Shown here one piece after another: positions 1 through 64,000 of a DNA stretch of 64,000 nt (position 1 is its first letter; the number at the start of each line of letters is the position of its first letter). A program made the position numbers and the translations under genes. A model generated the notes under the pieces. It worked only from the letters and a program-made list of their open reading frames with translations, made no database searches and had not been told where the DNA came from. Source of the stretch: Bryobacteraceae bacterium (lineage in GTDB: Bacteria; Acidobacteriota; Terriglobia; Bryobacterales; Bryobacteraceae); contig BPGE01000001.1 of the NCBI GenBank assembly GCA_026002875.1, positions 1,426,001 through 1,490,000 of the forward strand. The letters run 5' to 3'.

Positions 1-3000
1 ACGCTGACTGTGACGGCGCAAGGGTTCAAGCGCTCTACGCTGGGACCTTTCCGGCTGGAAGTGAACCAGACGGCCCGCGTCGACGTGAAGCTGGAAGTCG
101 GCGACACCACGCAGACGGTCGAGGTGCGCGACATCGCGCCGATCCTGCAGACGGAGTCGACGCAGACGGGCGACACGCTGACGTCGCAGAAGCTGACTTC
201 GCTGCCGCTCAAAGGACGCAACTTCGTGTCGATGACGCTGCTGATCCCCGGCGCGATCTCGCCCAACCCGGAGGCGACGAACAACCGCTTCGGCGCGCGT
301 CCCTACGTCAACGGCAATCGCGAGCAGACCAACAACTTCATGCTCGACGGCATTGATGTGAACGACTCGATCGACAACCGCGTCGGCTACTCGCCCAACG
401 TGGATGCGCTGGAAGAAGTGAAGGTGCTCACCGGCAACATGGGCGCCGACTACGGCAACGCCGGCGGCGCCACTGTGATGCTCACCATGAAGAGTGGCAC
501 CAACCAGTTCCGCGGCAACGTCTTCGAGTTCCTGCGCAACGAGAAGCTCGACGCCAACGGCTTCTTCCGCAACCGGAACGTGAACACGGCCAAGCGCCTC
601 GGCTACAAGCGCAACATCTTTGGCGGCACCCTCGGCGGGCCCATCCGGCGCGACAAGGCGTTTTTCTTCATCAACTACGAGGGAACCGAGCAGCGCACCA
701 GCGGGCCGGCGTCGGCCAGCGTCGCGCCTCAGGCCTGGCGCCAGGGCGATCTGAGCCAGTTCCCCAATGTCGTCCGCGACCCGGCCGCCGGCGGCGCGCC
801 GTTCCCCAACAAGCAGATTCCCCAATCGAGAATCGTCAACCCCGTGGCGCAGAAGCTGTTCTCCAGCCCCGACCTCTACCCGCTGCCGAACCAGGCCGGC
901 GCAGGCGCTCTCGGCGTCAGCGGCAATTACGCCTCTTCCACGGCCAGCAAGCTGATGAACCACCAGGGCGACGCCAAACTCGACTACCGGCTCAGCGACA
1001 AAGACAATCTGTCCGGCCGCATCAGTTGGGGCGAATACGAAAGCATCGGCAGCCGCACGGCGCTGCCGGTGAATATGACCAGCGGCCAGCTCGGTCCCAC
1101 GCGCTCCGGCGTCATCAACTGGGTGCGCACCTTCAGCCCCACCATCGTCAACGAAGCGCGCGTCGGCTTCTCGCGCATCATCATCAAGGACACCACCATC
1201 GACTGGTCGGGCAAGCTCGGCATGAACGGCAACCAGACCTTCGGCATTCCCGGCGGCCAGTCGGTCGCAGGGTTGAGCTCGGTCAGTCTCGGCAGCGGCT
1301 TGACGTCGGTGGGCGCCAGCGGCATCTTCTCCAACACCGCTGACAACAAGTACACTTACTACAACAACCTGACCTGGCAAAAGGGCCGCCAGCTGATCAA
1401 GATGGGCGGCCAGTTCATGCGCTACCAGCAGAATCGCTATTACTCGGGCAACAACGGCGTGCTCGGCCTGTTCACCTACAATGGCACGTACACCGGACTC
1501 GATTACGCGGACTTCCTGCTGGACCAGCTCGCTGCGAAGGGCCGCGGTTCGGCCACCGGCACCTGGGGCCACCGCTTCTGGCGCTCGGCCTTCTTCATCC
1601 AGGACGACTGGAAGTTGCGGCCCAACTTCACCCTGAACCTCGGCCTCCGCTACGAGTACATGCAGCCCATTTACGAAGTTGCAGACCGTCAGGTCAACGT
1701 GAATACTTACACGGGCGAGCTCCTTTACGCCGGCAAGAACGGCAACAGCCGCGCGTTGTACCGGCCGTACAAGAACCAGTGGATGCCGCGCATCGGCTTC
1801 GCCTGGACGCCGGGAATCCTGAACAACAAGCTGGTGATGCGCGCCGGCTGGGCCTACATGAGCTTCATGGAAGGCACCGGCGCCAACCTGCGCCTGCCGC
1901 TCAACCCGCCGTTCTTCATCGAGACCAACTTCTCTTACGACGTCAACGCTCCGGGCTCCATCCGCACCGGCTTCGCCGATGTCGTGACGGCGGATCTGAG
2001 ACTCGACATGCCGCGTCCGGCGGGCACGACGACGCCGCAGTTGCAGGGCCGCGCCTGGGATCTCGACCTCCGGCCGCAGACCACGTCCCAGATCAACTTC
2101 ACCCTGGAATACCAGATCGACAACGCCACTTCGATTTCGGCCGGCTACGTCGGCCAGAAGGGCACGCACCTCGTGGCGCCGGTGGAAGCCAACCAGCCGC
2201 TGCCCGGCACCGGCCCTGTCTCCACCTGGCCGAACCTGAACCTCCGCCGCCCGCTGATCAACAAGCTGCCCAACCTGGGCAACATCGCGCGCACGGAGTC
2301 TTCGGCGACGATGGACTACCACTCGCTCCAGCTCTCGGCACGCCGCCGCTACACGGCGGGCCTGGAGCTTCTGGCCAGCTACACGTTCGGCAAGACCCTC
2401 ACAGACAACCTCGGCTACTACGGCAGCGCCTTCACGCAGGGCGAGGGGGCCTACTGGCAGAACGCCTATGACCGCCGCGCCAACCGCGGCCGGGCGTTCT
2501 TCGATGCGCGCCACAACCTGTCCATCGGCGGCCTGTACGAACTGCCTTTCGGCAAGGGCAAGAAGTTCGGCTCCGACATGCCGAAAGCGGCCGATCTGCT
2601 GCTCGGCGGCTGGAACATCAACTCCATGGTTCTGGCGCACAGCGGCTTCCCCATCACCGTCCGCGCCATCGACCGCACCAGCCAGGCCGTGCGCGGCAAC
2701 GTTCGCGCCAACCGCTTCCGCACGCTCGTGAAGAACGAGTCGCTCGTCAATGTCGACAACTTCTTCGGCCTGCCCACCGACACCGCCGCCCGCACGGCGT
2801 TCTTCTGCCCGGCGGGCGTCGATGACGGCAAGTGCCCCTACGGCAACCCCGGCGACGGGCTGTTCGGCACCGCCAGCATCGGGACGGAAAATGCCCCGAG
2901 CTTCTTCTCGATGGACTTCTCCATCGGCAAGAAGTTCTACGTCACCGAGTCGAAGTACTTCGACTTCCGCACGGAGTTCTTCAACGTGCTGAACCATGTC

Positions 3001-3111
3001 AGCTGGGCGCCGCCGCCGGCCAACATCGGCTCGCCCGGCACCTTCGGCGCCGTCACTGCCCAGGTGCAGTCGCCGCGCAACATCCAGTTCGGCCTGAAGT
3101 TCTACTTCTGA
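1..3111 (+). CDS. TonB-dependent receptor, Oar-like (5' truncated by window edge)
   Basis: Outer-membrane TonB-dependent receptor of the large carboxypeptidase-regulatory-domain class common in Acidobacteria. The reading frame is open from base 1, so the signal peptide and most of the N-terminal regulatory domain lie outside the window. What remains starts at the end of that domain, continues into a plug region (LPLKGRNF and MLDGIDVND motifs, about residues 65-120) and then a long beta-barrel of alternating aromatic strands. It ends in a C-terminal phenylalanine (LKFYF), the usual outer-membrane sorting signature. About 1,036 residues are visible. The substrate cannot be read from the sequence; relatives import glycans or peptides. 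A strong intrinsic terminator follows 20 bases after the stop, so this is the last gene of its transcript. Confidence 0.93.
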   Translation, partial: TLTVTAQGFKRSTLGPFRLEVNQTARVDVKLEVGDTTQTVEVRDIAPILQTESTQTGDTLTSQKLTSLPLKGRNFVSMTLLIPGAISPNPEATNNRFGARPYVNGNREQTNNFMLDGIDVNDSIDNRVGYSPNVDALEEVKVLTGNMGADYGNAGGATVMLTMKSGTNQFRGNVFEFLRNEKLDANGFFRNRNVNTAKRLGYKRNIFGGTLGGPIRRDKAFFFINYEGTEQRTSGPASASVAPQAWRQGDLSQFPNVVRDPAAGGAPFPNKQIPQSRIVNPVAQKLFSSPDLYPLPNQAGAGALGVSGNYASSTASKLMNHQGDAKLDYRLSDKDNLSGRISWGEYESIGSRTALPVNMTSGQLGPTRSGVINWVRTFSPTIVNEARVGFSRIIIKDTTIDWSGKLGMNGNQTFGIPGGQSVAGLSSVSLGSGLTSVGASGIFSNTADNKYTYYNNLTWQKGRQLIKMGGQFMRYQQNRYYSGNNGVLGLFTYNGTYTGLDYADFLLDQLAAKGRGSATGTWGHRFWRSAFFIQDDWKLRPNFTLNLGLRYEYMQPIYEVADRQVNVNTYTGELLYAGKNGNSRALYRPYKNQWMPRIGFAWTPGILNNKLVMRAGWAYMSFMEGTGANLRLPLNPPFFIETNFSYDVNAPGSIRTGFADVVTADLRLDMPRPAGTTTPQLQGRAWDLDLRPQTTSQINFTLEYQIDNATSISAGYVGQKGTHLVAPVEANQPLPGTGPVSTWPNLNLRRPLINKLPNLGNIARTESSATMDYHSLQLSARRRYTAGLELLASYTFGKTLTDNLGYYGSAFTQGEGAYWQNAYDRRANRGRAFFDARHNLSIGGLYELPFGKGKKFGSDMPKAADLLLGGWNINSMVLAHSGFPITVRAIDRTSQAVRGNVRANRFRTLVKNESLVNVDNFFGLPTDTAARTAFFCPAGVDDGKCPYGNPGDGLFGTASIGTENAPSFFSMDFSIGKKFYVTESKYFDFRTEFFNVLNHVSWAPPPANIGSPGTFGAVTAQVQSPRNIQFGLKFYF

Positions 3112-3130
3112 GCCGCTCTGATTCGCTGCA

Positions 3131-3170
3131 GGGCGCCCTCCCCCCGGCGGGGGAGGGCGCCCTTTTCTTT
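3131..3170 (+). terminator. Rho-independent terminator after the TonB receptor
   Basis: A perfect 14-bp inverted repeat (GGGCGCCCTCCCCC at 3131-3144 with its complement at 3149-3162) encloses a 4-base loop and is followed directly by TTTTCTTTT. This is a textbook intrinsic terminator for the receptor gene that ends at 3111. Confidence 0.92.
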
Positions 3171-3331
3171 TCTCCTCCGCTGAACTCCCTGCGTGCGGAG
3201 ATATTTCGAGAAAATCAGGCCTGATAATCATGAATATGCCCGGGATTTTGCCCCGCTCAAGCCTCTGGCCAGACTGGAATTTTCCGCTCAATTCGCCCGT
3301 TCCGCACGCCTTTGCGCAACCGCGGCTGGTG

Positions 3332-3337
3332 TACACT
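3332..3337 (+). promoter_or_regulatory. Putative -10 box of a leaderless transcript (cytochrome gene)
   Basis: TACACT lies 7 bases upstream of the ATG at 3345. No Shine-Dalgarno sequence lies between them, so transcription would start at or next to the A of the start codon. No good -35 box is visible. Confidence 0.35.
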
Positions 3338-3344
3338 GTCCCGT

Positions 3345-3713
3345 ATGAAGACTGCTTGTGTACTGATGGCCCTTTCTCTTGCCGCGCCCGCCGCGCTGCC
3401 TGCCCTCGAAGATCCGCCGCCCCAGCACGTCCAGTGGATGAAGGAAAGCGCCCAGCTCCAGGACAGGATCCGCAACGGCCAGGACGTCGAGGCCAGCGCG
3501 AAGCGCATGCAGGCGCTTTATAAAGAAGTCGAGGCCTTCTGGGCCAAACGGAACTCCGACATCGCCGTCAAAGCCTGCCGCGACATCCAGGCGGCGGCTG
3601 CGAAGGTGGCCGCCGGAGACGCCAGCGCCGGCCGCGCCATCGGGGGAGGTTGCCGCAGCTGCCACGACCAGCACCGCGAGAAGATCTCCGACACCGTCTA
3701 CAAGATCAAATAG
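3345..3713 (+). CDS. Small exported c-type cytochrome
   Basis: A 122-residue protein with an N-terminal signal peptide (about residues 1-20, hydrophobic and Ala-rich) followed by a mostly helical domain. A single CxxCH haem c attachment motif lies near the C terminus (C103-R-S-C106-H107). The late single motif on a helical bundle resembles the cytochrome c' / cytochrome b562-like fold, in which a far N-terminal residue is the other ligand. The likely role is periplasmic electron transfer or gas/redox sensing; the partner is unknown. The ATG at 3345 is preferred over an upstream in-frame start because it begins the signal peptide. A short GC hairpin (3751-3767) after the gene could be a weak terminator. 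Confidence 0.8.
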   Translation: MKTACVLMALSLAAPAALPALEDPPPQHVQWMKESAQLQDRIRNGQDVEASAKRMQALYKEVEAFWAKRNSDIAVKACRDIQAAAAKVAAGDASAGRAIGGGCRSCHDQHREKISDTVYKIK

Positions 3714-3814
3714 CCGCATCCCAGCCGCGCAAGACCGGCCCTCACAGCTCAGGCGGGGCCTCCGCCTTCTCGCATGAAATCAGCGCGCATGAAAATCCCC
3801 GCGCCCCGTCCAGC

Positions 3815-3856
3815 GGGTTTCCCCTCCGCCCTGGCCGAGGGCTGCATCCCAACCGT
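3815..3856 (+). repeat. Solitary copy of the dispersed palindromic repeat
   Basis: The hairpin core CCCTCCGCCCTGGCCGAGGG (3822-3841) is followed by GCTGCATCCCAACCGT. Both match the A-type unit of the array near 29.7-30.8 kb, including the preceding GGGTTTC. One base of the left arm is changed (C for G), so the hairpin has one mismatch. This shows the repeat is dispersed and not confined to the array. Confidence 0.85.
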
Positions 3857-4216
3857 CTCCGCCACGGGCGCGAGAGCCAGCGGCGCACCGCCCAGCCTCG
3901 GCACGCGGGAGATTCGAAAGCCTGCAGATTTCAGCACTGCGGCCGCCGGCTGCCGGCCGCGGCCGGCAGGACTTTCGTTCACGCTCGTCCGGCAAACGGC
4001 CCCGGCGCTCCAGGCGGCAAAGCGGAGCGCTCCACCCTTCACGCCGAAGGCCTCATAGGTCCCGGTCCTCCGGCGCCCCGCTCGCAGGAGACTCTCTGGC
4101 CGCCGATTGCGCGTCCGCGGCGCTTCCGGTCCTCCACTGGCGCCTTCACGGTCAACTCTTGCACGCAACGGCATGCCCGGCGGTCTCCTGAAAATCTCCG
4201 GTCCGCCTCATCACGG

Positions 4217-4222
4217 TACTCT
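4217..4222 (+). promoter_or_regulatory. Putative -10 box of a leaderless transcript (yjbQ)
   Basis: TACTCT lies 7 bases upstream of the yjbQ ATG at 4230, with no Shine-Dalgarno sequence between. The spacing is the same as at the cytochrome gene. The -35 region is not recognisable. Confidence 0.35.
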
Positions 4223-4229
4223 GTGAAAC

Positions 4230-4649
4230 ATGGCGGTGTTTCAGAAGACGTTCCAGTTCTCCACCCGCGGCATGTGCGACGTGATCGACATCAGCGGCCA
4301 CGTGGAGCAGGCCGTTGCCGAAAGCGGCGTCCGGAAGGGAATCGTCAACGTCAGCGGTCTCGGTTCCACCCTCGGCATCACGACGATTGAATTCGAGCCC
4401 GGAGCCGTCCAGGACCTGCGCGAAGCCCTCGACCGCATCGCCCCCGTGCACGACCGCTACGCTCACAACGCCCGGTGGGGCGATCACAACGGCTTCTCGC
4501 ACCTGCGCAGCGCGCTGATGGGCGCATCAAAAACATTTCCCGTACAGAATGGCAAACTGCACACCGGCACGTGGCAGCAGATCGTCCTGTGCGATTTCGA
4601 CGACCGCCCCCGCCGCCGCGAAGTCACCGTCACCGTGATCGGAGAGTGA
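4230..4649 (+). CDS. yjbQ: YjbQ / UPF0047 family protein
   Basis: A 139-residue cytosolic protein covering the whole UPF0047 (YjbQ) family. The conserved N-terminal strand region, the GITTIE segment (about residues 48-53), the HNARWGDHNGFSHLRSALMG block and the C-terminal G-T-W-Q-Q-I-V-L-x-D-F-D segment are all visible. Members are trimers with a conserved metal-binding His cluster; some have been reported to have weak thiamine-phosphate synthase activity, but the physiological role is unclear. The ATG has no Shine-Dalgarno sequence and sits just downstream of a TACTCT box, so it may be read from a leaderless mRNA. It converges on the next gene with a single base between the stop codons. Confidence 0.9.
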   Translation: MAVFQKTFQFSTRGMCDVIDISGHVEQAVAESGVRKGIVNVSGLGSTLGITTIEFEPGAVQDLREALDRIAPVHDRYAHNARWGDHNGFSHLRSALMGASKTFPVQNGKLHTGTWQQIVLCDFDDRPRRREVTVTVIGE

Positions 4650-4650
4650 C

Positions 4651-6132
4651 TCAGTCCGGAGCCAGCCCCGCCGTCATCGCCGGCTCGCCCGCGCCCACCG
4701 CCGTCAGCGCGGTCTTCCTTTCCGGTTGCCGGTAGTCTTCCTTTCCCGCCGCCCGGCGGTACAGCCACCGGATGCCCAGCCCCGCCTGATAGACGGGATT
4801 GTTGAACGTGAAGTCGTGCGCCGCCGTCAGCATCACCTGGCGCACGACCCGCCCGAATCTCCCTGGCCTTGGCCCTTGCAGGGATTCAGGCGGGTCAGGG
4901 ATCTCCGCTGGCAGGCACCGGTTCAGCTTCATCACCGCCACCATGCCGTCCGTGCGCACAGTCTGGCCCGTCGACAGCCGCAGCGACGCCGGCACCCACG
5001 GGCGCGGCAGCATCGCGGCGGCTTCCACGCAGCCGGTGTGAAGCAGATCGTTGACCACCTTGGCGCGCTCGTTGTCGATCTCCGGATCGATCACATGAAT
5101 CAGCCTGCCGTTCGAGAAGGACCACGTGATGGCCTGATCATGCGTCGCCGCCCCGGCAAGCACGGGCCTGCCCTGCCATTCGCGCCCCGTGCTGAAGACG
5201 CGCATGTGATGCCGCTTCGAATAGTTGTTCAGGGACTTCGACAGCTCCAGCACGGCAGGGTTTTCGTCCATCAGCATCGGACTCATCGGCGCTTCCGGGT
5301 AGGGCGCCGACTCGGCCACGCTGCGGAACGTCCGCCACCCGCTCGACACTGTCAGCCGGTCTGCCCGGACCCACCCCGCGGCCCGCGCGGCTCTTTCCAG
5401 CCATTCCGCCTCGCCTATGAAGACCAGATTCACGACATCCGCCTTCCGGCGGACATCCGTCGTCGTGAGCCTCCACGTCATGTGCCGGATCAGGCTCTTC
5501 AGGCCGTCTTCTTCTTCCTCCGCCAGCGCTGCCGGAGCAGGCGGCGCCGCATGCGCCGCAGGCGCCACGATCAGCGGCGCCAGCGTCTCCAGCACCAGCT
5601 CCGTGGACGCTGGCAGGTAGATTTCCGCCTCCGGAAATCGCAGCGTCGCGTTGGTGGCGGCGGCCAGCACGGCCTGCAGCAGAGGATCCCAGATGAAAAC
5701 GTTCCTGGTGATCCCTGCAAGCCGGTGCCCCATCGGCGCTGTCGCACGGATGCCGACCAGCCGGCCGTCCCGGGTGACGGTCTCCCGTGCATTGTCTACC
5801 AGACGCAGGCGCGTCCGGATGGTTGCGCTCGGCCCCCCGGGCAGGTGGATCGTATGGAAATTCATCCGCAGCGACGCCCGCACCCGCCTCGTCCCCCAGC
5901 CGATCCGCCGCACCTCTTCCAGCCGCCCCTCCACGCTCGTTCCCTGCGGAACCAGCGTCCGCCCATCAACCATCAGTGGTGCGACCACCACGGCCCAGAC
6001 CGCGTCCCCGCTCCGGTTGGCGTAGGAAGAAACGGAGTTCAGAAGCCGGATTTCCAGGAGCGATCCCGGCGGCGCTGCCCCGAACAGTGCGGCTGCCTGC
6101 AGACAGAAGCAGGCGGCTGCCGCGAGCCTCAT
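4651..6132 (-). CDS. Exported protein with LssY C-terminal-like domain
   Basis: A 493-residue protein with an N-terminal signal peptide (MRLAAAACFCLQAAALFGA). The first half is beta-rich and resembles periplasmic domains on TrbI/pilus-like or channel-associated proteins. The second half contains the LssY-C signature: a KRHHMRVF segment, then GAATHDQAI, then HVIDPEIDNER. That domain also occurs on membrane-bound PAP2/DedA-type proteins; its biochemical function is unknown. No transmembrane anchor follows the signal peptide, so the protein is probably periplasmic. It stands alone, converging on yjbQ and divergent from the receptor at 6868. Confidence 0.75.
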   Translation of the reverse strand: MRLAAAACFCLQAAALFGAAPPGSLLEIRLLNSVSSYANRSGDAVWAVVVAPLMVDGRTLVPQGTSVEGRLEEVRRIGWGTRRVRASLRMNFHTIHLPGGPSATIRTRLRLVDNARETVTRDGRLVGIRATAPMGHRLAGITRNVFIWDPLLQAVLAAATNATLRFPEAEIYLPASTELVLETLAPLIVAPAAHAAPPAPAALAEEEEDGLKSLIRHMTWRLTTTDVRRKADVVNLVFIGEAEWLERAARAAGWVRADRLTVSSGWRTFRSVAESAPYPEAPMSPMLMDENPAVLELSKSLNNYSKRHHMRVFSTGREWQGRPVLAGAATHDQAITWSFSNGRLIHVIDPEIDNERAKVVNDLLHTGCVEAAAMLPRPWVPASLRLSTGQTVRTDGMVAVMKLNRCLPAEIPDPPESLQGPRPGRFGRVVRQVMLTAAHDFTFNNPVYQAGLGIRWLYRRAAGKEDYRQPERKTALTAVGAGEPAMTAGLAPD

Positions 6133-6764
6133 TCCGCCACCCGCGGGCTGCGGAGGTCTATTCCAGAATTTCTCTGCCAGGCCTCAGGACCGGCGGAACG
6201 CTTCCCCAGAGGCTTTCGTGCAAAGCGGTAGCCGGGCCTGTTCGCCATGCCTCTATTCTAATGGCATCATCTCTTGCGTCGCCCTTCGCTTCAAAAGCCG
6301 TGAAGAGGAAACCCGCTCCGCCGCCGTCCCGCCGTTCGTCTGCCCTGATGCCAGCATTCGCCCGGACCAGGCGCAGACGCCAGCCTGGACCGTGCCAGCG
6401 CACGCGCCGTCAGAGTGCCTGCTCCGGAGAGCTTCCCAGGAGCCGCCCCCCTGTCCCATCCGCAGCCTGGCCAGAGTCCGCGTTCCCGGAAAGCCGGCGC
6501 GGCATTTCCTTGTTGCCCTGAATCAGGAAGGCGCATCTTTGTAAGGCTTTACAGATCTTCCAGCCTGCAGGGCCATAATTCCACTGCACGAGGCTTGTTT
6601 TGCAGGCTGTCTGCGACCTTTGGGCGCGCTCGGGTGCGCCTCCGGGCTACGACACGGGAAGAGTGTTCCTGCTGCTGCAAAGAAATATCTAAATGTCTGA
6701 ATGTATTGATCTTTCAGGGGCGAGTTTCACCCATTTTTATCTGTTAATCGGGGGCGAAATAGTA
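6133..6764. other. Intergenic region without a recognisable gene
   Basis: The open frames here are short, mutually overlapping and unlike known families, so I call no gene. The right edge becomes AT-richer and leads into the promoter at 6765. Confidence 0.5.
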
Positions 6765-6793
6765 TTGACACACTAGTAGGGCTTCCATATACT
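6765..6793 (+). promoter_or_regulatory. Near-consensus sigma-70 promoter for the TonB receptor
   Basis: The -35 box TTGACA (6765-6770) and the -10 box TATACT (6788-6793) are separated by exactly 17 bases, in a locally AT-rich stretch. The predicted start near 6800 gives a leader of about 68 nt. That leader contains a 7-bp inverted repeat (GGCCGGA at 6809-6815 with TCCGGCC at 6836-6842) just before the ribosome-binding site of the receptor gene at 6868. Confidence 0.85.
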
Positions 6794-6867
6794 TGGTTAG
6801 GATCGGATGGCCGGAGAGCATCACCTGCCGTGCCGTCCGGCCCATGAGTGAATCTGCAAGGGGTCCA

Positions 6868-9800
6868 ATGAAAGAGACACTTGAAACCGTTAACAGAGCG
6901 GCGAGGCGGGAAGCGCGCGGCGCGCTGCGTTGCCTGGCAGCCATGGGGGCTGCCATCGCATTGCTGTGCGTCCTGGCGTTTCCTGCAGCGGCGCAATATG
7001 GCAGCGCATCCATCAGCGCCACTGTGGTGGATCGTACCGGCGGCGTGGTGCCGAACGCGAAAGTGGTTCTGAAGAACGAACAGACCGGCATCACGCGCGA
7101 GACGGTCACCAATTCCAGCGGCGTGTTTGTGTTCCCCTCCGTTCCCCCCGGCTCCTACACCGTGACCGTGTCGTTCACGGGGCTGGAAACCTGGGAGGGA
7201 AAAGGGATCGTGTTGACGCAGGGCGCGACCGTCAATCTTCCGAACGTGGTTCTTGAAGTCGCAGGAACGCGGCAGGAGATCCAGGTTTCGGAGGCGGCGG
7301 AAGTGGTTGTTCCGGTCGACTCCGGCCAGTTCAGCCAGACGCTGAACCGGCAGATGGTCGAGGATCTCCTCGTGGTCGGACGCAACGCGGCGGAACTGAT
7401 CCGCATCATGCCCGGCATGGCCATGACCAGCGGCCTGGGCCAGACGATGTGGAACAGCTACGTCACGGCGACCAACTCGGGGCCGATCGGCGCTTTTTCG
7501 GCCGCAGGCACGCAGCCGAATGGAGCCATGACCATGACCTCCGACGGCGCCAACCTGCTCGACCCGGGCAACCAGGGCACGCAGACTGCCAACATCAACC
7601 AGAACCAGGTGCAGGAAGTCACCATCCTCACCTCGGCCTACGGCGCCGAATTCGCCAAAGGTCCCGTGACCTTCCAGGCGATCGGCAAGAGCGGCGGTGC
7701 GCAGTTCCACGGCAGCGGGTACCTGTACGCGCGGCACGGGAAATTCAATGCGCTCGACAGCTTCCAGAAAAGCCAGGGGATCAAGAAAGAGTCGCCCGAC
7801 TTCATGTACGACAAATTCTTCTACCCCGGCGGCGATCTGGGCGGCCCGGTGCTCATTCCGGGCACGGGCTTCAACAAAAACCGCGACAAGCTCTTCTTCT
7901 ACACCGCTTACGAATACATGAAGCAGCAGCCCATCGGGCAGCTGCGCAGCTACTTTGTCCCGACCGACCAGATGCTGCAGGGCAACTTCAGCCGTGAGTA
8001 CCTGGACTCGCTCGGACCCAATTTCGCCAGTGCGCGCAGTCAGGCCAACACCCTGCCCGGTGGCAACGCCACCAGCCAGGATGGCATCGAGTTCCCCGGC
8101 GGGCGGGTTCCGGCCAGCCTGTTCGACAAGGATTCGATGGCTTACCTCAAGCTGTTCCCCAAGCCCAACGCCGACCCGCGCACCAACTCCTCTGGTTCCA
8201 ACTACCAGTTCCTGGCCAACCCTCCGCAGGACCGTTGGGAATACCGCATCCGCACGGACTACAACATCAGCCAGAACACGAAGCTGTTCTTCAGCTGGAA
8301 CCACCAGTCCGAGCTGCAGCAGAACCCCATCTCCATCTGGTGGACCATGCCCAGCTCCCTGCCGTATCCTTCTCCCCAGGATGCCCGGCAGACTTCCGAC
8401 GTCCTCAGCGCCAACCTCGTTCATGTCTTCAGCCCGACCCTGACGAATGAATTCATCTTCGCCAAGGCGCGCTTCCTGAACCCGGTCAAGCTGATGAATC
8501 CGGATGCGGTGAACCCGGCCAAGATCGGCTTCACCATGACCGGCCTGTTCGAGAATCCGTTCCTGCCTCAGATCCCCAACACCTACGGCTGGGGCAACTC
8601 GGCGGTCGGCTTCGCCACCTATCCGTACGGCGCTCCGTGGCCTGCCGGCGGCGCCAACGCCTTCGGCAAGCTCTCCGATACGCCCAACATCTCCAACAAC
8701 CTCACTAAACTGTGGGGCAAGCACACCCTCAAGACGGGCTTCTACTGGGATTTCGCCCGCAACAACCAGACCGGCGGCGGCTTCAACATGACGACGCAGG
8801 GCGGCGCGGCCTTCGAAAACTGGGGCGCGCGCAGCACCGGCAACCCGCTCGCCGACTGGATCACGGGCCGCATCACCCAGTTCGAGCAGATGCAGAACGC
8901 CCCGGTGACCGACTTCAAGTACTACACCTGGGCCTTCTACGTCAGCGACCAGTGGAAGGTCACCCGCCAGTTGACCCTCACGCTCGGCATGCGCTTCGAG
9001 CACCTCGGCAACTGGTTCCCGCTCGGCAATCACCCGGGCCTCGCCGTCTGGGATCCGGCCCGCTACGACAACACTTCCAATGCGAAGTCGTGGACCGGCC
9101 TTTCGTGGAACGCCATCGACAAGTCCATCCCGAAGTCGGGCTGGCCCTCGCGGACCCTGTTCCCCGAGCCCCGCTTCGGTTTTGCGTATGACCTGATGGG
9201 CGACGGCAAGACCGTGCTGCGTGGCGGCGCTGGCCTCTACCGCTACCAGATCGCATACAACACGGTCAGCGGCCAGACCTACAGCGCCCCCCTGGACATC
9301 CCGCAGTACGGCACCCTCTGGGGTTGCTGCGTCGGCTGGCACCAGTTCAAGCAGTACTCGCCGGCTCTCGGTCCGTCGGGCCTCGGCTCCAGCGTCGATC
9401 CGCTGCTCAAGGGCGACGACCGGACTCCCTATACCTGGACCTACAACTTCACCATCTCCCGCCGCCTGCCGTGGCGGAGCGTGGCGGAGTTCCAGTATCA
9501 GGGCAACCGCAGCGAGGATATGCTGATCCGCGGCGCTCTGGGCAACATCAACGCCATTCCGTTCCGCGCGTTCTTCGGGCCCAATCCGAGGACCGGACAG
9601 GTTCTTGATCCGTTCTCCTCTGATTTCCCCGTCAACGACTACCGCCCGCTGGCCAACTACAGCGACGTCTCGCTTATCCAGCACGGCAGTTACTCGCGCT
9701 ACAACGCCTTCATCGCCACCTGGCAGAAGCAGTCCGGCCGGGTCACCTTCACCACCAACTACACCTTCAGCAAGGTGCTCGGCGTCCGCGACAACGTGTC

Positions 9801-10488
9801 GGACAACGGCGCCAGCGCTGGCAACACCCTCTGGCCGTTCGGCCTGCGGGAAAACTACGGCGTCCTGAGCTGGGACCGCACGCACATCTACAACGCCGCC
9901 TACGTCATCAATCTGCCCAACGTCTCCACCAAGAACAAGTTCTACGGCGGAGTCGTCAACGGCTGGACGATCAGCGGCATTACGCAGCTGCAGAGCGGTG
10001 CCCCCATCCAGCCCAACACGGGCGGCACGCTCAACGCCCTCTGGCCGGGCAACTTCACCAACCAGAACCAGCTTGGCACCAACTCCGTTACGCTGGTTCC
10101 CAAGGTGATCTGCGACCCGCGCAAGAACCTGCCTGACGGCCACTACTTCAACCCGGCGTGCTTCGCGCCTCCGCCGGGCAACGGGTTGAACGGTGATATC
10201 ATCTGGCCTTACATCAAAGGCCCGATGTTCTTCAACACCGACATGGCGGCATACAAGACGTTCAGCATCAACGAACGCCACAAGATCCAGTTCAGGTTCT
10301 CGGCGTTCAACTGGTTGAACCACCCGCTGCCGCAGTTCAACGCGACCAATACCAACACGGACATCCAGCTGAACTTCACCTCCAACGGTCAGCTGGCGCA
10401 GACTAACCAGAACCCGATCACCAGCGGCAAGCCGCTCCATACGGTCGGCCGCCGCGTCACTGAGTTCACGCTCAGATACACGTTCTGA
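6868..10488 (+). CDS. TonB-dependent receptor, Oar-like, with carboxypeptidase-regulatory domain
   Basis: A complete 1,206-residue outer-membrane receptor. In order: a signal peptide ending near AAAQ (about residue 45, after a long basic N-region), a carboxypeptidase-regulatory-like domain (about 48-130), a plug domain, and a beta-barrel ending in a terminal aromatic (LRYTF). The ATG at 6868 is chosen over in-frame ATGs at 6793 and 6844 because it alone has a Shine-Dalgarno sequence (AAGGGG, about 8 bases upstream) and because 6793 overlaps the -10 box. The substrate is unknown. An FG-GAP/ASPIC-UnbV gene follows after a strong terminator, a pairing I regard as typical of Solibacter-like genomes. 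Confidence 0.94.
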   Translation: MKETLETVNRAARREARGALRCLAAMGAAIALLCVLAFPAAAQYGSASISATVVDRTGGVVPNAKVVLKNEQTGITRETVTNSSGVFVFPSVPPGSYTVTVSFTGLETWEGKGIVLTQGATVNLPNVVLEVAGTRQEIQVSEAAEVVVPVDSGQFSQTLNRQMVEDLLVVGRNAAELIRIMPGMAMTSGLGQTMWNSYVTATNSGPIGAFSAAGTQPNGAMTMTSDGANLLDPGNQGTQTANINQNQVQEVTILTSAYGAEFAKGPVTFQAIGKSGGAQFHGSGYLYARHGKFNALDSFQKSQGIKKESPDFMYDKFFYPGGDLGGPVLIPGTGFNKNRDKLFFYTAYEYMKQQPIGQLRSYFVPTDQMLQGNFSREYLDSLGPNFASARSQANTLPGGNATSQDGIEFPGGRVPASLFDKDSMAYLKLFPKPNADPRTNSSGSNYQFLANPPQDRWEYRIRTDYNISQNTKLFFSWNHQSELQQNPISIWWTMPSSLPYPSPQDARQTSDVLSANLVHVFSPTLTNEFIFAKARFLNPVKLMNPDAVNPAKIGFTMTGLFENPFLPQIPNTYGWGNSAVGFATYPYGAPWPAGGANAFGKLSDTPNISNNLTKLWGKHTLKTGFYWDFARNNQTGGGFNMTTQGGAAFENWGARSTGNPLADWITGRITQFEQMQNAPVTDFKYYTWAFYVSDQWKVTRQLTLTLGMRFEHLGNWFPLGNHPGLAVWDPARYDNTSNAKSWTGLSWNAIDKSIPKSGWPSRTLFPEPRFGFAYDLMGDGKTVLRGGAGLYRYQIAYNTVSGQTYSAPLDIPQYGTLWGCCVGWHQFKQYSPALGPSGLGSSVDPLLKGDDRTPYTWTYNFTISRRLPWRSVAEFQYQGNRSEDMLIRGALGNINAIPFRAFFGPNPRTGQVLDPFSSDFPVNDYRPLANYSDVSLIQHGSYSRYNAFIATWQKQSGRVTFTTNYTFSKVLGVRDNVSDNGASAGNTLWPFGLRENYGVLSWDRTHIYNAAYVINLPNVSTKNKFYGGVVNGWTISGITQLQSGAPIQPNTGGTLNALWPGNFTNQNQLGTNSVTLVPKVICDPRKNLPDGHYFNPACFAPPPGNGLNGDIIWPYIKGPMFFNTDMAAYKTFSINERHKIQFRFSAFNWLNHPLPQFNATNTNTDIQLNFTSNGQLAQTNQNPITSGKPLHTVGRRVTEFTLRYTF

Positions 10489-10510
10489 GCGGGAGCCAGC
10501 ATCTGTTGTG

Positions 10511-10544
10511 CGAAGGGGACGCCTGCGGGCGTCCCCTTCGTTTT
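10511..10544 (+). terminator. Rho-independent terminator between receptor and FG-GAP gene
   Basis: A perfect 12-bp stem (CGAAGGGGACGC at 10511-10522 with its complement at 10529-10540) and 6-base loop are followed by TTTT. It lies immediately upstream of the FG-GAP gene start, so that gene either has its own start signal inside this short gap or depends on read-through. Confidence 0.9.
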
Positions 10545-10550
10545 GATGAA

Positions 10551-12236
10551 ATGGGAACCATGCGGAAAGGCGAGCGGTGGGCGCTTCCGGCTGTCGTGCT
10601 CGCGGCGTTGGGCGTGTGGGGGGCCGCTGTCCTGGGCGGGCCTGTTCCGGAGGCCTCCGCCCCCATCCGTTTCGAGCTCGCCCCGATCAGCTTCCGCCTC
10701 GAGCACGGCGAGATCAGGCCCCGCCGCGTTCCCGCCACCATGGCCGGGGGCCTCGCTGTCTTCGACTACGACCGCGATGGCCATCCCGACATCTTCTTCA
10801 CGAACGGGGCCAACCTCGAGACGCTCCAGAAGGACGATCCAAAATACCGCAACCGCCTCTTCCGCAACGAAGGTGGCGGTAGGTTCCGCGACGTTACTGA
10901 TGCCGCCGGCCTTGCAGGAACCCGCTACAGCCACTGCGCCGCAGCCGCCGACTTCGACAACGACGGCTGGCCCGACCTCTTCGTCGGCGGCGTCCATCAC
11001 AACACGCTCTACCGCAACAACGGCGACGGCACATTCTCCGATGTCACGGAAAAAGCGGGCATCCGGAACACTCCCGACCCGGAGTTCGGCCCTCTCTGGG
11101 CCATCGGCGGCGTCTGGGTGGACGTCAATTCCGACGGACTGCTCGATCTGTTCGTCGTCAACTACCTCCAGTGGGATTTCAAGACCGAGCCGCTCTGCGA
11201 GTACAAGGGCGAAAGCGACTACTGCAGCCCGCGCATGTACAAGGGCACGCCCAACCAGCTCTATCTGAATCGCGGCAGCGGCCGCTTCGAAGATGTTTCC
11301 GCCCGGTGGGGCCTGCGCTCAAAAGTGGGGAAGGGAATGGGCGGCGCCATGGCCGACTTCGACGCCGATGGCCGCCCGGACATTTTCGTAACAAACGACT
11401 ATTTGTACAACTTCCTTTTCCATCACAAAGGCGACCGTTTCGACGAAATCGCGTTTCAATCCGGCATCGCGTTGCCGGAAGACGGCCTTTTTATCTCCGG
11501 GATGGGCACGGATTTCCGTGATTATGACAACGACGGCGTCCCCGATATCGTCTTCGCCGCGCTCCAACGCCAGACCTTCCCGCTGTTTCGCGGCCTCGGC
11601 GCCAAAGGCTTCACGGAAGTCACCTCCTCCACCGGCCTCCGCGAACTCGTCATGCAGATGGCCGGCTTCGGCGTTGGCTTCGTCGACTTCGACAATGACG
11701 GCTGGAAGGATCTGTTCGTCTCGCGCGGCGACGTGCTCGCCCGCCCCCTGCCGGGCAACGTCGTCGAACAGCACAATTCCGTCTTCCGCAACCTCAAAGG
11801 CAAAGGCTGGCAGGCGCTCACTGCGGAGGCAGGCCTCGACGCCGCGTCCCCGGCGCGCCACCGCGGCCTCGGCTTCGGCGATTTCGACGGCGACGGCCGC
11901 ATGGATGTCGCCGTCACCGCCCTCGCCTCGCCGGCCGAAATCTGGCTCAACCGGTCTCCGCAGGCCGGCCACTGGATCGCCTTTCAGCTTGAAGGCGTAA
12001 AGTCCAACCGCGACGGCATGGGTGCCCTTATCCGTGTCGACACGCCCTCCGGTCCCCAGTGGAACCACATGACCTCCAGCCTGGGCTACGCCAGCTCGAG
12101 CCTCGGTCCCGTCCGTTTCGGCCTCGGCCCGCATGCGAAAGCCGATCGCGTCGAAATCCGCTGGCCCTCAGGCAAAACACAAATCCTCGAAAATGTTGCC
12201 GCGGACCGCATCGTCCCCGTCCGCGAGCCGGACTGA
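10551..12236 (+). CDS. FG-GAP repeat protein with ASPIC/UnbV C-terminal domain
   Basis: A 561-residue exported protein. After an N-terminal hydrophobic segment it carries repeated FG-GAP/VCBS-like calcium-binding blades with the pattern D-x-D-x-D-G-x-x-D-(I/L)-F (for example FDYDRDGHPDIFF, FDNDGWPDLF, FDADGRPDIF and FDGDGRMDV). The last 80 or so residues match the ASPIC/UnbV domain (RVEIRWPSGKTQ), giving the CRTAC1-like architecture. Such proteins form extracellular beta-propellers thought to mediate binding; the ligand is not known. Two in-frame ATGs (10551 and 10560) are possible and neither has a strong Shine-Dalgarno sequence. It lies right behind a TonB receptor, suggesting a shared surface role. 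Confidence 0.9.
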   Translation: MGTMRKGERWALPAVVLAALGVWGAAVLGGPVPEASAPIRFELAPISFRLEHGEIRPRRVPATMAGGLAVFDYDRDGHPDIFFTNGANLETLQKDDPKYRNRLFRNEGGGRFRDVTDAAGLAGTRYSHCAAAADFDNDGWPDLFVGGVHHNTLYRNNGDGTFSDVTEKAGIRNTPDPEFGPLWAIGGVWVDVNSDGLLDLFVVNYLQWDFKTEPLCEYKGESDYCSPRMYKGTPNQLYLNRGSGRFEDVSARWGLRSKVGKGMGGAMADFDADGRPDIFVTNDYLYNFLFHHKGDRFDEIAFQSGIALPEDGLFISGMGTDFRDYDNDGVPDIVFAALQRQTFPLFRGLGAKGFTEVTSSTGLRELVMQMAGFGVGFVDFDNDGWKDLFVSRGDVLARPLPGNVVEQHNSVFRNLKGKGWQALTAEAGLDAASPARHRGLGFGDFDGDGRMDVAVTALASPAEIWLNRSPQAGHWIAFQLEGVKSNRDGMGALIRVDTPSGPQWNHMTSSLGYASSSLGPVRFGLGPHAKADRVEIRWPSGKTQILENVAADRIVPVREPD

Positions 12237-12285
12237 CAGCCCTCTCCTCCGGCCCCTGAGCGCTCTTCCAGAGGTTCCCCGGCCG

Positions 12286-12654
12286 TCAGGCCCCGCGCCG
12301 CTCCACCGCCGGATCCGGAGTGGGCACGGGCACGGAGATGATGGTCTTCCAGCTTCTCGGCCGTCCGTTGCGGGTCAGCGGCCGGAACCGGTATTTCAGC
12401 ACGGCCTCGCGCGCCGCCTCGGCCAGCAGCGGATGGCCGCCAAGAAGATGCGCCTCTCTCACCCGCCCGTCCGGGCCGACGGTGATCTGGAACCGGACTT
12501 GGCCCCGGATGCCCGCCTCCGCCGCTGCCGGCGGCAGATCCACCGGCTCCCGGTGCAGGAGAAGTTGCTCGGCGGCGCCCTGCGGTACCAGCAAATCCTG
12601 CCCGCCCGCCGGCCACGGCCAGGCCGCCAGCAGCAACAACGGGAGCCAGCGCAT
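12286..12654 (-). CDS. Exported TonB C-terminal domain protein
   Basis: A 122-residue protein with a signal peptide (MRWLPLLLLAAWPWPAGG) followed directly by a TonB C-terminal (energy transducer) fold: the G-x-V-x-F-x-I-x-x-D-G-R-V segment, then a helix ending in the Y-R-F-R-P-L motif. It lacks the membrane-anchored proline-rich linker of true TonB, so it probably does not couple to ExbBD; free-standing TonB-C domains are frequent in Acidobacteria. The start at 12654 is preferred because it opens the signal peptide and has GGAGG just upstream; alternatives at 12675 and 12705 only lengthen the N terminus. It converges on the FG-GAP gene. Confidence 0.8.
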   Translation of the reverse strand: MRWLPLLLLAAWPWPAGGQDLLVPQGAAEQLLLHREPVDLPPAAAEAGIRGQVRFQITVGPDGRVREAHLLGGHPLLAEAAREAVLKYRFRPLTRNGRPRSWKTIISVPVPTPDPAVERRGA

Positions 12655-12698
12655 CGTCCGTCCTCCGTTGTCCATAGACTCCGCAGCCCGAAAAAAGG

Positions 12699-12727
12699 TT
12701 CCCATCAGCGGCGCGCGGCGCTATAGT
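12699..12727 (+). promoter_or_regulatory. Putative promoter of the small secreted protein gene
   Basis: TTCCCA (12699-12704), 17 bases, then TATAGT (12722-12727). The predicted transcription start near 12734 gives a short leader that carries the strong GAGGAGG ribosome-binding site of the gene at 12758. The -35 matches the consensus at 4 of 6 positions. Confidence 0.6.
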
Positions 12728-12757
12728 AAAGCCGCGAGCCTTGCGAGGAGGCAAGCC

Positions 12758-13222
12758 ATGCACAGGCCGATCGGGATCTTGATCGCAACGCTCATCCTGG
12801 GCGCGCTGTGCGCCGCCCAGCCGGCCAATCTCAGCGGAAACTGGCAGCTCAACGTGGACCGTTCAAAGTGGGGCAACATGAACAGGCCGGTCTCCGTCAT
12901 CCTCACCATCGTCCATCAGGAGCCGAGCCTCAGCTACCACGGTTCCGTGCAGTACGCCAATGAAGACGTGCGCGACTTCGGCTTTTCCGGCGCTATCGAC
13001 GGCAAGCCGTACCCCATGTCGCGCTCCTACGGCGACGGCGAGATTGTGATCATCCGCATCGACGGCCGCACGATCGAATCCACCTTCCGCACCGCCGACG
13101 GGAACACGATTGAAACAGCCCGGACCATCGTCTCGCGCGATGGGCGCACCCTGGAGCGACGCCTGCGGCTCACGACGCCGGAAGGCACGCGCCGCTGGAC
13201 CGAGATCTACGAGCGGAAGTGA
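12758..13222 (+). CDS. Small secreted beta-rich protein of unknown function
   Basis: A 154-residue protein with a signal peptide (residues 1 to about 20) and a mature part that begins with an N-L-S-G-N-W-Q-L-N pattern. It then shows regularly alternating beta-strands and ends in R-R-W-T-E-I-Y-E-R-K. The opening and strand pattern resemble lipocalin-like or DUF-type secreted proteins of Acidobacteria, but I cannot assign a family. The start is well supported by GAGGAGG 7 bases upstream and a promoter-like sequence at 12699-12727. The stop codon abuts the end of the convergent DUF4838 gene with no gap. Confidence 0.75.
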   Translation: MHRPIGILIATLILGALCAAQPANLSGNWQLNVDRSKWGNMNRPVSVILTIVHQEPSLSYHGSVQYANEDVRDFGFSGAIDGKPYPMSRSYGDGEIVIIRIDGRTIESTFRTADGNTIETARTIVSRDGRTLERRLRLTTPEGTRRWTEIYERK

Positions 13223-15676
13223 TCACTTCCGGCTGAAAAACGAAGCGAGCCGCACGGCGCCCCCTGGCGGCAACCGCGCTTCATCCGACCAGTGCACAAA
13301 GGTCGTGCCGGGAGGCGTCTTCGCCGTCCATTGCACAAGAGTTCGCCCGGCGCCCCTGGCAGAAGTGAAAAACCGCGCCAGCGTGAGAAGCAATCCCTCC
13401 TGCGGAAGCGCGGGCGCATCAAACTGCAGCCGCCCCTCGGGAGGCTCGCCCGCCATGATCAGCCGCCGGCGCACCAATTGTCCCGAGACGTCCTGATACT
13501 CGAGCACTTCCGCGTCGATGTCCGCGGGCGCGGCCTCCGCGCGGTGCTGGATGACCACGGCCTTCTCCTGCGGCGCCGGGTTGGACGCAATCGTCTCCAG
13601 CGTCAGCCCGCTCTCCGTTAGCACAATGCGGTGGCGCGCCTGCAGTCCGTTTTCCAGCGTCCCTGTAAGCAGAAGCTGATTCCCGCCCGCATGCTCGGCC
13701 TGCCACTTCACCGCCCACGCGGACGCGCGGCGGTGCTCGTGCAGCGTGGCCGAAATGCCGCCCGTGTCCGGATACCGAAGGTCGTGCTGGGGCGCCGGCC
13801 GCAGCAACTCGCGGCCTGCCACCTTGTCGAAGAATCGGACCACGCGCCCGCCGAGACCCGGAACCACGGCAACCTCGAACAGCCGGTTTTCCAGCCTTTC
13901 AACCGGAAACTCCCGCAGCGATTCATACAGCCGCTCGTCGAACTCGATGGGCCGGCCCTCGTGCAGGCTGCGGATCCCGTGTTCTCTTGCCCGGGCCAGC
14001 AGGCTCCGCGCATCCTCTTTGACACGCTCGAGATCCGCCGGAGCGTACCTCCCGCCGCGGACCTCGTACCGCGCCGCGCGCAGCAGCGCCAAATACTCAA
14101 GCGAGAGCCGGTCCTTGCGGATTCGCCGCCGGATCTCTTCGCTCTCTTCCGCCTTTTCCGCTTCATCAAACAGGCGGAATCCCTCCTTCAGAAGCAGATC
14201 TGAATAATCCGGCACATTGAAAATCCAAAGGTGCAGTCCCCGTCCCTCGGGCGGCAGCCGGACCTCGGCGTGCAGCAGGTCCAGATACCGGCGCATGGCG
14301 GGCGCGGCTCGGCCATAGACGCCCTCGAGAAACTCATCCACCAGCTTCCACGCATCCCTCGCCGGATCCCACAACAGCCGCGCGATCACCCACGACTTCA
14401 GCCACGCCATCTCGCCGCCCCCGCCTTCCGGGTAAGCCCCCTGCATGAACAGTCCTTTCACTCCCAGGCTTCTGTAGCGCGGAATATCGGCCGCCAGCTC
14501 GTCCAGGTCAGGGAAGGGAAGCAGGTAATGCGTGAAATTCGTGTTGTAATGCCAGATGTAAAGCTGGTCCGTGATTTTCGCCCACGCCTGAAGATTTTTG
14601 TGGAAATAAGCGCTCCGGGGACATTGGGAAAACGGATGCGCCGTGCAGATGCCGATGGGGCACAGCCGGATGCGCACGTTGCGCCGCGGGCGGACGCGCA
14701 GCGGCGGGGCTTCCGTGTACCAGTAGGCAAGCGTGTCGATCAGCTTGTCCGGGTGCTTCTGTTCGATCCGCTCCGCCAGCGCGTTGACGAACCGCAGCAG
14801 CGGTCCGCTATGCGCGCCCCCTTCCTCTTCCTCCACGCGGCGGCACCGCTCGCACTCGCACCAGCCCTCCCAGTCGTTCTGCGAGACCGAGAAAATCGTC
14901 GCCTCCGGGTGCTCTGCGATCCAGCGCTCCACGGTCTCCGTGGCGATCCGCAGCACCGCTTCATTCGTCAGGCACAGCTGGCTCCGTTCCGCGCGTCTCC
15001 TGCCGTCGATCAGCGAGAAATACTCGGGATGTTCCGCAAAATACTTCTCCGGCGGAACCAGCTGCTCGAACGAGTGCACGAACGGGTAATAACTGATCTT
15101 GCCGCCCGTCGAAGCATCGAGCTTTGCATGATGGCCGTTGGCGCGGTTCCGCGCCGCCCAGTCGCGGTCGAAGGCTTCGGTGAAAAAGGGTTCGCGGTAT
15201 TCAAACGCCGGCTCCTGGCGGATGCGCAGGCTGCCCAGCGGAATGGTCTGGAGCCTCGGAATCCGCGTCACGTCAGCCGTGAACCAGCGCACCCCCAGCC
15301 GCTCGAGAAACTCTGACACGCCGTACATCGTCCCCCGCTGTCCGCCCCCGGCGATCACCAGATGCGGACCGCGCGTCTCGATCACGAATCCCTCGGGTCG
15401 CAGACCCTTCGGCGGCAGGTCCGGCGCAACCCGCGCCAGTGCGCGGCTCCGCCCGATCAGCACCATCGGGCCACGCACCGGGCGGCTGTCGTCCACGATC
15501 CCCAGTTCTGCGCCGCTGATCTCGCGCACATATTTCTGCAACTCCGCCGCGGCGCGTTGCTCGGCAGGCGGCGCCTGCGCTGCCAGCACGATCGTGTGGC
15601 GCGTCCTGCCTCCGCGCACGAGGTCCGCGGCTGAAGCCGCTGCCAGCGTCAGAAGCAGTGCCGCCGCAAGCCTCAT
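13223..15676 (-). CDS. DUF4838 domain-containing exported protein (glycosidase-like)
   Basis: An 817-residue protein with a signal peptide (MRLAAALLLTLAAASA). An N-terminal alpha-glucuronidase-like domain follows (about residues 20-150, including A-A-x-E-L-Q-K-Y and the GGGQRGTMYGVSEFLE segment, which recalls the N-terminal domain of GH20/GH67/GH84 enzymes). Next comes a TIM-barrel-like DUF4838 region with the Cys-rich segment EGWCECERCRRV and the LWIFNVPDYSDLLL segment. A beta-sandwich-like C terminus completes it. It is probably a secreted enzyme acting on complex glycans; no activity is established for DUF4838. The ATG overlaps the stop of the upstream ceramidase-like gene as ATGA (15673-15676), which fixes the start and implies translational coupling. 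Confidence 0.85.
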   Translation of the reverse strand: MRLAAALLLTLAAASAADLVRGGRTRHTIVLAAQAPPAEQRAAAELQKYVREISGAELGIVDDSRPVRGPMVLIGRSRALARVAPDLPPKGLRPEGFVIETRGPHLVIAGGGQRGTMYGVSEFLERLGVRWFTADVTRIPRLQTIPLGSLRIRQEPAFEYREPFFTEAFDRDWAARNRANGHHAKLDASTGGKISYYPFVHSFEQLVPPEKYFAEHPEYFSLIDGRRRAERSQLCLTNEAVLRIATETVERWIAEHPEATIFSVSQNDWEGWCECERCRRVEEEEGGAHSGPLLRFVNALAERIEQKHPDKLIDTLAYWYTEAPPLRVRPRRNVRIRLCPIGICTAHPFSQCPRSAYFHKNLQAWAKITDQLYIWHYNTNFTHYLLPFPDLDELAADIPRYRSLGVKGLFMQGAYPEGGGGEMAWLKSWVIARLLWDPARDAWKLVDEFLEGVYGRAAPAMRRYLDLLHAEVRLPPEGRGLHLWIFNVPDYSDLLLKEGFRLFDEAEKAEESEEIRRRIRKDRLSLEYLALLRAARYEVRGGRYAPADLERVKEDARSLLARAREHGIRSLHEGRPIEFDERLYESLREFPVERLENRLFEVAVVPGLGGRVVRFFDKVAGRELLRPAPQHDLRYPDTGGISATLHEHRRASAWAVKWQAEHAGGNQLLLTGTLENGLQARHRIVLTESGLTLETIASNPAPQEKAVVIQHRAEAAPADIDAEVLEYQDVSGQLVRRRLIMAGEPPEGRLQFDAPALPQEGLLLTLARFFTSARGAGRTLVQWTAKTPPGTTFVHWSDEARLPPGGAVRLASFFSRK

Positions 15677-16962
15677 TGCCGGATCTTCCCCCTCAATTGA
15701 TAGAGCCACAGCAGAGCGCGGTTCATCAGCTCCTCGCCTGCTCCCACGACGGCCGGCGCCACCGGCGGGTCCGCCCCGTAGCCGCCCTCCGCGCAGGCCT
15801 CAATCGTCGGGAAATACTGATGGTATCCGTTTGAATAACCGAAGAAAAACAGCGTATTCAACCGCGCCCTTTCCCGCAGCCGCACGGCATGGCTCGAGAA
15901 GAATTCGCCCGAGGCGGCCACCGCTCCCACGTCCGTTCCCAGCAACACGGTCATCAACCGCGGCCGGACGCCCTGCGCGTATTCGTCCCGGTAATTCCGC
16001 ACTAGCTCCGGGAAAAACGCTTTCTCATAAGCAGCGGCGACCAGCGGATTGCTCAGGTCGATCCGGGGTTTGAACGAGAAGCGCTCCTCCCGTGCGCGGA
16101 TCTCGACCGTCTGCGGCGGTGAGCCGGGGGCGAGAGAGCGCGCCAGCCGGAGAGCCTCCCGGCCCAGCGCTTCTCCATACGCAAACGTGTCCATGCCCCG
16201 GCGTTCCGTGCGCAGATCTCCAGCCGCCCCCTGCAGAAAAATGGCCGCAGCCCCTGATTCTTTCCGGATGATTTCTTTCAGTGATCCGGCATAATCGGCC
16301 GAGAATTTCAGCGTCGACGGCGGCAGCGTGGTCGGATGCGCCGCCCAGTTCACCAGAACGGCCAGCGGCTGCCCCGACTCCCGGTCCACGCGCAGCACGG
16401 CCAGCACCGGGTCCACGGGCTTCGGCTCGAGCTTCGTATGGCGGTTCGCGTTCCATCCCGGCAGCTCCGCCGCCCCAGCCGCAAGCTTCGCCGGCTCCAG
16501 CTTCGCATTCGCTTCCAGAACGGCTTCGACAATCGCGTCCTCCAGCTGCCGGTAGTAACGCAGGGCGGCGTCGAACCGCCCCTTCCCCTTGCCGTCTTCA
16601 TCCGTAAGTTCAAGCACCGGTCCATGGTGCGTGTGCGATCCACCCAGCACGGACCAGCGGATGCCCGCCTCGCGGAGCAGCCGTTCGCGGATCTTTTCAA
16701 GCGACCGCTCCCCGGGGCTCCGGCCGAGGTCCAGCCCCACGATGGCCAGCTTCTCCTTCCCGTCGGAGAGCACCAGCGCGTCCGCATACAGAGGATCGAG
16801 CACGCCCTCCGACAGCGCATCGTGGCGGTCCCCGTAGCCCCACATCGGCACCGGCTCGCGCGGCGTAATCTCGCGCCGCGCCGTTCCGGCCAGATACGTC
16901 TGTCCGGCGGCGGAAAGGGAAAACAGAACCAGCAGAATTTGTACCGGGAGCTTCTTACGCAT
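15673..16962 (-). CDS. Neutral/alkaline ceramidase-like exported hydrolase
   Basis: A 429-residue protein with a signal peptide (MRKKLPVQILLVLFSLSAA). The mature part resembles the neutral/alkaline non-lysosomal ceramidase family: G-x-A-R-R-E-I-T-P at the start, the LGGSHTHHGP zinc-ligand motif, an internal N-W-A-A-H-P segment and QGAAGDLR. It is shorter than classical neutral ceramidases (about 650-750 residues), like many bacterial relatives of unknown substrate. The ATG at 16962 has GGAG upstream and overlaps the end of the TGS-GTPase gene by 8 bases. A longer ATG start at 16995 would read through that gene. The substrate could be an amide-linked lipid or a sugar derivative. Confidence 0.82.
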   Translation of the reverse strand: MRKKLPVQILLVLFSLSAAGQTYLAGTARREITPREPVPMWGYGDRHDALSEGVLDPLYADALVLSDGKEKLAIVGLDLGRSPGERSLEKIRERLLREAGIRWSVLGGSHTHHGPVLELTDEDGKGKGRFDAALRYYRQLEDAIVEAVLEANAKLEPAKLAAGAAELPGWNANRHTKLEPKPVDPVLAVLRVDRESGQPLAVLVNWAAHPTTLPPSTLKFSADYAGSLKEIIRKESGAAAIFLQGAAGDLRTERRGMDTFAYGEALGREALRLARSLAPGSPPQTVEIRAREERFSFKPRIDLSNPLVAAAYEKAFFPELVRNYRDEYAQGVRPRLMTVLLGTDVGAVAASGEFFSSHAVRLRERARLNTLFFFGYSNGYHQYFPTIEACAEGGYGADPPVAPAVVGAGEELMNRALLWLYQLRGKIRQ

Positions 16963-17896
16963 GGAACTCCAGAATATCGCCGTCTTCAACAACATGATCG
17001 CGGCTGACCGGCAGCCCGTCCTCCAGCCGGTCGCGGCGGTACAGGCGCGCCAGTTTCAGCCGTTCGGCGAAGTCCTTGTGCACATGGCGCGCGGCATCCA
17101 GCACGGTCGAGCCGCGCTTCAGCACGTATGGCGCGGTCAGATCCGGCTTCTTCCCCGGCGCCTTCGTATACACGCGCACCACGTCAAGCAGCTCGAAGCA
17201 GCGCCGCGCCAGCCGGTCCAGCCCTTCGCCGGTCTCGGCGCTGACAGGCAGGCATTCATACCTGCCCTCGTACAGCTCCGCCAGCACGCCGAAATTGTCC
17301 GCGCCGCCGGGCTGATCGATCTTGTTCACCACCATCAATTGCGGCCGCGCAAGCTTCCACTCCTCCAGCTGATGTTCGAGAAAGTCGATTTCGGCCAGAT
17401 CGTCGGGGTCGTCCGCCGCCACCACCAGCAGCGTCCGGTCGGCGCGCCGCAGCACCTGCGCCACCCACGGCTCCACCCATTCCGGCGCCAGCGGCGGCAG
17501 GTCGATGAGCTGGAACTGCACGTCCTCGAACTGCGCCATGCCCGGAGTCGGCGCATGCGTTGTGAACGGGAACGGCTCGACATCCGGCTCCGCGTTCGTC
17601 ATCGCCCGCAAGAGGCTCGACTTGCCGGAATTGGGCGGCCCCAGCAGCGCGATCTGTCCGATGCCCTCTTTCTGAATCAGGTAGAACGGCGTGCCCCGCG
17701 CCGGACCTTTTTTCTGGTTTTCCTTGCGCAGTTGCGAAAGCTTGCGGCGGATGTCGGCCTGCAGTTTCTCCGTGCCCTTGTGCTTGGGCAGCACGGCGTA
17801 CATCTTCTCGAGCGCCGCAATGCGCTCCGGCACGGTTTCGGCCCGGCGGAATTCCTCCTCGGCGGCCAGGTAATCAGGTCCGAGATTGGCTGGCAT
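16955..17896 (-). CDS. TGS-domain GTP-binding protein (Obg/DRG-like)
   Basis: A 313-residue cytosolic GTPase. A charged helical N terminus (1-65) leads to a G domain with G1 GPPNSGKSS (86-94), a G2 threonine in the FPFTTHAP segment, G3 D-L-P-P (132-135, where Gly is usual at the fourth position of DxxG) and G4 NKID (191-194). A C-terminal TGS domain follows (about 245-313) with the closing D-H-V-V-E-D-G-D-I-L-E-F-H pattern. The family is related to eukaryotic DRG proteins and often linked to ribosomes. It is the first gene of a three-gene overlapped operon with two exported enzymes. GGAGG stands 4 bases before its ATG. Confidence 0.88.
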   Translation of the reverse strand: MPANLGPDYLAAEEEFRRAETVPERIAALEKMYAVLPKHKGTEKLQADIRRKLSQLRKENQKKGPARGTPFYLIQKEGIGQIALLGPPNSGKSSLLRAMTNAEPDVEPFPFTTHAPTPGMAQFEDVQFQLIDLPPLAPEWVEPWVAQVLRRADRTLLVVAADDPDDLAEIDFLEHQLEEWKLARPQLMVVNKIDQPGGADNFGVLAELYEGRYECLPVSAETGEGLDRLARRCFELLDVVRVYTKAPGKKPDLTAPYVLKRGSTVLDAARHVHKDFAERLKLARLYRRDRLEDGLPVSRDHVVEDGDILEFHA

Positions 17897-18075
17897 GGGA
17901 CCTCCGCGCTATGAATGTACCACCACCGCCGCGAAAATCTTCAGCGCCGCCGCCGGTTTCCTGCTACTCTCAAGTCAGTCCTCGGCGATTTGCGCTCTCC
18001 GGCAGGCTTCCCTCCCAGAGCGGTGCTCGATGCAATGGACCGGCCTTAGGGCCCGGCAGACTGACTGGAGAAACG

Positions 18076-19116
18076 ATGCAGGTTGGCCATGTGCTCCGCT
18101 CCTGGGGCAGAATTTTGCAGGGATACGCACCTGCCCTTTCCATCGAAATCACGCGCGAGTGCCCTCTGCGGTGCCCCGGCTGCTACGCCTACGAGCAGAA
18201 CCATCTGGGCGGCGGCGTCACCCTGCGGGAATTGAGCGACTACCGCGGCGAGGAACTCGTGCGGCGAGTCGTCGAACTCGTCGGGCGCGAAAAGCCGCTC
18301 CACGTCTCGCTCGTGGGCGGCGATCCGCTGGTGCGGCACCGCGAAGTGGAGCGCATCGTCCCTGAACTGACCTCCCGCGGCATTCACGTGCAGGTGGTGA
18401 CCAGCGCCTTCCGGCCTCTGCCCGAGGCGTGGGCTTCGATGCAACGGCTCACCGTGGTCGTTTCCATCGACGGGCTGCGCGAAGAGCACGACAGGCGCCG
18501 CGCTCCTGCCACCTACGATCGGATCCTGAAAAACATCCGCGGCGGCCGCATCACGGTTCATTGCACGGTGACGCGCCAGATGGCCGAGCGCGAAGGAGCG
18601 CTGAAACAGTTTCTGGAATTCTGGTGCGGCCGCAGCGAAGTGCAGCGCGTCTGGTTCAGCCTGTTTACGCCGCAGCGGGGGGCGGAAGCGCCGGAGCGTC
18701 TTGGCCCGGAACAGCGCCAGCGCGTGGTCGCGGAACTGCTCGAGCTGCGCCAGCGGGAACCGAAGCTCGACATGGCCCCAAGCGCTCTGCGGCAGTTCCT
18801 GAAGCCGCCCGACTCCCCGGACCAGTGCATTTTCGCCAAAACGACCCGGACAGTCTCGGCGGACTTCAAAACTCCCGTCACGCCCTGCCAGCTTGGCGGC
18901 GATCCTGACTGCGCCCAGTGCGGTTGCATTGCGGCCATGGGGCTGGCTGCCGTGGGGGCTTACAAGGTGGCCGGTCCCATTACGGCGGGCGGACTGTTCC
19001 ATCTGTCGCACCGCTTCGGCCGGCTGGTGGCCTCGGCGCGGCCGGCGCCGCCTGCGCCCGGTCTCGTGCAGATTGTGCCGGACATCGCGCCCGCGCCCGA
19101 GCCAGAGCTTCGCTAG
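18076..19116 (+). CDS. Radical SAM protein with Cys-rich C terminus
   Basis: A 346-residue protein with the CX3CX2C [4Fe-4S] motif of the radical SAM superfamily at C29-P-L-R-C33-P-G-C36, followed by the aromatic residue typical of the motif. It also has a G-G-D-P segment and an SIDG strand. The C-terminal part holds further cysteines (CIFAK, CQLGG and a CAQCGC cluster), which suggests auxiliary cluster binding as in SPASM/Twitch proteins. No peptide substrate or partner is encoded nearby, so the reaction is unknown. The ATG at 18076 is preceded by CTGGAG 5 bases upstream; earlier in-frame starts extend into the divergent intergenic region and look non-coding. Confidence 0.85.
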   Translation: MQVGHVLRSWGRILQGYAPALSIEITRECPLRCPGCYAYEQNHLGGGVTLRELSDYRGEELVRRVVELVGREKPLHVSLVGGDPLVRHREVERIVPELTSRGIHVQVVTSAFRPLPEAWASMQRLTVVVSIDGLREEHDRRRAPATYDRILKNIRGGRITVHCTVTRQMAEREGALKQFLEFWCGRSEVQRVWFSLFTPQRGAEAPERLGPEQRQRVVAELLELRQREPKLDMAPSALRQFLKPPDSPDQCIFAKTTRTVSADFKTPVTPCQLGGDPDCAQCGCIAAMGLAAVGAYKVAGPITAGGLFHLSHRFGRLVASARPAPPAPGLVQIVPDIAPAPEPELR

Positions 19117-19143
19117 AAGCCGCACCGCAGATGGCGGCGGACT

Positions 19144-20409
19144 TCAATGCCCTGCTGGCGCGGGGCCCGCGTCCGCGTAACGCGGGCGGATCAGCAGCAC
19201 CAGGACAACGGACAGCGCCGCCACGCTCGCGAAGATTCCAAAAATCGCCAGCAGCGGCACGTGATGGTCGCGCAGCAGCCCGAAGCCCCAGTCGGCCACG
19301 CCGCCGCAACTGATGCTCGCCATGTTCATCAGTCCGTATCCGGTGGCCCGCACCTGCGGCCGCGCGATCTGACACAGGATCGGCATGTTGTTCGTGTCAA
19401 AGAAGCCCCAACCGACGCCGAACAGAATCAGAAACACGACGGCCACCGCCAACATTCCGGTCTGCGGCGAGTAGCCGACGCCCATCATGGCCACGGCCAG
19501 CAGAAACACGCCGATGGCGCTCGTGTAGATGCGCCCGCGCTGGGTCCGCCGCGTCCAGCGGTCCGCCAGCCACCCTCCGAACAGCGCGGAAGCGATGGCC
19601 GCCAGCATCCAGAACAGCGTCGCCGACACGCCGGCCTTGCCCTGCCCGATGCCGAACTCCGCCTTCAGAATCGCCGGCATCCAGTCCCTCACAATCCAGC
19701 CCGCCATGGCGGGAAGCGTGAAGTACAGCACCAGCAGGATGAACGAGAAGTTGCCAAGCAGCTCCCGCAGCGGACCCAGCGGCGAGCTCCGCTCCTCCTG
19801 CCGCGCCGGAGCTGCTGACGCCGGCGCATTCCGCACGAGGAAGAACAGCGGCAGCGCATACAGGATCCCCGCCAGCCCGCACAGCTCGAACATCCAGCGC
19901 CACCCCAGTTCCGGATGATCGGCGGCATAGCCGCTGAACCCGCCCAGGATCACGCCCGCGTAAATGCCCATCTGATGCGCGCCGACGGCGCGCGAGCGCG
20001 TGGGGCCGAGGTGGTAATCGGCGATCAGCGCCAGCGCCGCCGGAATGTAGAAGGCCTCGCTGACGCCCATCACCGCCCGCGTCACAAGAAGCTGCTGAAA
20101 TGTTTCGGCGTGCGCCGTGGCCCACGTCACGGCGCTCCACACGAACAGGCTGCCCGCGATCACGTGCCGCCGGCTGAACCGGTCCGCCAGATAGCCGCCC
20201 ACGGGGCTCAGGAAGGCGTACGTCCATTTGAAGAACGCCAGGATCTTGCCCCAGTTGGCCTCGCTGCCGATGTCCGGGATGTCCTGCATCACCGAGAACT
20301 TCATCGACGCGAGCATCTGGCGGTCCAGATAGTTCAGCAGTGCGACGGGCACAAGAAGCGCGACGACAAGCCAGGCATACCCGGGACGGCGCGGATCGAG
20401 AAACTGCAT
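19144..20409 (-). CDS. Major facilitator superfamily transporter
   Basis: A 421-residue inner-membrane protein with 12 predicted transmembrane helices. The MFS loop 2-3 motif is visible as G-G-Y-L-A-D-R-F-S-R-R (about residues 76-86), with a counterpart GGWLADRWTRRTQRGR in the second half. The N-terminal N-Y-L-D-R-Q motif in helix 1 is typical of the Spinster/anion-cation symporter-type MFS groups. The substrate is not evident from the neighbours (a radical SAM protein and a beta-propeller). Confidence 0.88.
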   Translation of the reverse strand: MQFLDPRRPGYAWLVVALLVPVALLNYLDRQMLASMKFSVMQDIPDIGSEANWGKILAFFKWTYAFLSPVGGYLADRFSRRHVIAGSLFVWSAVTWATAHAETFQQLLVTRAVMGVSEAFYIPAALALIADYHLGPTRSRAVGAHQMGIYAGVILGGFSGYAADHPELGWRWMFELCGLAGILYALPLFFLVRNAPASAAPARQEERSSPLGPLRELLGNFSFILLVLYFTLPAMAGWIVRDWMPAILKAEFGIGQGKAGVSATLFWMLAAIASALFGGWLADRWTRRTQRGRIYTSAIGVFLLAVAMMGVGYSPQTGMLAVAVVFLILFGVGWGFFDTNNMPILCQIARPQVRATGYGLMNMASISCGGVADWGFGLLRDHHVPLLAIFGIFASVAALSVVLVLLIRPRYADAGPAPAGH

Positions 20410-20453
20410 GGCGCAGAGACCATCCTAGCGGGACGGCCGGGCGCAGCGCCGGA

Positions 20454-21449
20454 TCACTTCGCCCATGCCAGCCCGTCGGCGTCTTTCCCGGCGGCGATCA
20501 CCGTCTCCAGCTTCCAGTCTGAAGTGCGGATGGCGGCGATCTGGCCGCTGCGGTCGCAGGAGACGTACACCATTTTCCCGTCCGGACGCATCAGCGCCAT
20601 CTGCGGCGTCGGCGGCACGTCGATAACGTGGGCGACGGACCGCTTGCGCAGATCAACGACCGCCACCTGATTGGCCCGCGGCATGGCCACCACGAGCATG
20701 CGGCCGTCAGGCGTTGGCGCCGTGCCGTAGCCTGTGGCGGGCAGGGGAATCCATCCGGAAAGCCTATTGGTCGTGGTGTCGATCACCGCCAGCCGCGGCG
20801 TGCGCTGATCGGACGTGAATACGTTCTTTCCATCAGGAGAAATCGAGATGCGCTGTACGCGCTCGGCGACTGGAATCACCGTGATCAGCTTCCGCTCCGG
20901 GAGGTCGAGCACGGAGACGCTGCCCGGGCCGACGTTGGCTGTATAGGCGCGCCGGTTGTCCGGCGATATCGCGAGCATGTGCGACTCTGCGGCGCCGGTC
21001 GGAATGGCGCCAATGACTTTCAGCGTCGCCGGATCGATGACCGTCACCGTATTCTCGATTTCCGTGGTGACGTAGAGCAGCCCGTCTTTCGGGCCGAACA
21101 GGGGGCAGTGGGGCCGCAACCCGCGGCCGAGATCGATCTCTGCAACGAGGCTGCGCGTTGGAATGTCGATCACCGCAATCGTACGGCCGTCGGTGCCGGG
21201 ACGGCCGACGCCGGAGTCGCCGAAGATGGGCACGAACGCGCGGCGGCCGTCAGGGGAAGCGATCACTTCATGGCCGGTGACGCCGTTCACCGGAACGCTG
21301 GCGACCATGCGGCCGGCCGCGGCATCAATGATGCCGAGACTGCGGTCGCCCTTGTTCGCGACGAGAAGAAACCCGCTGACGCGAGTCTGTGCTGCCGCTG
21401 CAAGGACGCTGAGACAGCCCGCGAGCGTGAAAAAGACGAGCCCTGGCAT
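20454..21449 (-). CDS. Exported YncE-like beta-propeller protein
   Basis: A 331-residue protein with a signal peptide (about 1-21) and six or seven repeats of a 40-45 residue blade that contains V-I-D and S-P-D-G-(K/R) signatures (ASPDGRRAF, SISPDGKNVF, TPDGRMLVV, RPDGKMVYV). This is the YncE/PQQ-dependent-dehydrogenase-like seven-bladed propeller fold. It probably works in the periplasm as a binding scaffold or a lactonase-like enzyme; the ligand is unknown. A TAGCAT element 9 bases before the ATG and the lack of a Shine-Dalgarno sequence suggest a short-leader or leaderless mRNA. Confidence 0.8.
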   Translation of the reverse strand: MPGLVFFTLAGCLSVLAAAAQTRVSGFLLVANKGDRSLGIIDAAAGRMVASVPVNGVTGHEVIASPDGRRAFVPIFGDSGVGRPGTDGRTIAVIDIPTRSLVAEIDLGRGLRPHCPLFGPKDGLLYVTTEIENTVTVIDPATLKVIGAIPTGAAESHMLAISPDNRRAYTANVGPGSVSVLDLPERKLITVIPVAERVQRISISPDGKNVFTSDQRTPRLAVIDTTTNRLSGWIPLPATGYGTAPTPDGRMLVVAMPRANQVAVVDLRKRSVAHVIDVPPTPQMALMRPDGKMVYVSCDRSGQIAAIRTSDWKLETVIAAGKDADGLAWAK

Positions 21450-21947
21450 GGTGGGATGATGCTACAGGCCGGGGAGCTGCCGCGTCAAGGCCCGAACGCC
21501 AGCCTGAGCCTCCGGAAGCAGCCGGGTGCGGAGATTACCCCGAAACGGCCCAGCCACGTCAGGCAGGCAGGAACTTGCCCGGGCGCGCTAACGCATGGAA
21601 GATCAGCAACCATGACAATCGCCGCACGTCCGGAGCCGCGGGTGGAGTGCCGAAGGCATGCAACAGGCTGCCCTCCGCAGTGCTGACAGCACCCCGCCAG
21701 CGCGGCGTTTTCGAGGGAGCGATCCTCCGCACTCCATCCTGCCCCTCCGGCCGGTGGTCAAGGGAGCGGTCACGCGCTCAGACCCGCGCGGCCTTCGCCA
21801 CCGGGCGATCTAGCAGAGCGGAAGCCCGGCGGACGGCTTCCCGGAGGGAGAGAATCAGGCAAGAGCGGGAGAGGATTGGAGTGTTGTTTGCACCGCAGTT
21901 GAAGAAGCCTGTGGGCAGCGCCATTGCCTGGAAAAGGATCTGAAACA
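21450..21947. other. Intergenic region without a recognisable gene or RNA
   Basis: These 498 bases separate the divergent propeller and aldo/keto reductase genes. I looked for riboswitch-like or tRNA-like structure and found none I could support; the open frames are short and unlike known proteins. Confidence 0.5.
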
Positions 21948-23095
21948 ATGAAACACCACCCCTCCCGCCGGAATTTCATCGCCGCCGGGCTGACCGTGCC
22001 GGCAGCCACGTTCACCCCACGCAGGGATTTGGAGCCACAGGCGGCCAAGACGGGCTCGATCCCGCTTGCTGACCGGACGCTCGGCAAGACCGGACTGAAG
22101 GTGACGACGGTCGGATTCGGCTGCATGGTGACGACGGATGCCAGCGTGGTGGAGCGCGGCGCCGAGATGGGCATCAACTATTTCGACACGGCGCGCGTCT
22201 ACGGCAACGGCAACAACGAGCGGATGGTGGCCAGCGCGCTGAAGGGCCGCAGACAGAAAGTCATCCTCTCGAGCAAATCCGTCGCCCGGACCGCCGCCGA
22301 GGCTCGCGCCCATCTCGAGACGAGCCTTAAAGAGCTGCAGACGGACTACCTCGACATCTGGTACATGCACTTCCGCGACAACCCGTCGGCGATCACGGAC
22401 GAACTGCTGGCCGTGTGGGAAGACGCGAAGAAGCAGGGCAAGATCCGGCACATCGGCGTGAGTACGCACAACCCGACCGCAATCGCAGACCGCGTGATCG
22501 AGACCGGCAAGATCGAGGTGGTGCTGTCGGTCTGCAACTTCGCCATCGGCGCGGCGCACGATGCGGCGTTCGAGCGGCTGCACAAGGCAGGCATCGGGCT
22601 GGTGGCGATGAAGGTGATGGCGCCGGCCAGCCGGGCGTTCGGGTTCAAGAGCAGCGGTGAACACATGAGCAAGCCCGGCGGCGCGCTGGCGGCGCTGAGG
22701 TGGGTGCTGAAGGACCAGCGCTTCGCCACGGCGATCCCTGGCATGGCCGACATGGAGCAGCTGGAAGAAAACTCCGCGCCATGGCGGAGCGCTTCGAGCC
22801 GCGCGACGAGAAGCTGCTGGCGCAGATCAATGAAGAGATCCGGCCGCTGTACTGCCGCATGTGCTACCGCTGCACGGGGCAATGCCCGCAAGGCGCGGCG
22901 ATCCCGGAGACCCTGCGGTATCTGTCTTACGCCGATTTCTACGGGCAGTTCGCGCTGGGGCGCGAGCACTTTGCCGCGCTGCCCGAGCGCCACCGCAGGA
23001 TTCGCTGCCAGGATTGCCCGCAATGCGCGGTGCGCTGCCCCAACGGCGTGCATGTGGCCGAGCGCATGATCCGAGCGCAGGCGTTGTTCGCCTGA
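21948..23095 (+). pseudogene. Tat-exported aldo/keto reductase with C-terminal Fe-S domain, interrupted by a frameshift
   Basis: The N-terminal part (about 275 residues) has a twin-arginine signal (H-P-S-R-R-N-F-I), the TIM-barrel start L-G-K-T-G-L-K-V, the catalytic FDTARVYG region and the Lys/His segments of aldo/keto reductases. Near 22768-22775 the frame must change by one base. The second part then continues intact for about 105 residues with two ferredoxin-like cysteine groups (CRMCYRCTGQC and CQDCPQCAVRC), the usual C-terminal module of Fe-S aldo/keto reductases. One missing base after GAAGAAAAC would explain it (expected E-N-L-R-A-M). It could be a recent inactivating mutation, a sequence error, or recoding; no canonical slippery heptamer is present. 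Residues on both sides look well conserved, favouring an error or a very recent event. Confidence 0.8.
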
Positions 23096-23140
23096 GGGAA
23101 GGCCGTCCCGTTCCGGCTTGCACGCTCCGGTCCCTCAGGC
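23090..23140. terminator. Possible bidirectional terminator between convergent genes
   Basis: A perfect 9-bp inverted repeat (GCCTGAGGG at 23090-23098 and CCCTCAGGC at 23132-23140) with a 33-base loop lies between the end of the aldo/keto reductase and the read-through end of the rhodanese gene. No T-run is present on either side, so termination activity is uncertain. Confidence 0.35.
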
Positions 23141-23144
23141 CGCC

Positions 23145-23552
23145 TCAGCGCTTCCCGGGTTCGGTGCGGATCGCGCTTCCGCCCTTCTGCCGCTTCACCG
23201 ATTCCAGCCCGCAGGAGCCGGCCGTCCGGTATCCCTTCTCCTGGAGGAACGCCGCCGCACGGGCGGCGCGGCCACCCTGCGTTCAAAGGGTGACGATCAC
23301 CTTGTCTTTGGGAATCTCTCTGAGCCGCGCCGGCAGCTGGCTCACGGGAATGTTCACGTAGCCTTTCACCGAGCCCAGCATCTGGATCTCGGACGGCTCG
23401 CGGACATCGAGAAAGAACACCTTGTCCGGCTGCTCCAGCAGCTTGGCCAGCTCCTCGGCGCTCAGTTCCTTCACCTTGCCCGCAGGCTGCGCGCAGGCGA
23501 AGGCGAACGCCAGCACGGAAGCCAGCACGCAGGCCCAGCAGAATGCCCTCAT
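23145..23552 (-). CDS. Exported rhodanese with in-frame TGA at the catalytic cysteine (candidate selenoprotein)
   Basis: From the ATG at 23552 the frame gives a hydrophobic export signal (C20 near its end might be lipidated) and the first two thirds of a rhodanese domain, with the LDVREPSEI motif. It ends with K-D-K-V-I-V-T-L at an in-frame TGA (23283-23285, codon 90). Reading on in the same frame gives T-Q-G-G-R-A-A-R-A-A-A-F-L-Q-E-K-G-Y-R and continues to a TGA at 23145-23147, total 135 codons. In rhodaneses the residue at exactly this point is the catalytic Cys of the CxxGxR loop, so TGA sits at the sulfur-carrying position. Either it encodes selenocysteine or a TGC codon mutated to TGA. 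GC-rich hairpins can be drawn just downstream, but they are not diagnostic of a SECIS. Confidence 0.7.
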
Positions 23553-23578
23553 GACCGGCAGTGTAGCATGGTGAGTAT

Positions 23579-24790
23579 ATGCAGTTGGGCACAGCCACGG
23601 ACGAGTTCTACCGGATTGCAAAATTGCCGCCTTATGTTTTTGCCGTCGTCAATGAAATGAAGGCGCGGCTGCGCGCGCAGCAGTACGACGTCGTCGATTT
23701 CGGCATGGGCAATCCCGACGGGGCGACTCCGCGGCCTGTCGTCAACAAGCTCATCGAAGCCGCCCGCAATCCGCGCAACCACCGCTACTCGGTCTCGCGC
23801 GGCATTCCCAATCTGCGGCTGGAAATCTGCCGCCGCTACGAGCGCAACTATGGCGTCTCCCTCGACCCCGAGACCGAGGCCATTGTCACCATCGGCGCCA
23901 AGGATGCGCTCGCCCACCTGATGTTCGCCGTCATCGGTCCCGGCGACGAGGTCGTCACGCCCGCCCCGTGCTACCCGATCCACCAGTACGGCGTCATCAT
24001 GGCCGAAGGCCACGCCGCGCCCCTGCCCGTGGCCGATCCCGCTGAATACCTCAACCGCCTGGAAGACCACTTCCGCAGGGCGTCCAAGCCGCCCCGCCTC
24101 ATCCTGCTCAACTACCCGCACAACCCCACCACGGCCTGCGTGGATCTCGATTTCTTCCGCCACGTCGTCGCCCTCGCGCACCGGCATGGCTCGATGATCC
24201 TGCACGACTTCGCCTACGCCGATCTCTGCTTCGACGGCTACCGCGCCCCCAGCATCCTGCAGGTGGAAGGCGCCAAAGACGTGGCCGTCGAGATTTTCTC
24301 GATGACGAAAAGCTATAACATGGCCGGTTGGCGCGTCGGCTTCTGTCTCGGAAATGCCCGCATGATCAAGGCCCTGGCCCGCATCAAGAGCTATCTGGAT
24401 TACGGCAATTTCCAGCCCATTCAGATCGCCGCCATCATCGGCCTCCGCGACTGCGAAGAGGAGGTCGGCAGGATCTGCCATGTTTACGAGAAGCGCCGCG
24501 ACCTCCTCGTCGAAGGGCTCAACGCCGCCGGCTGGCCGGTGGAAAAGCCGCGGGCTTCCATGTTCGTCTGGGCGAAAATCCCCGCGCCGTTCGAGGAATT
24601 GCCGTCGCTGGATTTCGCCAAGCTTCTTCTGGAAAAGGCCCTCGTCGCCGTCAGCCCCGGCATCGGGTTCGGACCTGCGGGCGAGGGCCATGTCCGCTTC
24701 GCGCTGATCGAGAACCACCACCGGACGCGCCAGGCGCTGCGCTCCATCCGCCAGTTCCTGCGCGACGCCGCGCGCCGCAGGGAGCTCTGA
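23579..24790 (+). CDS. alaC: Class I/II PLP-dependent aminotransferase (AlaC-like)
   Basis: A 403-residue cytosolic fold-type I aminotransferase. Visible features are the N-terminal D-F-G-M-G-N-P-D substrate loop, the Y-S-V-S-R-G-I segment, the N-Y-P-H-N-P-T motif, and the PLP lysine in S-M-T-K-S-Y-N-M-A-G-W-R-V-G-F. Sequence style and length fit the AlaC/YfdZ group (glutamate-pyruvate aminotransferase) or the related LL-diaminopimelate aminotransferases; I favour AlaC because of the M-x-K-S-Y-x-M-A-G-W-R signature. It is divergent from the rhodanese (26-base gap) and is followed after 6 bases by a GNAT gene, so the two are likely co-transcribed. There is no clear Shine-Dalgarno sequence. Confidence 0.85.
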   Translation: MQLGTATDEFYRIAKLPPYVFAVVNEMKARLRAQQYDVVDFGMGNPDGATPRPVVNKLIEAARNPRNHRYSVSRGIPNLRLEICRRYERNYGVSLDPETEAIVTIGAKDALAHLMFAVIGPGDEVVTPAPCYPIHQYGVIMAEGHAAPLPVADPAEYLNRLEDHFRRASKPPRLILLNYPHNPTTACVDLDFFRHVVALAHRHGSMILHDFAYADLCFDGYRAPSILQVEGAKDVAVEIFSMTKSYNMAGWRVGFCLGNARMIKALARIKSYLDYGNFQPIQIAAIIGLRDCEEEVGRICHVYEKRRDLLVEGLNAAGWPVEKPRASMFVWAKIPAPFEELPSLDFAKLLLEKALVAVSPGIGFGPAGEGHVRFALIENHHRTRQALRSIRQFLRDAARRREL

Positions 24791-24796
24791 TACCGT

Positions 24797-25747
24797 ATGC
24801 CGGCGGGCGAGAGCGCCACCATCGTGGAACTGCAGGCGCTCGGGGGCGCCGAGCTCGCCCCTCTGCTCGAAGATGAAAAAGCCCGGTGGATGCGGCTCCT
24901 GCACTGGGACTTTTCCCCGCTCGCGGAGCTCATCGTCCGCTATGCTTCGATGGGAACCCTGGAGGGCTTCGCCCTCAGGGACGGCGGCATCGTGGCCGGC
25001 TACGGCTACTACGTCACGGAAGGCGACAAGGGACTGCTCGGCGATCTCTACCTGCGCGGCGCCTGGCGCTCCCCCGCGCACGAGAACATGCTGATCTGCG
25101 CCCTCCTGGACCGTCTCCGCTCGATGCCCTGGCTGAAGCGCGTGGAAGCGCAGCTCATGCATCTCAGCCTGCAGAGCGGCCAGATCGCTCCCGCCTGCCG
25201 GCCTCCCCGCGCATTCCCCCGCCAGTTCATGATTGCTTCGCTGGAAGCCCTTCCGGAGTCTGTCCGCCCAGGCGCCGGCCTCCATTTCGAACGCTGGTCC
25301 GCCTACTGGAGCGGCGAAGCGGCCGAACTCATCGCCGAGGCCTATGCCGGCCACATCGACAGTGAAATCAACAACCAGTATCAGTCGCCTGCGGGCGCGC
25401 GCCGCTTCATCGAAAACATCGTCCGCTACCCCGGCTGCGGCTACTTCGCTCCCGACTGCACCTGGGTCGCCCTCGACAGTCGCGGAAAGGTCATCGGCGT
25501 CTGCTTCGCCAGCCGCATCGCTCCGGGAACCGGCCACATCGCCCAGATCTGCGTGGCGCCTTCCCATCAGGGACGCGGAGCCGGCGCGGAACTGCTCCGG
25601 CGTTCGCTGCAGTCGCTGCGCGCCAGCGGCGCCGTCGAGGCTTCTCTGACCGTCACCTCCTCCAACGCGCGCGCCATCCGGCTGTACGAAGCTTTCGGCT
25701 TCCGCGCCATCCACCACTTCGAGGCCTTCGTCTGGGAACCGCTGTAA
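24797..25747 (+). CDS. GNAT family N-acetyltransferase with N-terminal extension
   Basis: A 316-residue protein. The C-terminal 150 residues form a GNAT domain: I-C-V-A-P-S-H-Q-G-R-G-A-G acetyl-CoA loop, then S-N-A-R-A-I-R-L-Y-E-A-F-G-F-R. The N-terminal 150 residues contain a second, degenerate GNAT-like pattern (G-D-L-Y-L-R-G-A-W-R followed by a helix), suggesting a tandem-GNAT architecture with one inactive half. The acceptor substrate is unknown. It probably forms an operon with the aminotransferase. Confidence 0.82.
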   Translation: MPAGESATIVELQALGGAELAPLLEDEKARWMRLLHWDFSPLAELIVRYASMGTLEGFALRDGGIVAGYGYYVTEGDKGLLGDLYLRGAWRSPAHENMLICALLDRLRSMPWLKRVEAQLMHLSLQSGQIAPACRPPRAFPRQFMIASLEALPESVRPGAGLHFERWSAYWSGEAAELIAEAYAGHIDSEINNQYQSPAGARRFIENIVRYPGCGYFAPDCTWVALDSRGKVIGVCFASRIAPGTGHIAQICVAPSHQGRGAGAELLRRSLQSLRASGAVEASLTVTSSNARAIRLYEAFGFRAIHHFEAFVWEPL

Positions 25748-25759
25748 TTCAGGCCCGGA

Positions 25760-26671
25760 CTACGGCGTCGCAAAGGCCCGCATCGCGTCCATGAACGACA
25801 GCACTGCGGGTCCAAGAGCGATCACGAAAACGGCGGGCATGATCAGGAAAAACACGGGGAAGATCAGTTTGACCCCCAGCTTCCTCGCCGCCTCCTGCGC
25901 CATCTGCCGCCTTCGCGTCCGCAGGAACCTTGCATGCGTCCGCAGCGCCGGCGCCAGGCTGGTTCCGAACCGGTCGCTGTCGATCAGCACGACGGCCAGT
26001 TTTTTCAGCTCCGGCGAACCGGTCCTCTGACCCAGGTCCGCCAGCACGTCGGACCGGTTCCGCCCGGCGCGGATCTCCAGCTGCACCTGCGTGAATTCCG
26101 CCGCCAGATCCGGATAGATCTGCCGCAGCTCGCGGCTCGTCTCCGCCAGCGCCTGATCCAGACCCTGGCCAGCTTCCACGCTCAGCACCATCAGGTCGAG
26201 CGCCGCCGGAAGCGCCCTGTGAATCCGCGCGATCCGCGCCTGCGTCATCGCCTCCAGCACGCGTCCCGGAAGCAGAAAACCCAGCCCGGCCCCGCAGATG
26301 ACTGCCGTTGCAACGGCGCCGCCGCCTCCCGTCTGCCAGAATGCCGCCCATCCCAGCAGCAGTCCCAGCGCAGCCGCTGCGGTCATCCGGATCCCCTGGA
26401 AAATCTCCGCCGCCGCCGGCTGCCGGTACCCTGCCGCCGCCAGACGCCCGCGCAGATCCGAAGCCGCCTGACCGGACGGCGCCGTCAGCACGCCGAGTTG
26501 CAGAAACGCCTCCAGAACGCGCCGGGACCACGTCTTCCCCGACAGGGCGGATTCGGCTGCCGCGGACGGCACCTCCGCCTCCGGCATCAGACGCACGGCG
26601 GCTGCCAGCGCCGCCCAGACAGCCGCCAGCACAAACCCGAAATAGAGCGCCACGAGCCCGGCTGTGTTCAT
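25760..26671 (-). CDS. tadC: Type II secretion F-domain protein, TadC-like
   Basis: A 303-residue inner-membrane protein of the GspF/TadC family: hydrophobic N terminus, a central T2SSF helical domain with L-P-A-A-L-D-L-M-V-L-S-V-E-A-G-Q-G-L-D (about residues 150-168), and two C-terminal membrane helices. It would form the inner-membrane platform of a Tad/Flp pilus with TadB. It lies 7 bases after tadB and has GAGGGG before its ATG. It converges on the GNAT gene. Confidence 0.85.
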   Translation of the reverse strand: MNTAGLVALYFGFVLAAVWAALAAAVRLMPEAEVPSAAAESALSGKTWSRRVLEAFLQLGVLTAPSGQAASDLRGRLAAAGYRQPAAAEIFQGIRMTAAAALGLLLGWAAFWQTGGGGAVATAVICGAGLGFLLPGRVLEAMTQARIARIHRALPAALDLMVLSVEAGQGLDQALAETSRELRQIYPDLAAEFTQVQLEIRAGRNRSDVLADLGQRTGSPELKKLAVVLIDSDRFGTSLAPALRTHARFLRTRRRQMAQEAARKLGVKLIFPVFFLIMPAVFVIALGPAVLSFMDAMRAFATP

Positions 26672-26678
26672 ACGCCCC

Positions 26679-27611
26679 TCACAACCGCACCTGCGCCAGC
26701 CGCCGGATCAGCACGTGCGCCGCCACATTCGCCAGCACCGCCCCCGTCAGCATCGCCCGCCCTGCGGGCTTCTGGACCAGAATCGCCATCTGGTCCGGAT
26801 TGATCCAGAACAGCAGCACCGCGATCACCACCGGCACAGCCGACAGAACCGTTCCCGTCAGGCGGCTGTGCGCCGAGATCGACCGGACCTCGCCCTCCAG
26901 CGCAGCTTGTTCCCGCATCGTCTCCGCCAGCCGCGACAATACTTCATTCAGCCGTCCGCCGTACCGGTTCTGCATCTTCACCGCGGCGGCGAACAGCGCC
27001 ACTTCCGGCAGCGGAATCCGCGCCGCCAGATGGTCCAGCGCCTGATCCCACGGCACGCCAAGCTTCCACTCGTCGCGCGTCCGCCGCATCTCCCCCGCCA
27101 GCGGCTCCGGCTGCTCCAGAGCCAGCAGATCGATGGTGTGCGCCAGCGGATAGCCCGCCTTCAGCGCCCGCGACAGCGAGTCCAGCGCTTCAGGAAACTG
27201 CTCGGCGAACAGCCGGAACCGCCGCGCCCGCGCAACCCGCAGATACAGCACCGGAGCCGATGCCGCCAGAAGAATCAGAAGCCATCCCGCCCAGGCTGGA
27301 AACATCGCCGTCCGCACCAGAAAATACCCCACCGACGCCCCCCCGAACAGCATCACCAGCGTCGTCCGCCCCACCGTCCACGGCACGCCCGCCTGCGCGA
27401 TCAGCCTCCTGAGCCGCTCCACCTGTCCGAACCGCTCCAGCAGCGCAGCCCAGATCCCGATCGTGCTCAGCTGCTTTCCGTTCAGCAGAGCGCTTCCCGC
27501 CCCTTCGCGCACCCGCCGCGCCTCCTGCACCGCCCAATAGAACGATCCCGCCAGCAGGGCTGCCATCAGCCCCGAGACAAACATCATCAGCAGGATCGCC
27601 GCTCGCTCCAT
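26679..27611 (-). CDS. tadB: Type II secretion F-domain protein, TadB-like
   Basis: A 310-residue inner-membrane protein with membrane helices at the N terminus and C terminus and a central T2SSF domain (F-P-E-A-L-D-S-L-S-R-A-L-K-A-G-Y-P-L, about residues 138-155). It is the usual partner of TadC in the Tad/Flp pilus platform. The gene starts 6 bases after cpaB, with GAGG upstream of the ATG. Confidence 0.85.
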   Translation of the reverse strand: MERAAILLMMFVSGLMAALLAGSFYWAVQEARRVREGAGSALLNGKQLSTIGIWAALLERFGQVERLRRLIAQAGVPWTVGRTTLVMLFGGASVGYFLVRTAMFPAWAGWLLILLAASAPVLYLRVARARRFRLFAEQFPEALDSLSRALKAGYPLAHTIDLLALEQPEPLAGEMRRTRDEWKLGVPWDQALDHLAARIPLPEVALFAAAVKMQNRYGGRLNEVLSRLAETMREQAALEGEVRSISAHSRLTGTVLSAVPVVIAVLLFWINPDQMAILVQKPAGRAMLTGAVLANVAAHVLIRRLAQVRL

Positions 27612-27617
27612 CGGTCC

Positions 27618-28253
27618 TCACTCTCCCGCTGCCCGCGCCTTCTCGGCGGGATTCCGCGCCAGCAGCCGGATCTGCTGCATCGCGTCCGCCAGCGCCAGCC
27701 GGTCCGCCTGTTCCGGCAGCGCGAGCACCGTGACCACCGGCCGCTGCGCTTCCGCCTTCTGCACCTGCAGCACCGAGACGTCTTCCAGCACCCGCCGCGC
27801 GTACGCCTCCCCTCGGACGTTCACCACCAGCACGTCCACCCGGCTTCCCGGCTGCAGCATCGACACCACCCCGGCCGAATCCACCGGATGCAGGCTCAGG
27901 GCGCGATAACCGGGCGGAATCGCCGCCAGCGCCCCCGTGCCCGCCGGTCCCAGACTGACCGCCCTCACGACCTCTCCAGCGGCAATCGGCCGCAGCGCCA
28001 CTTTGCCTGCCACATCCGAAACCCGCCGCGCCGCTCCCTCAGGCAAGGGCCCCTGCTTCCAGGGCTCCGTCCGCAGATCCTCCGGCCGCACCGTCGATCC
28101 CAGAGCCACGTCCCGCGCCGCCACCACCACCGTGGCGTGAGCCTCGGCCTTCGCGCCGCTGAGGCCCGCCGGCAGCAGGGCGTAGAAAACGCCTGTGGCC
28201 GCAACCGCAGCCGCCAGCGCAATGCCAAACAGGGGCAGCAGGTTCTTCTTCAC
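27618..28253 (-). CDS. cpaB: Flp pilus assembly protein CpaB
   Basis: A 211-residue protein with one N-terminal membrane segment (about 5-28), then an SAF domain (about 44-108; V-V-V-A-A-R-D-V-A-L-G-S-T-V). A C-terminal RcpC/CpaB-like domain follows, with the S-L-x-P-V-D-S-A-G-V-V-S-M-L-Q-P-G-S-R-V-D-V-L pattern. CpaB is a periplasmic component of Tad pilus assembly, thought to act with the secretin. The GTG at 28253 is chosen because GGAGGAAGG stands at proper distance before it; the upstream GTG at 28274 lacks such a site. The usual secretin (cpaC), ATPase (cpaF/tadA) and pilin genes are absent next to it. Confidence 0.85.
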   Translation of the reverse strand: MKKNLLPLFGIALAAAVAATGVFYALLPAGLSGAKAEAHATVVVAARDVALGSTVRPEDLRTEPWKQGPLPEGAARRVSDVAGKVALRPIAAGEVVRAVSLGPAGTGALAAIPPGYRALSLHPVDSAGVVSMLQPGSRVDVLVVNVRGEAYARRVLEDVSVLQVQKAEAQRPVVTVLALPEQADRLALADAMQQIRLLARNPAEKARAAGE

Positions 28254-28391
28254 AGCCTTCCTCCAACGGCGCACACTTTCCGCGCCTGCTCCCAGTCAAT
28301 CATGGTCGCCTCAGACCAGGAATCCGCCGTTCGTCTGAGGCGCGGGCGGGAAGCGCCTGAGGCAGGCGGGCCACAACAGGCCGCCGCTACA

Positions 28392-29210
28392 ATGAATTCA
28401 GTGGAAACCCGCCGCATGTGCCCGCATTGCCGGGCCTTCATCACCGTCCACGACAAGGTCTGCCCTTACTGCGACACGCCTGTCGGTCCCCGCGCCATTG
28501 ACCTGCGCGACCCCGGCGGCATCCTCGGCGGCCTCGTCCCCTCCGCCCAGTTCGCCACCATCGTCATCAGCCTCGTCTGCGTCGCCCTGTACCTGGTGAC
28601 GCTGCTGGCTTCCGCCAAAGTCGGCGAAGTCAACGCCCTCATCCGCTATGGCGCCGCCCTGCCGCAGGGCGTCTTCGGCGGACAGTGGTGGCGCCTGATC
28701 ACCGCCGGTTTCCTCCACGGAAACCTCATGCACATCTTTTTCAATCTGTGGGTTTTCATGGATCTGGGCCGGCACGCCGAGGAGATTTACGGCGCCAGGC
28801 GCATGGTGGCCATTTACATTTTCTCTACCATCGGCGGCTTCGCCCTCAGCATGCTGCGCGGCACCATGCTCACCGTCGGCGCCTCGGCCGGCCTGTTCGG
28901 CCTCATCGGCGCCATGATCGCCCTCGGCGTCCGCTACAAGTGGTCCGGCGAAGCGGCCATGATCAAGGGCTTCTATATCCGTTGGGCCGTTTACGGGCTT
29001 CTGTTCGGCCTGTTGCCGTTTTTCCGCATCGATAATGCCGCCCATATCGGCGGCCTGATCACGGGATTCATTCTCGGATATCTGGCCGGAACTCCGCGCC
29101 TCGTCCCGAATTTCACGGAAAAAGTCTGGACCGGCGTCGCGGCCTTCGCCGTCGCCCTCACCGGCTACGCCTACCTTCAGCTCGTCCTCTGGCTCTCCCG
29201 CCTCGGGTGA
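28392..29210 (+). CDS. Rhomboid intramembrane serine protease with N-terminal zinc ribbon
   Basis: A 272-residue protein. Residues 10-27 carry a C-x2-C...C-x2-C zinc ribbon (C10, C13, C24, C27). Six or seven membrane helices follow, with the rhomboid catalytic serine in G-A-S165-A-G and the catalytic histidine in N-A-A-H218-I-G-G, plus the H-G-N-L-M-H-I-F-F-N-L-W segment (H109 to W120). It should cleave transmembrane substrates inside the inner membrane. The start at 28392 keeps the whole ribbon; a start at 28416 is also possible. It is divergent from cpaB, and the repeat array begins soon after its stop. Confidence 0.9.
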   Translation: MNSVETRRMCPHCRAFITVHDKVCPYCDTPVGPRAIDLRDPGGILGGLVPSAQFATIVISLVCVALYLVTLLASAKVGEVNALIRYGAALPQGVFGGQWWRLITAGFLHGNLMHIFFNLWVFMDLGRHAEEIYGARRMVAIYIFSTIGGFALSMLRGTMLTVGASAGLFGLIGAMIALGVRYKWSGEAAMIKGFYIRWAVYGLLFGLLPFFRIDNAAHIGGLITGFILGYLAGTPRLVPNFTEKVWTGVAAFAVALTGYAYLQLVLWLSRLG

Positions 29211-29341
29211 CCCCTCTCTCGCGAATCACCCTTCCGGCAGCAGCCGCGCGGACCGGGCAACGGGCTCCGAGCCGCGAGCGAAGCGGCCGCAGGCCACAGG
29301 AACGCGCGGTGCCCAACCGTGCCCCCGCGCCCTTCCCAACG

Positions 29342-30854
29342 GATTTCCCCTCGCGCTTGCCTCCAGACTTCCCCTCGCGCTTGCGCGAGGGCTGCATCCC
29401 AACCATGCCCCCGCGCCCTCCCCCTCGGGCTTCCCCTCGCGCTTGACCCCCGGATTTCCCCTCGGCCTTGGCCGAGGGCTGCATCCCAACCATGCCCCCG
29501 CGCCCTCCCCCTCGGGCTTCCCCTCGCGCTTGACCCCCGGATTTCCCCTCGCGCTTGCGCGAGGGCTGCATCCCACCCGTGCCTCACGTCGCCTTTTCAC
29601 GGATTTCCCCTCGCGCTCGCGCGAGAGCCCAACTGTGTCGCATGCCTCTCTCCCCAACGGATTCCCTCCCGGCGCGCGTTTCCCCGGATCTCCCCTCGGC
29701 CTTGGCCGAGGGCTGCATCCCAACCGTGTTACCCACGCCCTTTCCTGCGGATTTCCCCTCGCGCTTGCGCGAGGGCTGCATCCCAACCGTGTTACCCACG
29801 CCCTCTCCTGCGGATTTCCCCTCGCGCTTGCGCGAGGGCTGCATCCCACCCGTGCCTCACGTCGCCTTTTCACGGGCTTCCCCTCGCGCTCGCGCGAGAG
29901 CCCAACTGTGTCGCATGCCTCTCTCCCCAACGGATTCCCTCCCGGCGCGCGTTTCCCCGGGTTTCCCCTCGGCCTTGGCCGAGGGCTGCATCCCAACCGT
30001 GTTACCCACGCCCTTTCCTGCGGATTTCCCCTCGCGCTTGCGCGAGGGCTGCATCCCACCCGTGCCTCACGTCGCCTTTTCACGGGCTTCCCCTCGCGCT
30101 CGCGCGAGAGCCCAACTGTGTCGCATGCCTCTCTCCCCAACGGATTCCCTCCCGGCGCGCGTTTCCCCGGGTTTCCCCTCGGCCTTGGCCGAGGGCTGCA
30201 TCCCAACCGTGTTACCCACGCCCTTTCCTGCGGATTTCCCCTCGCGCTTGCGCGAGGGCTGCATCCCAACCGTGTTACCCACGCCCTCTCCTGCGGATTT
30301 CCCCTCGCGCTTGCGCGAGGGCTGCATCCCACCCGTGCCTCACGTCGCCTTTTCACGGGCTTCCCCTCGCGCTCGCGCGAGGGCCCAACTGTGTTGCATG
30401 CCTCTCTCCCCAACGGATTCCCTCCCGTCGCGTGTTTCCCCGGATCTCCCCTCGGCCTTGGCCGAGGGCTGCATCCCAACCGTGTTACCCACGCCCTCTC
30501 CTGCGGATTTCCCCTCGCGCTTGCGCGAGGGCTGCATCCCACCCGTGCCTCACGTCGCCTTTTCACGGGCTTCCCCTCGCGCTCGCGCGAGGGCCCAACT
30601 GTGTTGCATGCCTCTCTCCCCAACGGATTCCCTCCCGTCGCGTGTTTCCCCGGATCTCCCCTCGGCCTTGGCCGAGGGCTGCATCCCAACCGTGTTACCC
30701 ACGCCCTCTCCTGCGGATTTCCCCTCGCGCTTGCGCGAGGGCTGCATCCCACCCGTGCCTCACGTCGCCTTTTCACGGGCTTCCCCTCGCGCTCGCGCGA
30801 GGGCCCAACTGTGTCGCATGCCTCTCTCCCCAACGGATTCCCTCCCGGCGCGCG
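29342..30854 (+). repeat. Array of palindromic repeat units (A/B/C types), about 1.5 kb
   Basis: About two dozen related units of 60-88 bp follow each other. Each carries a hairpin core of two 9-base arms around a 2-base centre. A: CCCTCGGCCTTGGCCGAGGG. B: CCCTCGCGCTTGCGCGAGGG. C: CCCTCGCGCTCGCGCGAGGG or a variant with one arm base changed. A and B are followed by GCTGCATCCCA(A/C)CC, C by GCCCAACTGTGT. From about 29546 they run B-C-A-(B)-B-C-A as a higher-order repeat of 210 bp, or 273 bp where an extra 63-bp B unit is present. The left end (29342-29545) is older, with half units. Units are mostly multiples of 3 bases, so several frames stay open for 450-576 codons on both strands; I regard these as artefacts. 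The right end is cut by the IS at 30855. Confidence 0.93.
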
Positions 30855-30917
30855 AGTTGTGTCCCGATTTCTCTGCAAATAGGTCAGTGGGCCATGATGC
30901 TCCGTGGTTGACGGTTG

Positions 30918-30954
30918 GCTAAGCTGCGAAGGGCGTAGCCCGTAGCAGCTTAGC
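30918..30954. terminator. Long hairpin between transposase gene and IS left end
   Basis: A 10-bp arm GCTAAGCTGC (30918-30927) pairs with GCAGCTTAGC (30945-30954), and an inner GGGC/GCCC stem lies between. It ends a few bases after the transposase stop. No T-run follows in the transposase direction, so it may be a terminator without tail or a structure that blocks outside transcription. Confidence 0.5.
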
Positions 30955-30959
30955 AAAAC

Positions 30960-32177
30960 TCAGGCCGCCTCCCCCAGCCGGGGCCGGCTCTTCTCCTGCT
31001 CGCGCAACAGGTCCATGTCCAGGTACCGTGTCGCCTCAATCCAGTCCTCGTGGATCTCCACTGCCAGCGCCCGCACCAGCCTCAGGCAACTGGCCGCATT
31101 GGGAAAGATCCGCACCACCAGTGTCCGGCGCTTGATCTCCTCGTTGAGACGCTCCAGCATATTGGTCGACTTCAGATGCTTGTGATGCGCCAGCGGCAGC
31201 GCGTAGAAGCTCAGCGTCTCCTCGATGTTTTCCTCCACCCACTGGCACAGCCTGCTGTAGCGGCCCTGCCAGCGCCCCAGCCACGCCTTCAGATCCTGCC
31301 GCGCCTCGGCCGCTGTCCGCCGCTCATAGATCCAGCGCAGCTCGGTCAGACAGTCATCGCCGCCCCGCCGCGGCAGGTAGTCCAGCGCATTGCGCAGGAA
31401 GTGCACGTAGCACCTCTGCCACAGCGCCTCTCCCAGCACCTCCCGCACCGCCCGCTTCAGCCCCGCATGATCGTCGCTCACCACCAGCCGCACCCCCCGC
31501 AGCCCCCTCCCCTTCAACCCCTCCAGCAACTCCCTCCAGCTCGTCGCACTCTCCCGCTGCGCCAGCTCCACCGCCAGCACGCACCGCCGCCCCTCCCAGT
31601 TGATCCCGATCGCCACCAGCACTGCCTGCGCCCTCACCACCCCGTCTTCTCTCACCCGCTCGTAGCGCGCGTCCAGCACCAGGTACGGATACTCCTCCTC
31701 CAGCTGCCGCCGCGCGAACTTCTCCAGCTCCTCGTCCAGCCGCGCATTGATCCGGCTGATCGCCGAGGCCGAAAACTCGTGCCCGCACAGCTGCTCGGTG
31801 ATCTCCTTCACCCGCCGCGTCGACACCCCCTGCACATACATCTCCGCCAACGCCCCCACCAGCGCCTTCTCGCTCCGCTGGTACCGTTCGAACATCTCCG
31901 TCTGGAACCGCCCCTCCCGGTCCTGCGGCACCCGCAGCTCGATCTTGCCCACCCGCGTCACCAGCGTCCGCCGATAGTATCCAGACCGGTATCCCGTCCG
32001 GCTCGCCGTCCGCTGCCCCTTCTCCGCTCCCACCACCTCGTCCATCTCCGCTTCCATCACCTCCTCCAGCACCCGCCGGATCAACACCCGCAGCAGATCC
32101 TCCTGCTGCTCCGCTAGCGCCGCCAGTTGCTTCGCTTTCCTCTCGGCCGCTTTCGCGCTATCCTTCTTCTGGGTCAT
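30960..32177 (-). CDS. IS256 family transposase
   Basis: A 405-residue DDE transposase of the Mutator/IS256 class: N-terminal helical part, then V-L-D-A-R-Y-E-R-V-R (first Asp), the V-V-S-D-D-H-A-G-L segment (second Asp), the C-Y-V-H-F-L-R-N-A-L motif typical of the family, and the S-T-N-M-L-E-R-L-N-E-E-I-K-R-R-T-x-V-V-R-I-F-P segment with the final Glu. Length and motifs are intact, so the enzyme is probably functional. The ATG has GGAAAGG upstream. Confidence 0.95.
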   Translation of the reverse strand: MTQKKDSAKAAERKAKQLAALAEQQEDLLRVLIRRVLEEVMEAEMDEVVGAEKGQRTASRTGYRSGYYRRTLVTRVGKIELRVPQDREGRFQTEMFERYQRSEKALVGALAEMYVQGVSTRRVKEITEQLCGHEFSASAISRINARLDEELEKFARRQLEEEYPYLVLDARYERVREDGVVRAQAVLVAIGINWEGRRCVLAVELAQRESATSWRELLEGLKGRGLRGVRLVVSDDHAGLKRAVREVLGEALWQRCYVHFLRNALDYLPRRGGDDCLTELRWIYERRTAAEARQDLKAWLGRWQGRYSRLCQWVEENIEETLSFYALPLAHHKHLKSTNMLERLNEEIKRRTLVVRIFPNAASCLRLVRALAVEIHEDWIEATRYLDMDLLREQEKSRPRLGEAA

Positions 32178-32274
32178 CGGTGTTCCTTTCCCCTTCCTCT
32201 CAGGAAGGTTTGTTTTCTCTCACTCGGAACATCATGACCCATCCCTGTTTTTGCTGAAGATTCGGCACACAACC

Positions 32275-32340
32275 GGCGCGCGTTTCCCCGGGTTCCCCTC
32301 GGCCTTGGCCGAGGGCTGCATCCCAACCGTGCTTGCCCGG
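32275..32340 (+). repeat. Right-hand remnant of the palindromic repeat array beyond the IS
   Basis: Directly after the IS come the second half of a C unit (CGCGTTTCCCCGGGTT) and one complete A unit with the hairpin CCCTCGGCCTTGGCCGAGGG (32296-32315) and GCTGCATCCCAACCGTG. Similarity fades after about 32340. The array was therefore continuous before the insertion. Confidence 0.9.
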
Positions 32341-32917
32341 GTCACGGGAGCGCGCGATCCCCTCGAGGTCCCCACCCCGAACGGCGGTTGACGGGCGTGC
32401 CGTTCCAACAAGACAGCAACGCACGTGCCGGCTCTTGCGAAAACGGCCCGCTCAGCCGAGGCTCTGAGAGATGACGGCTCGCTCCAGGTCGCCGTCGCAC
32501 CCTTCGTTCACGGCACAGAACCCGCTGCAGGACGGCGCGAGTTGAATTCATGCGGATGACCCGCAGGGTCAGCGCCGCTGCACGGTCGTCGGGCGCGCCG
32601 GCTATTTCACGCGTGGAAGGGCCGCTGATCCTCCGACGTCAACCGGTCCCAGGACGCAGCAAAACAGACGCTCCTGCATGCCACCCGGATTTCTCTCCGG
32701 CCTCGTCCTGTGCCGCCTACCCCTATCCATTCTTAGGGGGTATCCCGTGTGGCATATCGAGAGCGGTTGATCTATCAACGACTTGCCAGCTGTGTCCCTG
32801 TCCCGCAGCAACCGCGTACCGCACGTGACCGCCCAACCCGGAACGGTTCTGGAACCCGCCGCCTATTGGAAAGCGAATTTGGGCCTGGTAACGTTCCCTC
32901 AGGCAGGAGAATTTCAG
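32341..32917. other. Intergenic region without a recognisable gene
   Basis: No open frame in this stretch resembles a known family or has good coding character. It contains no further copy of the palindromic repeat. The last bases hold a weak promoter for the next gene: TTCCCT (32894-32899), 18 bases, TAGTAT (32918-32923). Confidence 0.45.
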
Positions 32918-32948
32918 TAGTATGGATTCCGGCTGGCAGGTGAATTTC

Positions 32949-33734
32949 ATGAATGCTTTTCGCGTAATCGTCCTGTTGGCACTCGTGCCCGCCTGCCTTT
33001 CCGCCGGCATTCTTCTCCCGGAATCCGCTCTCGGCACGGGAAAAGCCGTGCATATCACCAACGACCGCCTCGTGCTCGTCCTCAGCGGCGGGCGTTACAA
33101 CGGCTTCGTCGACGGCGTGGATGTCGACCTGTGGACCGTTGACGTGGAACGGTTCGCCTCTCCGGGCAACCGGTACACGGCGAACGTCGTCCCCCTTCTG
33201 CCCTGGAACTCGGACCAGGCTGCCCTGGTCCGCAAGGGATCGTTTTCGAACGAGGATTTCTGGTGGGATCTCGGCTTGGGTCCGCTCGAGCGCTACCAGG
33301 CTGCCGCATGGCTCATCACGCAGATGGAAGCCTACCGCAGCGGGACGCACTTCCAGCCCGACATTCACATCCAGCAGGCCATCTGGGGCATCCTCGATGA
33401 TGCCGAATTTCAGTCGATCACTCTCACGCCTCTGGCTCAATCCTGGATGCACACTGCGGCGCTTGTCATCCGCGAGAATCCGTCATTCGGCCTCGGTGAA
33501 TGGGCCGTCATCAGCGGCAATGCAGCTGCGGACGGATCGTTCGTGGGCTGGCAATATCAGACGTTCCTGGCGCGGCTCGCAGCCGTTCCCCCGGCAGCAG
33601 GCTTCGGCCCGGGCTTCGGCGTGGAGCCAGCGCTTGCCCCGGTGGCAGAGAGCCCCGAGCCGGGCACGTTCGCCCTGATCGGCGCCGGAATTCTGCTGGG
33701 CGGCTGGGCGCTGCGCCGCCGCGCCATCCGGTGA
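32949..33734 (+). CDS. PEP-CTERM sorting domain protein
   Basis: A 261-residue exported protein: signal peptide (M-N-A-F-R-V-I-V-L-L-A, cleaved near residue 19), a mature domain of unknown function rich in aromatic and Asp/Asn residues, and a C-terminal PEP-CTERM signal. The signal comprises P-E-P-G-T, a hydrophobic stretch ALIGAGILLGGWA and the basic tail L-R-R-R-A-I-R. PEP-CTERM proteins are sorted by exosortase and are usually linked to exopolysaccharide production; an exopolysaccharide cluster lies at 51-64 kb, but no exosortase gene is in the window. The start at 32949 is preferred over 32922 because a TAGTAT box overlaps the latter. Confidence 0.85.
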   Translation: MNAFRVIVLLALVPACLSAGILLPESALGTGKAVHITNDRLVLVLSGGRYNGFVDGVDVDLWTVDVERFASPGNRYTANVVPLLPWNSDQAALVRKGSFSNEDFWWDLGLGPLERYQAAAWLITQMEAYRSGTHFQPDIHIQQAIWGILDDAEFQSITLTPLAQSWMHTAALVIRENPSFGLGEWAVISGNAAADGSFVGWQYQTFLARLAAVPPAAGFGPGFGVEPALAPVAESPEPGTFALIGAGILLGGWALRRRAIR

Positions 33735-33743
33735 CGGATCCGC

Positions 33744-35057
33744 TCAGACGATCTGCTCGTTCACCGGGTCCCACTTCACCTTGCGCTCCTTGAAGTAGGA
33801 CTCGACGCTCATCACGATCGTCACCGCCTCTTCCCACGCCCGGTCCATCCCGCAGCGCGGCTGATCGAGTCCGCGGATCGAGTCGATCCAGTTCCTCATG
33901 TGGCTCGACACCGGGTTCTCGCCGCGCTTCCACTGGTATTCCGGCTCGGCCAGGAAATGCGCCATCTCCGGGTCGAGCCCCCATTGCTCTGCCTTCTTGC
34001 GCGCCGCGTTCACCTTCGCCGTGCCCTCCGGCGTCCATTCCGCCGTGTACAGCCGGCAGTGCCGCTCTGCGACCTCGATCGTCGCGTCCCGCCCGAAGAT
34101 GTAAGTGTTCGTCCCGTGATGCCGGTTGTGGAACGTGCAGGCGAACGTCACGTTCAGCTGCTTCTTCGGGTACTCGAACATGACATGCCACTGATCGGGC
34201 ACTTCGCGGTCTTTCGTCCAGAAGTAGAGCCCTCCCATCGTCTGCACGGCTTCGGGGATGCCCATGCCCATGATCATGTTCACCCCGTCCCACTGATGGC
34301 TCATCAGGTCGCCGGCGATGCCCGTTCCGTACTCCCACCAGCACCGCCACCGGAAAAAACGTTCCGGGTCGAAATTGGTTTTGACTCCCGAGTACTCCTG
34401 GAACCGTTCCCAATCGATCCGTTCCGGCGTCGCATCGGCGGGCAGCGCCTGGTTGTCATACCGCGTGTAGAACTGCCACTCCGGCCAGGGATTCGTGCGG
34501 TCGATGTAGGTCCGCGCCAGGCACGTCTTGCCCAGCCGCCCGGACTGGAAAATCTCCCGCGCCTTGATGAACGAGGGCTCCGAATTCTGGTGATGCCCGA
34601 GCTGCAGCACCACTTTGTTCTCGCGCACCGCCTTGCGGATCGCCTTGGCCTCCTCGAGCGTCCGGCACAGGCCCTTTTCGACGTAGACATGTTTCTTCGC
34701 CTGCGCCGCCCGCACCGTCATCGGCGCGTGCCAGAAGTCCGGCGTGGCGATCACCACCGCGTCCACGTCCTTGGCCTCGACAGCCTTCTCCCAATCCTTC
34801 GTCACCACGGCTTTCTTGTTGAAAGCCGTCTTCTGCGCGCGTTCGAGGTTGGCGTCGTACAGATCGCAGATCACCGCGATCTCCGTGTTCGGCGCTTCCT
34901 GCATTCTCTCGAGCAGGTAAATGCCGCGCGTGCCCACGCCCACCACCGACAGCCGCAGCCGGTCGTTCGGTTTGGGCTGCGCGAGCACGGCGGGCGCTGC
35001 GGGCAGAGCGGAAGCGGATTTCAGAAACGTGCGGCGGGGAAGTTGAGAGTCGCTCAT
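33744..35057 (-). CDS. Tat-exported Gfo/Idh/MocA family oxidoreductase
   Basis: A 437-residue NAD(P)-dependent oxidoreductase. A twin-arginine signal (L-P-R-R-T-F-L-K-S-A) leads to the Rossmann fold (L-R-L-S-V-V-G-V-G-T-R-G), the E-K-G-L-C-R segment at the position of the EKP motif, and a C-terminal alpha/beta domain with the H-x2-Q/H substrate-binding region (S-H-Q-W-D). Exported members are abundant in Acidobacteria and Planctomycetes and act on sugars or inositols; the substrate here is unknown. A TAGAAT box and AGGAG lie just before the ATG. Confidence 0.9.
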   Translation of the reverse strand: MSDSQLPRRTFLKSASALPAAPAVLAQPKPNDRLRLSVVGVGTRGIYLLERMQEAPNTEIAVICDLYDANLERAQKTAFNKKAVVTKDWEKAVEAKDVDAVVIATPDFWHAPMTVRAAQAKKHVYVEKGLCRTLEEAKAIRKAVRENKVVLQLGHHQNSEPSFIKAREIFQSGRLGKTCLARTYIDRTNPWPEWQFYTRYDNQALPADATPERIDWERFQEYSGVKTNFDPERFFRWRCWWEYGTGIAGDLMSHQWDGVNMIMGMGIPEAVQTMGGLYFWTKDREVPDQWHVMFEYPKKQLNVTFACTFHNRHHGTNTYIFGRDATIEVAERHCRLYTAEWTPEGTAKVNAARKKAEQWGLDPEMAHFLAEPEYQWKRGENPVSSHMRNWIDSIRGLDQPRCGMDRAWEEAVTIVMSVESYFKERKVKWDPVNEQIV

Positions 35058-35090
35058 GGCGGCTCCTATTCTACCCCCAACGCCAGCGCA

Positions 35091-35681
35091 TCACCGCGGC
35101 TCGTCGATCGGCACCTCGGCGAAGAACAGCTCTTTCCCGCTCACGCCTTCGCGGATGCCCGTGATGTAGAGGATGGCCTCCCGCCGGTGCCGCGTTTCGA
35201 AGTAGAAAAAGCCGTGCGCCGTCTCGCCCTTCAGCAGCGTCTTCGCTCCGAACGCCCGCGTCTCGAACTCCACCTTCGCCAGCGGGTTCTTTTTCTTCGG
35301 CAGCGGGATTGGCGCCCGCGGCCCCATGCTCGGCCGCCTCGGTCCCAGAATCGACGGCAGCTCATGCGCCGGCGTCGGCTGCACTTCATACCGCCCTGCC
35401 TGATACGTCACCCGCATCCGGTCCAGCATCAGCGCCTCCTCGCCCCGGTTTTCGAGGATCAACATCACAGGCAGCACGCCGTGCTCGTTTGGATTCACTC
35501 CCCCGAACAGCGGCTTGGTCTCGTCATCCGTTTCGAACTTGACCGCCGCCAGTACCAGCGGCCCCACCTTCTGATGCGACGGATAGCTGTCGGCCGGCTT
35601 CGGCCGGAAGGGCGCCTGCCCCGTGGCCGCCGCCAGCATCAGCCCCAGGCTTACAATCAGTGTTTTGCCGAGCACTCTCAT
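35091..35681 (-). CDS. Secreted protein of unknown function
   Basis: A 196-residue protein with a signal peptide (MRVLGKTLIVSLGLMLAAA) and a beta-rich mature part with the pattern G-P-L-V-L-A-A-V-K-F-E-T, then L-P-V-M-L-I-L-E-N-R-G-E-E, resembling an immunoglobulin-like domain. I do not recognise the family. Its first 59 bases overlap the divergent WaaA-LpxK frame if that begins at 35623. Confidence 0.7.
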   Translation of the reverse strand: MRVLGKTLIVSLGLMLAAATGQAPFRPKPADSYPSHQKVGPLVLAAVKFETDDETKPLFGGVNPNEHGVLPVMLILENRGEEALMLDRMRVTYQAGRYEVQPTPAHELPSILGPRRPSMGPRAPIPLPKKKNPLAKVEFETRAFGAKTLLKGETAHGFFYFETRHRREAILYITGIREGVSGKELFFAEVPIDEPR

Positions 35682-37974
35682 CTACGTCCTCTACCGGGCC
35701 GTTCAGACCCTCGCCTTCCCGTTCCTTCTACTGTACCTATCCTTCCGGATCGCCAAGGACCGCCGCTACCTGCGCCGCCTCGGCGAGCGCTTCGGCTTCC
35801 TGCCGCCGCACATTCTCCCGACGGCACCCGGCGCCATCTGGTTGCATGCCGTCAGCGTCGGCGAGGCGCTCACTGCCGCCGTCCTGCTCCGCCGCCTCCG
35901 CCCGCTGCTGCCGGCCGTTCCCGTGTACGTCTCGACAACGACGCTGGCGGGGCGCGCTCTCTGCGAAGAGAAGCTGGCCGGACTCGCCGACGCCGTCTTC
36001 TACGCGCCGCTCGACTACTGCTTCGCTGTCCGCCGCGTGCTCCGGCGCCTCCGTCCTGCTCTCGTCATCGTCATGGAGACCGAGATCTGGCCCAATCTCT
36101 TCCGCGAAGCCCGCCGTTCCGGTGCGCGCCTCCTGCTCGCCAACGCCCGCATCTCGGACCGCGCCCTGCCCCGCTATCTGCGCTACCGCTGGTTTTTCCG
36201 GCACGCGCTCGCACAAGCGGACCGCATCCTCGCCCAGGATGCTGCGGCCGCGGAACGCTACCACGCCCTCGGCGCGGAAAATGTGGAAATTGCCGGGAAT
36301 CTCAAGTACGATTTTGACCCGGATTCCACGAAAATTCCTCCAGATCTTACCGCATTCCTGGACGCTCTCCGTCCGGAGCCCGTCTGGATCGCCGCCTCCA
36401 CCATGCCCCCGATGCTCCCTGACGATCCCGACGAAGACGAGATCGTCCTCGATGCGTTTCAGCGCCTGGCAGAGCGCTTCCCGCGCCTGCTCCTGATCCT
36501 CGCCCCTCGCCGCCCGGACCGCTTTTCCCTTGCCGCCGAAAAGCTCGCCGCCCGCGGCGTCCCCTTCCTGCGCCGGTCAGAGCTGCACCCGGCCGCCGGA
36601 CTCGCTCTGCCCGGCGTCCTGCTGCTCGACTCCATCGGCGAGCTCAACTCGCTCTTCCGCATCGCCGCAGCGGTCTTCATGGGCGGCACCTTCCCCCGTC
36701 GCGGCGGACACAACATCCTCGAGCCGGCCGCCTTTGGCGTCCCTGTGCTGTGCGGCCCGCACATGGAGAATTTTGCGGAAATCGCTGCTGAATTCCAGCG
36801 GAATCACGCAATGATCTCCGTGCCGTCGCCTCCGGATCTCGCCTCTGCCGTCGAGCGCATCCTCTCGGACAGCGCATCCCGCGCATCCGTCGGCGAACGG
36901 GCCCGCACCCTGTCCGCTGCCCGCCGTGGCGTTGCCGCCCGCGTGGCCGCCGCCGCCGCGCAACTCCACGATGCCGGCCTGCCGCGCCCGCTCGGCCCCA
37001 ACCTTCTCGCGCCGCTCTGGCTCGCCGGCATGGCCGTCCATCGCGCCGTTTCTTCCCGATTCCGCATGGACATGCCTGAGAAGCCGGTCGTCAGCATCGG
37101 CAACCTCGCCATGGGCGGCACAGGCAAGACGCCCCTGGTCCGCTGGCTCTGCCGCGAACTCGCCGCGCGCGGCCTCCGCCCTGCCGTGCTCACCCGCGGC
37201 TACCGGCGCCAGTCCCGCGAGATCGTGGCCGCCCTCCCCGGCCAGACCCTTCCCGTCGAGCTGACCGGCGAAGAAGCCCAGCTGATCCTCCGCGACGGCG
37301 CCGCCGCCGTCGCCATCGGCGCCGACCGCCAGGCAGCGCGCCGGAAGCTCGCCGCCGCAAGCGGATTCTCGCCCGACCTCTACATTCTCGATGACGGCTT
37401 CCAGCATTGGCGGACCCGCCGCGAACTCGACCTCGTCCTCATCGACGCGATCGACCCCTTCCGCGGCGGCGTCTTCCCCAAAGGCCGCCTCCGCGAGCCC
37501 CTCCGCGCGCTGGCACGCGCCTCAGCCGTCATCATCACGCGCGCGGAGCAGGGCAGGGAATACTCCGGCCTCATCGGCGGGATCCGCAGGGAAAACCCCT
37601 CCTGCCCCATCTTCAAAGCCTGGTTCGCCGCCGATCCTCCGCAGCTCCCGCCCGGTCTCCGCCCCGGCGCCTTTTGCGGCATCGCCCAGCCGGAATCCTT
37701 CCGCCGCACCCTGGCTTCGCTCGGGATCGAGCCGGCCTTTCTGAAAACCTTCCCCGACCACCACCACTACACGGAATCGGAGATCCGCCCGCTGCTCGAT
37801 CAGGCCCCCCTGCTCCTGACCACGGAAAAAGACCTGCTGAATCTCCCCGCTTCGCTTCAATCCCACCCTGGCATCCGCGCTGTCCCCGTCCGTCTCGAGC
37901 TGGACCGGCCCGGGGAACTGCTCCAGCTCGTGCTTGGCCGCCTCAGCGCAGCTCGCGGATCTTCAGATTCCTGA
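35623..37974 (+). CDS. waaA-lpxK: Fused Kdo transferase (WaaA/KdtA) and lipid A 4'-kinase (LpxK)
   Basis: A 783-residue bifunctional protein for the inner-membrane, cytoplasmic-face steps of Kdo2-lipid A synthesis. Residues 1 to about 450 are WaaA: N-terminal membrane segment, W-L-H-A-V-S-V-G-E, M-E-T-E-I-W-P-N and the late G-G-H-N-x-L-E-P-A motif, a GT-B Kdo transferase. Residues about 455-783 are LpxK: a Walker A-like G-N-L-A-M-G-G-T-G-K-T-P (about 491-502), T-R-G-Y-R-R, and D-D-G-F-Q-H. There is no stop or frame change at the junction. No ATG is available: the GTG at 35623 or a TTG at 35665 must start it, and both lie inside the beginning of the divergent gene. The end overlaps the convergent DUF1080 gene by 32 bases. 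Confidence 0.9.
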   Translation: MAAASISPRLTISVLPSTLIYVLYRAVQTLAFPFLLLYLSFRIAKDRRYLRRLGERFGFLPPHILPTAPGAIWLHAVSVGEALTAAVLLRRLRPLLPAVPVYVSTTTLAGRALCEEKLAGLADAVFYAPLDYCFAVRRVLRRLRPALVIVMETEIWPNLFREARRSGARLLLANARISDRALPRYLRYRWFFRHALAQADRILAQDAAAAERYHALGAENVEIAGNLKYDFDPDSTKIPPDLTAFLDALRPEPVWIAASTMPPMLPDDPDEDEIVLDAFQRLAERFPRLLLILAPRRPDRFSLAAEKLAARGVPFLRRSELHPAAGLALPGVLLLDSIGELNSLFRIAAAVFMGGTFPRRGGHNILEPAAFGVPVLCGPHMENFAEIAAEFQRNHAMISVPSPPDLASAVERILSDSASRASVGERARTLSAARRGVAARVAAAAAQLHDAGLPRPLGPNLLAPLWLAGMAVHRAVSSRFRMDMPEKPVVSIGNLAMGGTGKTPLVRWLCRELAARGLRPAVLTRGYRRQSREIVAALPGQTLPVELTGEEAQLILRDGAAAVAIGADRQAARRKLAAASGFSPDLYILDDGFQHWRTRRELDLVLIDAIDPFRGGVFPKGRLREPLRALARASAVIITRAEQGREYSGLIGGIRRENPSCPIFKAWFAADPPQLPPGLRPGAFCGIAQPESFRRTLASLGIEPAFLKTFPDHHHYTESEIRPLLDQAPLLLTTEKDLLNLPASLQSHPGIRAVPVRLELDRPGELLQLVLGRLSAARGSSDS

Positions 37975-38785
37975 ACCACGCCTCGTCGTTGTGATGCTGC
38001 AGCGCGATCGGCGTCCGCCGCTTCGGAATCTCGACAAGCAGCCGCCGCACCGGGTGGCCTTCCTTCCATCGCTTCTCGATGCTCTCCCGCACCTGCGGAT
38101 CGTCCAGACGGATGTCGACCACCTTCACTCCGTTCAGCCAGTGCTCCACATGCAGCCCGCGCAGCACGATGCGGCCTTCGTTGAACTCGCCGGCGGGCCT
38201 CGACACGGATTGCGCCGGCGCCGCCATCCGGTACAGCGCCCCGGCGCGCCCTGTGGCGTTGTAGAGGGCGTCAATGTGCCTCTTGTCGTCGATCACCTGA
38301 TACTCGAACGCCACCGGATAGACCTGCGCTCCGCTGCCCGGCTTCACCAGCTCCCGCTTCGCGCTCCGGTGCTCGAGAAACCAGCCCACCTGCTGCTCGA
38401 AACTCAGCCGCATCCCCTCGGGAAGCTGCTTCTCATCCACCAGCACCGAATCCTGGATCAGGTACTTGACGCCGCTGTTGGCCCCGGGCGCCACTTTCCA
38501 CTCGAACGCCAGTTCGAAGTCCCCGAATTCGTCCAGCGTCAGCAGATCCTCGCGCAGCACGGGACGCGGAATCGCCTTCAGACACCCGTCCTCCACCGTC
38601 CACGCCCCTTCAGCAGCAGGGACCCAGCCGCGCATCGTCTCGCCGTCGAACAGCAGGCGCCAGCCCGCTTTCTGCTCCTCCGCCGTCAGCCGGTTGGCAG
38701 CCGGCTGCGCCGCTGCCAGGCCGAGCGCCAGGCCCGCGCAAAGAAAAAGCCGCCCGCAGGCGGCTGCAATCGTACCCCTCTTCAT
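37943..38785 (-). CDS. DUF1080 family exported protein (3-keto-disaccharide hydrolase-like)
   Basis: A 280-residue protein with a signal peptide (M-K-R-G-T-I-A-A-A to about residue 26). The concanavalin-like DUF1080 beta-sandwich shows G-W-R-L-L-F-D-G-E-T-M-R-G-W, then W-T-V-E-D-G-C-L, F-E-W-K-V-A-P-G-A-N-S-G-V and H-H-N-D-E-A-W-F-R-N-L-K-I-R-E-L. Members have been shown to hydrolyse 3-keto-glycosides in some bacteria. The ATG at 38785 has GGTTGGGAG upstream; a TTG at 38797 is less likely. It is the last of three minus-strand genes that also include two thioredoxin-fold proteins. Confidence 0.88.
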   Translation of the reverse strand: MKRGTIAAACGRLFLCAGLALGLAAAQPAANRLTAEEQKAGWRLLFDGETMRGWVPAAEGAWTVEDGCLKAIPRPVLREDLLTLDEFGDFELAFEWKVAPGANSGVKYLIQDSVLVDEKQLPEGMRLSFEQQVGWFLEHRSAKRELVKPGSGAQVYPVAFEYQVIDDKRHIDALYNATGRAGALYRMAAPAQSVSRPAGEFNEGRIVLRGLHVEHWLNGVKVVDIRLDDPQVRESIEKRWKEGHPVRRLLVEIPKRRTPIALQHHNDEAWFRNLKIRELR

Positions 38786-38800
38786 CGCGGCTCCCAACCT

Positions 38801-39364
38801 CTATTTCTTGCTCCGGGAAGGCCCCTTTTTCGGCGCATCGTTCTCCGCCAGCAACTGCTCGACGATTTTCCGGATGTTGGCCTCTTCGGCCGCCGGCGCC
38901 ATGCGGGGATCCTCGGCCCTGAGGTGTTCCCGCAGATTCCCTTTCCTGTCGATGAACGCCAGTTGAGGATACGCCATCCGCAGCATCATGGGCACTTGCA
39001 GGAAATTTCTGACCGAAGCGTCGCTGTACACCGCAATCGGAAACAAGGCGCCCGTTTCCGCGGCAAAGACCGGAATTCTCGGCGCGGCTCCAGGATCCAC
39101 CGCCAGGCCGATCACCTGGAAGCCCCGCGGACCGTACTCCCTCTGCAGTTGCGCAAGAATCTTGCCCGAGTGTTTGCACCCGGGGCACGTCGTCAGCAGA
39201 AACTCCAGAGCCACCACTTTGCCGCGGAACTGCGACAGCCGCATCGTTCCGCTGCCGCCGGTGACCGGCGCAAACTCGATGTCGGGCGCGGGACGCGGCA
39301 TCTGCGCCATGGCGCCCACTGCCAGCCACCCCGCAAGAGCGGGCAGCGCGAAAAAGAATCTCAC
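38801..39364 (-). CDS. Exported thioredoxin-fold (TlpA/redoxin-like) protein
   Basis: A 187-residue protein with a signal peptide (about 1-20) and a thioredoxin fold carrying a CxxC active site (C60-P-G-C63) after the F-R-G-K-V-V-A-L-E-F strand. It likely catalyses periplasmic thiol-disulfide exchange. The C-terminal tail is basic. The gene overlaps the upstream homologue by ATGA (39361-39364), so the two are translationally coupled and probably arose by duplication. Confidence 0.85.
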   Translation of the reverse strand: MRFFFALPALAGWLAVGAMAQMPRPAPDIEFAPVTGGSGTMRLSQFRGKVVALEFLLTTCPGCKHSGKILAQLQREYGPRGFQVIGLAVDPGAAPRIPVFAAETGALFPIAVYSDASVRNFLQVPMMLRMAYPQLAFIDRKGNLREHLRAEDPRMAPAAEEANIRKIVEQLLAENDAPKKGPSRSKK

Positions 39365-39927
39365 GATTTCTTGCTCCGGGATTTTGGTGCGCCGGCGCCG
39401 CCGTTCTCCGCGGCCAGCTCCAGAATCAGGCGCCGCATGTTCGCCTCTTCGTTCCTGAAAAAGTCATCTCCGCCCGGAAAATAGTAGCGGATAACCCCCT
39501 TCTTGTCGATGAAAACGACTTGCGGAAAATACATGGGCGCGTTCGAGTTCTGCGCTTCCAGCCAGGCATAGGCCTGTTCGCGCGGCGTGTAGCCCACGGG
39601 GAATTTCAGTCCGAGATTGCTGATATAGGCTGGAACCAGCATCCGCGCCTCGGTCATCGAGTTCGGGTTGATCGCGGCGCCCAGCGGCTGGAACTTGTCC
39701 CCGAGCTCGTTGTAAAGCTTCTGCATGATCGACGAGCACGTCGCGCAGTGCGGGCAGGTCGTCAGCAGGAACTCCAGCACGACCACCTTGCCCCGGAACC
39801 GGCTCAGCAGCAGGTGCTCCCCGCTGTTCAGAATGATTGTCAGCTCAGGCGCCGTCTTGGGCGGCTTCAGTTGCGCCAGAAGCGGCGAGGCCCCTGTGAA
39901 AAGCAGAAAGTCTCGGCGGTTCAACAT
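39361..39927 (-). CDS. Exported thioredoxin-fold (TlpA/redoxin-like) protein
   Basis: A 188-residue homologue of the next gene, with the same F-R-G-K-V-V strand and a CPHC active site (C58 to C61) followed by a third cysteine (C64). The N terminus has a twin-arginine motif (L-N-R-R-D-F-L-L-F-T), so this copy may be exported folded by Tat, unlike its Sec-type neighbour. A TATAGT box lies 13 bases before the ATG and there is no clear Shine-Dalgarno sequence, suggesting a very short leader. Confidence 0.85.
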   Translation of the reverse strand: MLNRRDFLLFTGASPLLAQLKPPKTAPELTIILNSGEHLLLSRFRGKVVVLEFLLTTCPHCATCSSIMQKLYNELGDKFQPLGAAINPNSMTEARMLVPAYISNLGLKFPVGYTPREQAYAWLEAQNSNAPMYFPQVVFIDKKGVIRYYFPGGDDFFRNEEANMRRLILELAAENGGAGAPKSRSKKS

Positions 39928-39941
39928 GACGGGAATCTTTA

Positions 39942-41204
39942 CTATAACGCAGGACGCGCCCTGTCCTCAGCCGGTTGCAGGCCTTCCACCGCGGCCACGG
40001 CCGCACCGCGCACCTCCACCCGGAACCGCCCGTCCGAGTTGCTCCCTTCCAGCAGTCCTCGCCCCGCCGTCCGCCACCGCAGCTCCGTCGACTTGCCCTC
40101 CAGCACCCGCCTGTAGCGGTTCACGAAGTCGAGTGCCGCAGCCTCCTCGCTGAACCCCAACGACCAGCGCAGCGCCGGCCGGCCCGACGCCTTGTGCTCC
40201 AGCAGCTCGTAACTCCCGCCCCGCCATTGCGGCCCCAGCCTCTCCGCGTCCTCCTGCCCGCAGTACTGTTTCAGCAGCACCCGGACGTCGAACTCGCCCA
40301 GGATTCCTGAGGACAGCTTCCGGTAGTCGGATTCCCGCTCCGGCACCGGGGCCGGCGGCGCATCGAACTTCGTTCTTTCAAACCACCGCCCGGGGTGGAA
40401 AATCTCGTGCGTCGTCGCCGGCGGACGTTCCAGGACCAGCCGAAACGCCTTCTTGCCCAGTTTTTCCACTGCCGCCTGCTGGAACAGCACCCCTGCCGTG
40501 TAGGGGAACAGCAGCGTCTCCTGCAAATACAGCGGCGACCGGCCGAATACCGGATAGCTGGCCGCCGCCATCGTGCCCAGCATCGGCAGCATCTTCTCCA
40601 GCGCCGCAGCATTGCCCGCCAGCGATCCCATTCCCATCCGCCCCAGTTGCCACTCCAGCATCACCCACATTGCCTGCCCTTCCACCACGGCCAGCCGGGC
40701 CGCCTGCTGCTCGCCCGTCTTCGCTCCTTTGTCGAGAAACCTCTCCATGCTGTAATGCTGGTCTGCCAGCGCATGCGACAGCTCGTGCACCAGCACGGCG
40801 TCTTCCATCAGGCCCCCGGATCCGTCCTCCAGCAGCAGCATCCGCCTCCGCCGGTGGTCGTAGACCGCCGCCGCCTGTTCCGCCAGCAGATCTACCGTCG
40901 CCTGCTTGAGATCGAAATCCCGCGGCACCAGCCCGAACAGCTTCAGAGTCAGCTCGTCAGCCCGGATCTCCTCCGGCTTCACCTGACGCTCGATCTCGCG
41001 CTGCACGTAGTCCTTCCACTGCGCGCGCGTCAGAGTCTCCACGGGAACCGGACGCTTCTGCTCGAGTCCCGTGATCCGGGCCACCTCGCGCGTCAGCTCG
41101 CGGATCTTCTCCGCCGCCGGCGCCTGCGCCAGAGCTGCCGAGACCAGCAGCCACAGCGCCGCTGCCAGCCTCGCGCCCGCCTTCAAAAAGGTCTGCCAGT
41201 CCAT
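39942..41204 (-). CDS. Exported HExxH putative zinc metallopeptidase
   Basis: A 420-residue protein with a signal peptide (about 1-27). A zinc-peptidase motif H140-E-L-S-H144-A is preceded by a Y-D-H-R-R-R-R-M segment and followed by a Q-A-A-R-L-A-V-V-E-G-Q-A helix in which the Glu could be the third ligand. Secreted acidobacterial proteins of this type are usually left unnamed; proteolysis is inferred from the motif only. The ATG at 41204 opens the signal peptide; a GTG at 41255 would add 17 non-hydrophobic residues. Confidence 0.75.
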   Translation of the reverse strand: MDWQTFLKAGARLAAALWLLVSAALAQAPAAEKIRELTREVARITGLEQKRPVPVETLTRAQWKDYVQREIERQVKPEEIRADELTLKLFGLVPRDFDLKQATVDLLAEQAAAVYDHRRRRMLLLEDGSGGLMEDAVLVHELSHALADQHYSMERFLDKGAKTGEQQAARLAVVEGQAMWVMLEWQLGRMGMGSLAGNAAALEKMLPMLGTMAAASYPVFGRSPLYLQETLLFPYTAGVLFQQAAVEKLGKKAFRLVLERPPATTHEIFHPGRWFERTKFDAPPAPVPERESDYRKLSSGILGEFDVRVLLKQYCGQEDAERLGPQWRGGSYELLEHKASGRPALRWSLGFSEEAAALDFVNRYRRVLEGKSTELRWRTAGRGLLEGSNSDGRFRVEVRGAAVAAVEGLQPAEDRARPAL

Positions 41205-41314
41205 GCCGCGCGCCGCCCTTTCCCGGAAATTCGCAATCCCTGCCGCTGCTTCCACCTTATCGCACCCGCGCGGGGCCGGGCGCCTCTGCTACACTAACGG
41301 TTTTGGAGGTTGAC

Positions 41315-41455
41315 TTGGCAGAGAACAAGACCGGCAAGCTCTACCAGGCCGAATATCTGGGAAACGGCACGTTCATCATCCACAAGCCGAAGCGCAAGGC
41401 GCGCAAACTCCGCCAGCTGCGCCTGAAGAGCCCCAACCCCGGCATGCGCAAGTAA
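41315..41455 (+). CDS. 46-residue basic protein with TTG start
   Basis: A short gene with a strong signal: a perfect GGAGGT (41305-41310) 4 bases before a TTG start, and a TACACT box at 41289-41294. The product is 46 residues, starts A-E-N-K-T-G-K-L-Y-Q-A-E-Y after the initiator, and is highly basic in the second half (H-K-P-K-R-K-A-R-K-L-R-Q-L-R-L-K), ending G-M-R-K. The charge suggests RNA, ribosome or DNA binding. I do not recognise the family. Confidence 0.65.
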   Translation: MAENKTGKLYQAEYLGNGTFIIHKPKRKARKLRQLRLKSPNPGMRK

Positions 41456-41609
41456 AGCGTCTCCACCAACATTCGGCCCCCGCAAACGGCCTGCGCATGG
41501 CGGCAGTTCTCACCCGGTTGGATGAGAGTGCCCCGTCTTTGGCTAGCTCTTTCGTCCAAACGCCGCCTGCATCCGTGCAGCGCTTGTGCGCTCTCTGAAT
41601 TCTCTGGCG

Positions 41610-42515
41610 CTAATCCGGAACGGCCCGAAGCACCTGCTCAAGGTGTTGCGGCTCGATCCTATCCTGAAGCATGCTCAGCAGGCAGGATTCGTCGCTTTCG
41701 GAGAGCCCAAGGCGCGGCTCGATGCAGCCGCCGCATTCGATGCCCGTCCATGCCAGCATACTCTTCAGCGCGGGGATCAACGGGAAGCGGAGCACCACCT
41801 CGATCAGCGAGTTGATCCGCATCTGCACGCAGCTCGCCTCTTCCCACTTCCCCGCGCGCGCCAGCCCGTAGAGCTCGACAAACCACTCGGGAACCAGATT
41901 GTAGAACGAACCGATCCCGCCGTCGGCGCCCATCAGGAGGCCCGCTGCCAGGATTTCGTCCCGCCCGTTGTAGACAACTGCTCCGGTCTTTTTGAGAATG
42001 GAAAGACGAAACAGGTCGAAATCGGTAAACTTCAGCCCGATGACGTTCGGAATGGCCAGCAGATCGAGAATCTGATCTGTTTCGCTCACGGCAGGGCAGA
42101 GTTCAGGAAACCAATACAACAGCACCGGGACGTCCGAGGCGGCTGCGAGAGCTTGGTAGTAGGCGCGGATTTCTGCGAACGAGTACGGTCCTATGGGGGG
42201 CAGCGAGCTCACCGCTCGCACGCCTATTTTTGACGCGTGACGCGCGAGAGCTAAGGCGTCTTCGGTGCGGGGCGACCCGACATGAACGATCACCTGGCTC
42301 CCTCCCGGCGCACACCGCACGGCGGCCTCGGCGGCTTTCTTTCTCTCCTCGACCGGCAGCAGCAGGCCCTCCCCGGTCTGACCGCAAACGTATACACCGT
42401 CGCAACCAGCCCCGTATAGCCGGTCGAGCAGCTTCTCGTAGCTGGGACTGTGAAATTCGCCCCGGCTGTTGAGGGGCGTGATCACAGCAGGCAGAATACC
42501 GTGCAATTGCGTCAT
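41610..42515 (-). CDS. nanA: Dihydrodipicolinate synthase family lyase, N-acetylneuraminate lyase-like
   Basis: A 301-residue class I aldolase of the DapA/NanA family: C-G-Q-T-G-E-G (the G-x-x-G-E substrate motif), Y-W-F-P-E-L at the catalytic tyrosine, and V-I-G-L-K-F-T-D with the Schiff-base lysine. The G-L-K-F-T pattern and the neighbouring exo-sialidase favour sialic-acid cleavage to N-acetylmannosamine and pyruvate over lysine biosynthesis. The start at 42515 has GGAGG 4 bases upstream. It lies downstream of the sialidase on the same strand and probably in the same transcript. Confidence 0.8.
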   Translation of the reverse strand: MTQLHGILPAVITPLNSRGEFHSPSYEKLLDRLYGAGCDGVYVCGQTGEGLLLPVEERKKAAEAAVRCAPGGSQVIVHVGSPRTEDALALARHASKIGVRAVSSLPPIGPYSFAEIRAYYQALAAASDVPVLLYWFPELCPAVSETDQILDLLAIPNVIGLKFTDFDLFRLSILKKTGAVVYNGRDEILAAGLLMGADGGIGSFYNLVPEWFVELYGLARAGKWEEASCVQMRINSLIEVVLRFPLIPALKSMLAWTGIECGGCIEPRLGLSESDESCLLSMLQDRIEPQHLEQVLRAVPD

Positions 42516-42674
42516 ACAACCTCCACCCGGCGTGCCGTGAACCGGGGGCGGCCCGACCAGTTCAGGACATGCCGGGAAACACCGCTGCCATGGGTCAAAC
42601 AGGCGGCCGGAATCCGGGTTTTGCCAGCCCATCGCCGGAACCAATAGCCGCCATGCCCGGCGGCTCCTCAAGAC

Positions 42675-43886
42675 TCATGGCGACTCCTCCAGAATCCAGG
42701 ACAACCGGAATTTCACCAGAGTCAGCGCCGCGATCCGAAAACGCGGCTCGCCCGGTGCGCCACGTTCATACAGAACGTAGATCCAGCCGTCCGGCCCCGC
42801 GGCAATATCCGCGTACCCGGCCCAACCGGGATCGATCACGCGCTTTTTCTTCCACGTTGCGCCATCGTCTTCGCTGAGCTGAACCGTCAGCTTTCTCCTG
42901 TCCCGGCTTTGCCCGGGCGCCCCCGGTTGCCCTCCGCGCAGCAGATTGTCAGGATTCACGAACAGCAGGCGATTCGGCCCGCGCCGCTTCGGCGGACCGT
43001 AGCGCACGATGCTCCCGAAGCAGATGGGCTCCAGCAACTCTTCCTGAAACACCGGCGCGGACCAACGGGTGGCGCCGTCCGGACTCGTCACCACCACACG
43101 GCGATGGCGGTGGCTCGTCGATCGGACATTCAGCATGACGTGCCCGTTGGACAACTCTACTGCAACGCTTTCATTTGGATTGGTCACCTCGCCGCCTTCG
43201 GGTATCGCTATCTGCCCGGCGCGCCACGTTTTTCCATGGTCGTCGCTGTAAATGGTGGCCACGATATTCGGGCTGTGGGGCGAGACGGCCGCCGTCGAAA
43301 GCCAGACCGGAACGATCAGACGGCCGGATCGGAGCTGAATGCCGTGGCCTGGCCCTGTGGCGATCACTCTCCAGTTGTATTGCGGCCGGAAGCCCTCGAA
43401 AGCCGAAGTGATTTCCACTGGCCTGGAATACGTCCGGCCATCATCGCGGCTGGACATGGCGAAAGCGCGCATGTACTCCACGCAGTAAATAAAATGCACC
43501 AGGCCTTTCTTGCGGTCCGCTATGACCACCGGATTGTTGTACGTGATCATCTCTGGCGGCCTCCGCAGGCTCCCCGCGGCCGGGTTTTGTTCAGGTCTCT
43601 CCTCCAGCAGTCCGGCGATCTGCTGCGGTGTCCATGTGGCTCCCCCGTCCTCGCTTCGCCGCATGACAAGGCGGATGTCGTCCCAGTCGGAACCATTCGT
43701 GCGGCGCGCCTCCGCGTAGGCCAGCAGAGCTCCCCGAGGAGTCACGGCCAGTCCGGGAATTCGATACATGAAATAGCCGTCTTGCCCGGAGATGAAGACA
43801 TCGGTCCGGGCCGGTTCAGCGGCGCCGCACAGGAGAAGAGATGCCGCCCCGGCTGCGATCCAACTCCGGCCTGCCTTGTTGACCAT
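42675..43886 (-). CDS. Exported exo-alpha-sialidase (BNR/Asp-box)
   Basis: A 403-residue secreted six-bladed propeller. Signal peptide (about 1-24), the Y-R-I-P-G-L motif carrying the first catalytic arginine, and at least four Asp boxes (S-E-D-G-G-A-T-W, S-S-R-D-D-G-R-T-Y, S-D-D-H-G-K-T-W, S-E-D-D-G-A-T-W). The Y-A-D-I-A segment lies in the last blade. These are hallmarks of GH33 sialidases, which release terminal sialic acids from host or microbial glycans. The gene sits between a TonB receptor and a NanA-like lyase on the same strand. Confidence 0.9.
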   Translation of the reverse strand: MVNKAGRSWIAAGAASLLLCGAAEPARTDVFISGQDGYFMYRIPGLAVTPRGALLAYAEARRTNGSDWDDIRLVMRRSEDGGATWTPQQIAGLLEERPEQNPAAGSLRRPPEMITYNNPVVIADRKKGLVHFIYCVEYMRAFAMSSRDDGRTYSRPVEITSAFEGFRPQYNWRVIATGPGHGIQLRSGRLIVPVWLSTAAVSPHSPNIVATIYSDDHGKTWRAGQIAIPEGGEVTNPNESVAVELSNGHVMLNVRSTSHRHRRVVVTSPDGATRWSAPVFQEELLEPICFGSIVRYGPPKRRGPNRLLFVNPDNLLRGGQPGAPGQSRDRRKLTVQLSEDDGATWKKKRVIDPGWAGYADIAAGPDGWIYVLYERGAPGEPRFRIAALTLVKFRLSWILEESP

Positions 43887-43942
43887 CGGTGATCCTCCAC
43901 ACCTGCCTCCCGGCTCCGAGCCGCCACCCGCCCGGCGCCAGT

Positions 43943-46900
43943 TCAGAAAACGTATTTCAGGGCGAGTTGAACGTTCCGGCCGCCGCTCGCTGTGAGAATC
44001 TGCCCGAAATTGGGATTGGTGGCCACAGCGTTGGGATTCCCGAGGATTTTGTGGTTCAAGGCATTAAACGCCTCCAGCCGGAACGTCAAGCGGTGGCCCT
44101 CACGGATCGGGAAGTCCTTGTGCAGCGCGCCGTCGAATGAAAACCCGGATGGGCCGCGAAGCGCATTATATCCAAGACTCCCGAATCGGCCCTCCGCGGC
44201 CGGCCGCGTGATGTCGAACGCCGCCCGGTTCAGCCAGCTCAAAGCCACGGTGTCGCGGTTGTATGGATCGGCGCCCATGACATAATCGGGACGCTGCCCG
44301 TCGACCCGACCGTTGCGCACCAGCAGCGTCCCGGCCGTCACGTTCAGGGGCAGTCCCGACCGCCATACCGGGATGCCCTGCACCGTCCAGCCGGCCAGAA
44401 GCGCCTTCCACACGGGGTTGTTTCCCATCGCCACCGCCGGAACGCGGAATGTGAAAGTCCCGACAAACCGGTGACGGAGGTCTCCGTCCTTCACCCCACG
44501 CGAGCCGCGGATGTCGTTGGGATCCTGCAGGGAGCCAAGCGTGAACGTGATGGTCCCGTCTGGAACGAAGTAGGCCGTCGCTTTCGCCCACGTGTAGTAG
44601 GCGTCGAACGACAGCCCGCGCCACAGACGCTGGTTGGCGGAAAGTTGCAGGGCATGATAGGAAATGTTGGCCGCATTTTCCAGGATGTTGACATCTCCGA
44701 ACTCCGGTCTCGGACGGCGCCCCAGCGCCGGATTCACCAGGTTTACGTTCCGTGGCGAGGTCAGCTTCACGTTCCGCGTCCCCACGTAGCTTGCCTGCAC
44801 TGCCAGGGCCTGATTTACCTGCGTCTGCACGCTGAAATTCCACAGCCCGCCGTAGCTGTCGCGGCGGTTGTAGTCCATGATCTGCCGGGTCACGACGAAG
44901 TTTGTCGGCAGCAGATTCGGGTTCGCCGCGATCTGGTTCACCAACGCGAACGGAAATGGATAGGCAGGGGAGAACATGGGAATGTCGGCTGGCGCGAAAT
45001 CAGCGACGAAGGGGAGCCGTGGGTCCAGCGACGCCATGTCCATCAGATAAATCGGCACCTGCGGAATATAGCCCAGCGAGGCGCCCGCCCGGATCACGAG
45101 TCTTTGCTTTCCTGTCGGGTCCCACACCAGGCCCAGCCGCGGCCCCCAGTTGTTCCGGTCTGCGACGAACATATCGCTGCGCGCCGTCGGGATGAACGCC
45201 CCGAACGGATCGGAACTGGCGATGTTGAACAGACCTCGCAAGGGCGGGAAATATTCATAGCGCAGGCCCAGATTCATTTGCAGCCGCGCTGTGATGCGCC
45301 AGTCGTCCTGAACATAAAAGCCATACTGCGTGTTTTTCAGCCCTTTCCTCCCGCCGAACAGCATGCGGATCCGGTTCGGCCGGTCGGCGATCAGGTCGTT
45401 CACGTTGTTGTAAAAATGCGTCGGCTGACCCCCTTGGTCGCGGTTGTTCATGGTGACGCGGACTTCCGCCCCCATCTTCAGCGAGTGCTTGCCGCGGATG
45501 ACCGACAGATTGTCGTTCAACGTGTACGTCGTGGGAATGAAGTGCAGATATCCCGGCAGCGTCAGATTCACGTTCACCCCCGCGGTGCTCACCCAGGCGG
45601 GATAGTTCTCCCGTCCCGCTTCGTACCGGAACAGGTCCGTGCGGTTGAAGCCCAGCCGGAGTTCATTGAAAACCGCCGGCGACATCGTCCAGTTTTCCTG
45701 GACCACCGCATTGTGGAACCGCGTCGGCAGAGTTTGCCGCAGCACGGGTGACAATTGCGGCGTCACGATGTCCTGGTTGTTGTAGCTGTACCGTAGCGAC
45801 AGCCGGTGCCGGCCGAAATCGGCGTCGCCCCGGCTCAGATACGTATGCTCGTCGTTCACCCGGCGGTCATTGCGCCGGTGGAAGCCCACCAGCGGATTCG
45901 CCGTCGGTTCGAATTCTTTCGGAGAGAGGTCATTGAACGTCTTCTGCAAAGCCGGTGTCAACTGGGAGATCAACGCTGGCGTCGCCACGTTCCCTGTCAC
46001 CTGGCTCGGGCTTCGGACCTGGGCGCCCTCGTAATTGAAAAAGAAAAACGCGCGGTTGCGGATCACCGGCCCACCCAGATTCCCTCCGAACTGGTTCCAC
46101 CGCAACGACGGCCGGGCCAGCCCTGAACGGTTATTGAAAAAACTGTTCGCATCCAGCTTGTCATTGCGGAAAAAATGGAAAAGCGTCCCATGAAATTCGT
46201 TGGTTCCGCTCTTTGTTGTCACATTCAGAACGCCCCCGATGGCGCGTCCATACTCCGCCGACATCGCGCTGCCCGAAGCCTTGAATTCCTCGATCGCTTC
46301 GACACTGATCGTGTTGATCAGCGGGTTGCCTCCCGTCGCATTCCCGGTGCCTGGGACCTCGCCCAGCGACATGTCCACTCCGTCCAGCATAAGGTTGTTG
46401 CCAAATGCCGTCGCCCCGTGAAATTCAATGCCTCCGCGTCCTCCCGCGCTCGATGACGGGTTCGCCAGCACACCCGCCTGCAAGCCCACCAGTTGCTGGA
46501 AATTCCGGCCGTTCAGCGGCAGCTCGACGACCTTCGTCCGGTCCATCGTGACGCCCAGATCGGTCGTTGTCGCGTTCACGATCGGTGGCGCCGCCACCAC
46601 CTCCACGCTCTCGGTCACCTGGCCCAGCTCAAGTCGAATGTCCACGCGCGGGCGCGTGCCGGTATTGACCGGAATGACAGCGGTCGTCCCGCGGCGGAAT
46701 CCCTCCTGTTCCGCTTCCAGTCGATACCGGCCGGCCGGCAGAAGCGGAAACTCGTAGTAGCCCGTTTCGTTCGTGACCGTTTCCCGGGTCACGCCGGTCT
46801 CGATGTTGCGCACCTGAACACGGGCGCCCACGATGGCCGCGCCCGTCGGGTCTGTCACGTTGCCCACGAGCGAGCCGCCGCCCACCTGGCCCCAAGCTCC

Positions 46901-46963
46901 GAGCCATCCAGCGAGCATCGCAAGGATCAGCCTGCAGATGTGCACCCTGACGTGTGTTTTCAT
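43943..46963 (-). CDS. TonB-dependent receptor of the sialic-acid locus
   Basis: A complete 1,006-residue Oar-like receptor: signal peptide (about 1-26), carboxypeptidase-regulatory-like domain (about 30-115; G-N-V-T-D-P-T-G-A-A-I-V-G-A), plug (E-L-P-L-N-G-R-N-F and M-L-D-G-V-D-M), and a beta-barrel ending L-A-L-K-Y-V-F. As first gene of a strand with a sialidase and a NanA-like lyase, it probably imports sialic acid or sialylated glycans. It has a near-consensus promoter and a palindromic operator upstream (46980-47022) and AAAGGAG before the ATG. Confidence 0.93.
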   Translation of the reverse strand: MKTHVRVHICRLILAMLAGWLGAWGQVGGGSLVGNVTDPTGAAIVGARVQVRNIETGVTRETVTNETGYYEFPLLPAGRYRLEAEQEGFRRGTTAVIPVNTGTRPRVDIRLELGQVTESVEVVAAPPIVNATTTDLGVTMDRTKVVELPLNGRNFQQLVGLQAGVLANPSSSAGGRGGIEFHGATAFGNNLMLDGVDMSLGEVPGTGNATGGNPLINTISVEAIEEFKASGSAMSAEYGRAIGGVLNVTTKSGTNEFHGTLFHFFRNDKLDANSFFNNRSGLARPSLRWNQFGGNLGGPVIRNRAFFFFNYEGAQVRSPSQVTGNVATPALISQLTPALQKTFNDLSPKEFEPTANPLVGFHRRNDRRVNDEHTYLSRGDADFGRHRLSLRYSYNNQDIVTPQLSPVLRQTLPTRFHNAVVQENWTMSPAVFNELRLGFNRTDLFRYEAGRENYPAWVSTAGVNVNLTLPGYLHFIPTTYTLNDNLSVIRGKHSLKMGAEVRVTMNNRDQGGQPTHFYNNVNDLIADRPNRIRMLFGGRKGLKNTQYGFYVQDDWRITARLQMNLGLRYEYFPPLRGLFNIASSDPFGAFIPTARSDMFVADRNNWGPRLGLVWDPTGKQRLVIRAGASLGYIPQVPIYLMDMASLDPRLPFVADFAPADIPMFSPAYPFPFALVNQIAANPNLLPTNFVVTRQIMDYNRRDSYGGLWNFSVQTQVNQALAVQASYVGTRNVKLTSPRNVNLVNPALGRRPRPEFGDVNILENAANISYHALQLSANQRLWRGLSFDAYYTWAKATAYFVPDGTITFTLGSLQDPNDIRGSRGVKDGDLRHRFVGTFTFRVPAVAMGNNPVWKALLAGWTVQGIPVWRSGLPLNVTAGTLLVRNGRVDGQRPDYVMGADPYNRDTVALSWLNRAAFDITRPAAEGRFGSLGYNALRGPSGFSFDGALHKDFPIREGHRLTFRLEAFNALNHKILGNPNAVATNPNFGQILTASGGRNVQLALKYVF

Positions 46964-46979
46964 GGAGACTCCTTTCGAC

Positions 46980-46993
46980 CGATAATATTATCG
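46980..46993. promoter_or_regulatory. Perfect palindromic operator, probable GntR/FCD binding site
   Basis: CGATAATATTATCG is a perfect 14-bp palindrome directly downstream of the receptor's -10 box, where a bound repressor would block initiation. It lies between the receptor and the divergent GntR-family gene. The AT-rich core between G/C ends fits the general form of regulator sites, but the exact factor is inferred from position. Confidence 0.7.
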
Positions 46994-47022
46994 ATAGTAT
47001 GATCGAGAAAACGCGTTGTCAA
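46994..47022 (-). promoter_or_regulatory. Near-consensus sigma-70 promoter for the sialic-acid receptor gene
   Basis: On the minus strand TTGACA (47017-47022) and TACTAT (46994-46999) are 17 bases apart. The transcription start would fall inside the palindrome at 46980-46993. This is a clear promoter/operator layout for the receptor-sialidase-lyase genes. Confidence 0.8.
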
Positions 47023-47035
47023 GGATCTTCTGTGC

Positions 47036-47041
47036 TACGAT
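47036..47041 (+). promoter_or_regulatory. Putative -10 box of a leaderless gntR transcript
   Basis: TACGAT lies 8 bases before the gntR-type ATG at 47050, and no Shine-Dalgarno sequence is present. A -35 at proper spacing is not obvious. Confidence 0.3.
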
Positions 47042-47049
47042 GACGATGG

Positions 47050-47823
47050 ATGCCTTCCCGCGCAGCCCGCGCACGCCGGACAACCACCGGAAGCCTTGCC
47101 GGTGAGGTCGTGCATCGCCTGTTGGAGGACATCTTCAACGGGGTTTATCCTCCGGGCGAGCGTCTCCGGGAGCTCAGAATTGCGCATGAACTGGGTGTCA
47201 GCCAGGCGACCGTGCGCGAGGCTTTGCATCAGCTCGAATCCTCCGGATTGGTTACCCGGCATCCCAACGTGGGCACCACCGTCACCCGGCTCACACCGAA
47301 AGAGATTCGCGAACGCGTCGAGCTGCGCGCATTGCTGGAAGTGATGGCGGCCCGCCTCGCGGCCGAGCGGATGGGAGAGCAGGAGTTCGCGGAACTGGAG
47401 CGGCGTCTGGCGGCGCTGGGTTCGGCGATCGTGCGCGACTCCTATTACGAGGCGGCCCAGGCCGACCTCAACTTTCACCGCTGGGTGTGGCAATGCTCGG
47501 GCAATGAAACTCTCTGCCGCGTGCTCGAACAGGTTGCTGTCCCTCTCTTTGCCTTTATCAGCGTCCTGCGGGCGAGCGGTCTCCAGCACCTGGCAGACGT
47601 GACTGCCGCCCACGAACCGCTGGTTGCCGCTCTGCGTTCAGGCGACCCGGTCAGGATTGAAGAAGCATTCACCCGTGGCGCCACAGGCTTCTATGAAGAG
47701 TTCATGGTGGAGACCCCGTCTTCCCGCAGGGCGCAGGCTTTTGGAATGCTGGAGAGACCGGCATCGGACCGCACTTCCGCTGCCCCCCGTTCGCAGGTCC
47801 TGCCTCCGGCTCAGGCGGACTGA
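47050..47823 (+). CDS. GntR family transcriptional regulator (FadR/FCD subfamily)
   Basis: A 257-residue regulator. The N-terminal winged helix-turn-helix (about 15-80) shows the GntR signature: P-P-G-E-R-L-R-E-L-R-I-A, then G-V-S-Q-A-T-V-R-E-A-L-H-Q-L-E-S-S-G-L-V. The C-terminal FCD all-helical ligand domain (about 90-215) has E-L-R-A-L-L-E, D-L-N-F-H-R-W and E-H-near-C-terminal metal-binding residues (T-A-A-H-E-P). FCD regulators sense small organic acids, including sialic acid in NanR. Divergent from the receptor and sharing its control region, it is the likely repressor of the sialic-acid genes. Confidence 0.9.
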   Translation: MPSRAARARRTTTGSLAGEVVHRLLEDIFNGVYPPGERLRELRIAHELGVSQATVREALHQLESSGLVTRHPNVGTTVTRLTPKEIRERVELRALLEVMAARLAAERMGEQEFAELERRLAALGSAIVRDSYYEAAQADLNFHRWVWQCSGNETLCRVLEQVAVPLFAFISVLRASGLQHLADVTAAHEPLVAALRSGDPVRIEEAFTRGATGFYEEFMVETPSSRRAQAFGMLERPASDRTSAAPRSQVLPPAQAD

Positions 47824-48251
47824 AGCAGCTTTTCGCGATTGCCCGAAAAATGCGACGCCGGCCTGCTGATTGGCCTGCCTGCCGCCATTGTTCCGTCCTC
47901 AGCGCAAGAGAGACTTGGGTGAATTCCAAAGACCGGATTCCACGGAAACGCAAACGATCTCTGAGACGGCGCTGTGGCAGTTCCGGGCTCGAAAGAAAGC
48001 CGGGCATGCCCGGCAGCCTGCCCGGGCATCCGTGCTCCGCGCCGACTTCCGGCGGGGCTTGCCTCCTCATGGCCGCCATCCTCGGTCTCGCCCGCTGCCA
48101 TGAGACCTCCCGCGTTGCCCGTTCCCGGTTTTGGCCTTGAGCGTGGATGCACGGCTCCATGCCGGGCCGTCTCGGAGGTCCGGTTTGCAAGTTGCCCCTC
48201 AGCGCGCCTCCGCCGGCGCCACTCGGCGCTGCCCCGTGATATTGTGCCTCC
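47824..48251. other. Intergenic region with hairpins, no gene
   Basis: No coding region is evident. It holds an 8-bp inverted repeat (ATGCCCGG at 48006-48013 with CCGGGCAT at 48022-48029) and further weaker inverted repeats, which may act in termination of the regulator transcript. There is no T-run. Confidence 0.45.
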
Positions 48252-49553
48252 GTGGTCGTCAAGGATCTCTCCATCCACCCCCTGGCCGTCGCCGATCCGC
48301 CCCTGCGCAGCTCCTACGGTCTTCACGCGCCCTACGCCCTGCGCACGCTCATCCGGCTCGACACCACAGAGGGCATCTCTGGCGTCGCCGAAGCGCACGG
48401 TGGCGAGGGATCCATCGCCGCATTTCATGCCATCCGCGAGCACGTCCTCGGCATGGATCCCTTCGCGCTCCACGCACTCTGGATGCGTTGGGGCGCGGAT
48501 CAGGCCGAAGGGGACCGCTCGCAGACGTGGCTCGTTCCCGGAGAAAACCCACACGACGCCCGCCGCCGCGCCTTCGCCGCTGTCGAAGCCGCCTGCCTCG
48601 ACATCATCGGCAAAGCCGTGGGCAAGCCCGTGTGCGATCTGCTCGGCGGACGCGCCCGCGATGCGGCGCCTTTTTCCGCTTATCTCTTCTACAAACACTC
48701 CGGCGGCGGTGGCGAGGGAGCAGATGCGCGCGCGGACGAGTACGGTGAGTGCCTCTCACCAGAATCCATTGTCCGCCAATGCCGCCAGATGGTTGCACAA
48801 TATGGCTTCCGCGAAATCAAACTGAAAGGCGGCGTCCTGGATCCCGAAATTGAAATCGAAACCATCCGCCAGTTACGCGCCGAATTCGGCCCCGATTATC
48901 CCCTCCGCATCGATCCGAATTGCGCCTGGAGCGTCGAGACCTCGGTCCGCGTCGGCCTGGCCCTGCGCGAGGAGCTGTCCGGCGGCGGCTATCTGGAAGA
49001 TCCCTGCGCCGGACTCGACGGCATGGCCGAAGTCCGCCGCCGCCTTGTTGAAGCTGGCGCTGAGATCCCGCTGGCCTCGAATGTCGCCGTCACGGGCTTC
49101 GAGGACATTCTGCCTGCCTGGCGGAATCACGCCGTCCAGATCGTTCTCTCCGATCCCCATTACTGGGGCGGCATCCGCGCCGTGCAGCGTCTCGGAGATC
49201 TCTGCCGATGCCTTGGCCTTGGCCTCTCCATGCACTCGAACAATCACCTTGGGGTGAGCCTGCTCATCATGGCCCACTCCTGCTGCGCCACTCCCGCCAT
49301 GGAGTTCGCCTGCGACACGCATTACCCTTGGCAGCACTCTTCGGATGAAATCCTGGCCGGCGGCCGGGTGAAATTCGAGAACGGCTGCGTCCGTGTGCCG
49401 GACCGCCCGGGGCTCGGGGCGGAGATTGATTGGGATCAGGTCGCCCGGCTCGAAGAGCGCTATCATGGTATTCCCTACCGCAGGCGCGACGACGCCGCCG
49501 AGATGCGCAAACACGTCGATCCCGCCTGGCAGCGCATCCTCCCACGCTGGTAG
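48252..49553 (+). CDS. Enolase-superfamily dehydratase, glucarate dehydratase-like
   Basis: A 433-residue protein of the mandelate racemase/muconate lactonizing enzyme fold. Visible elements are the capping domain (1 to about 130), the catalytic E-I-K-L-K-G-G lysine pair, metal ligands in R-I-D-P-N-C-A-W and Y-L-E-D-P-C, the D-P-H-Y-W-G-G segment and the H-S-N-N-H-L-G-V-S motif. The last two are typical of the glucarate dehydratase group. It would dehydrate an acid sugar (glucarate or a related aldarate). The GTG start begins the family's usual N-terminal strand. Whether it belongs to the sialic-acid locus is uncertain. Confidence 0.85.
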   Translation: MVVKDLSIHPLAVADPPLRSSYGLHAPYALRTLIRLDTTEGISGVAEAHGGEGSIAAFHAIREHVLGMDPFALHALWMRWGADQAEGDRSQTWLVPGENPHDARRRAFAAVEAACLDIIGKAVGKPVCDLLGGRARDAAPFSAYLFYKHSGGGGEGADARADEYGECLSPESIVRQCRQMVAQYGFREIKLKGGVLDPEIEIETIRQLRAEFGPDYPLRIDPNCAWSVETSVRVGLALREELSGGGYLEDPCAGLDGMAEVRRRLVEAGAEIPLASNVAVTGFEDILPAWRNHAVQIVLSDPHYWGGIRAVQRLGDLCRCLGLGLSMHSNNHLGVSLLIMAHSCCATPAMEFACDTHYPWQHSSDEILAGGRVKFENGCVRVPDRPGLGAEIDWDQVARLEERYHGIPYRRRDDAAEMRKHVDPAWQRILPRW

Positions 49554-49671
49554 AGCCATTCGCTGCCGGCTACCACCCGTCTACGCCTTCCCTTCCAGCG
49601 GGTCTTTCGGAGTCCGTTGCCGTCGCCTGAGGTTCAGATGCACCGCCGCGGAAAGCCCCTCGCGTCTCTGA

Positions 49672-49699
49672 GGCAGGGCGGAGCCGCCTCCGCCCTGCC
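49672..49699. terminator. Perfect hairpin between convergent genes
   Basis: GGCAGGGCGGAG (49672-49683) pairs with its complement (49688-49699) around a 4-base loop. It lies between the stop of the dehydratase and the stop of the convergent zinc-ribbon gene. The T-run in the plus direction lies 16 bases further on, within the zinc-ribbon gene, so it acts at best as an atypical terminator. Confidence 0.5.
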
Positions 49700-49707
49700 G
49701 CTCGGCC

Positions 49708-49872
49708 TCAGCTCTTTTTGGATGTGACTGCCGAGAACGAGCTCACCGCCAGCTCCACTTTGGTGCTGCCGCAATGCGGGCACTCCACCTTCTTCTTGTG
49801 GAGCTCGTCCATATGCATCACTTTCTCGAACTCTTTCTTGCAGTCCTTGCACACATACACGTAGTGAGGCAT
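49708..49872 (-). CDS. Small zinc-ribbon protein (FmdB-like)
   Basis: A 54-residue protein with two CxxC knuckles (C8-K-D-C11 and C31-P-H-C34), the pattern M-P-H-Y-V-Y-V-C at the start and E-C-P-H-C-G-S-T-K-V-E later, like the FmdB/putative regulatory protein zinc ribbon. A GGAGG lies 6 bases before the ATG. Its job is unknown; FmdB-type ribbons are often small regulatory or stress proteins. Confidence 0.8.
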   Translation of the reverse strand: MPHYVYVCKDCKKEFEKVMHMDELHKKKVECPHCGSTKVELAVSSFSAVTSKKS

Positions 49873-50145
49873 ACAGAACCTCCGTCTCTACTTCCTCTCT
49901 TACACCACAGGCTTTCCGGTTTCCACCCCTTCCTCCTCTCCTGCGCCAGCTGCCCCTTTCTGCCCGATCCCGCCCCGACGGGATTGTCTGCAGGTTTCAA
50001 AAGTGTTAGTGTCAGGGTGACGGCGGCTTTCCGCAAAGCCGCCGCCGGGTTGCACTGATGCAGGGATCCTTGCGCCGCGCCGTCTCGACAACGCCTCCCC
50101 CGACGGCTGCGCGTGGATCTTCCCACATGAAGGAGAGAAAACCCC

Positions 50146-50382
50146 ATGGAAAAGTTCACCCAGGAAGAGCTCAAAGAGTACCTCATGCAGCACAATGAGG
50201 AGTTTCGCGCTCTTGCCGAGAAGCACGCCGAGTACAAGCGTCTGATCGACGAGATCGAGGCGAAGCCCTACCACACTCCGGAGGATGAACTGGAGGAACA
50301 CCGCCTGAAGAAGCTCAAGCTTCATGTGAAGGACCAGATGCATCAGATCATGTCCCGCTACAAGACCTCCGAAGTCGCCTGA
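50146..50382 (+). CDS. DUF465 (YdcH-like) small coiled-coil protein
   Basis: A 78-residue, highly charged helical protein with the DUF465/YdcH arrangement: N-E-E-F-R-A-L-A-E-K-H-A-E-Y-K-R-L-I-D-E, then the closing L-K-K-L-K-L-x-V-K-D-Q-M-H-Q-I-M helix. The whole length fits the family. AAGGAG stands 10 bases before the ATG. The function of the family is unknown. A strong terminator follows. Confidence 0.85.
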   Translation: MEKFTQEELKEYLMQHNEEFRALAEKHAEYKRLIDEIEAKPYHTPEDELEEHRLKKLKLHVKDQMHQIMSRYKTSEVA

Positions 50383-50417
50383 TTCCGGCCCTCTTTCGCG
50401 GATGCAATTCCGCTGTT

Positions 50418-50456
50418 GAAGCCCCGGCCGCTGGAGTGGCCGGGGCTTCGTGTTTC
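50418..50456 (+). terminator. Rho-independent terminator after the DUF465 gene
   Basis: A perfect 12-bp stem (GAAGCCCCGGCC at 50418-50429 with its complement at 50438-50449) with an 8-base loop is followed by GTGTTT. Confidence 0.8.
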
Positions 50457-50500
50457 CGGGGCGCGGGACATCTTGCACTACGCCGGCAGCCGGGGCTAGG

Positions 50501-51106
50501 ATGACCACGATGCCATACTCCGGGAGCGCGCGGTATCGGGGCCTTTCGGCCACTTCTGCATGCTGGAGTCTCCTGTCCATCCTCCTGACGGCCGGCTGCG
50601 GCTCTCCCCCGCCGACTCCGGAGGAAGCCGCCCGTGCGCTGCTTGCCAGCGAGATGTTTCTGACGGCTCGTGTCGAGTCGATCCCCACCGAACTGCCAGG
50701 CCGGTGCCCCCAATCCCCGGGCGGACTGCCGGACTGGAACCGGTGGGTCAGCCTGGGCATTGCCCGTTTCGCAGAGGTCATGACGGCGGAAGGCCCAGTC
50801 TGCCGGTTGACCGTGGAGGAGACCTACCGCCGGGAGGCCGAAAACTGGCATCACCGGATGGGCGCGAGTCCTTTGCCCAACGAGCGTGCTTTCACCCTGC
50901 CTGTGGCAGTGCGCTCGCTCTCCCGCATTCTCGATCTCCGCTCCCTGGGCCGCGGCGTGGCGGAGGTCTCCTTCGAGTGGCAGTGGCGCCTGAATCAGGT
51001 TGGCCAACGCCTTGGCATTGATACCTCCCCCCGCCGCGGCTGGGCGCAACTGGTTCTGGCAGAGGATGGATGGCGCGCCTCCCGAGTAGAGCCAGGACCT
51101 GATTGA
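50501..51106 (+). CDS. Putative lipoprotein of unknown function
   Basis: A 201-residue protein with a lipoprotein signal: hydrophobic stretch followed by the lipobox L-T-A-G-C (Cys about residue 34). The mature part begins with a Pro/Glu-rich linker (S-P-P-P-T-P-E-E-A) and then a compact domain with two well-spaced cysteines and many tryptophans. I do not recognise the family. Either ATG at 50501 or ATG at 50510 could start it; AGGA lies just upstream. Confidence 0.7.
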   Translation: MTTMPYSGSARYRGLSATSACWSLLSILLTAGCGSPPPTPEEAARALLASEMFLTARVESIPTELPGRCPQSPGGLPDWNRWVSLGIARFAEVMTAEGPVCRLTVEETYRREAENWHHRMGASPLPNERAFTLPVAVRSLSRILDLRSLGRGVAEVSFEWQWRLNQVGQRLGIDTSPRRGWAQLVLAEDGWRASRVEPGPD

Positions 51107-51183
51107 GTGTAGGACTTTTCCCTGGTTCTACGCTCGAATTAATGAATCTTCCGAAAATTATTTGCTGAAGTACCAGAATCGCT

Positions 51184-51202
51184 TGACAGTTGTCCGACAA
51201 CA
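51184..51202. promoter_or_regulatory. Palindromic operator abutting a TTGACA box upstream of the polysaccharide cluster
   Basis: TTGACA (51184-51189) is followed directly by GTTGTCCGACAAC (51190-51202), a perfect inverted repeat with a 1-base centre. No good -10 stands at 16-19 bases, so the promoter may need an activator or use another sigma factor. It lies in the 251-bp gap before the first polysaccharide gene at 51358. Downstream of it a small hairpin occurs at about 51296-51309. Confidence 0.5.
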
Positions 51203-51357
51203 TGCCAAACTACTGACACAACACCCTTTCTGGCTTCTGGTTTTATAAATTGCAAGCCGGGTGATGGGACTTTCGGGGCGGTAGCCTGTCCTGAAATCAG
51301 CTTTCGCTGAGCCTCCTCCCGCCAGAACCGCCTCCCCCGCAAGAAATACTCCCCGTT

Positions 51358-52755
51358 ATGACGACGCAGGGCATCGCCGTTCAGGCGTCACCAGCCAGGT
51401 TCGCGCTGGCCGGCGCAGTCAGCAACCGCTGGAACGAACTGCCCGAAACCGGGCGGTTGGTCGTCGTTCTGGCAATGCACGCTGTGCTGGGTCTGGCCAT
51501 GCGGCAGCTGTCGCCTTTGGCCACCCTGCACACGTTCGCCACAATCCTTACGGTCATCGCCATCAGCCTCTCCACGAGAAACCCGGCGGTTGTGCTGATG
51601 TGCGCCTGCTACGTGAGCGGCGCTGAGGTTTTGTGGCGGATGTCGAATGCCTACACTTTCCACGAGACCGCCAAGTACGTGGTTTCGCTGCTTTGCTTTC
51701 TCGGGCTGATCCGGCTGAAGACGGTGCGGCTGCCGGGCCACGCCGTACTTTATCTGGCGCTCCTGCTTCCGGCGGCGGTGTATCCGTTCGTTTACTTTTC
51801 TTTCGACCTCTTTCGCCGACATGTGTTGTTCAACTTGTCCGGCCCGATTGCTCTCACAATGGCGGTCCTGTTCTGCTCGAACCTGCGGATCTCGGCAGGC
51901 GAGTTGTGGCGCGCCTGCGTGGCCTTTGCCGCGCCACTGTCCGGGGTGCTGATGGTCACAGTGCGTTCTTCATACATGCAGGAGGTGAAGTTCGGGACGG
52001 AGTCGAATTTTCAGACGAGCGGCGGGTTCGGGCCCAACCAGGTGGCGTCGTCGCTGGCGATGGGGGCCCTGCTGGTGCTGATGGGGGCGCTGCTGGCGCG
52101 GACAGGGCGGTGGCAGCGGGTGATGCTGGCGGGGCTGGCGGCGGCGTTCACACTGCAGAGCGCGATGACGTTCTCCCGGGGCGGGGTGATCTCGCTGGGG
52201 CTGGCGCTGGTAGTGGCAGGGCCGCTGGTGCTGAGCGGGCATCGCTACAAGCGGCAGATTCTGGCCGGGGTGACTGGCGTGGCGCTCGTGTTGGCGGTGG
52301 CGTTTCCGCTGGTCAACGCCTACACCGGGGGGAAGCTCGTCGAGCGGTTTGCTGACAAGAAAATGTCGGGTCGGGAAAGACTCACGGCTGCTGACTGGGA
52401 GGCGTTTCAGAATAATCCCGTGTTTGGTGTAGGTGCAGGGATTTCAAAATATTTCCACCCAAATGCGATCGCTGCGCACACTGAATATACGCGGGCGCTG
52501 GCTGAGCACGGGCTGCTGGGAGTGGCAGCGTATCTGTCGCTCTTGTGGCTGCTTTTGCGGCGCACTGCGGCGATTCTCGAAGCGCGGGAGTCAAGACCTT
52601 ATCGCGGGCTGCTTCTGGCGCTCCTGGTGTGGCCGCTGACCTACATGGTGGTGAATGCGATGCGGACGTCGGCGCCCGGGCTCTCGATCGGCATGGCTTT
52701 TCTGACGGTGTTACCCGGGGCGGTGCTGGCGCAGAAGGAGCGGTTTGCGCGGTGA
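51358..52755 (+). CDS. O-antigen ligase/polymerase family membrane protein
   Basis: A 465-residue inner-membrane protein with 10-12 predicted helices. A large periplasmic loop (about residues 310-385) contains the R-x-x-x-W-x-x-F segment (R-L-T-A-A-D-W-E-A-F) and a late H-T-E-Y-T-R motif, the hallmark of the Wzy_C/O-antigen ligase (WaaL) fold. It would polymerise or ligate exported polysaccharide units. It is the first gene of the polysaccharide cluster and overlaps the next gene by GTGA. Confidence 0.85.
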   Translation: MTTQGIAVQASPARFALAGAVSNRWNELPETGRLVVVLAMHAVLGLAMRQLSPLATLHTFATILTVIAISLSTRNPAVVLMCACYVSGAEVLWRMSNAYTFHETAKYVVSLLCFLGLIRLKTVRLPGHAVLYLALLLPAAVYPFVYFSFDLFRRHVLFNLSGPIALTMAVLFCSNLRISAGELWRACVAFAAPLSGVLMVTVRSSYMQEVKFGTESNFQTSGGFGPNQVASSLAMGALLVLMGALLARTGRWQRVMLAGLAAAFTLQSAMTFSRGGVISLGLALVVAGPLVLSGHRYKRQILAGVTGVALVLAVAFPLVNAYTGGKLVERFADKKMSGRERLTAADWEAFQNNPVFGVGAGISKYFHPNAIAAHTEYTRALAEHGLLGVAAYLSLLWLLLRRTAAILEARESRPYRGLLLALLVWPLTYMVVNAMRTSAPGLSIGMAFLTVLPGAVLAQKERFAR

Positions 52756-53834
52756 CGCCGGCGGCGGCAAAACATTTCTCGCCGGTTTTGTTGATCGGGA
52801 ATTTTCTGTCGGGCCACGACGGGAGGCGGACTTACAGCGAGGATCTGGCGGCGAGGCTTGAAGCCGCGGGCGCCGGAGTGCTGCGGGCGTCGACGCTGAT
52901 GTTCAAGCCGGCGAGGATGGCGGACATGACGGGAGCTGCTCTGGGGGCTCGAGGAAATTACCGGGTCGCAGTGATCGACGTCTATAGCGGCCGGGCCTTT
53001 CTGTGGGCCAATGTGGCTGCGCGGGTGGCGAAGATGCGCGGCCGGCCGGTCGTCCTGGCGCTGCACGGAGGTCGTCTGCCGGAGTACGCCAGAAGGCACG
53101 GCGAGCGCCTGCGAAGGCTTCTGCAGCTCGCGGATGCGGTGGTGGCACCAAGCGGGTACCTCCGAGACGCGCTGGCTCGGTGGCGCGGTGACATTCAGGT
53201 GATTCCGAACGCGATTGAATTGGAGCGGTATCCGTTCCGGCTGCGGACGCGGGCCGAGGCACGGCTGACGTGGCTGCGGTCGTATCACGCGATTTACAAC
53301 CCGGAGATGGCGGTGGAAGTGCTGGCGCGCGTGCGGGCGGAGCGGCCGGAAGCCCGCTTGACGATGTACGGAGCGGACAAGGACGGCAGTCTCGAGCGGG
53401 TGCGGGAAGCAGCGCGGCGGCTGGGCGTGCAGGAAGCCGTGGAGCTGCATGGGGCGATCCCGAAGCAGCATGTGGGGCCAGCGCTCGCGGAAGCAGACGT
53501 GTTCCTGAACACAACGGACATCGACAACGCCCCGGTGAGCGTTCTGGAGGCGATGGCGTGCGGGCTCTGCGTCGTGAGCACAGACGCAGGCGGGGTGCCG
53601 TATCTGGTGGATGACGGTGTGGACGGCCTGCTGGTAAAGCCAGGCGACGCGGACGGGATGGCGAGGGCCGTGCTCCGGATTCTGTGCGAAGAAGGGCTGA
53701 GCGTGCGGCTGAGCGCGATGGCAAGGCGGAAGGCGGAAAGGCATAACTGGGCGGCCGTGCTGGACGAGTGGGTGCAGCTGCTTGCACGAGTCGCGGGCGA
53801 GACTGGAGGCACGCGCCATGCGGCTGTGGATTGA
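52752..53834 (+). CDS. Family 4 glycosyltransferase
   Basis: A 360-residue GT-B retaining glycosyltransferase. N-terminal part with the S-G-H-D-G-R-R-T-Y acceptor loop and the H-G-G-R-L-P-E-Y segment; C-terminal donor half with I-P-N-A-I-E-L, then D-V-F-L-N-T-T-D and the E-x-x-A-x-G-type V-L-E-A-M-A-C-G-L-C-V-V segment. The GTG start overlaps the preceding stop (GTGA, 52752-52755). It builds part of the repeat unit; the sugar is not predictable. Confidence 0.88.
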   Translation: MTPAAAKHFSPVLLIGNFLSGHDGRRTYSEDLAARLEAAGAGVLRASTLMFKPARMADMTGAALGARGNYRVAVIDVYSGRAFLWANVAARVAKMRGRPVVLALHGGRLPEYARRHGERLRRLLQLADAVVAPSGYLRDALARWRGDIQVIPNAIELERYPFRLRTRAEARLTWLRSYHAIYNPEMAVEVLARVRAERPEARLTMYGADKDGSLERVREAARRLGVQEAVELHGAIPKQHVGPALAEADVFLNTTDIDNAPVSVLEAMACGLCVVSTDAGGVPYLVDDGVDGLLVKPGDADGMARAVLRILCEEGLSVRLSAMARRKAERHNWAAVLDEWVQLLARVAGETGGTRHAAVD

Positions 53835-55743
53835 GCGGCACCGAAGGCTGGCCATTGCGGTGATGCTTGCCGGAGCGGCGGCGTTCAGCGTCACGATGGC
53901 CTACCTCTTGCGTTTCGACCTCTCCGTGCCGAAGGCGCAGAGGCACATGATTCCGCTCGTGGCGGCGGCGGCAGTGGCGGTGAAGCTGGGCGTGTTCTTC
54001 GCCGCCGGATTGCATCACGGATGGTGGCGCTGGACCGATACGCGCGACCTGCTGCGGTTGGTGGCGGCGAATTTCGTCGGCTCGGCGATTTTCAGCGCGC
54101 TGCTTCTGGCGTCGCAAGGCATCCTGGTGCCGCGAAGCATCTATGCAATCGACTTTGTGATCTGCACCGCGCTGACGGGAGGCCTGCGCATGCTGGCGCG
54201 GATCACCAAAGAATTGGCGATGCAGGAGCCGCGGGGCAAGGGGCGGAAACAGGTGTTGATTTACGGCGCCGGAGCTGCAGGCGTTGCGCTGGCGCGGGAG
54301 CTGCGGATGAATCCGGATCTTGGGTACCGGGTGGCAGGCTTTGTCGACGACAACACGCTGCTGCGCGGAGAAGTGGTCAGCGGGCACCGGGTGATGGGGG
54401 CGGGGCGCGACCTGATCCGGATCTCGGAGCGGTTGCGGCGGCGCGGCGTCGTGGTGGATGAGGTTCTGATCTCGATGCCGTCGGCTACGGGAAGGCAGGT
54501 GCGGGAGGCGATGGCCAACTGCCGGGCAGCCGGGCTGCCCTGCAGGATCCTGCCAGGGCTGGGCGGGCTCGTGCAGGGCAAGGGGCTGAGCGGACAGCTG
54601 CGCGAGGTGGCGCTGGAGGATTTGCTGGGGCGGGAGCCGATCCGCCTGGACAAGGCGCAGATCAGCGCGAAGCTGAAGGGGCGGGTGGTGCTGGTGACAG
54701 GGGCGGCAGGGTCGATCGGGCGCGTGCTGAGCCACCAGATTGCGATGTTCGAGCCGGAACTGCTTGTGCTGGCGGACCAGAGCGAAAGCGGGCTGTTCGA
54801 AATCGACCTGGACGTGCGGAAGAGGCACCCGCAGGTGCGCGTGGCGGCCGCGATCGCCGATATCCGCAACGAGGGCGACGTTCGGGATCTGTTCGGGCGG
54901 CACGGCGTCGAAGTGGTGTATCACGCGGCGGCGTACAAGCATGTGCCGTTGATGGAGGCCCATCCGGTGGCGGCGCTCCACACGAACGTTCTGGGGACGT
55001 GGAACCTGGCGCGGACGGCGTTCGAAGCCGGCGTGCGGTCGTTCGTCATGATTTCCTCGGACAAGGCGGTGAATCCGGTGAACGTGATGGGGGCGACGAA
55101 GCGGGCTGCCGAGCTGGTGGTGTCGAGCTTCAATGAGCTGGACGGCGGGCGGACTCGGTACATGTCGGTGCGGTTCGGCAACGTGCTCGGCTCCAGTGGC
55201 AGCGTCGTGCCGATTTTCCAGAAGCAGATTGCGGAGGGCGGGCCGGTGACGGTAACGCACCCGGAGGTGCGGCGCTTTTTCATGCTGACGGAGGAGGCGG
55301 TGCAGTTGGTGTTGCAGGCCTCGGCGATGGGGGAGGGCGGGGAAGTGTTTGTGCTGGACATGGGCGAGCTGATCCGGATTGCAGATCTGGCGGCAAACAT
55401 GATCCGTCTGGCGGGGCTGGAGCCCAACGAGGATATCGAAATTCGGTATACCGGCCTGAGGCCGGGAGAGAAGCTGTATGAAGAAGTGATCACTGACGGA
55501 GAATGGATCGCGCCGACATCGCACGAAAAGATCAAGGTTTTCCGGGGCGAACCGGCGCGGCAGGCGGCGGTGGCGGAATGGGTGGCGCGGGCGAGGCAAG
55601 TGGTTGAGCGGCGCGATGAGGCGGGGGCCGTGGCTCTCCTGAAGGAGATCGCGCCGGAATTTGAAGTGGGAAGCCTGTGGAAGGACAAACTGTCTCAGAA
55701 AGGCTGGGCGGAGGTGGATGATACGCGAGGAGCCAGGCAATGA
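53818..55743 (+). CDS. CapD/WbpM-like polysaccharide biosynthesis dehydratase/epimerase
   Basis: A 641-residue membrane enzyme. N-terminal four membrane helices (about 10-130), a CoA-binding-like Rossmann fold (Y-G-A-G-A-A-G, about 150), then an SDR domain with T-G-A-A-G-S-I-G (about 292) and the S-S-D-K-A-V-N-P-x-N-V-M-G-A-T-K catalytic segment (about residues 420-435). This is the architecture of membrane-bound UDP-N-acetylglucosamine 4,6-dehydratases (WbpM/FlaA1-type), which make deoxy or epimerised amino sugars. The ATG at 53818 has GGAGG upstream and overlaps the GT4 gene by 17 bases. Confidence 0.9.
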   Translation: MRLWIERHRRLAIAVMLAGAAAFSVTMAYLLRFDLSVPKAQRHMIPLVAAAAVAVKLGVFFAAGLHHGWWRWTDTRDLLRLVAANFVGSAIFSALLLASQGILVPRSIYAIDFVICTALTGGLRMLARITKELAMQEPRGKGRKQVLIYGAGAAGVALARELRMNPDLGYRVAGFVDDNTLLRGEVVSGHRVMGAGRDLIRISERLRRRGVVVDEVLISMPSATGRQVREAMANCRAAGLPCRILPGLGGLVQGKGLSGQLREVALEDLLGREPIRLDKAQISAKLKGRVVLVTGAAGSIGRVLSHQIAMFEPELLVLADQSESGLFEIDLDVRKRHPQVRVAAAIADIRNEGDVRDLFGRHGVEVVYHAAAYKHVPLMEAHPVAALHTNVLGTWNLARTAFEAGVRSFVMISSDKAVNPVNVMGATKRAAELVVSSFNELDGGRTRYMSVRFGNVLGSSGSVVPIFQKQIAEGGPVTVTHPEVRRFFMLTEEAVQLVLQASAMGEGGEVFVLDMGELIRIADLAANMIRLAGLEPNEDIEIRYTGLRPGEKLYEEVITDGEWIAPTSHEKIKVFRGEPARQAAVAEWVARARQVVERRDEAGAVALLKEIAPEFEVGSLWKDKLSQKGWAEVDDTRGARQ

Positions 55744-56012
55744 CGGTGATGCGTGCGAGATCGCGGCTTGTGTATTTCCGAGTGTCTGAAGAGGAGTACG
55801 CATGGCTGCACACAATGTGCGAGCGGACGGGTGCGAGGAGCCTGTCTGATCTGGTGAGGACGTTTCTCCAGGAGAGAAGAGACGGAAGATACGCGGTGGG
55901 CGATGGGGTGGAGGAGCTGCAGGCCCGCATCGCGAAACTGACCGAGATGCTGGAGAAACTGGAGAAAATGCTGGACGGGCGGGGGGCCGCGAATGCACGG
56001 GGCGGCGTGTAG
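55740..56012 (+). CDS. Ribbon-helix-helix protein with C-terminal coiled coil
   Basis: A 90-residue protein. An N-terminal ribbon-helix-helix pattern (V-Y-F-R-V-S-E-E-E-Y-A-W-L then S-L-S-D-L-V-R-T-F-L) is followed by a leucine-rich coiled coil (L-Q-A-R-I-A-K-L-T-E-M-L-E-K-L-E-K-M-L). It overlaps the dehydratase as ATGA (55740-55743), so it is translated with it. A CopG/ParD-type DNA-binding regulator inside a polysaccharide operon would be suited to autoregulation. Alternatively the coiled coil could be a protein-protein adaptor for the export genes. No toxin partner is adjacent. Confidence 0.7.
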   Translation: MTVMRARSRLVYFRVSEEEYAWLHTMCERTGARSLSDLVRTFLQERRDGRYAVGDGVEELQARIAKLTEMLEKLEKMLDGRGAANARGGV

Positions 56013-56062
56013 CAGAATGAATGAAAGACGCGGCGAAAACAAGACCAATTAGGCAAGAAACC

Positions 56063-57061
56063 ATGAAGCAGATCGCGGGATTGATGATGGCAGCGGTGAT
56101 GGCGGCGGGACAGCAGGCGCCTTCGCCGTCTGCGGGGCAGCTGGCCGGACAGGAAGAAGCGCCCCGCCCAGTGTACCTGCTGAGTCCTGGCGACCAGGTG
56201 GTGATCCGGGCGCAGAACGTGGAAGAGATCAGCGAGAAGCCGTTCCGGATCGACGGAGAGGGGTTCCTGAACCTGCCGGTGGTGGGCCGAATCCGGGCGG
56301 CTGGCTTGACGGTGGAGCAACTGGAGGCGGCGCTGGCAGACCGGCTGAAGCTGTTTGTACGGGCGCCGCAGGTGGTGGTGAGCGTCATTGAGACGGCGCG
56401 GCCGCAGGAGGTGGCGAATCCGGTGTACCTGGTGGGGGCGTTCAAGCAGCCGGGAGTGTATCCGCTTGGGACGAGGCCGGAGACGCTCGGAGAGGTGCTG
56501 ATGCGGACGGGCGGGCTGCTGCCAACGGCGATGCGGCGGGTGCGCGTGATCCGGCGGGCTGAACAGGGGCGGCTGGATCTGAAAAACGTGACGGAATCCA
56601 CCGATGGCAAGACCACATATGGCGAGGTGGCGTTGACCTTGACCGGAGAGCTGGCCGATCCGGCCGACAACATCGTGATGAAGCCGCAAGACGTGGTCGT
56701 GGCGATGAAACTGGAGCCGGTATATGTGACTGGAGAGGTGGCCCGCAGCGGGGCCTTTCCGCTAGAGGACCGGGAGCATTTGACGGCGGCGCAGATTCTG
56801 GCGATGGCGGGTGCGGGGCCGATGGCAGACCTGGAAAAGGCGCGCGTGCTCCGGGTGGTGGGAGATACGAGCCAGCGGGCGGAAATTCCGGTGAATTTGC
56901 AGGCGGTTTTCCAGGGGAAAGCCAATGATTTTCCGCTGATGGCAAACGATGTCTTGTACATTCCGCGGAAATCGGGAGCCGGCAGAACGGTAGCGCAACT
57001 TGGTTTGATCGCTGTGCCGGCGCTCATTACGAGCCTGATCTGGGTTTGGGTTCGGCGGTAA
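56063..57061 (+). CDS. Wza-like polysaccharide export protein
   Basis: A 332-residue protein with a hydrophobic signal (about 1-16), a polysaccharide export domain (Y-L-L-S-P-G-D-Q-V-V-I and the P-V-V-G-R-I segment), and SLBB-type domains (V-Y-L-V-G-A-F-K-Q-P-G-V-Y-P-L-G and V-Y-V-T-G-E-V-A-R-S-G-A-F-P-L). A final membrane segment (T-V-A-Q-L-G-L-I-A-V-P-A-L) with W-V-W-V-R-R follows. It would form the periplasmic/outer-membrane channel for the polymer. The ATG at 56063 is preferred over 56021 because it opens the signal peptide; no lipobox is seen. Confidence 0.86.
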   Translation: MKQIAGLMMAAVMAAGQQAPSPSAGQLAGQEEAPRPVYLLSPGDQVVIRAQNVEEISEKPFRIDGEGFLNLPVVGRIRAAGLTVEQLEAALADRLKLFVRAPQVVVSVIETARPQEVANPVYLVGAFKQPGVYPLGTRPETLGEVLMRTGGLLPTAMRRVRVIRRAEQGRLDLKNVTESTDGKTTYGEVALTLTGELADPADNIVMKPQDVVVAMKLEPVYVTGEVARSGAFPLEDREHLTAAQILAMAGAGPMADLEKARVLRVVGDTSQRAEIPVNLQAVFQGKANDFPLMANDVLYIPRKSGAGRTVAQLGLIAVPALITSLIWVWVRR

Positions 57062-57075
57062 GGAGAGAAAACGGG

Positions 57076-59451
57076 ATGGGACCACAGGATGAGAAGAACG
57101 CGCTGACGGCGGCGCGGGCGGAAGGGAGCGGGGCGCTGGCCCCGGGCTATGGGGCAGGCTACGGTCACGGGTACGGACCCGTGTTTGGCGATGGCGCAGG
57201 CGGGACATTCGCCGATGTCCTGCAGGCACGAACCTTTGGCGATTACGTCCAGGCGCTGCGCCAGAGGAAATGGCTGCTCATCGGTCTGGCGGCGGCGGGG
57301 ATGTTGATCGGGTTGGCAGTCATTCTGCCGAAGCCGCTGACCTATCCCGCGGACACTACGCTGGAGATCCAGGGAATCAACGAGAATTTCATGGGACTGG
57401 CGCAGGTGGATCCGCAGGCGAGCGGCGGGATTTACTCGGCAACACAGTCCAACATCCTGACGCAGGTGGAGATTCTGAACAGCTCGTCGATGCGGCAGCG
57501 GGCGGCTGAGCGGCTGGAGCGGGAGACGATTCCCACGCTGCCGCCGCGCGGGAGCGGGGTGGCGGGAGTTTTCAATGCCGTGCGCCAGGCAGTTGGCCTT
57601 GGCCCCTCGACACCTGTGGAAGGGATGCGCGAGGCAATCCAGACTGCTGTGAGCACGGCGCGTGCGCAGGCGGTGGAGGGAGCCCGGGTGGTGCGGGTTT
57701 CGTGCCAATCGACGATCCCGGAAGTGGCCAGCGAATATGTCAATGTGCTGGTGGCGGAGTATCAGGAACAGGCGCTGGAGACGCGGGCGCGGAGCTCGAA
57801 GACCACGAACCAATGGCTGGAAAGCCAGATGAAGGAGCAGAAAGAAAAGCTGGAAGAAGCGGAATCGCGGCTGAAAGAGTTCGTCATGCGGGCTGGGCTG
57901 GACACGGTGTCGACCGACCAGGGGCAGCAAAGCCTGACGCTCGCTGACGCGAAGATGCTCGCGCTGCAACGGGAGCTTGCACAGATCCAGACCGATCGAA
58001 TCGTGCGGCAATCGCGCTATGAGACGGCATTGAAGAGCGGACCGGAAAATCTGCCGGAAGGAATCGCCAGCTCGGCGCTGCTTCAGTTGCGCGGGCAACT
58101 GATTGAACTGGAAAAACAGTACGCCGACCTGACAACGACGTTTACCGAGAATCACCCGCGGGTGACGCGGTTGAAGGCGCAAATGGCCGAGGTGCGCAAA
58201 GCGATCGAGAAAGAGCGCGAAGAGGTGATCGAACGGCTGCGGACGGATCTGGAAGCAGCGAAGCGGCGGGAGCAGTTGCTGACGGGCTCGTTTGCGGCTC
58301 AGACGGGCCAGGTGCGGAGCCAGGCGGACCAGACGCTTCAGTACAACCTGCTGAAGCGCGAAGTGGAGTCGAACCGCCAGATTTACAACAATCTGTTGCA
58401 GCAGGTCAACCAGGCGGGGATTGCGACGGCGGTGCCGACGCAAAATATCCGGGTGATCGATCCGGCGTCGCCGAGCGGCAAGGCGCTTTTGCGCAACGTG
58501 TATCTGGGAGGCGGGCTGGGGCTGGCAACCGGCCTGTTGTTGGGCGGGGTGCTGGCGGTGTTGCTGTATCACGGGGAGATGAAGTTTCAGAAGCCTGGGG
58601 AGCCTGTGGCGGTGCTGCAATTGCCCGAACTGGGGGTGATTCCGAGCGGCGATCTGTTCCAGCCAAAGCGGGGCTGGTTGAAGCTGCGGGGGGGCGGGCG
58701 GACGGAAGCTAAAGGGCTGCTGCAGGGGAACAATGGAGACGGGCCGCTGGAAGTGGAAGTGATCCACCACGGGGAGCGGCCGACGCTGCTGGCGGAGAGT
58801 TTCCGGGCGGTGCTGACGTCGCTGCTGTTCACTGCGGACGGTGAGAGGTGCCGTCTGGTGACGGTGACCAGCCCGAACCCGCAGGACGGGAAGAGCACGG
58901 TGGCGGCGAATCTGGCCATGGCGCTGGCGGAGATGGGGCGGCGGGTGCTGCTGGTGGACGCGGATCTGAGAAAGCCGAAGCAGCATGTGCTGTTCGGGCT
59001 GGAGAACACGTGGGGGCTGGCGGACCTGCTGGAGGACGAGACGGCGGTGAGCGCGTATCCGCGGGAGGCGTTCTACCGGGAGACGGAGATCCGGAACCTG
59101 TTCGTTCTGCCGAGCGGACCGCCGATGAAGAATGTGGGGGCGATGGTGCACTCGGACCGGTTCGGGGCGCTGCTGGAGCGGTTCCGGGCGGAGTTCGATT
59201 ACGTGTTTGTGGACACGCCGCCGGTGCTGCTGGTGAGCGACGCGCGGGTGACGGGGCAGCGGAGCGACGGGGTGATTCTGGTGCTGCGGGCGGGGGAGAC
59301 GAAGCAGGCGGACGCGCTGCAGGTGGTGCGGCGGCTGAAGGAGGACGGGACGCGGATCCTGGGAACGGTGCTGAACCAGTGGACGCCGCCGGGCGCGGGG
59401 CGGAAGTATTACAAGAAGTATTACGAGTATTACCGGCCGACGGAGAGCTGA
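57076..59451 (+). CDS. Wzc-like chain-length determinant with BY-kinase domain
   Basis: A 791-residue fusion. A Gly/Tyr-rich N terminus (about 23-43) precedes a Wzz domain between two membrane helices (about 67-87 and near 480), with long coiled-coil segments. A bacterial tyrosine kinase domain follows, with Walker A (P-Q-D-G-K-S-T), Walker A' (L-L-V-D-A-D-L-R-K-P) and Walker B (V-F-V-D-T-P-P). A C-terminal tyrosine cluster (K-Y-Y-K-K-Y-Y-E-Y-Y) is the autophosphorylation site. It regulates polymer length and export with the Wza-like protein. AAGGAG stands before the ATG at 57076. The kinase half uses more G-ending codons than the N-terminal half. Confidence 0.9.
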   Translation: MGPQDEKNALTAARAEGSGALAPGYGAGYGHGYGPVFGDGAGGTFADVLQARTFGDYVQALRQRKWLLIGLAAAGMLIGLAVILPKPLTYPADTTLEIQGINENFMGLAQVDPQASGGIYSATQSNILTQVEILNSSSMRQRAAERLERETIPTLPPRGSGVAGVFNAVRQAVGLGPSTPVEGMREAIQTAVSTARAQAVEGARVVRVSCQSTIPEVASEYVNVLVAEYQEQALETRARSSKTTNQWLESQMKEQKEKLEEAESRLKEFVMRAGLDTVSTDQGQQSLTLADAKMLALQRELAQIQTDRIVRQSRYETALKSGPENLPEGIASSALLQLRGQLIELEKQYADLTTTFTENHPRVTRLKAQMAEVRKAIEKEREEVIERLRTDLEAAKRREQLLTGSFAAQTGQVRSQADQTLQYNLLKREVESNRQIYNNLLQQVNQAGIATAVPTQNIRVIDPASPSGKALLRNVYLGGGLGLATGLLLGGVLAVLLYHGEMKFQKPGEPVAVLQLPELGVIPSGDLFQPKRGWLKLRGGGRTEAKGLLQGNNGDGPLEVEVIHHGERPTLLAESFRAVLTSLLFTADGERCRLVTVTSPNPQDGKSTVAANLAMALAEMGRRVLLVDADLRKPKQHVLFGLENTWGLADLLEDETAVSAYPREAFYRETEIRNLFVLPSGPPMKNVGAMVHSDRFGALLERFRAEFDYVFVDTPPVLLVSDARVTGQRSDGVILVLRAGETKQADALQVVRRLKEDGTRILGTVLNQWTPPGAGRKYYKKYYEYYRPTES

Positions 59452-60324
59452 ATGGCGGCGAGGGAAGCGAACGTGGCGGTAGAGGCGAGCGGGCGCGAGG
59501 CGGAAGCGCCGGTTCTGGTGATCGAGCCTTCGCGCGGTTGGGTGGGATTGAAGCTGCGCGAGCTGTGGGAGTACCGGGAGCTGGTGTACTTCCTGATCTG
59601 GCGCGACGTGAAGGTGCGCTACAAGCAGACGGTGCTGGGGGCGCTGTGGGCGATCATCCAGCCGCTGTTCAGCATGCTGGTGTTCACGGTGGTGTTCGGG
59701 AAGCTGGCGAAGATGCCGTCGGACGGGATTCCGTACCCGCTGTTTTCGTACGCGGCGCTGCTGCCGTGGAACTACTTTGCGCAGGGGCTGTCGAGTTCGT
59801 CCGACAGCCTGGTGGGGAGCGCGAACCTGATCCGGAAGGTGTATTTCCCGCGGCTGGCGATTCCGGTGGCGGCGGTGTGCGGCGGGGTGGTGGACTTTCT
59901 GATCGCGTTCGGGGTGCTGCTGCTGATGATGGGGTATTTCGGGGTGGCGCCGACCGCGAACGTGGTTTGGCTGCCTTTCTATCTGCTGCTGGCGCTGGTG
60001 ACGGCGCTGGGGGTGGGGCTGTGGCTGAGCGCGCTGAACGTGCAATACCGGGACGTGAAGTACACGGTGCCGTTCCTGGTGCAGTTCTGGATGTATGCGA
60101 CGCCGATCGTGTATCCGAGCTCGCTGCTGCCGGAGCCGTGGAAGACGCTGTACGGGCTGAACCCGATGGCGGGCGTGGTGGAGGGGTTCCGGTGGGCGCT
60201 GCTGGGGGTGAAGACGCCGCCGGGGGCGATGGTGTGGGCGAGCGCTGGGGCGGCGGTGGTGCTGCTGGTGAGCGGGGCGTACTTTTTCCGGCGGATGGAG
60301 AAGACGTTTGCGGACGTGGTGTGA
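59452..60324 (+). CDS. wzm: ABC transporter permease for polysaccharide export (Wzm-like)
   Basis: A 290-residue inner-membrane protein with six predicted helices and the ABC-2 exporter pattern: R-D-V-K-V-R-Y-K-Q-T-V-L-G in the first cytoplasmic segment, then P-L-F-S-M-L-V-F. It pairs with the Wzt ATPase (60753) to move lipid-linked glycan across the inner membrane. The start codon directly follows the stop of the kinase gene. Codons are strongly G-ending. Confidence 0.88.
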   Translation: MAAREANVAVEASGREAEAPVLVIEPSRGWVGLKLRELWEYRELVYFLIWRDVKVRYKQTVLGALWAIIQPLFSMLVFTVVFGKLAKMPSDGIPYPLFSYAALLPWNYFAQGLSSSSDSLVGSANLIRKVYFPRLAIPVAAVCGGVVDFLIAFGVLLLMMGYFGVAPTANVVWLPFYLLLALVTALGVGLWLSALNVQYRDVKYTVPFLVQFWMYATPIVYPSSLLPEPWKTLYGLNPMAGVVEGFRWALLGVKTPPGAMVWASAGAAVVLLVSGAYFFRRMEKTFADVV

Positions 60325-60752
60325 GGGGGAACGAACCGGGATTTCCGCTGAAACGAATTCCCCCGTGGCGGGGTGAGATGTTGCGATGCAAGTTGCTGGT
60401 CTGCAATGGGATATGTGGTGTTGGGCGGGCGCACTCGTTCCAGTTCGTTTTGAAACGAACTCTTTGGGTTTAGTCTTTTGTTTTGAGCAGGATGCGCGGA
60501 AAGTGCGGGAGGGGTACCCCCTTATGGGGCGGCGGGTGCAGGGCGGTCTGGCGAAGACAGGGTGAAGATGAGTGTCTGGAGCATGGCTGGTGGAAACGGC
60601 CGCCGACGGGATGGATGTAGAGCGCATGCTGAGAGGAAGGTGGGGCAGGGTGAGGCGCGGGAAGAGGGGTGGCGGCACAAGTGGCTGGTGGCAGGGGAGA
60701 AGTTGTTGAATCTGACTTGTTACGCCGATCGTGGCGATGAGGTGGTGAAAGG
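60325..60752. other. 428-bp gap between wzm and wzt with inverted repeats
   Basis: No gene is evident, although wzm and wzt are usually adjacent. It contains the inverted repeat GGGGGAA/TTCCCCC (60325-60331 and 60358-60364, 26-base loop) and a perfect long palindrome at 60442-60461. The gap may hold a terminator after wzm and a second promoter for wzt. Confidence 0.55.
60442..60461. promoter_or_regulatory. 20-bp perfect inverted repeat upstream of wzt
   Basis: AGTTCGTTT, TG, AAACGAACT: two perfect 9-base arms around 2 bases. A related half (TGAAACGAA) occurs near 60349-60357. The tiny centre suits a dimeric protein site better than a terminator loop. T-rich sequence follows (TCTTTGGGTTTAGTCTTTTG). 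Confidence 0.5.
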
Positions 60753-62036
60753 ATGAGCCGGCCAGCGATCCGAGTGGAGGGATTGGGGAAAATGTACCGA
60801 ATCGGGGGGCCGGTGGAGCGGTACAAGACGCTGCGGGACTCGGTGACCCATGCGGTGACCGGAGTTGGCCGGAGGTTACGCGGGCTTTTCGGGGGTGGGA
60901 ATGGCACCGGCTCGGGTTATGAGACGATCTGGGCGCTGAAGGATGTGTCGTTCGAGGTGCAGCCTGGGGAAGTGGTAGGGATCATTGGAAGGAACGGGGC
61001 GGGGAAGAGCACTCTATTGAAGATCCTGAGCCGGATTACGGAGCCGACCGAGGGGCGGGTGGAGATCCGTGGGCGGGTGGGGAGCCTTCTGGAGGTGGGG
61101 ACCGGATTTCATCCGGAGCTGACGGGGCGGGAGAACGTGTATCTGAACGGGGCGATCCTGGGGATGACGCGGGCGGAGGTGGACCGGAAGTTCGACGAGA
61201 TTGTGGCGTTCGCGGAGGTGGAGAAGTTCATCGACACGCCGGTGAAGCACTATTCGAGCGGGATGTACTTGCGGCTCGCGTTTGCTGTCGCGGCGCACCT
61301 TGATCCGGAGATTCTACTTGTGGATGAGGTGCTGGCGGTAGGGGACCAAGCGTTTCAAAGCAAGTGCCTCGGCACCATGCAGCGGGCTGCGGGAGAGGGC
61401 AGGACAGTGCTGTTCGTTTCGCATCAGATGGCAGCCGTACAAGCGCTGTGCGAGAGTGCGATCGAGCTGGCGCGAGGGAAGATTGTGGTCCATGGGGAGG
61501 CCCGAGATGTCGTGCTCGACTACCAGCGGCGATGCATACTGTCCGGAGCCAGTGCGATGAGAGGGGCGGCTTTGGAGAAAGTGGGAGGGTTGGAACTTAA
61601 GCAACCTTTTCTGATGGATTTGTCCGGCGCTGCAGTGGAAACAATCGCCTGCGGTGAGGAGTTGGTGTTTTGTTTGCCCTATCAATGGGATAGGGAGCCG
61701 ACGTCGAAAGCGCTAGATCTTTCGATAGGATTCCGCAATCAGCACGGTGCCGAAGTTGCTGCGTGCCCCTCGACGGTTTTCGGAGAGCGCCTTTCGATTT
61801 CCGGCAGCCAGGGCGAAATTCATTGCAGAATTCCTCGAGTCCCGCTTGTTCCGGGGCTGTATGCAGTCGATCTGTGGGTTGAAGTAGACAAAGAACACAG
61901 AGCGAAGTTCAACGAAGTCCTGCAATTGGAAGTCATGCCGGGAGACTACTACGGCACGGGACGGGTGCCGCACAGGAAGCAATCAGGGGTGCTGATCGAC
62001 TATGCGTGGACGATAGGGAAGGGGTCCGACGCATGA
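60753..62036 (+). CDS. wzt: ABC transporter ATP-binding protein for polysaccharide export (Wzt-like)
   Basis: A 427-residue protein. ATPase domain with Walker A (G-R-N-G-A-G-K-S-T, 79-87), signature H-Y-S-S-G-M, Walker B (I-L-L-V-D-E-V-L) and the switch His. A C-terminal Wzt_C immunoglobulin-like domain (about 270-420) follows, which in characterised exporters recognises the capped end of the polymer. Composition drops sharply in GC from about residue 270, matching the downstream genes and not the ATPase part. AAAGG lies 4 bases before the ATG. The end overlaps the next gene by ATGA. Confidence 0.9.
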   Translation: MSRPAIRVEGLGKMYRIGGPVERYKTLRDSVTHAVTGVGRRLRGLFGGGNGTGSGYETIWALKDVSFEVQPGEVVGIIGRNGAGKSTLLKILSRITEPTEGRVEIRGRVGSLLEVGTGFHPELTGRENVYLNGAILGMTRAEVDRKFDEIVAFAEVEKFIDTPVKHYSSGMYLRLAFAVAAHLDPEILLVDEVLAVGDQAFQSKCLGTMQRAAGEGRTVLFVSHQMAAVQALCESAIELARGKIVVHGEARDVVLDYQRRCILSGASAMRGAALEKVGGLELKQPFLMDLSGAAVETIACGEELVFCLPYQWDREPTSKALDLSIGFRNQHGAEVAACPSTVFGERLSISGSQGEIHCRIPRVPLVPGLYAVDLWVEVDKEHRAKFNEVLQLEVMPGDYYGTGRVPHRKQSGVLIDYAWTIGKGSDA

Positions 62037-63091
62037 TTGTCTGGGTTCCATGCGGGCCAAGATTGCTGGCTTCGGCCCGGTTCTACGCTTACCGTACCCA
62101 TGAGATTCTGGCCAACCGTGGATACGCATCCATGGTATTCAGGAGCCCGAGCAAGACGCAACATGACCTGACTGAGGCCGAATGTCGAAGATTGGTCAGG
62201 CTGACTGCTGAAGGGAAAGGACCGCATCTCATTGTATTCCAGAAGGTATGGGGGCCGAGGGCGTTGGATGCGGCACAGAGCCTCAAGAGGCGAGGCCATT
62301 GGATTCTTTACGCAGGGAGCAATCTGAGGCGCGACCAGGCCATGGCGATTGAGGCGCATGCCTGCATCGCTTCCTCGGAGATCATTCGAAACGAGCTCGC
62401 AAAATACTGTCCTGATGTTGTCGTCGCACCGGAGCCTGTGGATTGCTGGGTTCCTCCGGGGACCCGGTCTTTCCGAGAGAGTCCTATTCGCCGGCTCTGC
62501 TGGATTGGATCGGAGGCCAACCAGGCGACGCTTGATCGATTCTTGCCGATCGAAGCAGCCAAACGGCGTGGTGTGGAAGTCAAAGTCATTTCTCAAGGAA
62601 AACGGGCGAGCGTCCAATACGATCCGACCAGGCTGGTGGAACATTGTGCCGACTGTGACGTGATGTTGGTGACGGCAAGCATCAATCCTGAAGCATCCCC
62701 GAACCGAATCATTCAAGGATGGGCCCTTGGTCTACCAGTCATCGTGGACATGGCTCATCCATACAGCCAGATCATCAAGAATGGCGTTGATGGCTATCTA
62801 GCAAGGGATTGGAAAGAATTCGCCCATGTCGTGGATACGCTTAGAGACCCTTTCAAACGCTTCCGGATTGCTGAAGCAGGCTTCACAAAGGCGAATAGGG
62901 ACTTTAATGATGAGGCTATCGGCGACTGGTGGCAGCACTATCTGAACGCCAGGGGGTGGAGCAGAGTTTTGCGACGATCTCAATGCAGGCTTGCAATAAG
63001 ACCATCGTGGATGGAAACGCATCGCCTCAGGGATGTGATGAGGAGGATCCACGCCCTTTTGCAACCGCGACGAAAATCGGAGCGGCAATAA
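62033..63091 (+). CDS. Glycosyltransferase, GT1/GT4-like
   Basis: A 352-residue protein. The C-terminal half shows a GT-B donor-site pattern (S-P-N-R-I-I-Q-G-W-A-L-G-L-P-V-I-V-D and then N-G-V-D-G-Y-L-A). The N-terminal half lacks a clear motif. The ATG overlaps the wzt stop (ATGA at 62033-62036). GC content is clearly below that of the first 60 kb, suggesting acquisition with the wzt C-terminal domain. The sugar donor is unknown. Confidence 0.75.
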   Translation: MIVWVPCGPRLLASARFYAYRTHEILANRGYASMVFRSPSKTQHDLTEAECRRLVRLTAEGKGPHLIVFQKVWGPRALDAAQSLKRRGHWILYAGSNLRRDQAMAIEAHACIASSEIIRNELAKYCPDVVVAPEPVDCWVPPGTRSFRESPIRRLCWIGSEANQATLDRFLPIEAAKRRGVEVKVISQGKRASVQYDPTRLVEHCADCDVMLVTASINPEASPNRIIQGWALGLPVIVDMAHPYSQIIKNGVDGYLARDWKEFAHVVDTLRDPFKRFRIAEAGFTKANRDFNDEAIGDWWQHYLNARGWSRVLRRSQCRLAIRPSWMETHRLRDVMRRIHALLQPRRKSERQ

Positions 63092-63393
63092 GGAAAGCAT
63101 GATCCGAGGACGGAATTTTGAAGAAAGCCGTGGATTGATAAAAACCCAAGTTGCTTATTAAAAGATATTATTAAGACGTTATAAGGTCTTGTTCTGTTCA
63201 AATGCTGCAGCCCTAACATGTCGCTGAGATATCCCACTCGATCACAAAAGCTGCGCCCTAGCACTCTAATTTTGCGCATAATTTTTTGCGGAAATATGCC
63301 TTTTTCGGCAACCAGTTAACTCATTGATTCTCGCTTTTCGATCTCGCCAAAATCAGCTTGTTACCGCATCCTGTGAAGACATGAGGAGGCTTT
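63092..63393. other. AT-rich intergenic region
   Basis: About 300 bases of unusually AT-rich DNA (for example around 63150-63190 and 63265-63310) between two glycosyltransferase genes. No gene is visible; it probably carries a promoter for the next gene, but no clear -35/-10 pair can be named. Confidence 0.4.
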
Positions 63394-64000
63394 GTGAGCG
63401 CCCGTTCCATCGTAATAATCCGTGCGGCCGGAGAGCGGACGGAATCGGCGTGTATTGAAGCCGTGAGCCGACAAGCGAGAGGGTGGCTGGGTGTAGAGGT
63501 CGTACGGGAGAGGCCTTTCTGGAAGGCGCTTTCGAAGTCGATTGGAATAGCCTGCCGGGCCGAAACGCGATGGGCGGTATGCGTTGATGCGGACGTGCTC
63601 GTACGGAACGGATGCCTCGAGAGAGCCATAGTGGAGGCATCACAATGCAGACATGGATTTTTCATGTTGAATTTTCGGGTTCTTGATCGTCTGATGGGTG
63701 GAGAGGTCAGCGGGGGATTGCACCTCTATAGCGGAAAGCTGCTGAGGCAAGCGCTAGAGCTACTTCCCCAAGTGGAGTCCGCTTTGCGCCCAGAAAATGC
63801 CCTATGTGCCAAGATGGCCGAGCGCGGCTATCCGACAGTGAGAAGCAAGTATTTGGTTGGGTTGCACGACTTCGAGCAATACTATCGTGACATCTACAGG
63901 AAAATGTTTGTAAAGGCTAATAAAATGGGTGCGCTTTTGCCGTATCTATTTGCACGATGTAACCAAGAGAAAAATAGGATCGAGCACCGGGTCGCACTCG
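63394..64000 (+). CDS. Glycosyltransferase-like protein with DxD motif (3' truncated by window edge)
   Basis: A GTG start at 63394 has GAGGAGG 5 bases upstream, and the frame stays open to the last base (202 codons). The N-terminal part starts with a strand (S-I-V-I-I-R-A-A-G-E-R) and then reaches W-A-V-C-V-D-A-D-V-L-V (about residues 71-81), where D-A-D is the metal/nucleotide-sugar binding DxD of GT-A glycosyltransferases. GC content is low compared with the rest of the window. The C terminus is outside the window, so the family cannot be named. Confidence 0.7.
   Translation, partial: MSARSIVIIRAAGERTESACIEAVSRQARGWLGVEVVRERPFWKALSKSIGIACRAETRWAVCVDADVLVRNGCLERAIVEASQCRHGFFMLNFRVLDRLMGGEVSGGLHLYSGKLLRQALELLPQVESALRPENALCAKMAERGYPTVRSKYLVGLHDFEQYYRDIYRKMFVKANKMGALLPYLFARCNQEKNRIEHRVAL

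Follow-up and report, generated by a model that had tools for sequence, protein, structure and literature searches.

A probable exported selenocysteine rhodanese with UGA at the catalytic cysteine position in Acidobacteriota

Introduction

The gene described here raises a simple question. When the frame of a rhodanese stops at TGA exactly where the catalytic cysteine belongs, is the gene broken or is the codon read as an amino acid, and what would the complete protein do? The gene lies in a window of 64,000 nucleotides (the whole stretch of DNA analysed; contig BPGE01000001.1 of assembly GCA_026002875.1) from a Bryobacteraceae bacterium with a closed genome, a single contig of 4,863,736 bases. 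Judged from sequence, the gene very probably encodes a single-domain rhodanese whose UGA codon 90 specifies selenocysteine (Sec); the protein is probably exported and may act in sulfur transfer. Conservation of the TGA, the Sec machinery, a covarying RNA stem and selection downstream of the codon strongly support the recoding; export, substrate and reaction are what we infer for the protein.

The gene and its internal TGA

23145..23552, minus strand: probable Sec-rhodanese gene, 135 residues, Sec as residue 90 (read-through translation, Pfam, structural model)
23283..23285, minus strand: in-frame TGA at the catalytic Cys position of CxxGxR (conservation in at least 42+33 genomes)
23493..23552, minus strand: probable export signal, residues 1-20 (hydrophobic N-terminus by eye, also in relatives)

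On the minus strand, the frame runs from an ATG at 23552 to a terminal TGA at 23147-23145. Translation of the frame (23552-23145) gives 135 residues with one in-frame TGA, residue 90, at 23285-23283, past which 45 codons are still open as far as 23145. Retranslation returned the same open reading frame, TGA and 45-codon extension as the initial annotation, which had also placed the TGA exactly at the Cys of CxxGxR. The read-through protein matches the Pfam family Rhodanese (PF00581; residues 31-109, E 1.6e-13, 51.4 bits against a gathering cut-off of 22.2), and the TGA does lie at this Cys. Compared with CxxGxR, the active-site motif as read, UTQGGR, has U in first position. The protein thus lacks the catalytic Cys that is usual in rhodaneses, a UGA codon standing in its place, and close homologues have Cys there.

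The AlphaFold2 model of the protein has a mean pLDDT of 81.9, and its top PDB match is a rhodanese-domain chain (E 8e-9). The nearest solved sequences and folds are rhodanese domains, among which those of CoA-disulfide/persulfide reductases rank first (3icr, 3nta; 34-36% identity). The N-terminus, hydrophobic as judged by eye, suggests that the protein is probably exported, or a lipoprotein.

Conservation of the codon and of the protein

When 150 family genomes were searched, at least 42 gave a TGA-bearing match, and the codon, read in all 42, is TGA at the residue-90 position in each. Of the 30 loci L009-L038, 27 are of this kind and three (L031, L034 and L038) are TGC forms; 15 more TGA loci are L095-L109; a named record supplies a 43rd TGA locus (L052). 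Wider searches took in 297 genomes of the phylum and 250 of the class. From these, 37 loci were read, and 33 have TGA at the same codon, the other four being of other types. Ten of the 33 outside genomes are G361; G193, G229 and G239; G289, G366, G382 and G414; G226; and G244, while the remaining 23 belong to families f82, f84, f87 and f88. Five extra phylum loci were checked, of which L186, L187, L189 and L190 are not of the same type. In total, at least 75 genomes in ten family codes (the bacterium's own family and nine others) have TGA at this codon. The initial annotation had considered a chance stop at this residue unlikely; a TGA kept in dozens of genomes excludes chance.

Two alignments were used. 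The alignment of 57 rows (A2) has TGA at residue 90 in 41 rows and Cys in 16. It leaves out L022 (cut by a contig end), L109 (internal N stretch), L110 (second piece, from the genome of L022), L119a (same gene as L023), L126 (cut) and the Ser forms L122, L123, L125 and L127. The alignment of 28 loci (A1) leaves out L047-L051 (duplicate genomes) and the three TGC forms. On the 57-row tree, at least six changes between Sec and Cys are needed, two of them forced by well-supported branches, with gain and loss indistinguishable; a single Sec clade is marginally rejected (p-AU 0.045). In one genome (G103, L119), a Sec and a Cys rhodanese gene follow each other directly on the minus strand (495-899 and 913-1305), as a tandem pair. 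The Ser forms are rhodanese-like relatives with an active-site Ser (SNHAAR), thus neither Cys nor Sec.

Selection was compared before and after the TGA. Five loci of one genus give a pN of 0.085 for the upstream part and 0.084 for the downstream part, so the protein is about as conserved after the TGA as before it. The ratio pN/pS is greater downstream, both in these five loci (0.20 vs 0.14) and in eleven loci (0.36 vs 0.26). In the five, this excess arises because synonymous change is lower there (pS 0.415 downstream vs 0.598 upstream), as is expected of a coding sequence that also contains an RNA element. After the TGA, the frame continues for 41-60 codons to the next stop in 27 of 28 loci, the exception, L022, being cut by its contig end. 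The absence of decay in the downstream half, on which the initial annotation had relied, is upheld by the similar pN and the open codons. The comparison with homologues that it had proposed gave TGA or Cys at the codon, again with an undecayed downstream half.

Selenocysteine machinery

C1:4791863-4791954, host genome: tRNA-Sec, 75.5 bits (ARAGORN: tRNA-SeC, anticodon tca)

The search for selA, selB, selD and tRNA-Sec, also proposed in the initial annotation, found the complete set in the host genome. Besides the tRNA, it encodes SelA (500.3 bits), SelB (354.1 bits, above the cut-off) and SelD (354.5 bits, with one in-frame TGA). SelD (G000:C1:3321497-3322402) is a second probable selenoprotein of this genome, with the motif G-U-A-S-K and its TGA at 2374-2376 of L061, minus strand. 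Other SelD proteins have Sec or Cys at this position.

In the family, tRNA-Sec is common anyway (118 of 150 genomes at E 1e-9). It occurs in 40 of the 42 TGA-form genomes vs 78 of the 108 without a listed TGA form (Fisher p 0.0015, kinship ignored). The two TGA genomes without a tRNA-Sec match, G086 and G114, have selA, and G143, the sole TGA genome without a selA match (E 1e-60), has the tRNA. Among the matches listed, nine genomes have neither tRNA-Sec nor selA (G016, G017, G024, G037, G048, G051, G066, G072 and G075), and a TGA form is listed for none of them. TGA-free homologues are present in four of these genomes (L114, L124, L126 and L128).

Natural recoding also includes tRNA-Sec-like tRNAs with a different charging, by which the UGA might be decoded as Cys or another residue. 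The inserted residue cannot be told from sequence alone, which leaves room for such a tRNA; here, however, tRNA-Sec is accompanied by both SelA and SelD, the latter with its own in-frame TGA, and we consider decoding as another residue very unlikely. Insertion of Sec at UGA codon 90, which we infer from the comparisons, is in our view nearly certain.

Candidate SECIS element

23250..23268, minus strand: candidate bacterial SECIS, 7-bp stem, loop CGUGC at 23261-23257 (covariation across relatives)

Counted from the TGA, the putative stem pairs columns 18-24 with 30-36 around the loop CGUG[C/U] in the 28 aligned loci. Of the 196 stem cells in these TGA loci, 89.8% are paired. Both-sided changes occur in 23 cells vs 9.2 +/- 1.9 in shuffles, none of 500 shuffles being as high (kinship ignored), and sliding the partner by one to three columns leaves 0 to 2 such cells. 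Two of five covariation measures stay at shuffle level, namely the pairs changed on both sides (3 vs 2.7) and the pair types (5 vs 5.1). The three pairs with both-sided changes connect third codon bases (codons +5/+11, +6/+10 and +7/+9). Pair 24-30 is G-C in 15 loci and C-G in 13, and pair 21-33 is C-G, U-G or U-A; both connect third bases of mostly Ala codons. Pair 18-36 swaps too, yet it is unpaired in 11 of the 28 loci, and pair 19-35 is unpaired in eight. RNAalifold on its own proposes the inner five pairs. The loop is formed by the Arg codon at +8, and all 28 loci have CGT there, unlike the Arg codons at -39, -14 and +5, which are mixed; upstream GC3 averages 77%.

Loci from which the structure was not drawn, i.e., L095-L109 and those outside the family, provide a fairer test. 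The loop CGUG[C/U] is kept in 12/15 of L095-L109 and overall in 40/43 family loci (L110 excluded). Outside the family, the loop CGYGC is kept in 33/33, and several of these loci form only part of the seven pairs. Three TGA forms, L098, L104 and L106, lack the consensus stem and loop. L098 and L104 offer an alternative stem with a bulged base (z -2.3 and -0.9), perhaps a second type of SECIS; the fold of L106 is no better than shuffles (z -0.23).

The accessible part of PMC13188914 sets limits for bacterial SECIS elements: a loop of 3-9 nt with a G in its first two positions, a stem of 4-16 bp, 16-37 nt from UGA to loop and an MFE of -7.5 kcal/mol or lower. Compared with these, the candidate passes, having a 5-nt loop (G second), a 7-bp stem and a spacing of 21 nt. 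In a 32-nt stretch, the proposed stem is the best fold (8 bp, -17.8 kcal/mol) with an unremarkable energy (z -0.57), and over the window's 60 nt after the TGA the MFE structure is another hairpin (columns 5-15 with 19-30, z -1.69). Support for the proposed stem is thus comparative in kind. A SECIS element, for which the initial annotation had suggested a prediction, is backed by covariation and by the published limits; it is weakened by the three deviating family loci and by the different MFE fold of the 60 nt.

Could the gene nevertheless be an ordinary rhodanese truncated by a nonsense mutation or a sequencing error? The standard code does end the frame at the TGA, giving a product of 89 residues from the ATG. 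The same TGA in 75 genomes, the conservation of the protein on both sides and the covarying RNA stem contradict truncation, and the conservation of the codon across genera and families rules it out; we give this explanation practically no weight. The gene is almost certainly intact, since many relatives keep the UGA, the RNA signal and the Sec machinery.

Proposed decoding and reaction

23211..23213, minus strand: Cys114 codon, 24 residues past Sec, possible resolving partner (alignment counts)

If the UGA is decoded as Sec, SelA would make Sec from selenophosphate supplied by SelD, and the stem-loop at nt 18-36 from the UGA would recruit SelB with Sec-tRNA(Sec). Termination competes at any UGA-Sec codon, and the UGA could on this account act as a switch, giving, when selenium is scarce, a short product with a role of its own. 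Such a product of 89 residues would lack the active-site loop and everything past strand 85-90 of the model, which makes a switch extremely improbable.

In the folded Sec protein, the selenolate would take the place of the usual thiolate in the CxxGxR loop. It would most likely attack a sulfane sulfur (thiosulfate, polysulfide or persulfide) outside the cytoplasm, and the resulting Se-S(n)H intermediate would hand its sulfur to an acceptor thiol. For this sulfur-transfer role as worded, a Sec that attacks sulfane sulfur outside the cytoplasm and passes the sulfur on, we see an even balance of chances.

A second conserved residue suggests another role. The column of Cys114 holds Cys in 37 of 41 Sec rows vs 8 of 16 Cys rows (Fisher p 0.002). 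Outside the family, this Cys is present in 28 of 33 Sec loci, one at +25; the five without it all belong to family f82 and have GG instead. Other aligned rhodaneses have the first Gly of GG at this position. The model places Sec90 and Cys114 at, or adjoining, the ends of strands 85-90 and 109-115, which are presumably neighbours in the rhodanese sheet. Once the Sec has attacked a persulfide or polysulfide, Cys114 might then resolve the selenium intermediate to a selenenylsulfide reduced by an external thiol system, which would make the protein more of a reductase than a transferase. The excess of Cys in Sec rows, its presence in the outside loci and the modelled positions of the two residues fit such a redox pair. 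Against it, nine Sec loci have no such Cys (4/41 aligned and 5/33 outside), it is also present in half of the Cys rows, and a tree test of the link between Sec and Cys114, with two usable independent pairs on well-supported branches, did not show one beyond kinship. We therefore treat the redox pair as a tentative alternative. It is with similar caution that we suggest that Acidobacteriota may possess an exported Sec90/Cys114 rhodanese by which persulfides or polysulfides are reduced outside the cytoplasm. It would be a selenoenzyme acting in sulfane-sulfur metabolism, of which, to our knowledge, there is no biochemically tested case.

Surroundings of the gene

23579..24790, plus strand: presumed aminotransferase, divergent, 26 bp from the rhodanese start
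23090..23140, no strand assigned: perfect inverted repeat, 10-nt arms 23090-23099 and 23131-23140 (100% complementary, 31 nt apart)

The divergent neighbour is taken, from its sequence, to be an aminotransferase and the gene next to it acetyltransferase-like. Of 24 context loci, eight have both, and these eight all come from the same part of the tree as the window; neither gene was found in the other 16 at E 1e-20, several of these loci being cut by contig ends. The window's aldo/keto-reductase-like neighbour recurs in none of the 24 (several contig-cut). A Pfam search on 30 chosen neighbours gave a mixed picture (thymidylate kinase, ferrochelatase, glycosyl transferase, MFS transporter and others), with 4/30 having no Pfam family at E 1e-5. 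Among these neighbours, a nitroreductase follows in three loci, FG-GAP repeat proteins lie beside three and sigma-54 activators beside two. As the neighbours are mixed and none is conserved across clades, no functional partner was called, and substrate and pathway are accordingly without genomic support.

Between the converging genes, the inverted repeat at 23090-23140, which the initial annotation had taken for a possible bidirectional hairpin, is real and lies just beyond the extended end of the gene. Neither strand has a T run after it. The structure, which separates two converging genes, is therefore a hairpin that lacks this feature of the classical intrinsic terminator.

The neighbour at 21924-23095 (plus strand), which we take to be an aldo/keto reductase ending in a ferredoxin-like part, occupies two different frames (21924-23069 and 22700-23095). 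In the five best relatives of the C-terminal portion the frame is open over 392-446 aa, which suggests that the window's copy has suffered a frameshift, either a mutation or an error in the sequence. The record L048, which bears the title Arcobacter sp., has an 80% identical rhodanese gene adjoining a 95% identical aminotransferase; given this pair, its organism label is probably wrong.

Relation to known rhodaneses and selenoproteins

Prediction of Sec rhodaneses in environmental surveys, mentioned in the initial annotation, is confirmed by three Sargasso sequences (PMC1088965, as available), and further rhodanese selenoproteins appear in the accessible part of PMC2398784. Five forms of rhodanese-like selenoproteins are distinguished in the portion of PMC13188914 at hand, forms 2 and 4 having UxxG. 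The window protein has the combination of PF00581 and UxxG found in these two forms, as UTQG. Form 2 is represented by MBM9537886.1, a rhodanese-related sulfurtransferase (PF00581, UxxG; PMC13188914, in part), which is COG0607 PspE form 1 in the available text of PMC9312934, where two forms of COG0607 are given in addition to others. Compared by description, form 2 and the window protein share PF00581, a Sec followed by xxG and prediction from sequence only; the possible partner Cys at +24 and the probable export signal belong to the window protein and are not in the description of form 2 in that portion of the source.

Form 4 (MCY3690685.1, UxxG; PMC13188914, in part), again compared by description, shares UxxG and a predicted bacterial SECIS. 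From the available parts of these sources, we equate it with COG2897 of the Sargasso survey (PMC1088965), a family of SseA type in PMC9312934. If so, form 4 would have two domains and the window protein has one. This comparison assumes that COG2897 proteins are two-domain.

For Acidobacteria, the accessible part of PMC1794560 gives three selenoprotein families with four selenoproteins and contains the word rhodanese once, in a reference title. 'Rhodanese' is absent from the main text of PMC12013277, and 'Acidobacteri-' from the main texts of PMC13188914 and PMC9312934. Among the matches listed in a keyword literature search, which reached few subscription journals, no title concerns this protein. 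As far as that search reached, a Sec rhodanese in this phylum is unseen in print; the UxxG kind is known. Added here are its apparent phylum-wide spread, its probable export and the further Cys at +24 from the Sec. An enzyme family with a probable Sec active site would span ten family codes within a single large phylum of environmental bacteria, each of its genes being truncated by standard gene calling. It lends itself well to the question of what advantage a rhodanese draws from selenium, and the exchange of Sec and Cys within one family, together with the Sec/Cys tandem in one genome, offers natural pairs for comparison.

The window protein reaches no NCBIfam model at its cut-off. The thiosulfate sulfurtransferases PspE and GlpE are single rhodanese domains as well; both use Cys, and PspE is exported. 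The window protein scores 26.4 bits with PspE (NF007627) and 19.6 bits with GlpE, below the cut-offs of 102. In 3icr and 3nta (CoA-disulfide reductase and NADH-dependent persulfide reductase), the rhodanese domain is the C-terminal end of long flavoenzymes and carries Cys. NF041203, rhodanese_LYCAU (form 3, CxU), is likewise a small Sec rhodanese, with the Sec two residues past a Cys, in contrast to LUTQG in the window protein. Membership was rejected on the score (32.1 bits against a cut-off of 115) and the missing CxU motif. Another rhodanese of the phylum (L190, genome G191) resembles this known form, as its TGA lies two codons past a Cys (YCAU), and CGTGC stands at the loop position downstream of its TGA as well.
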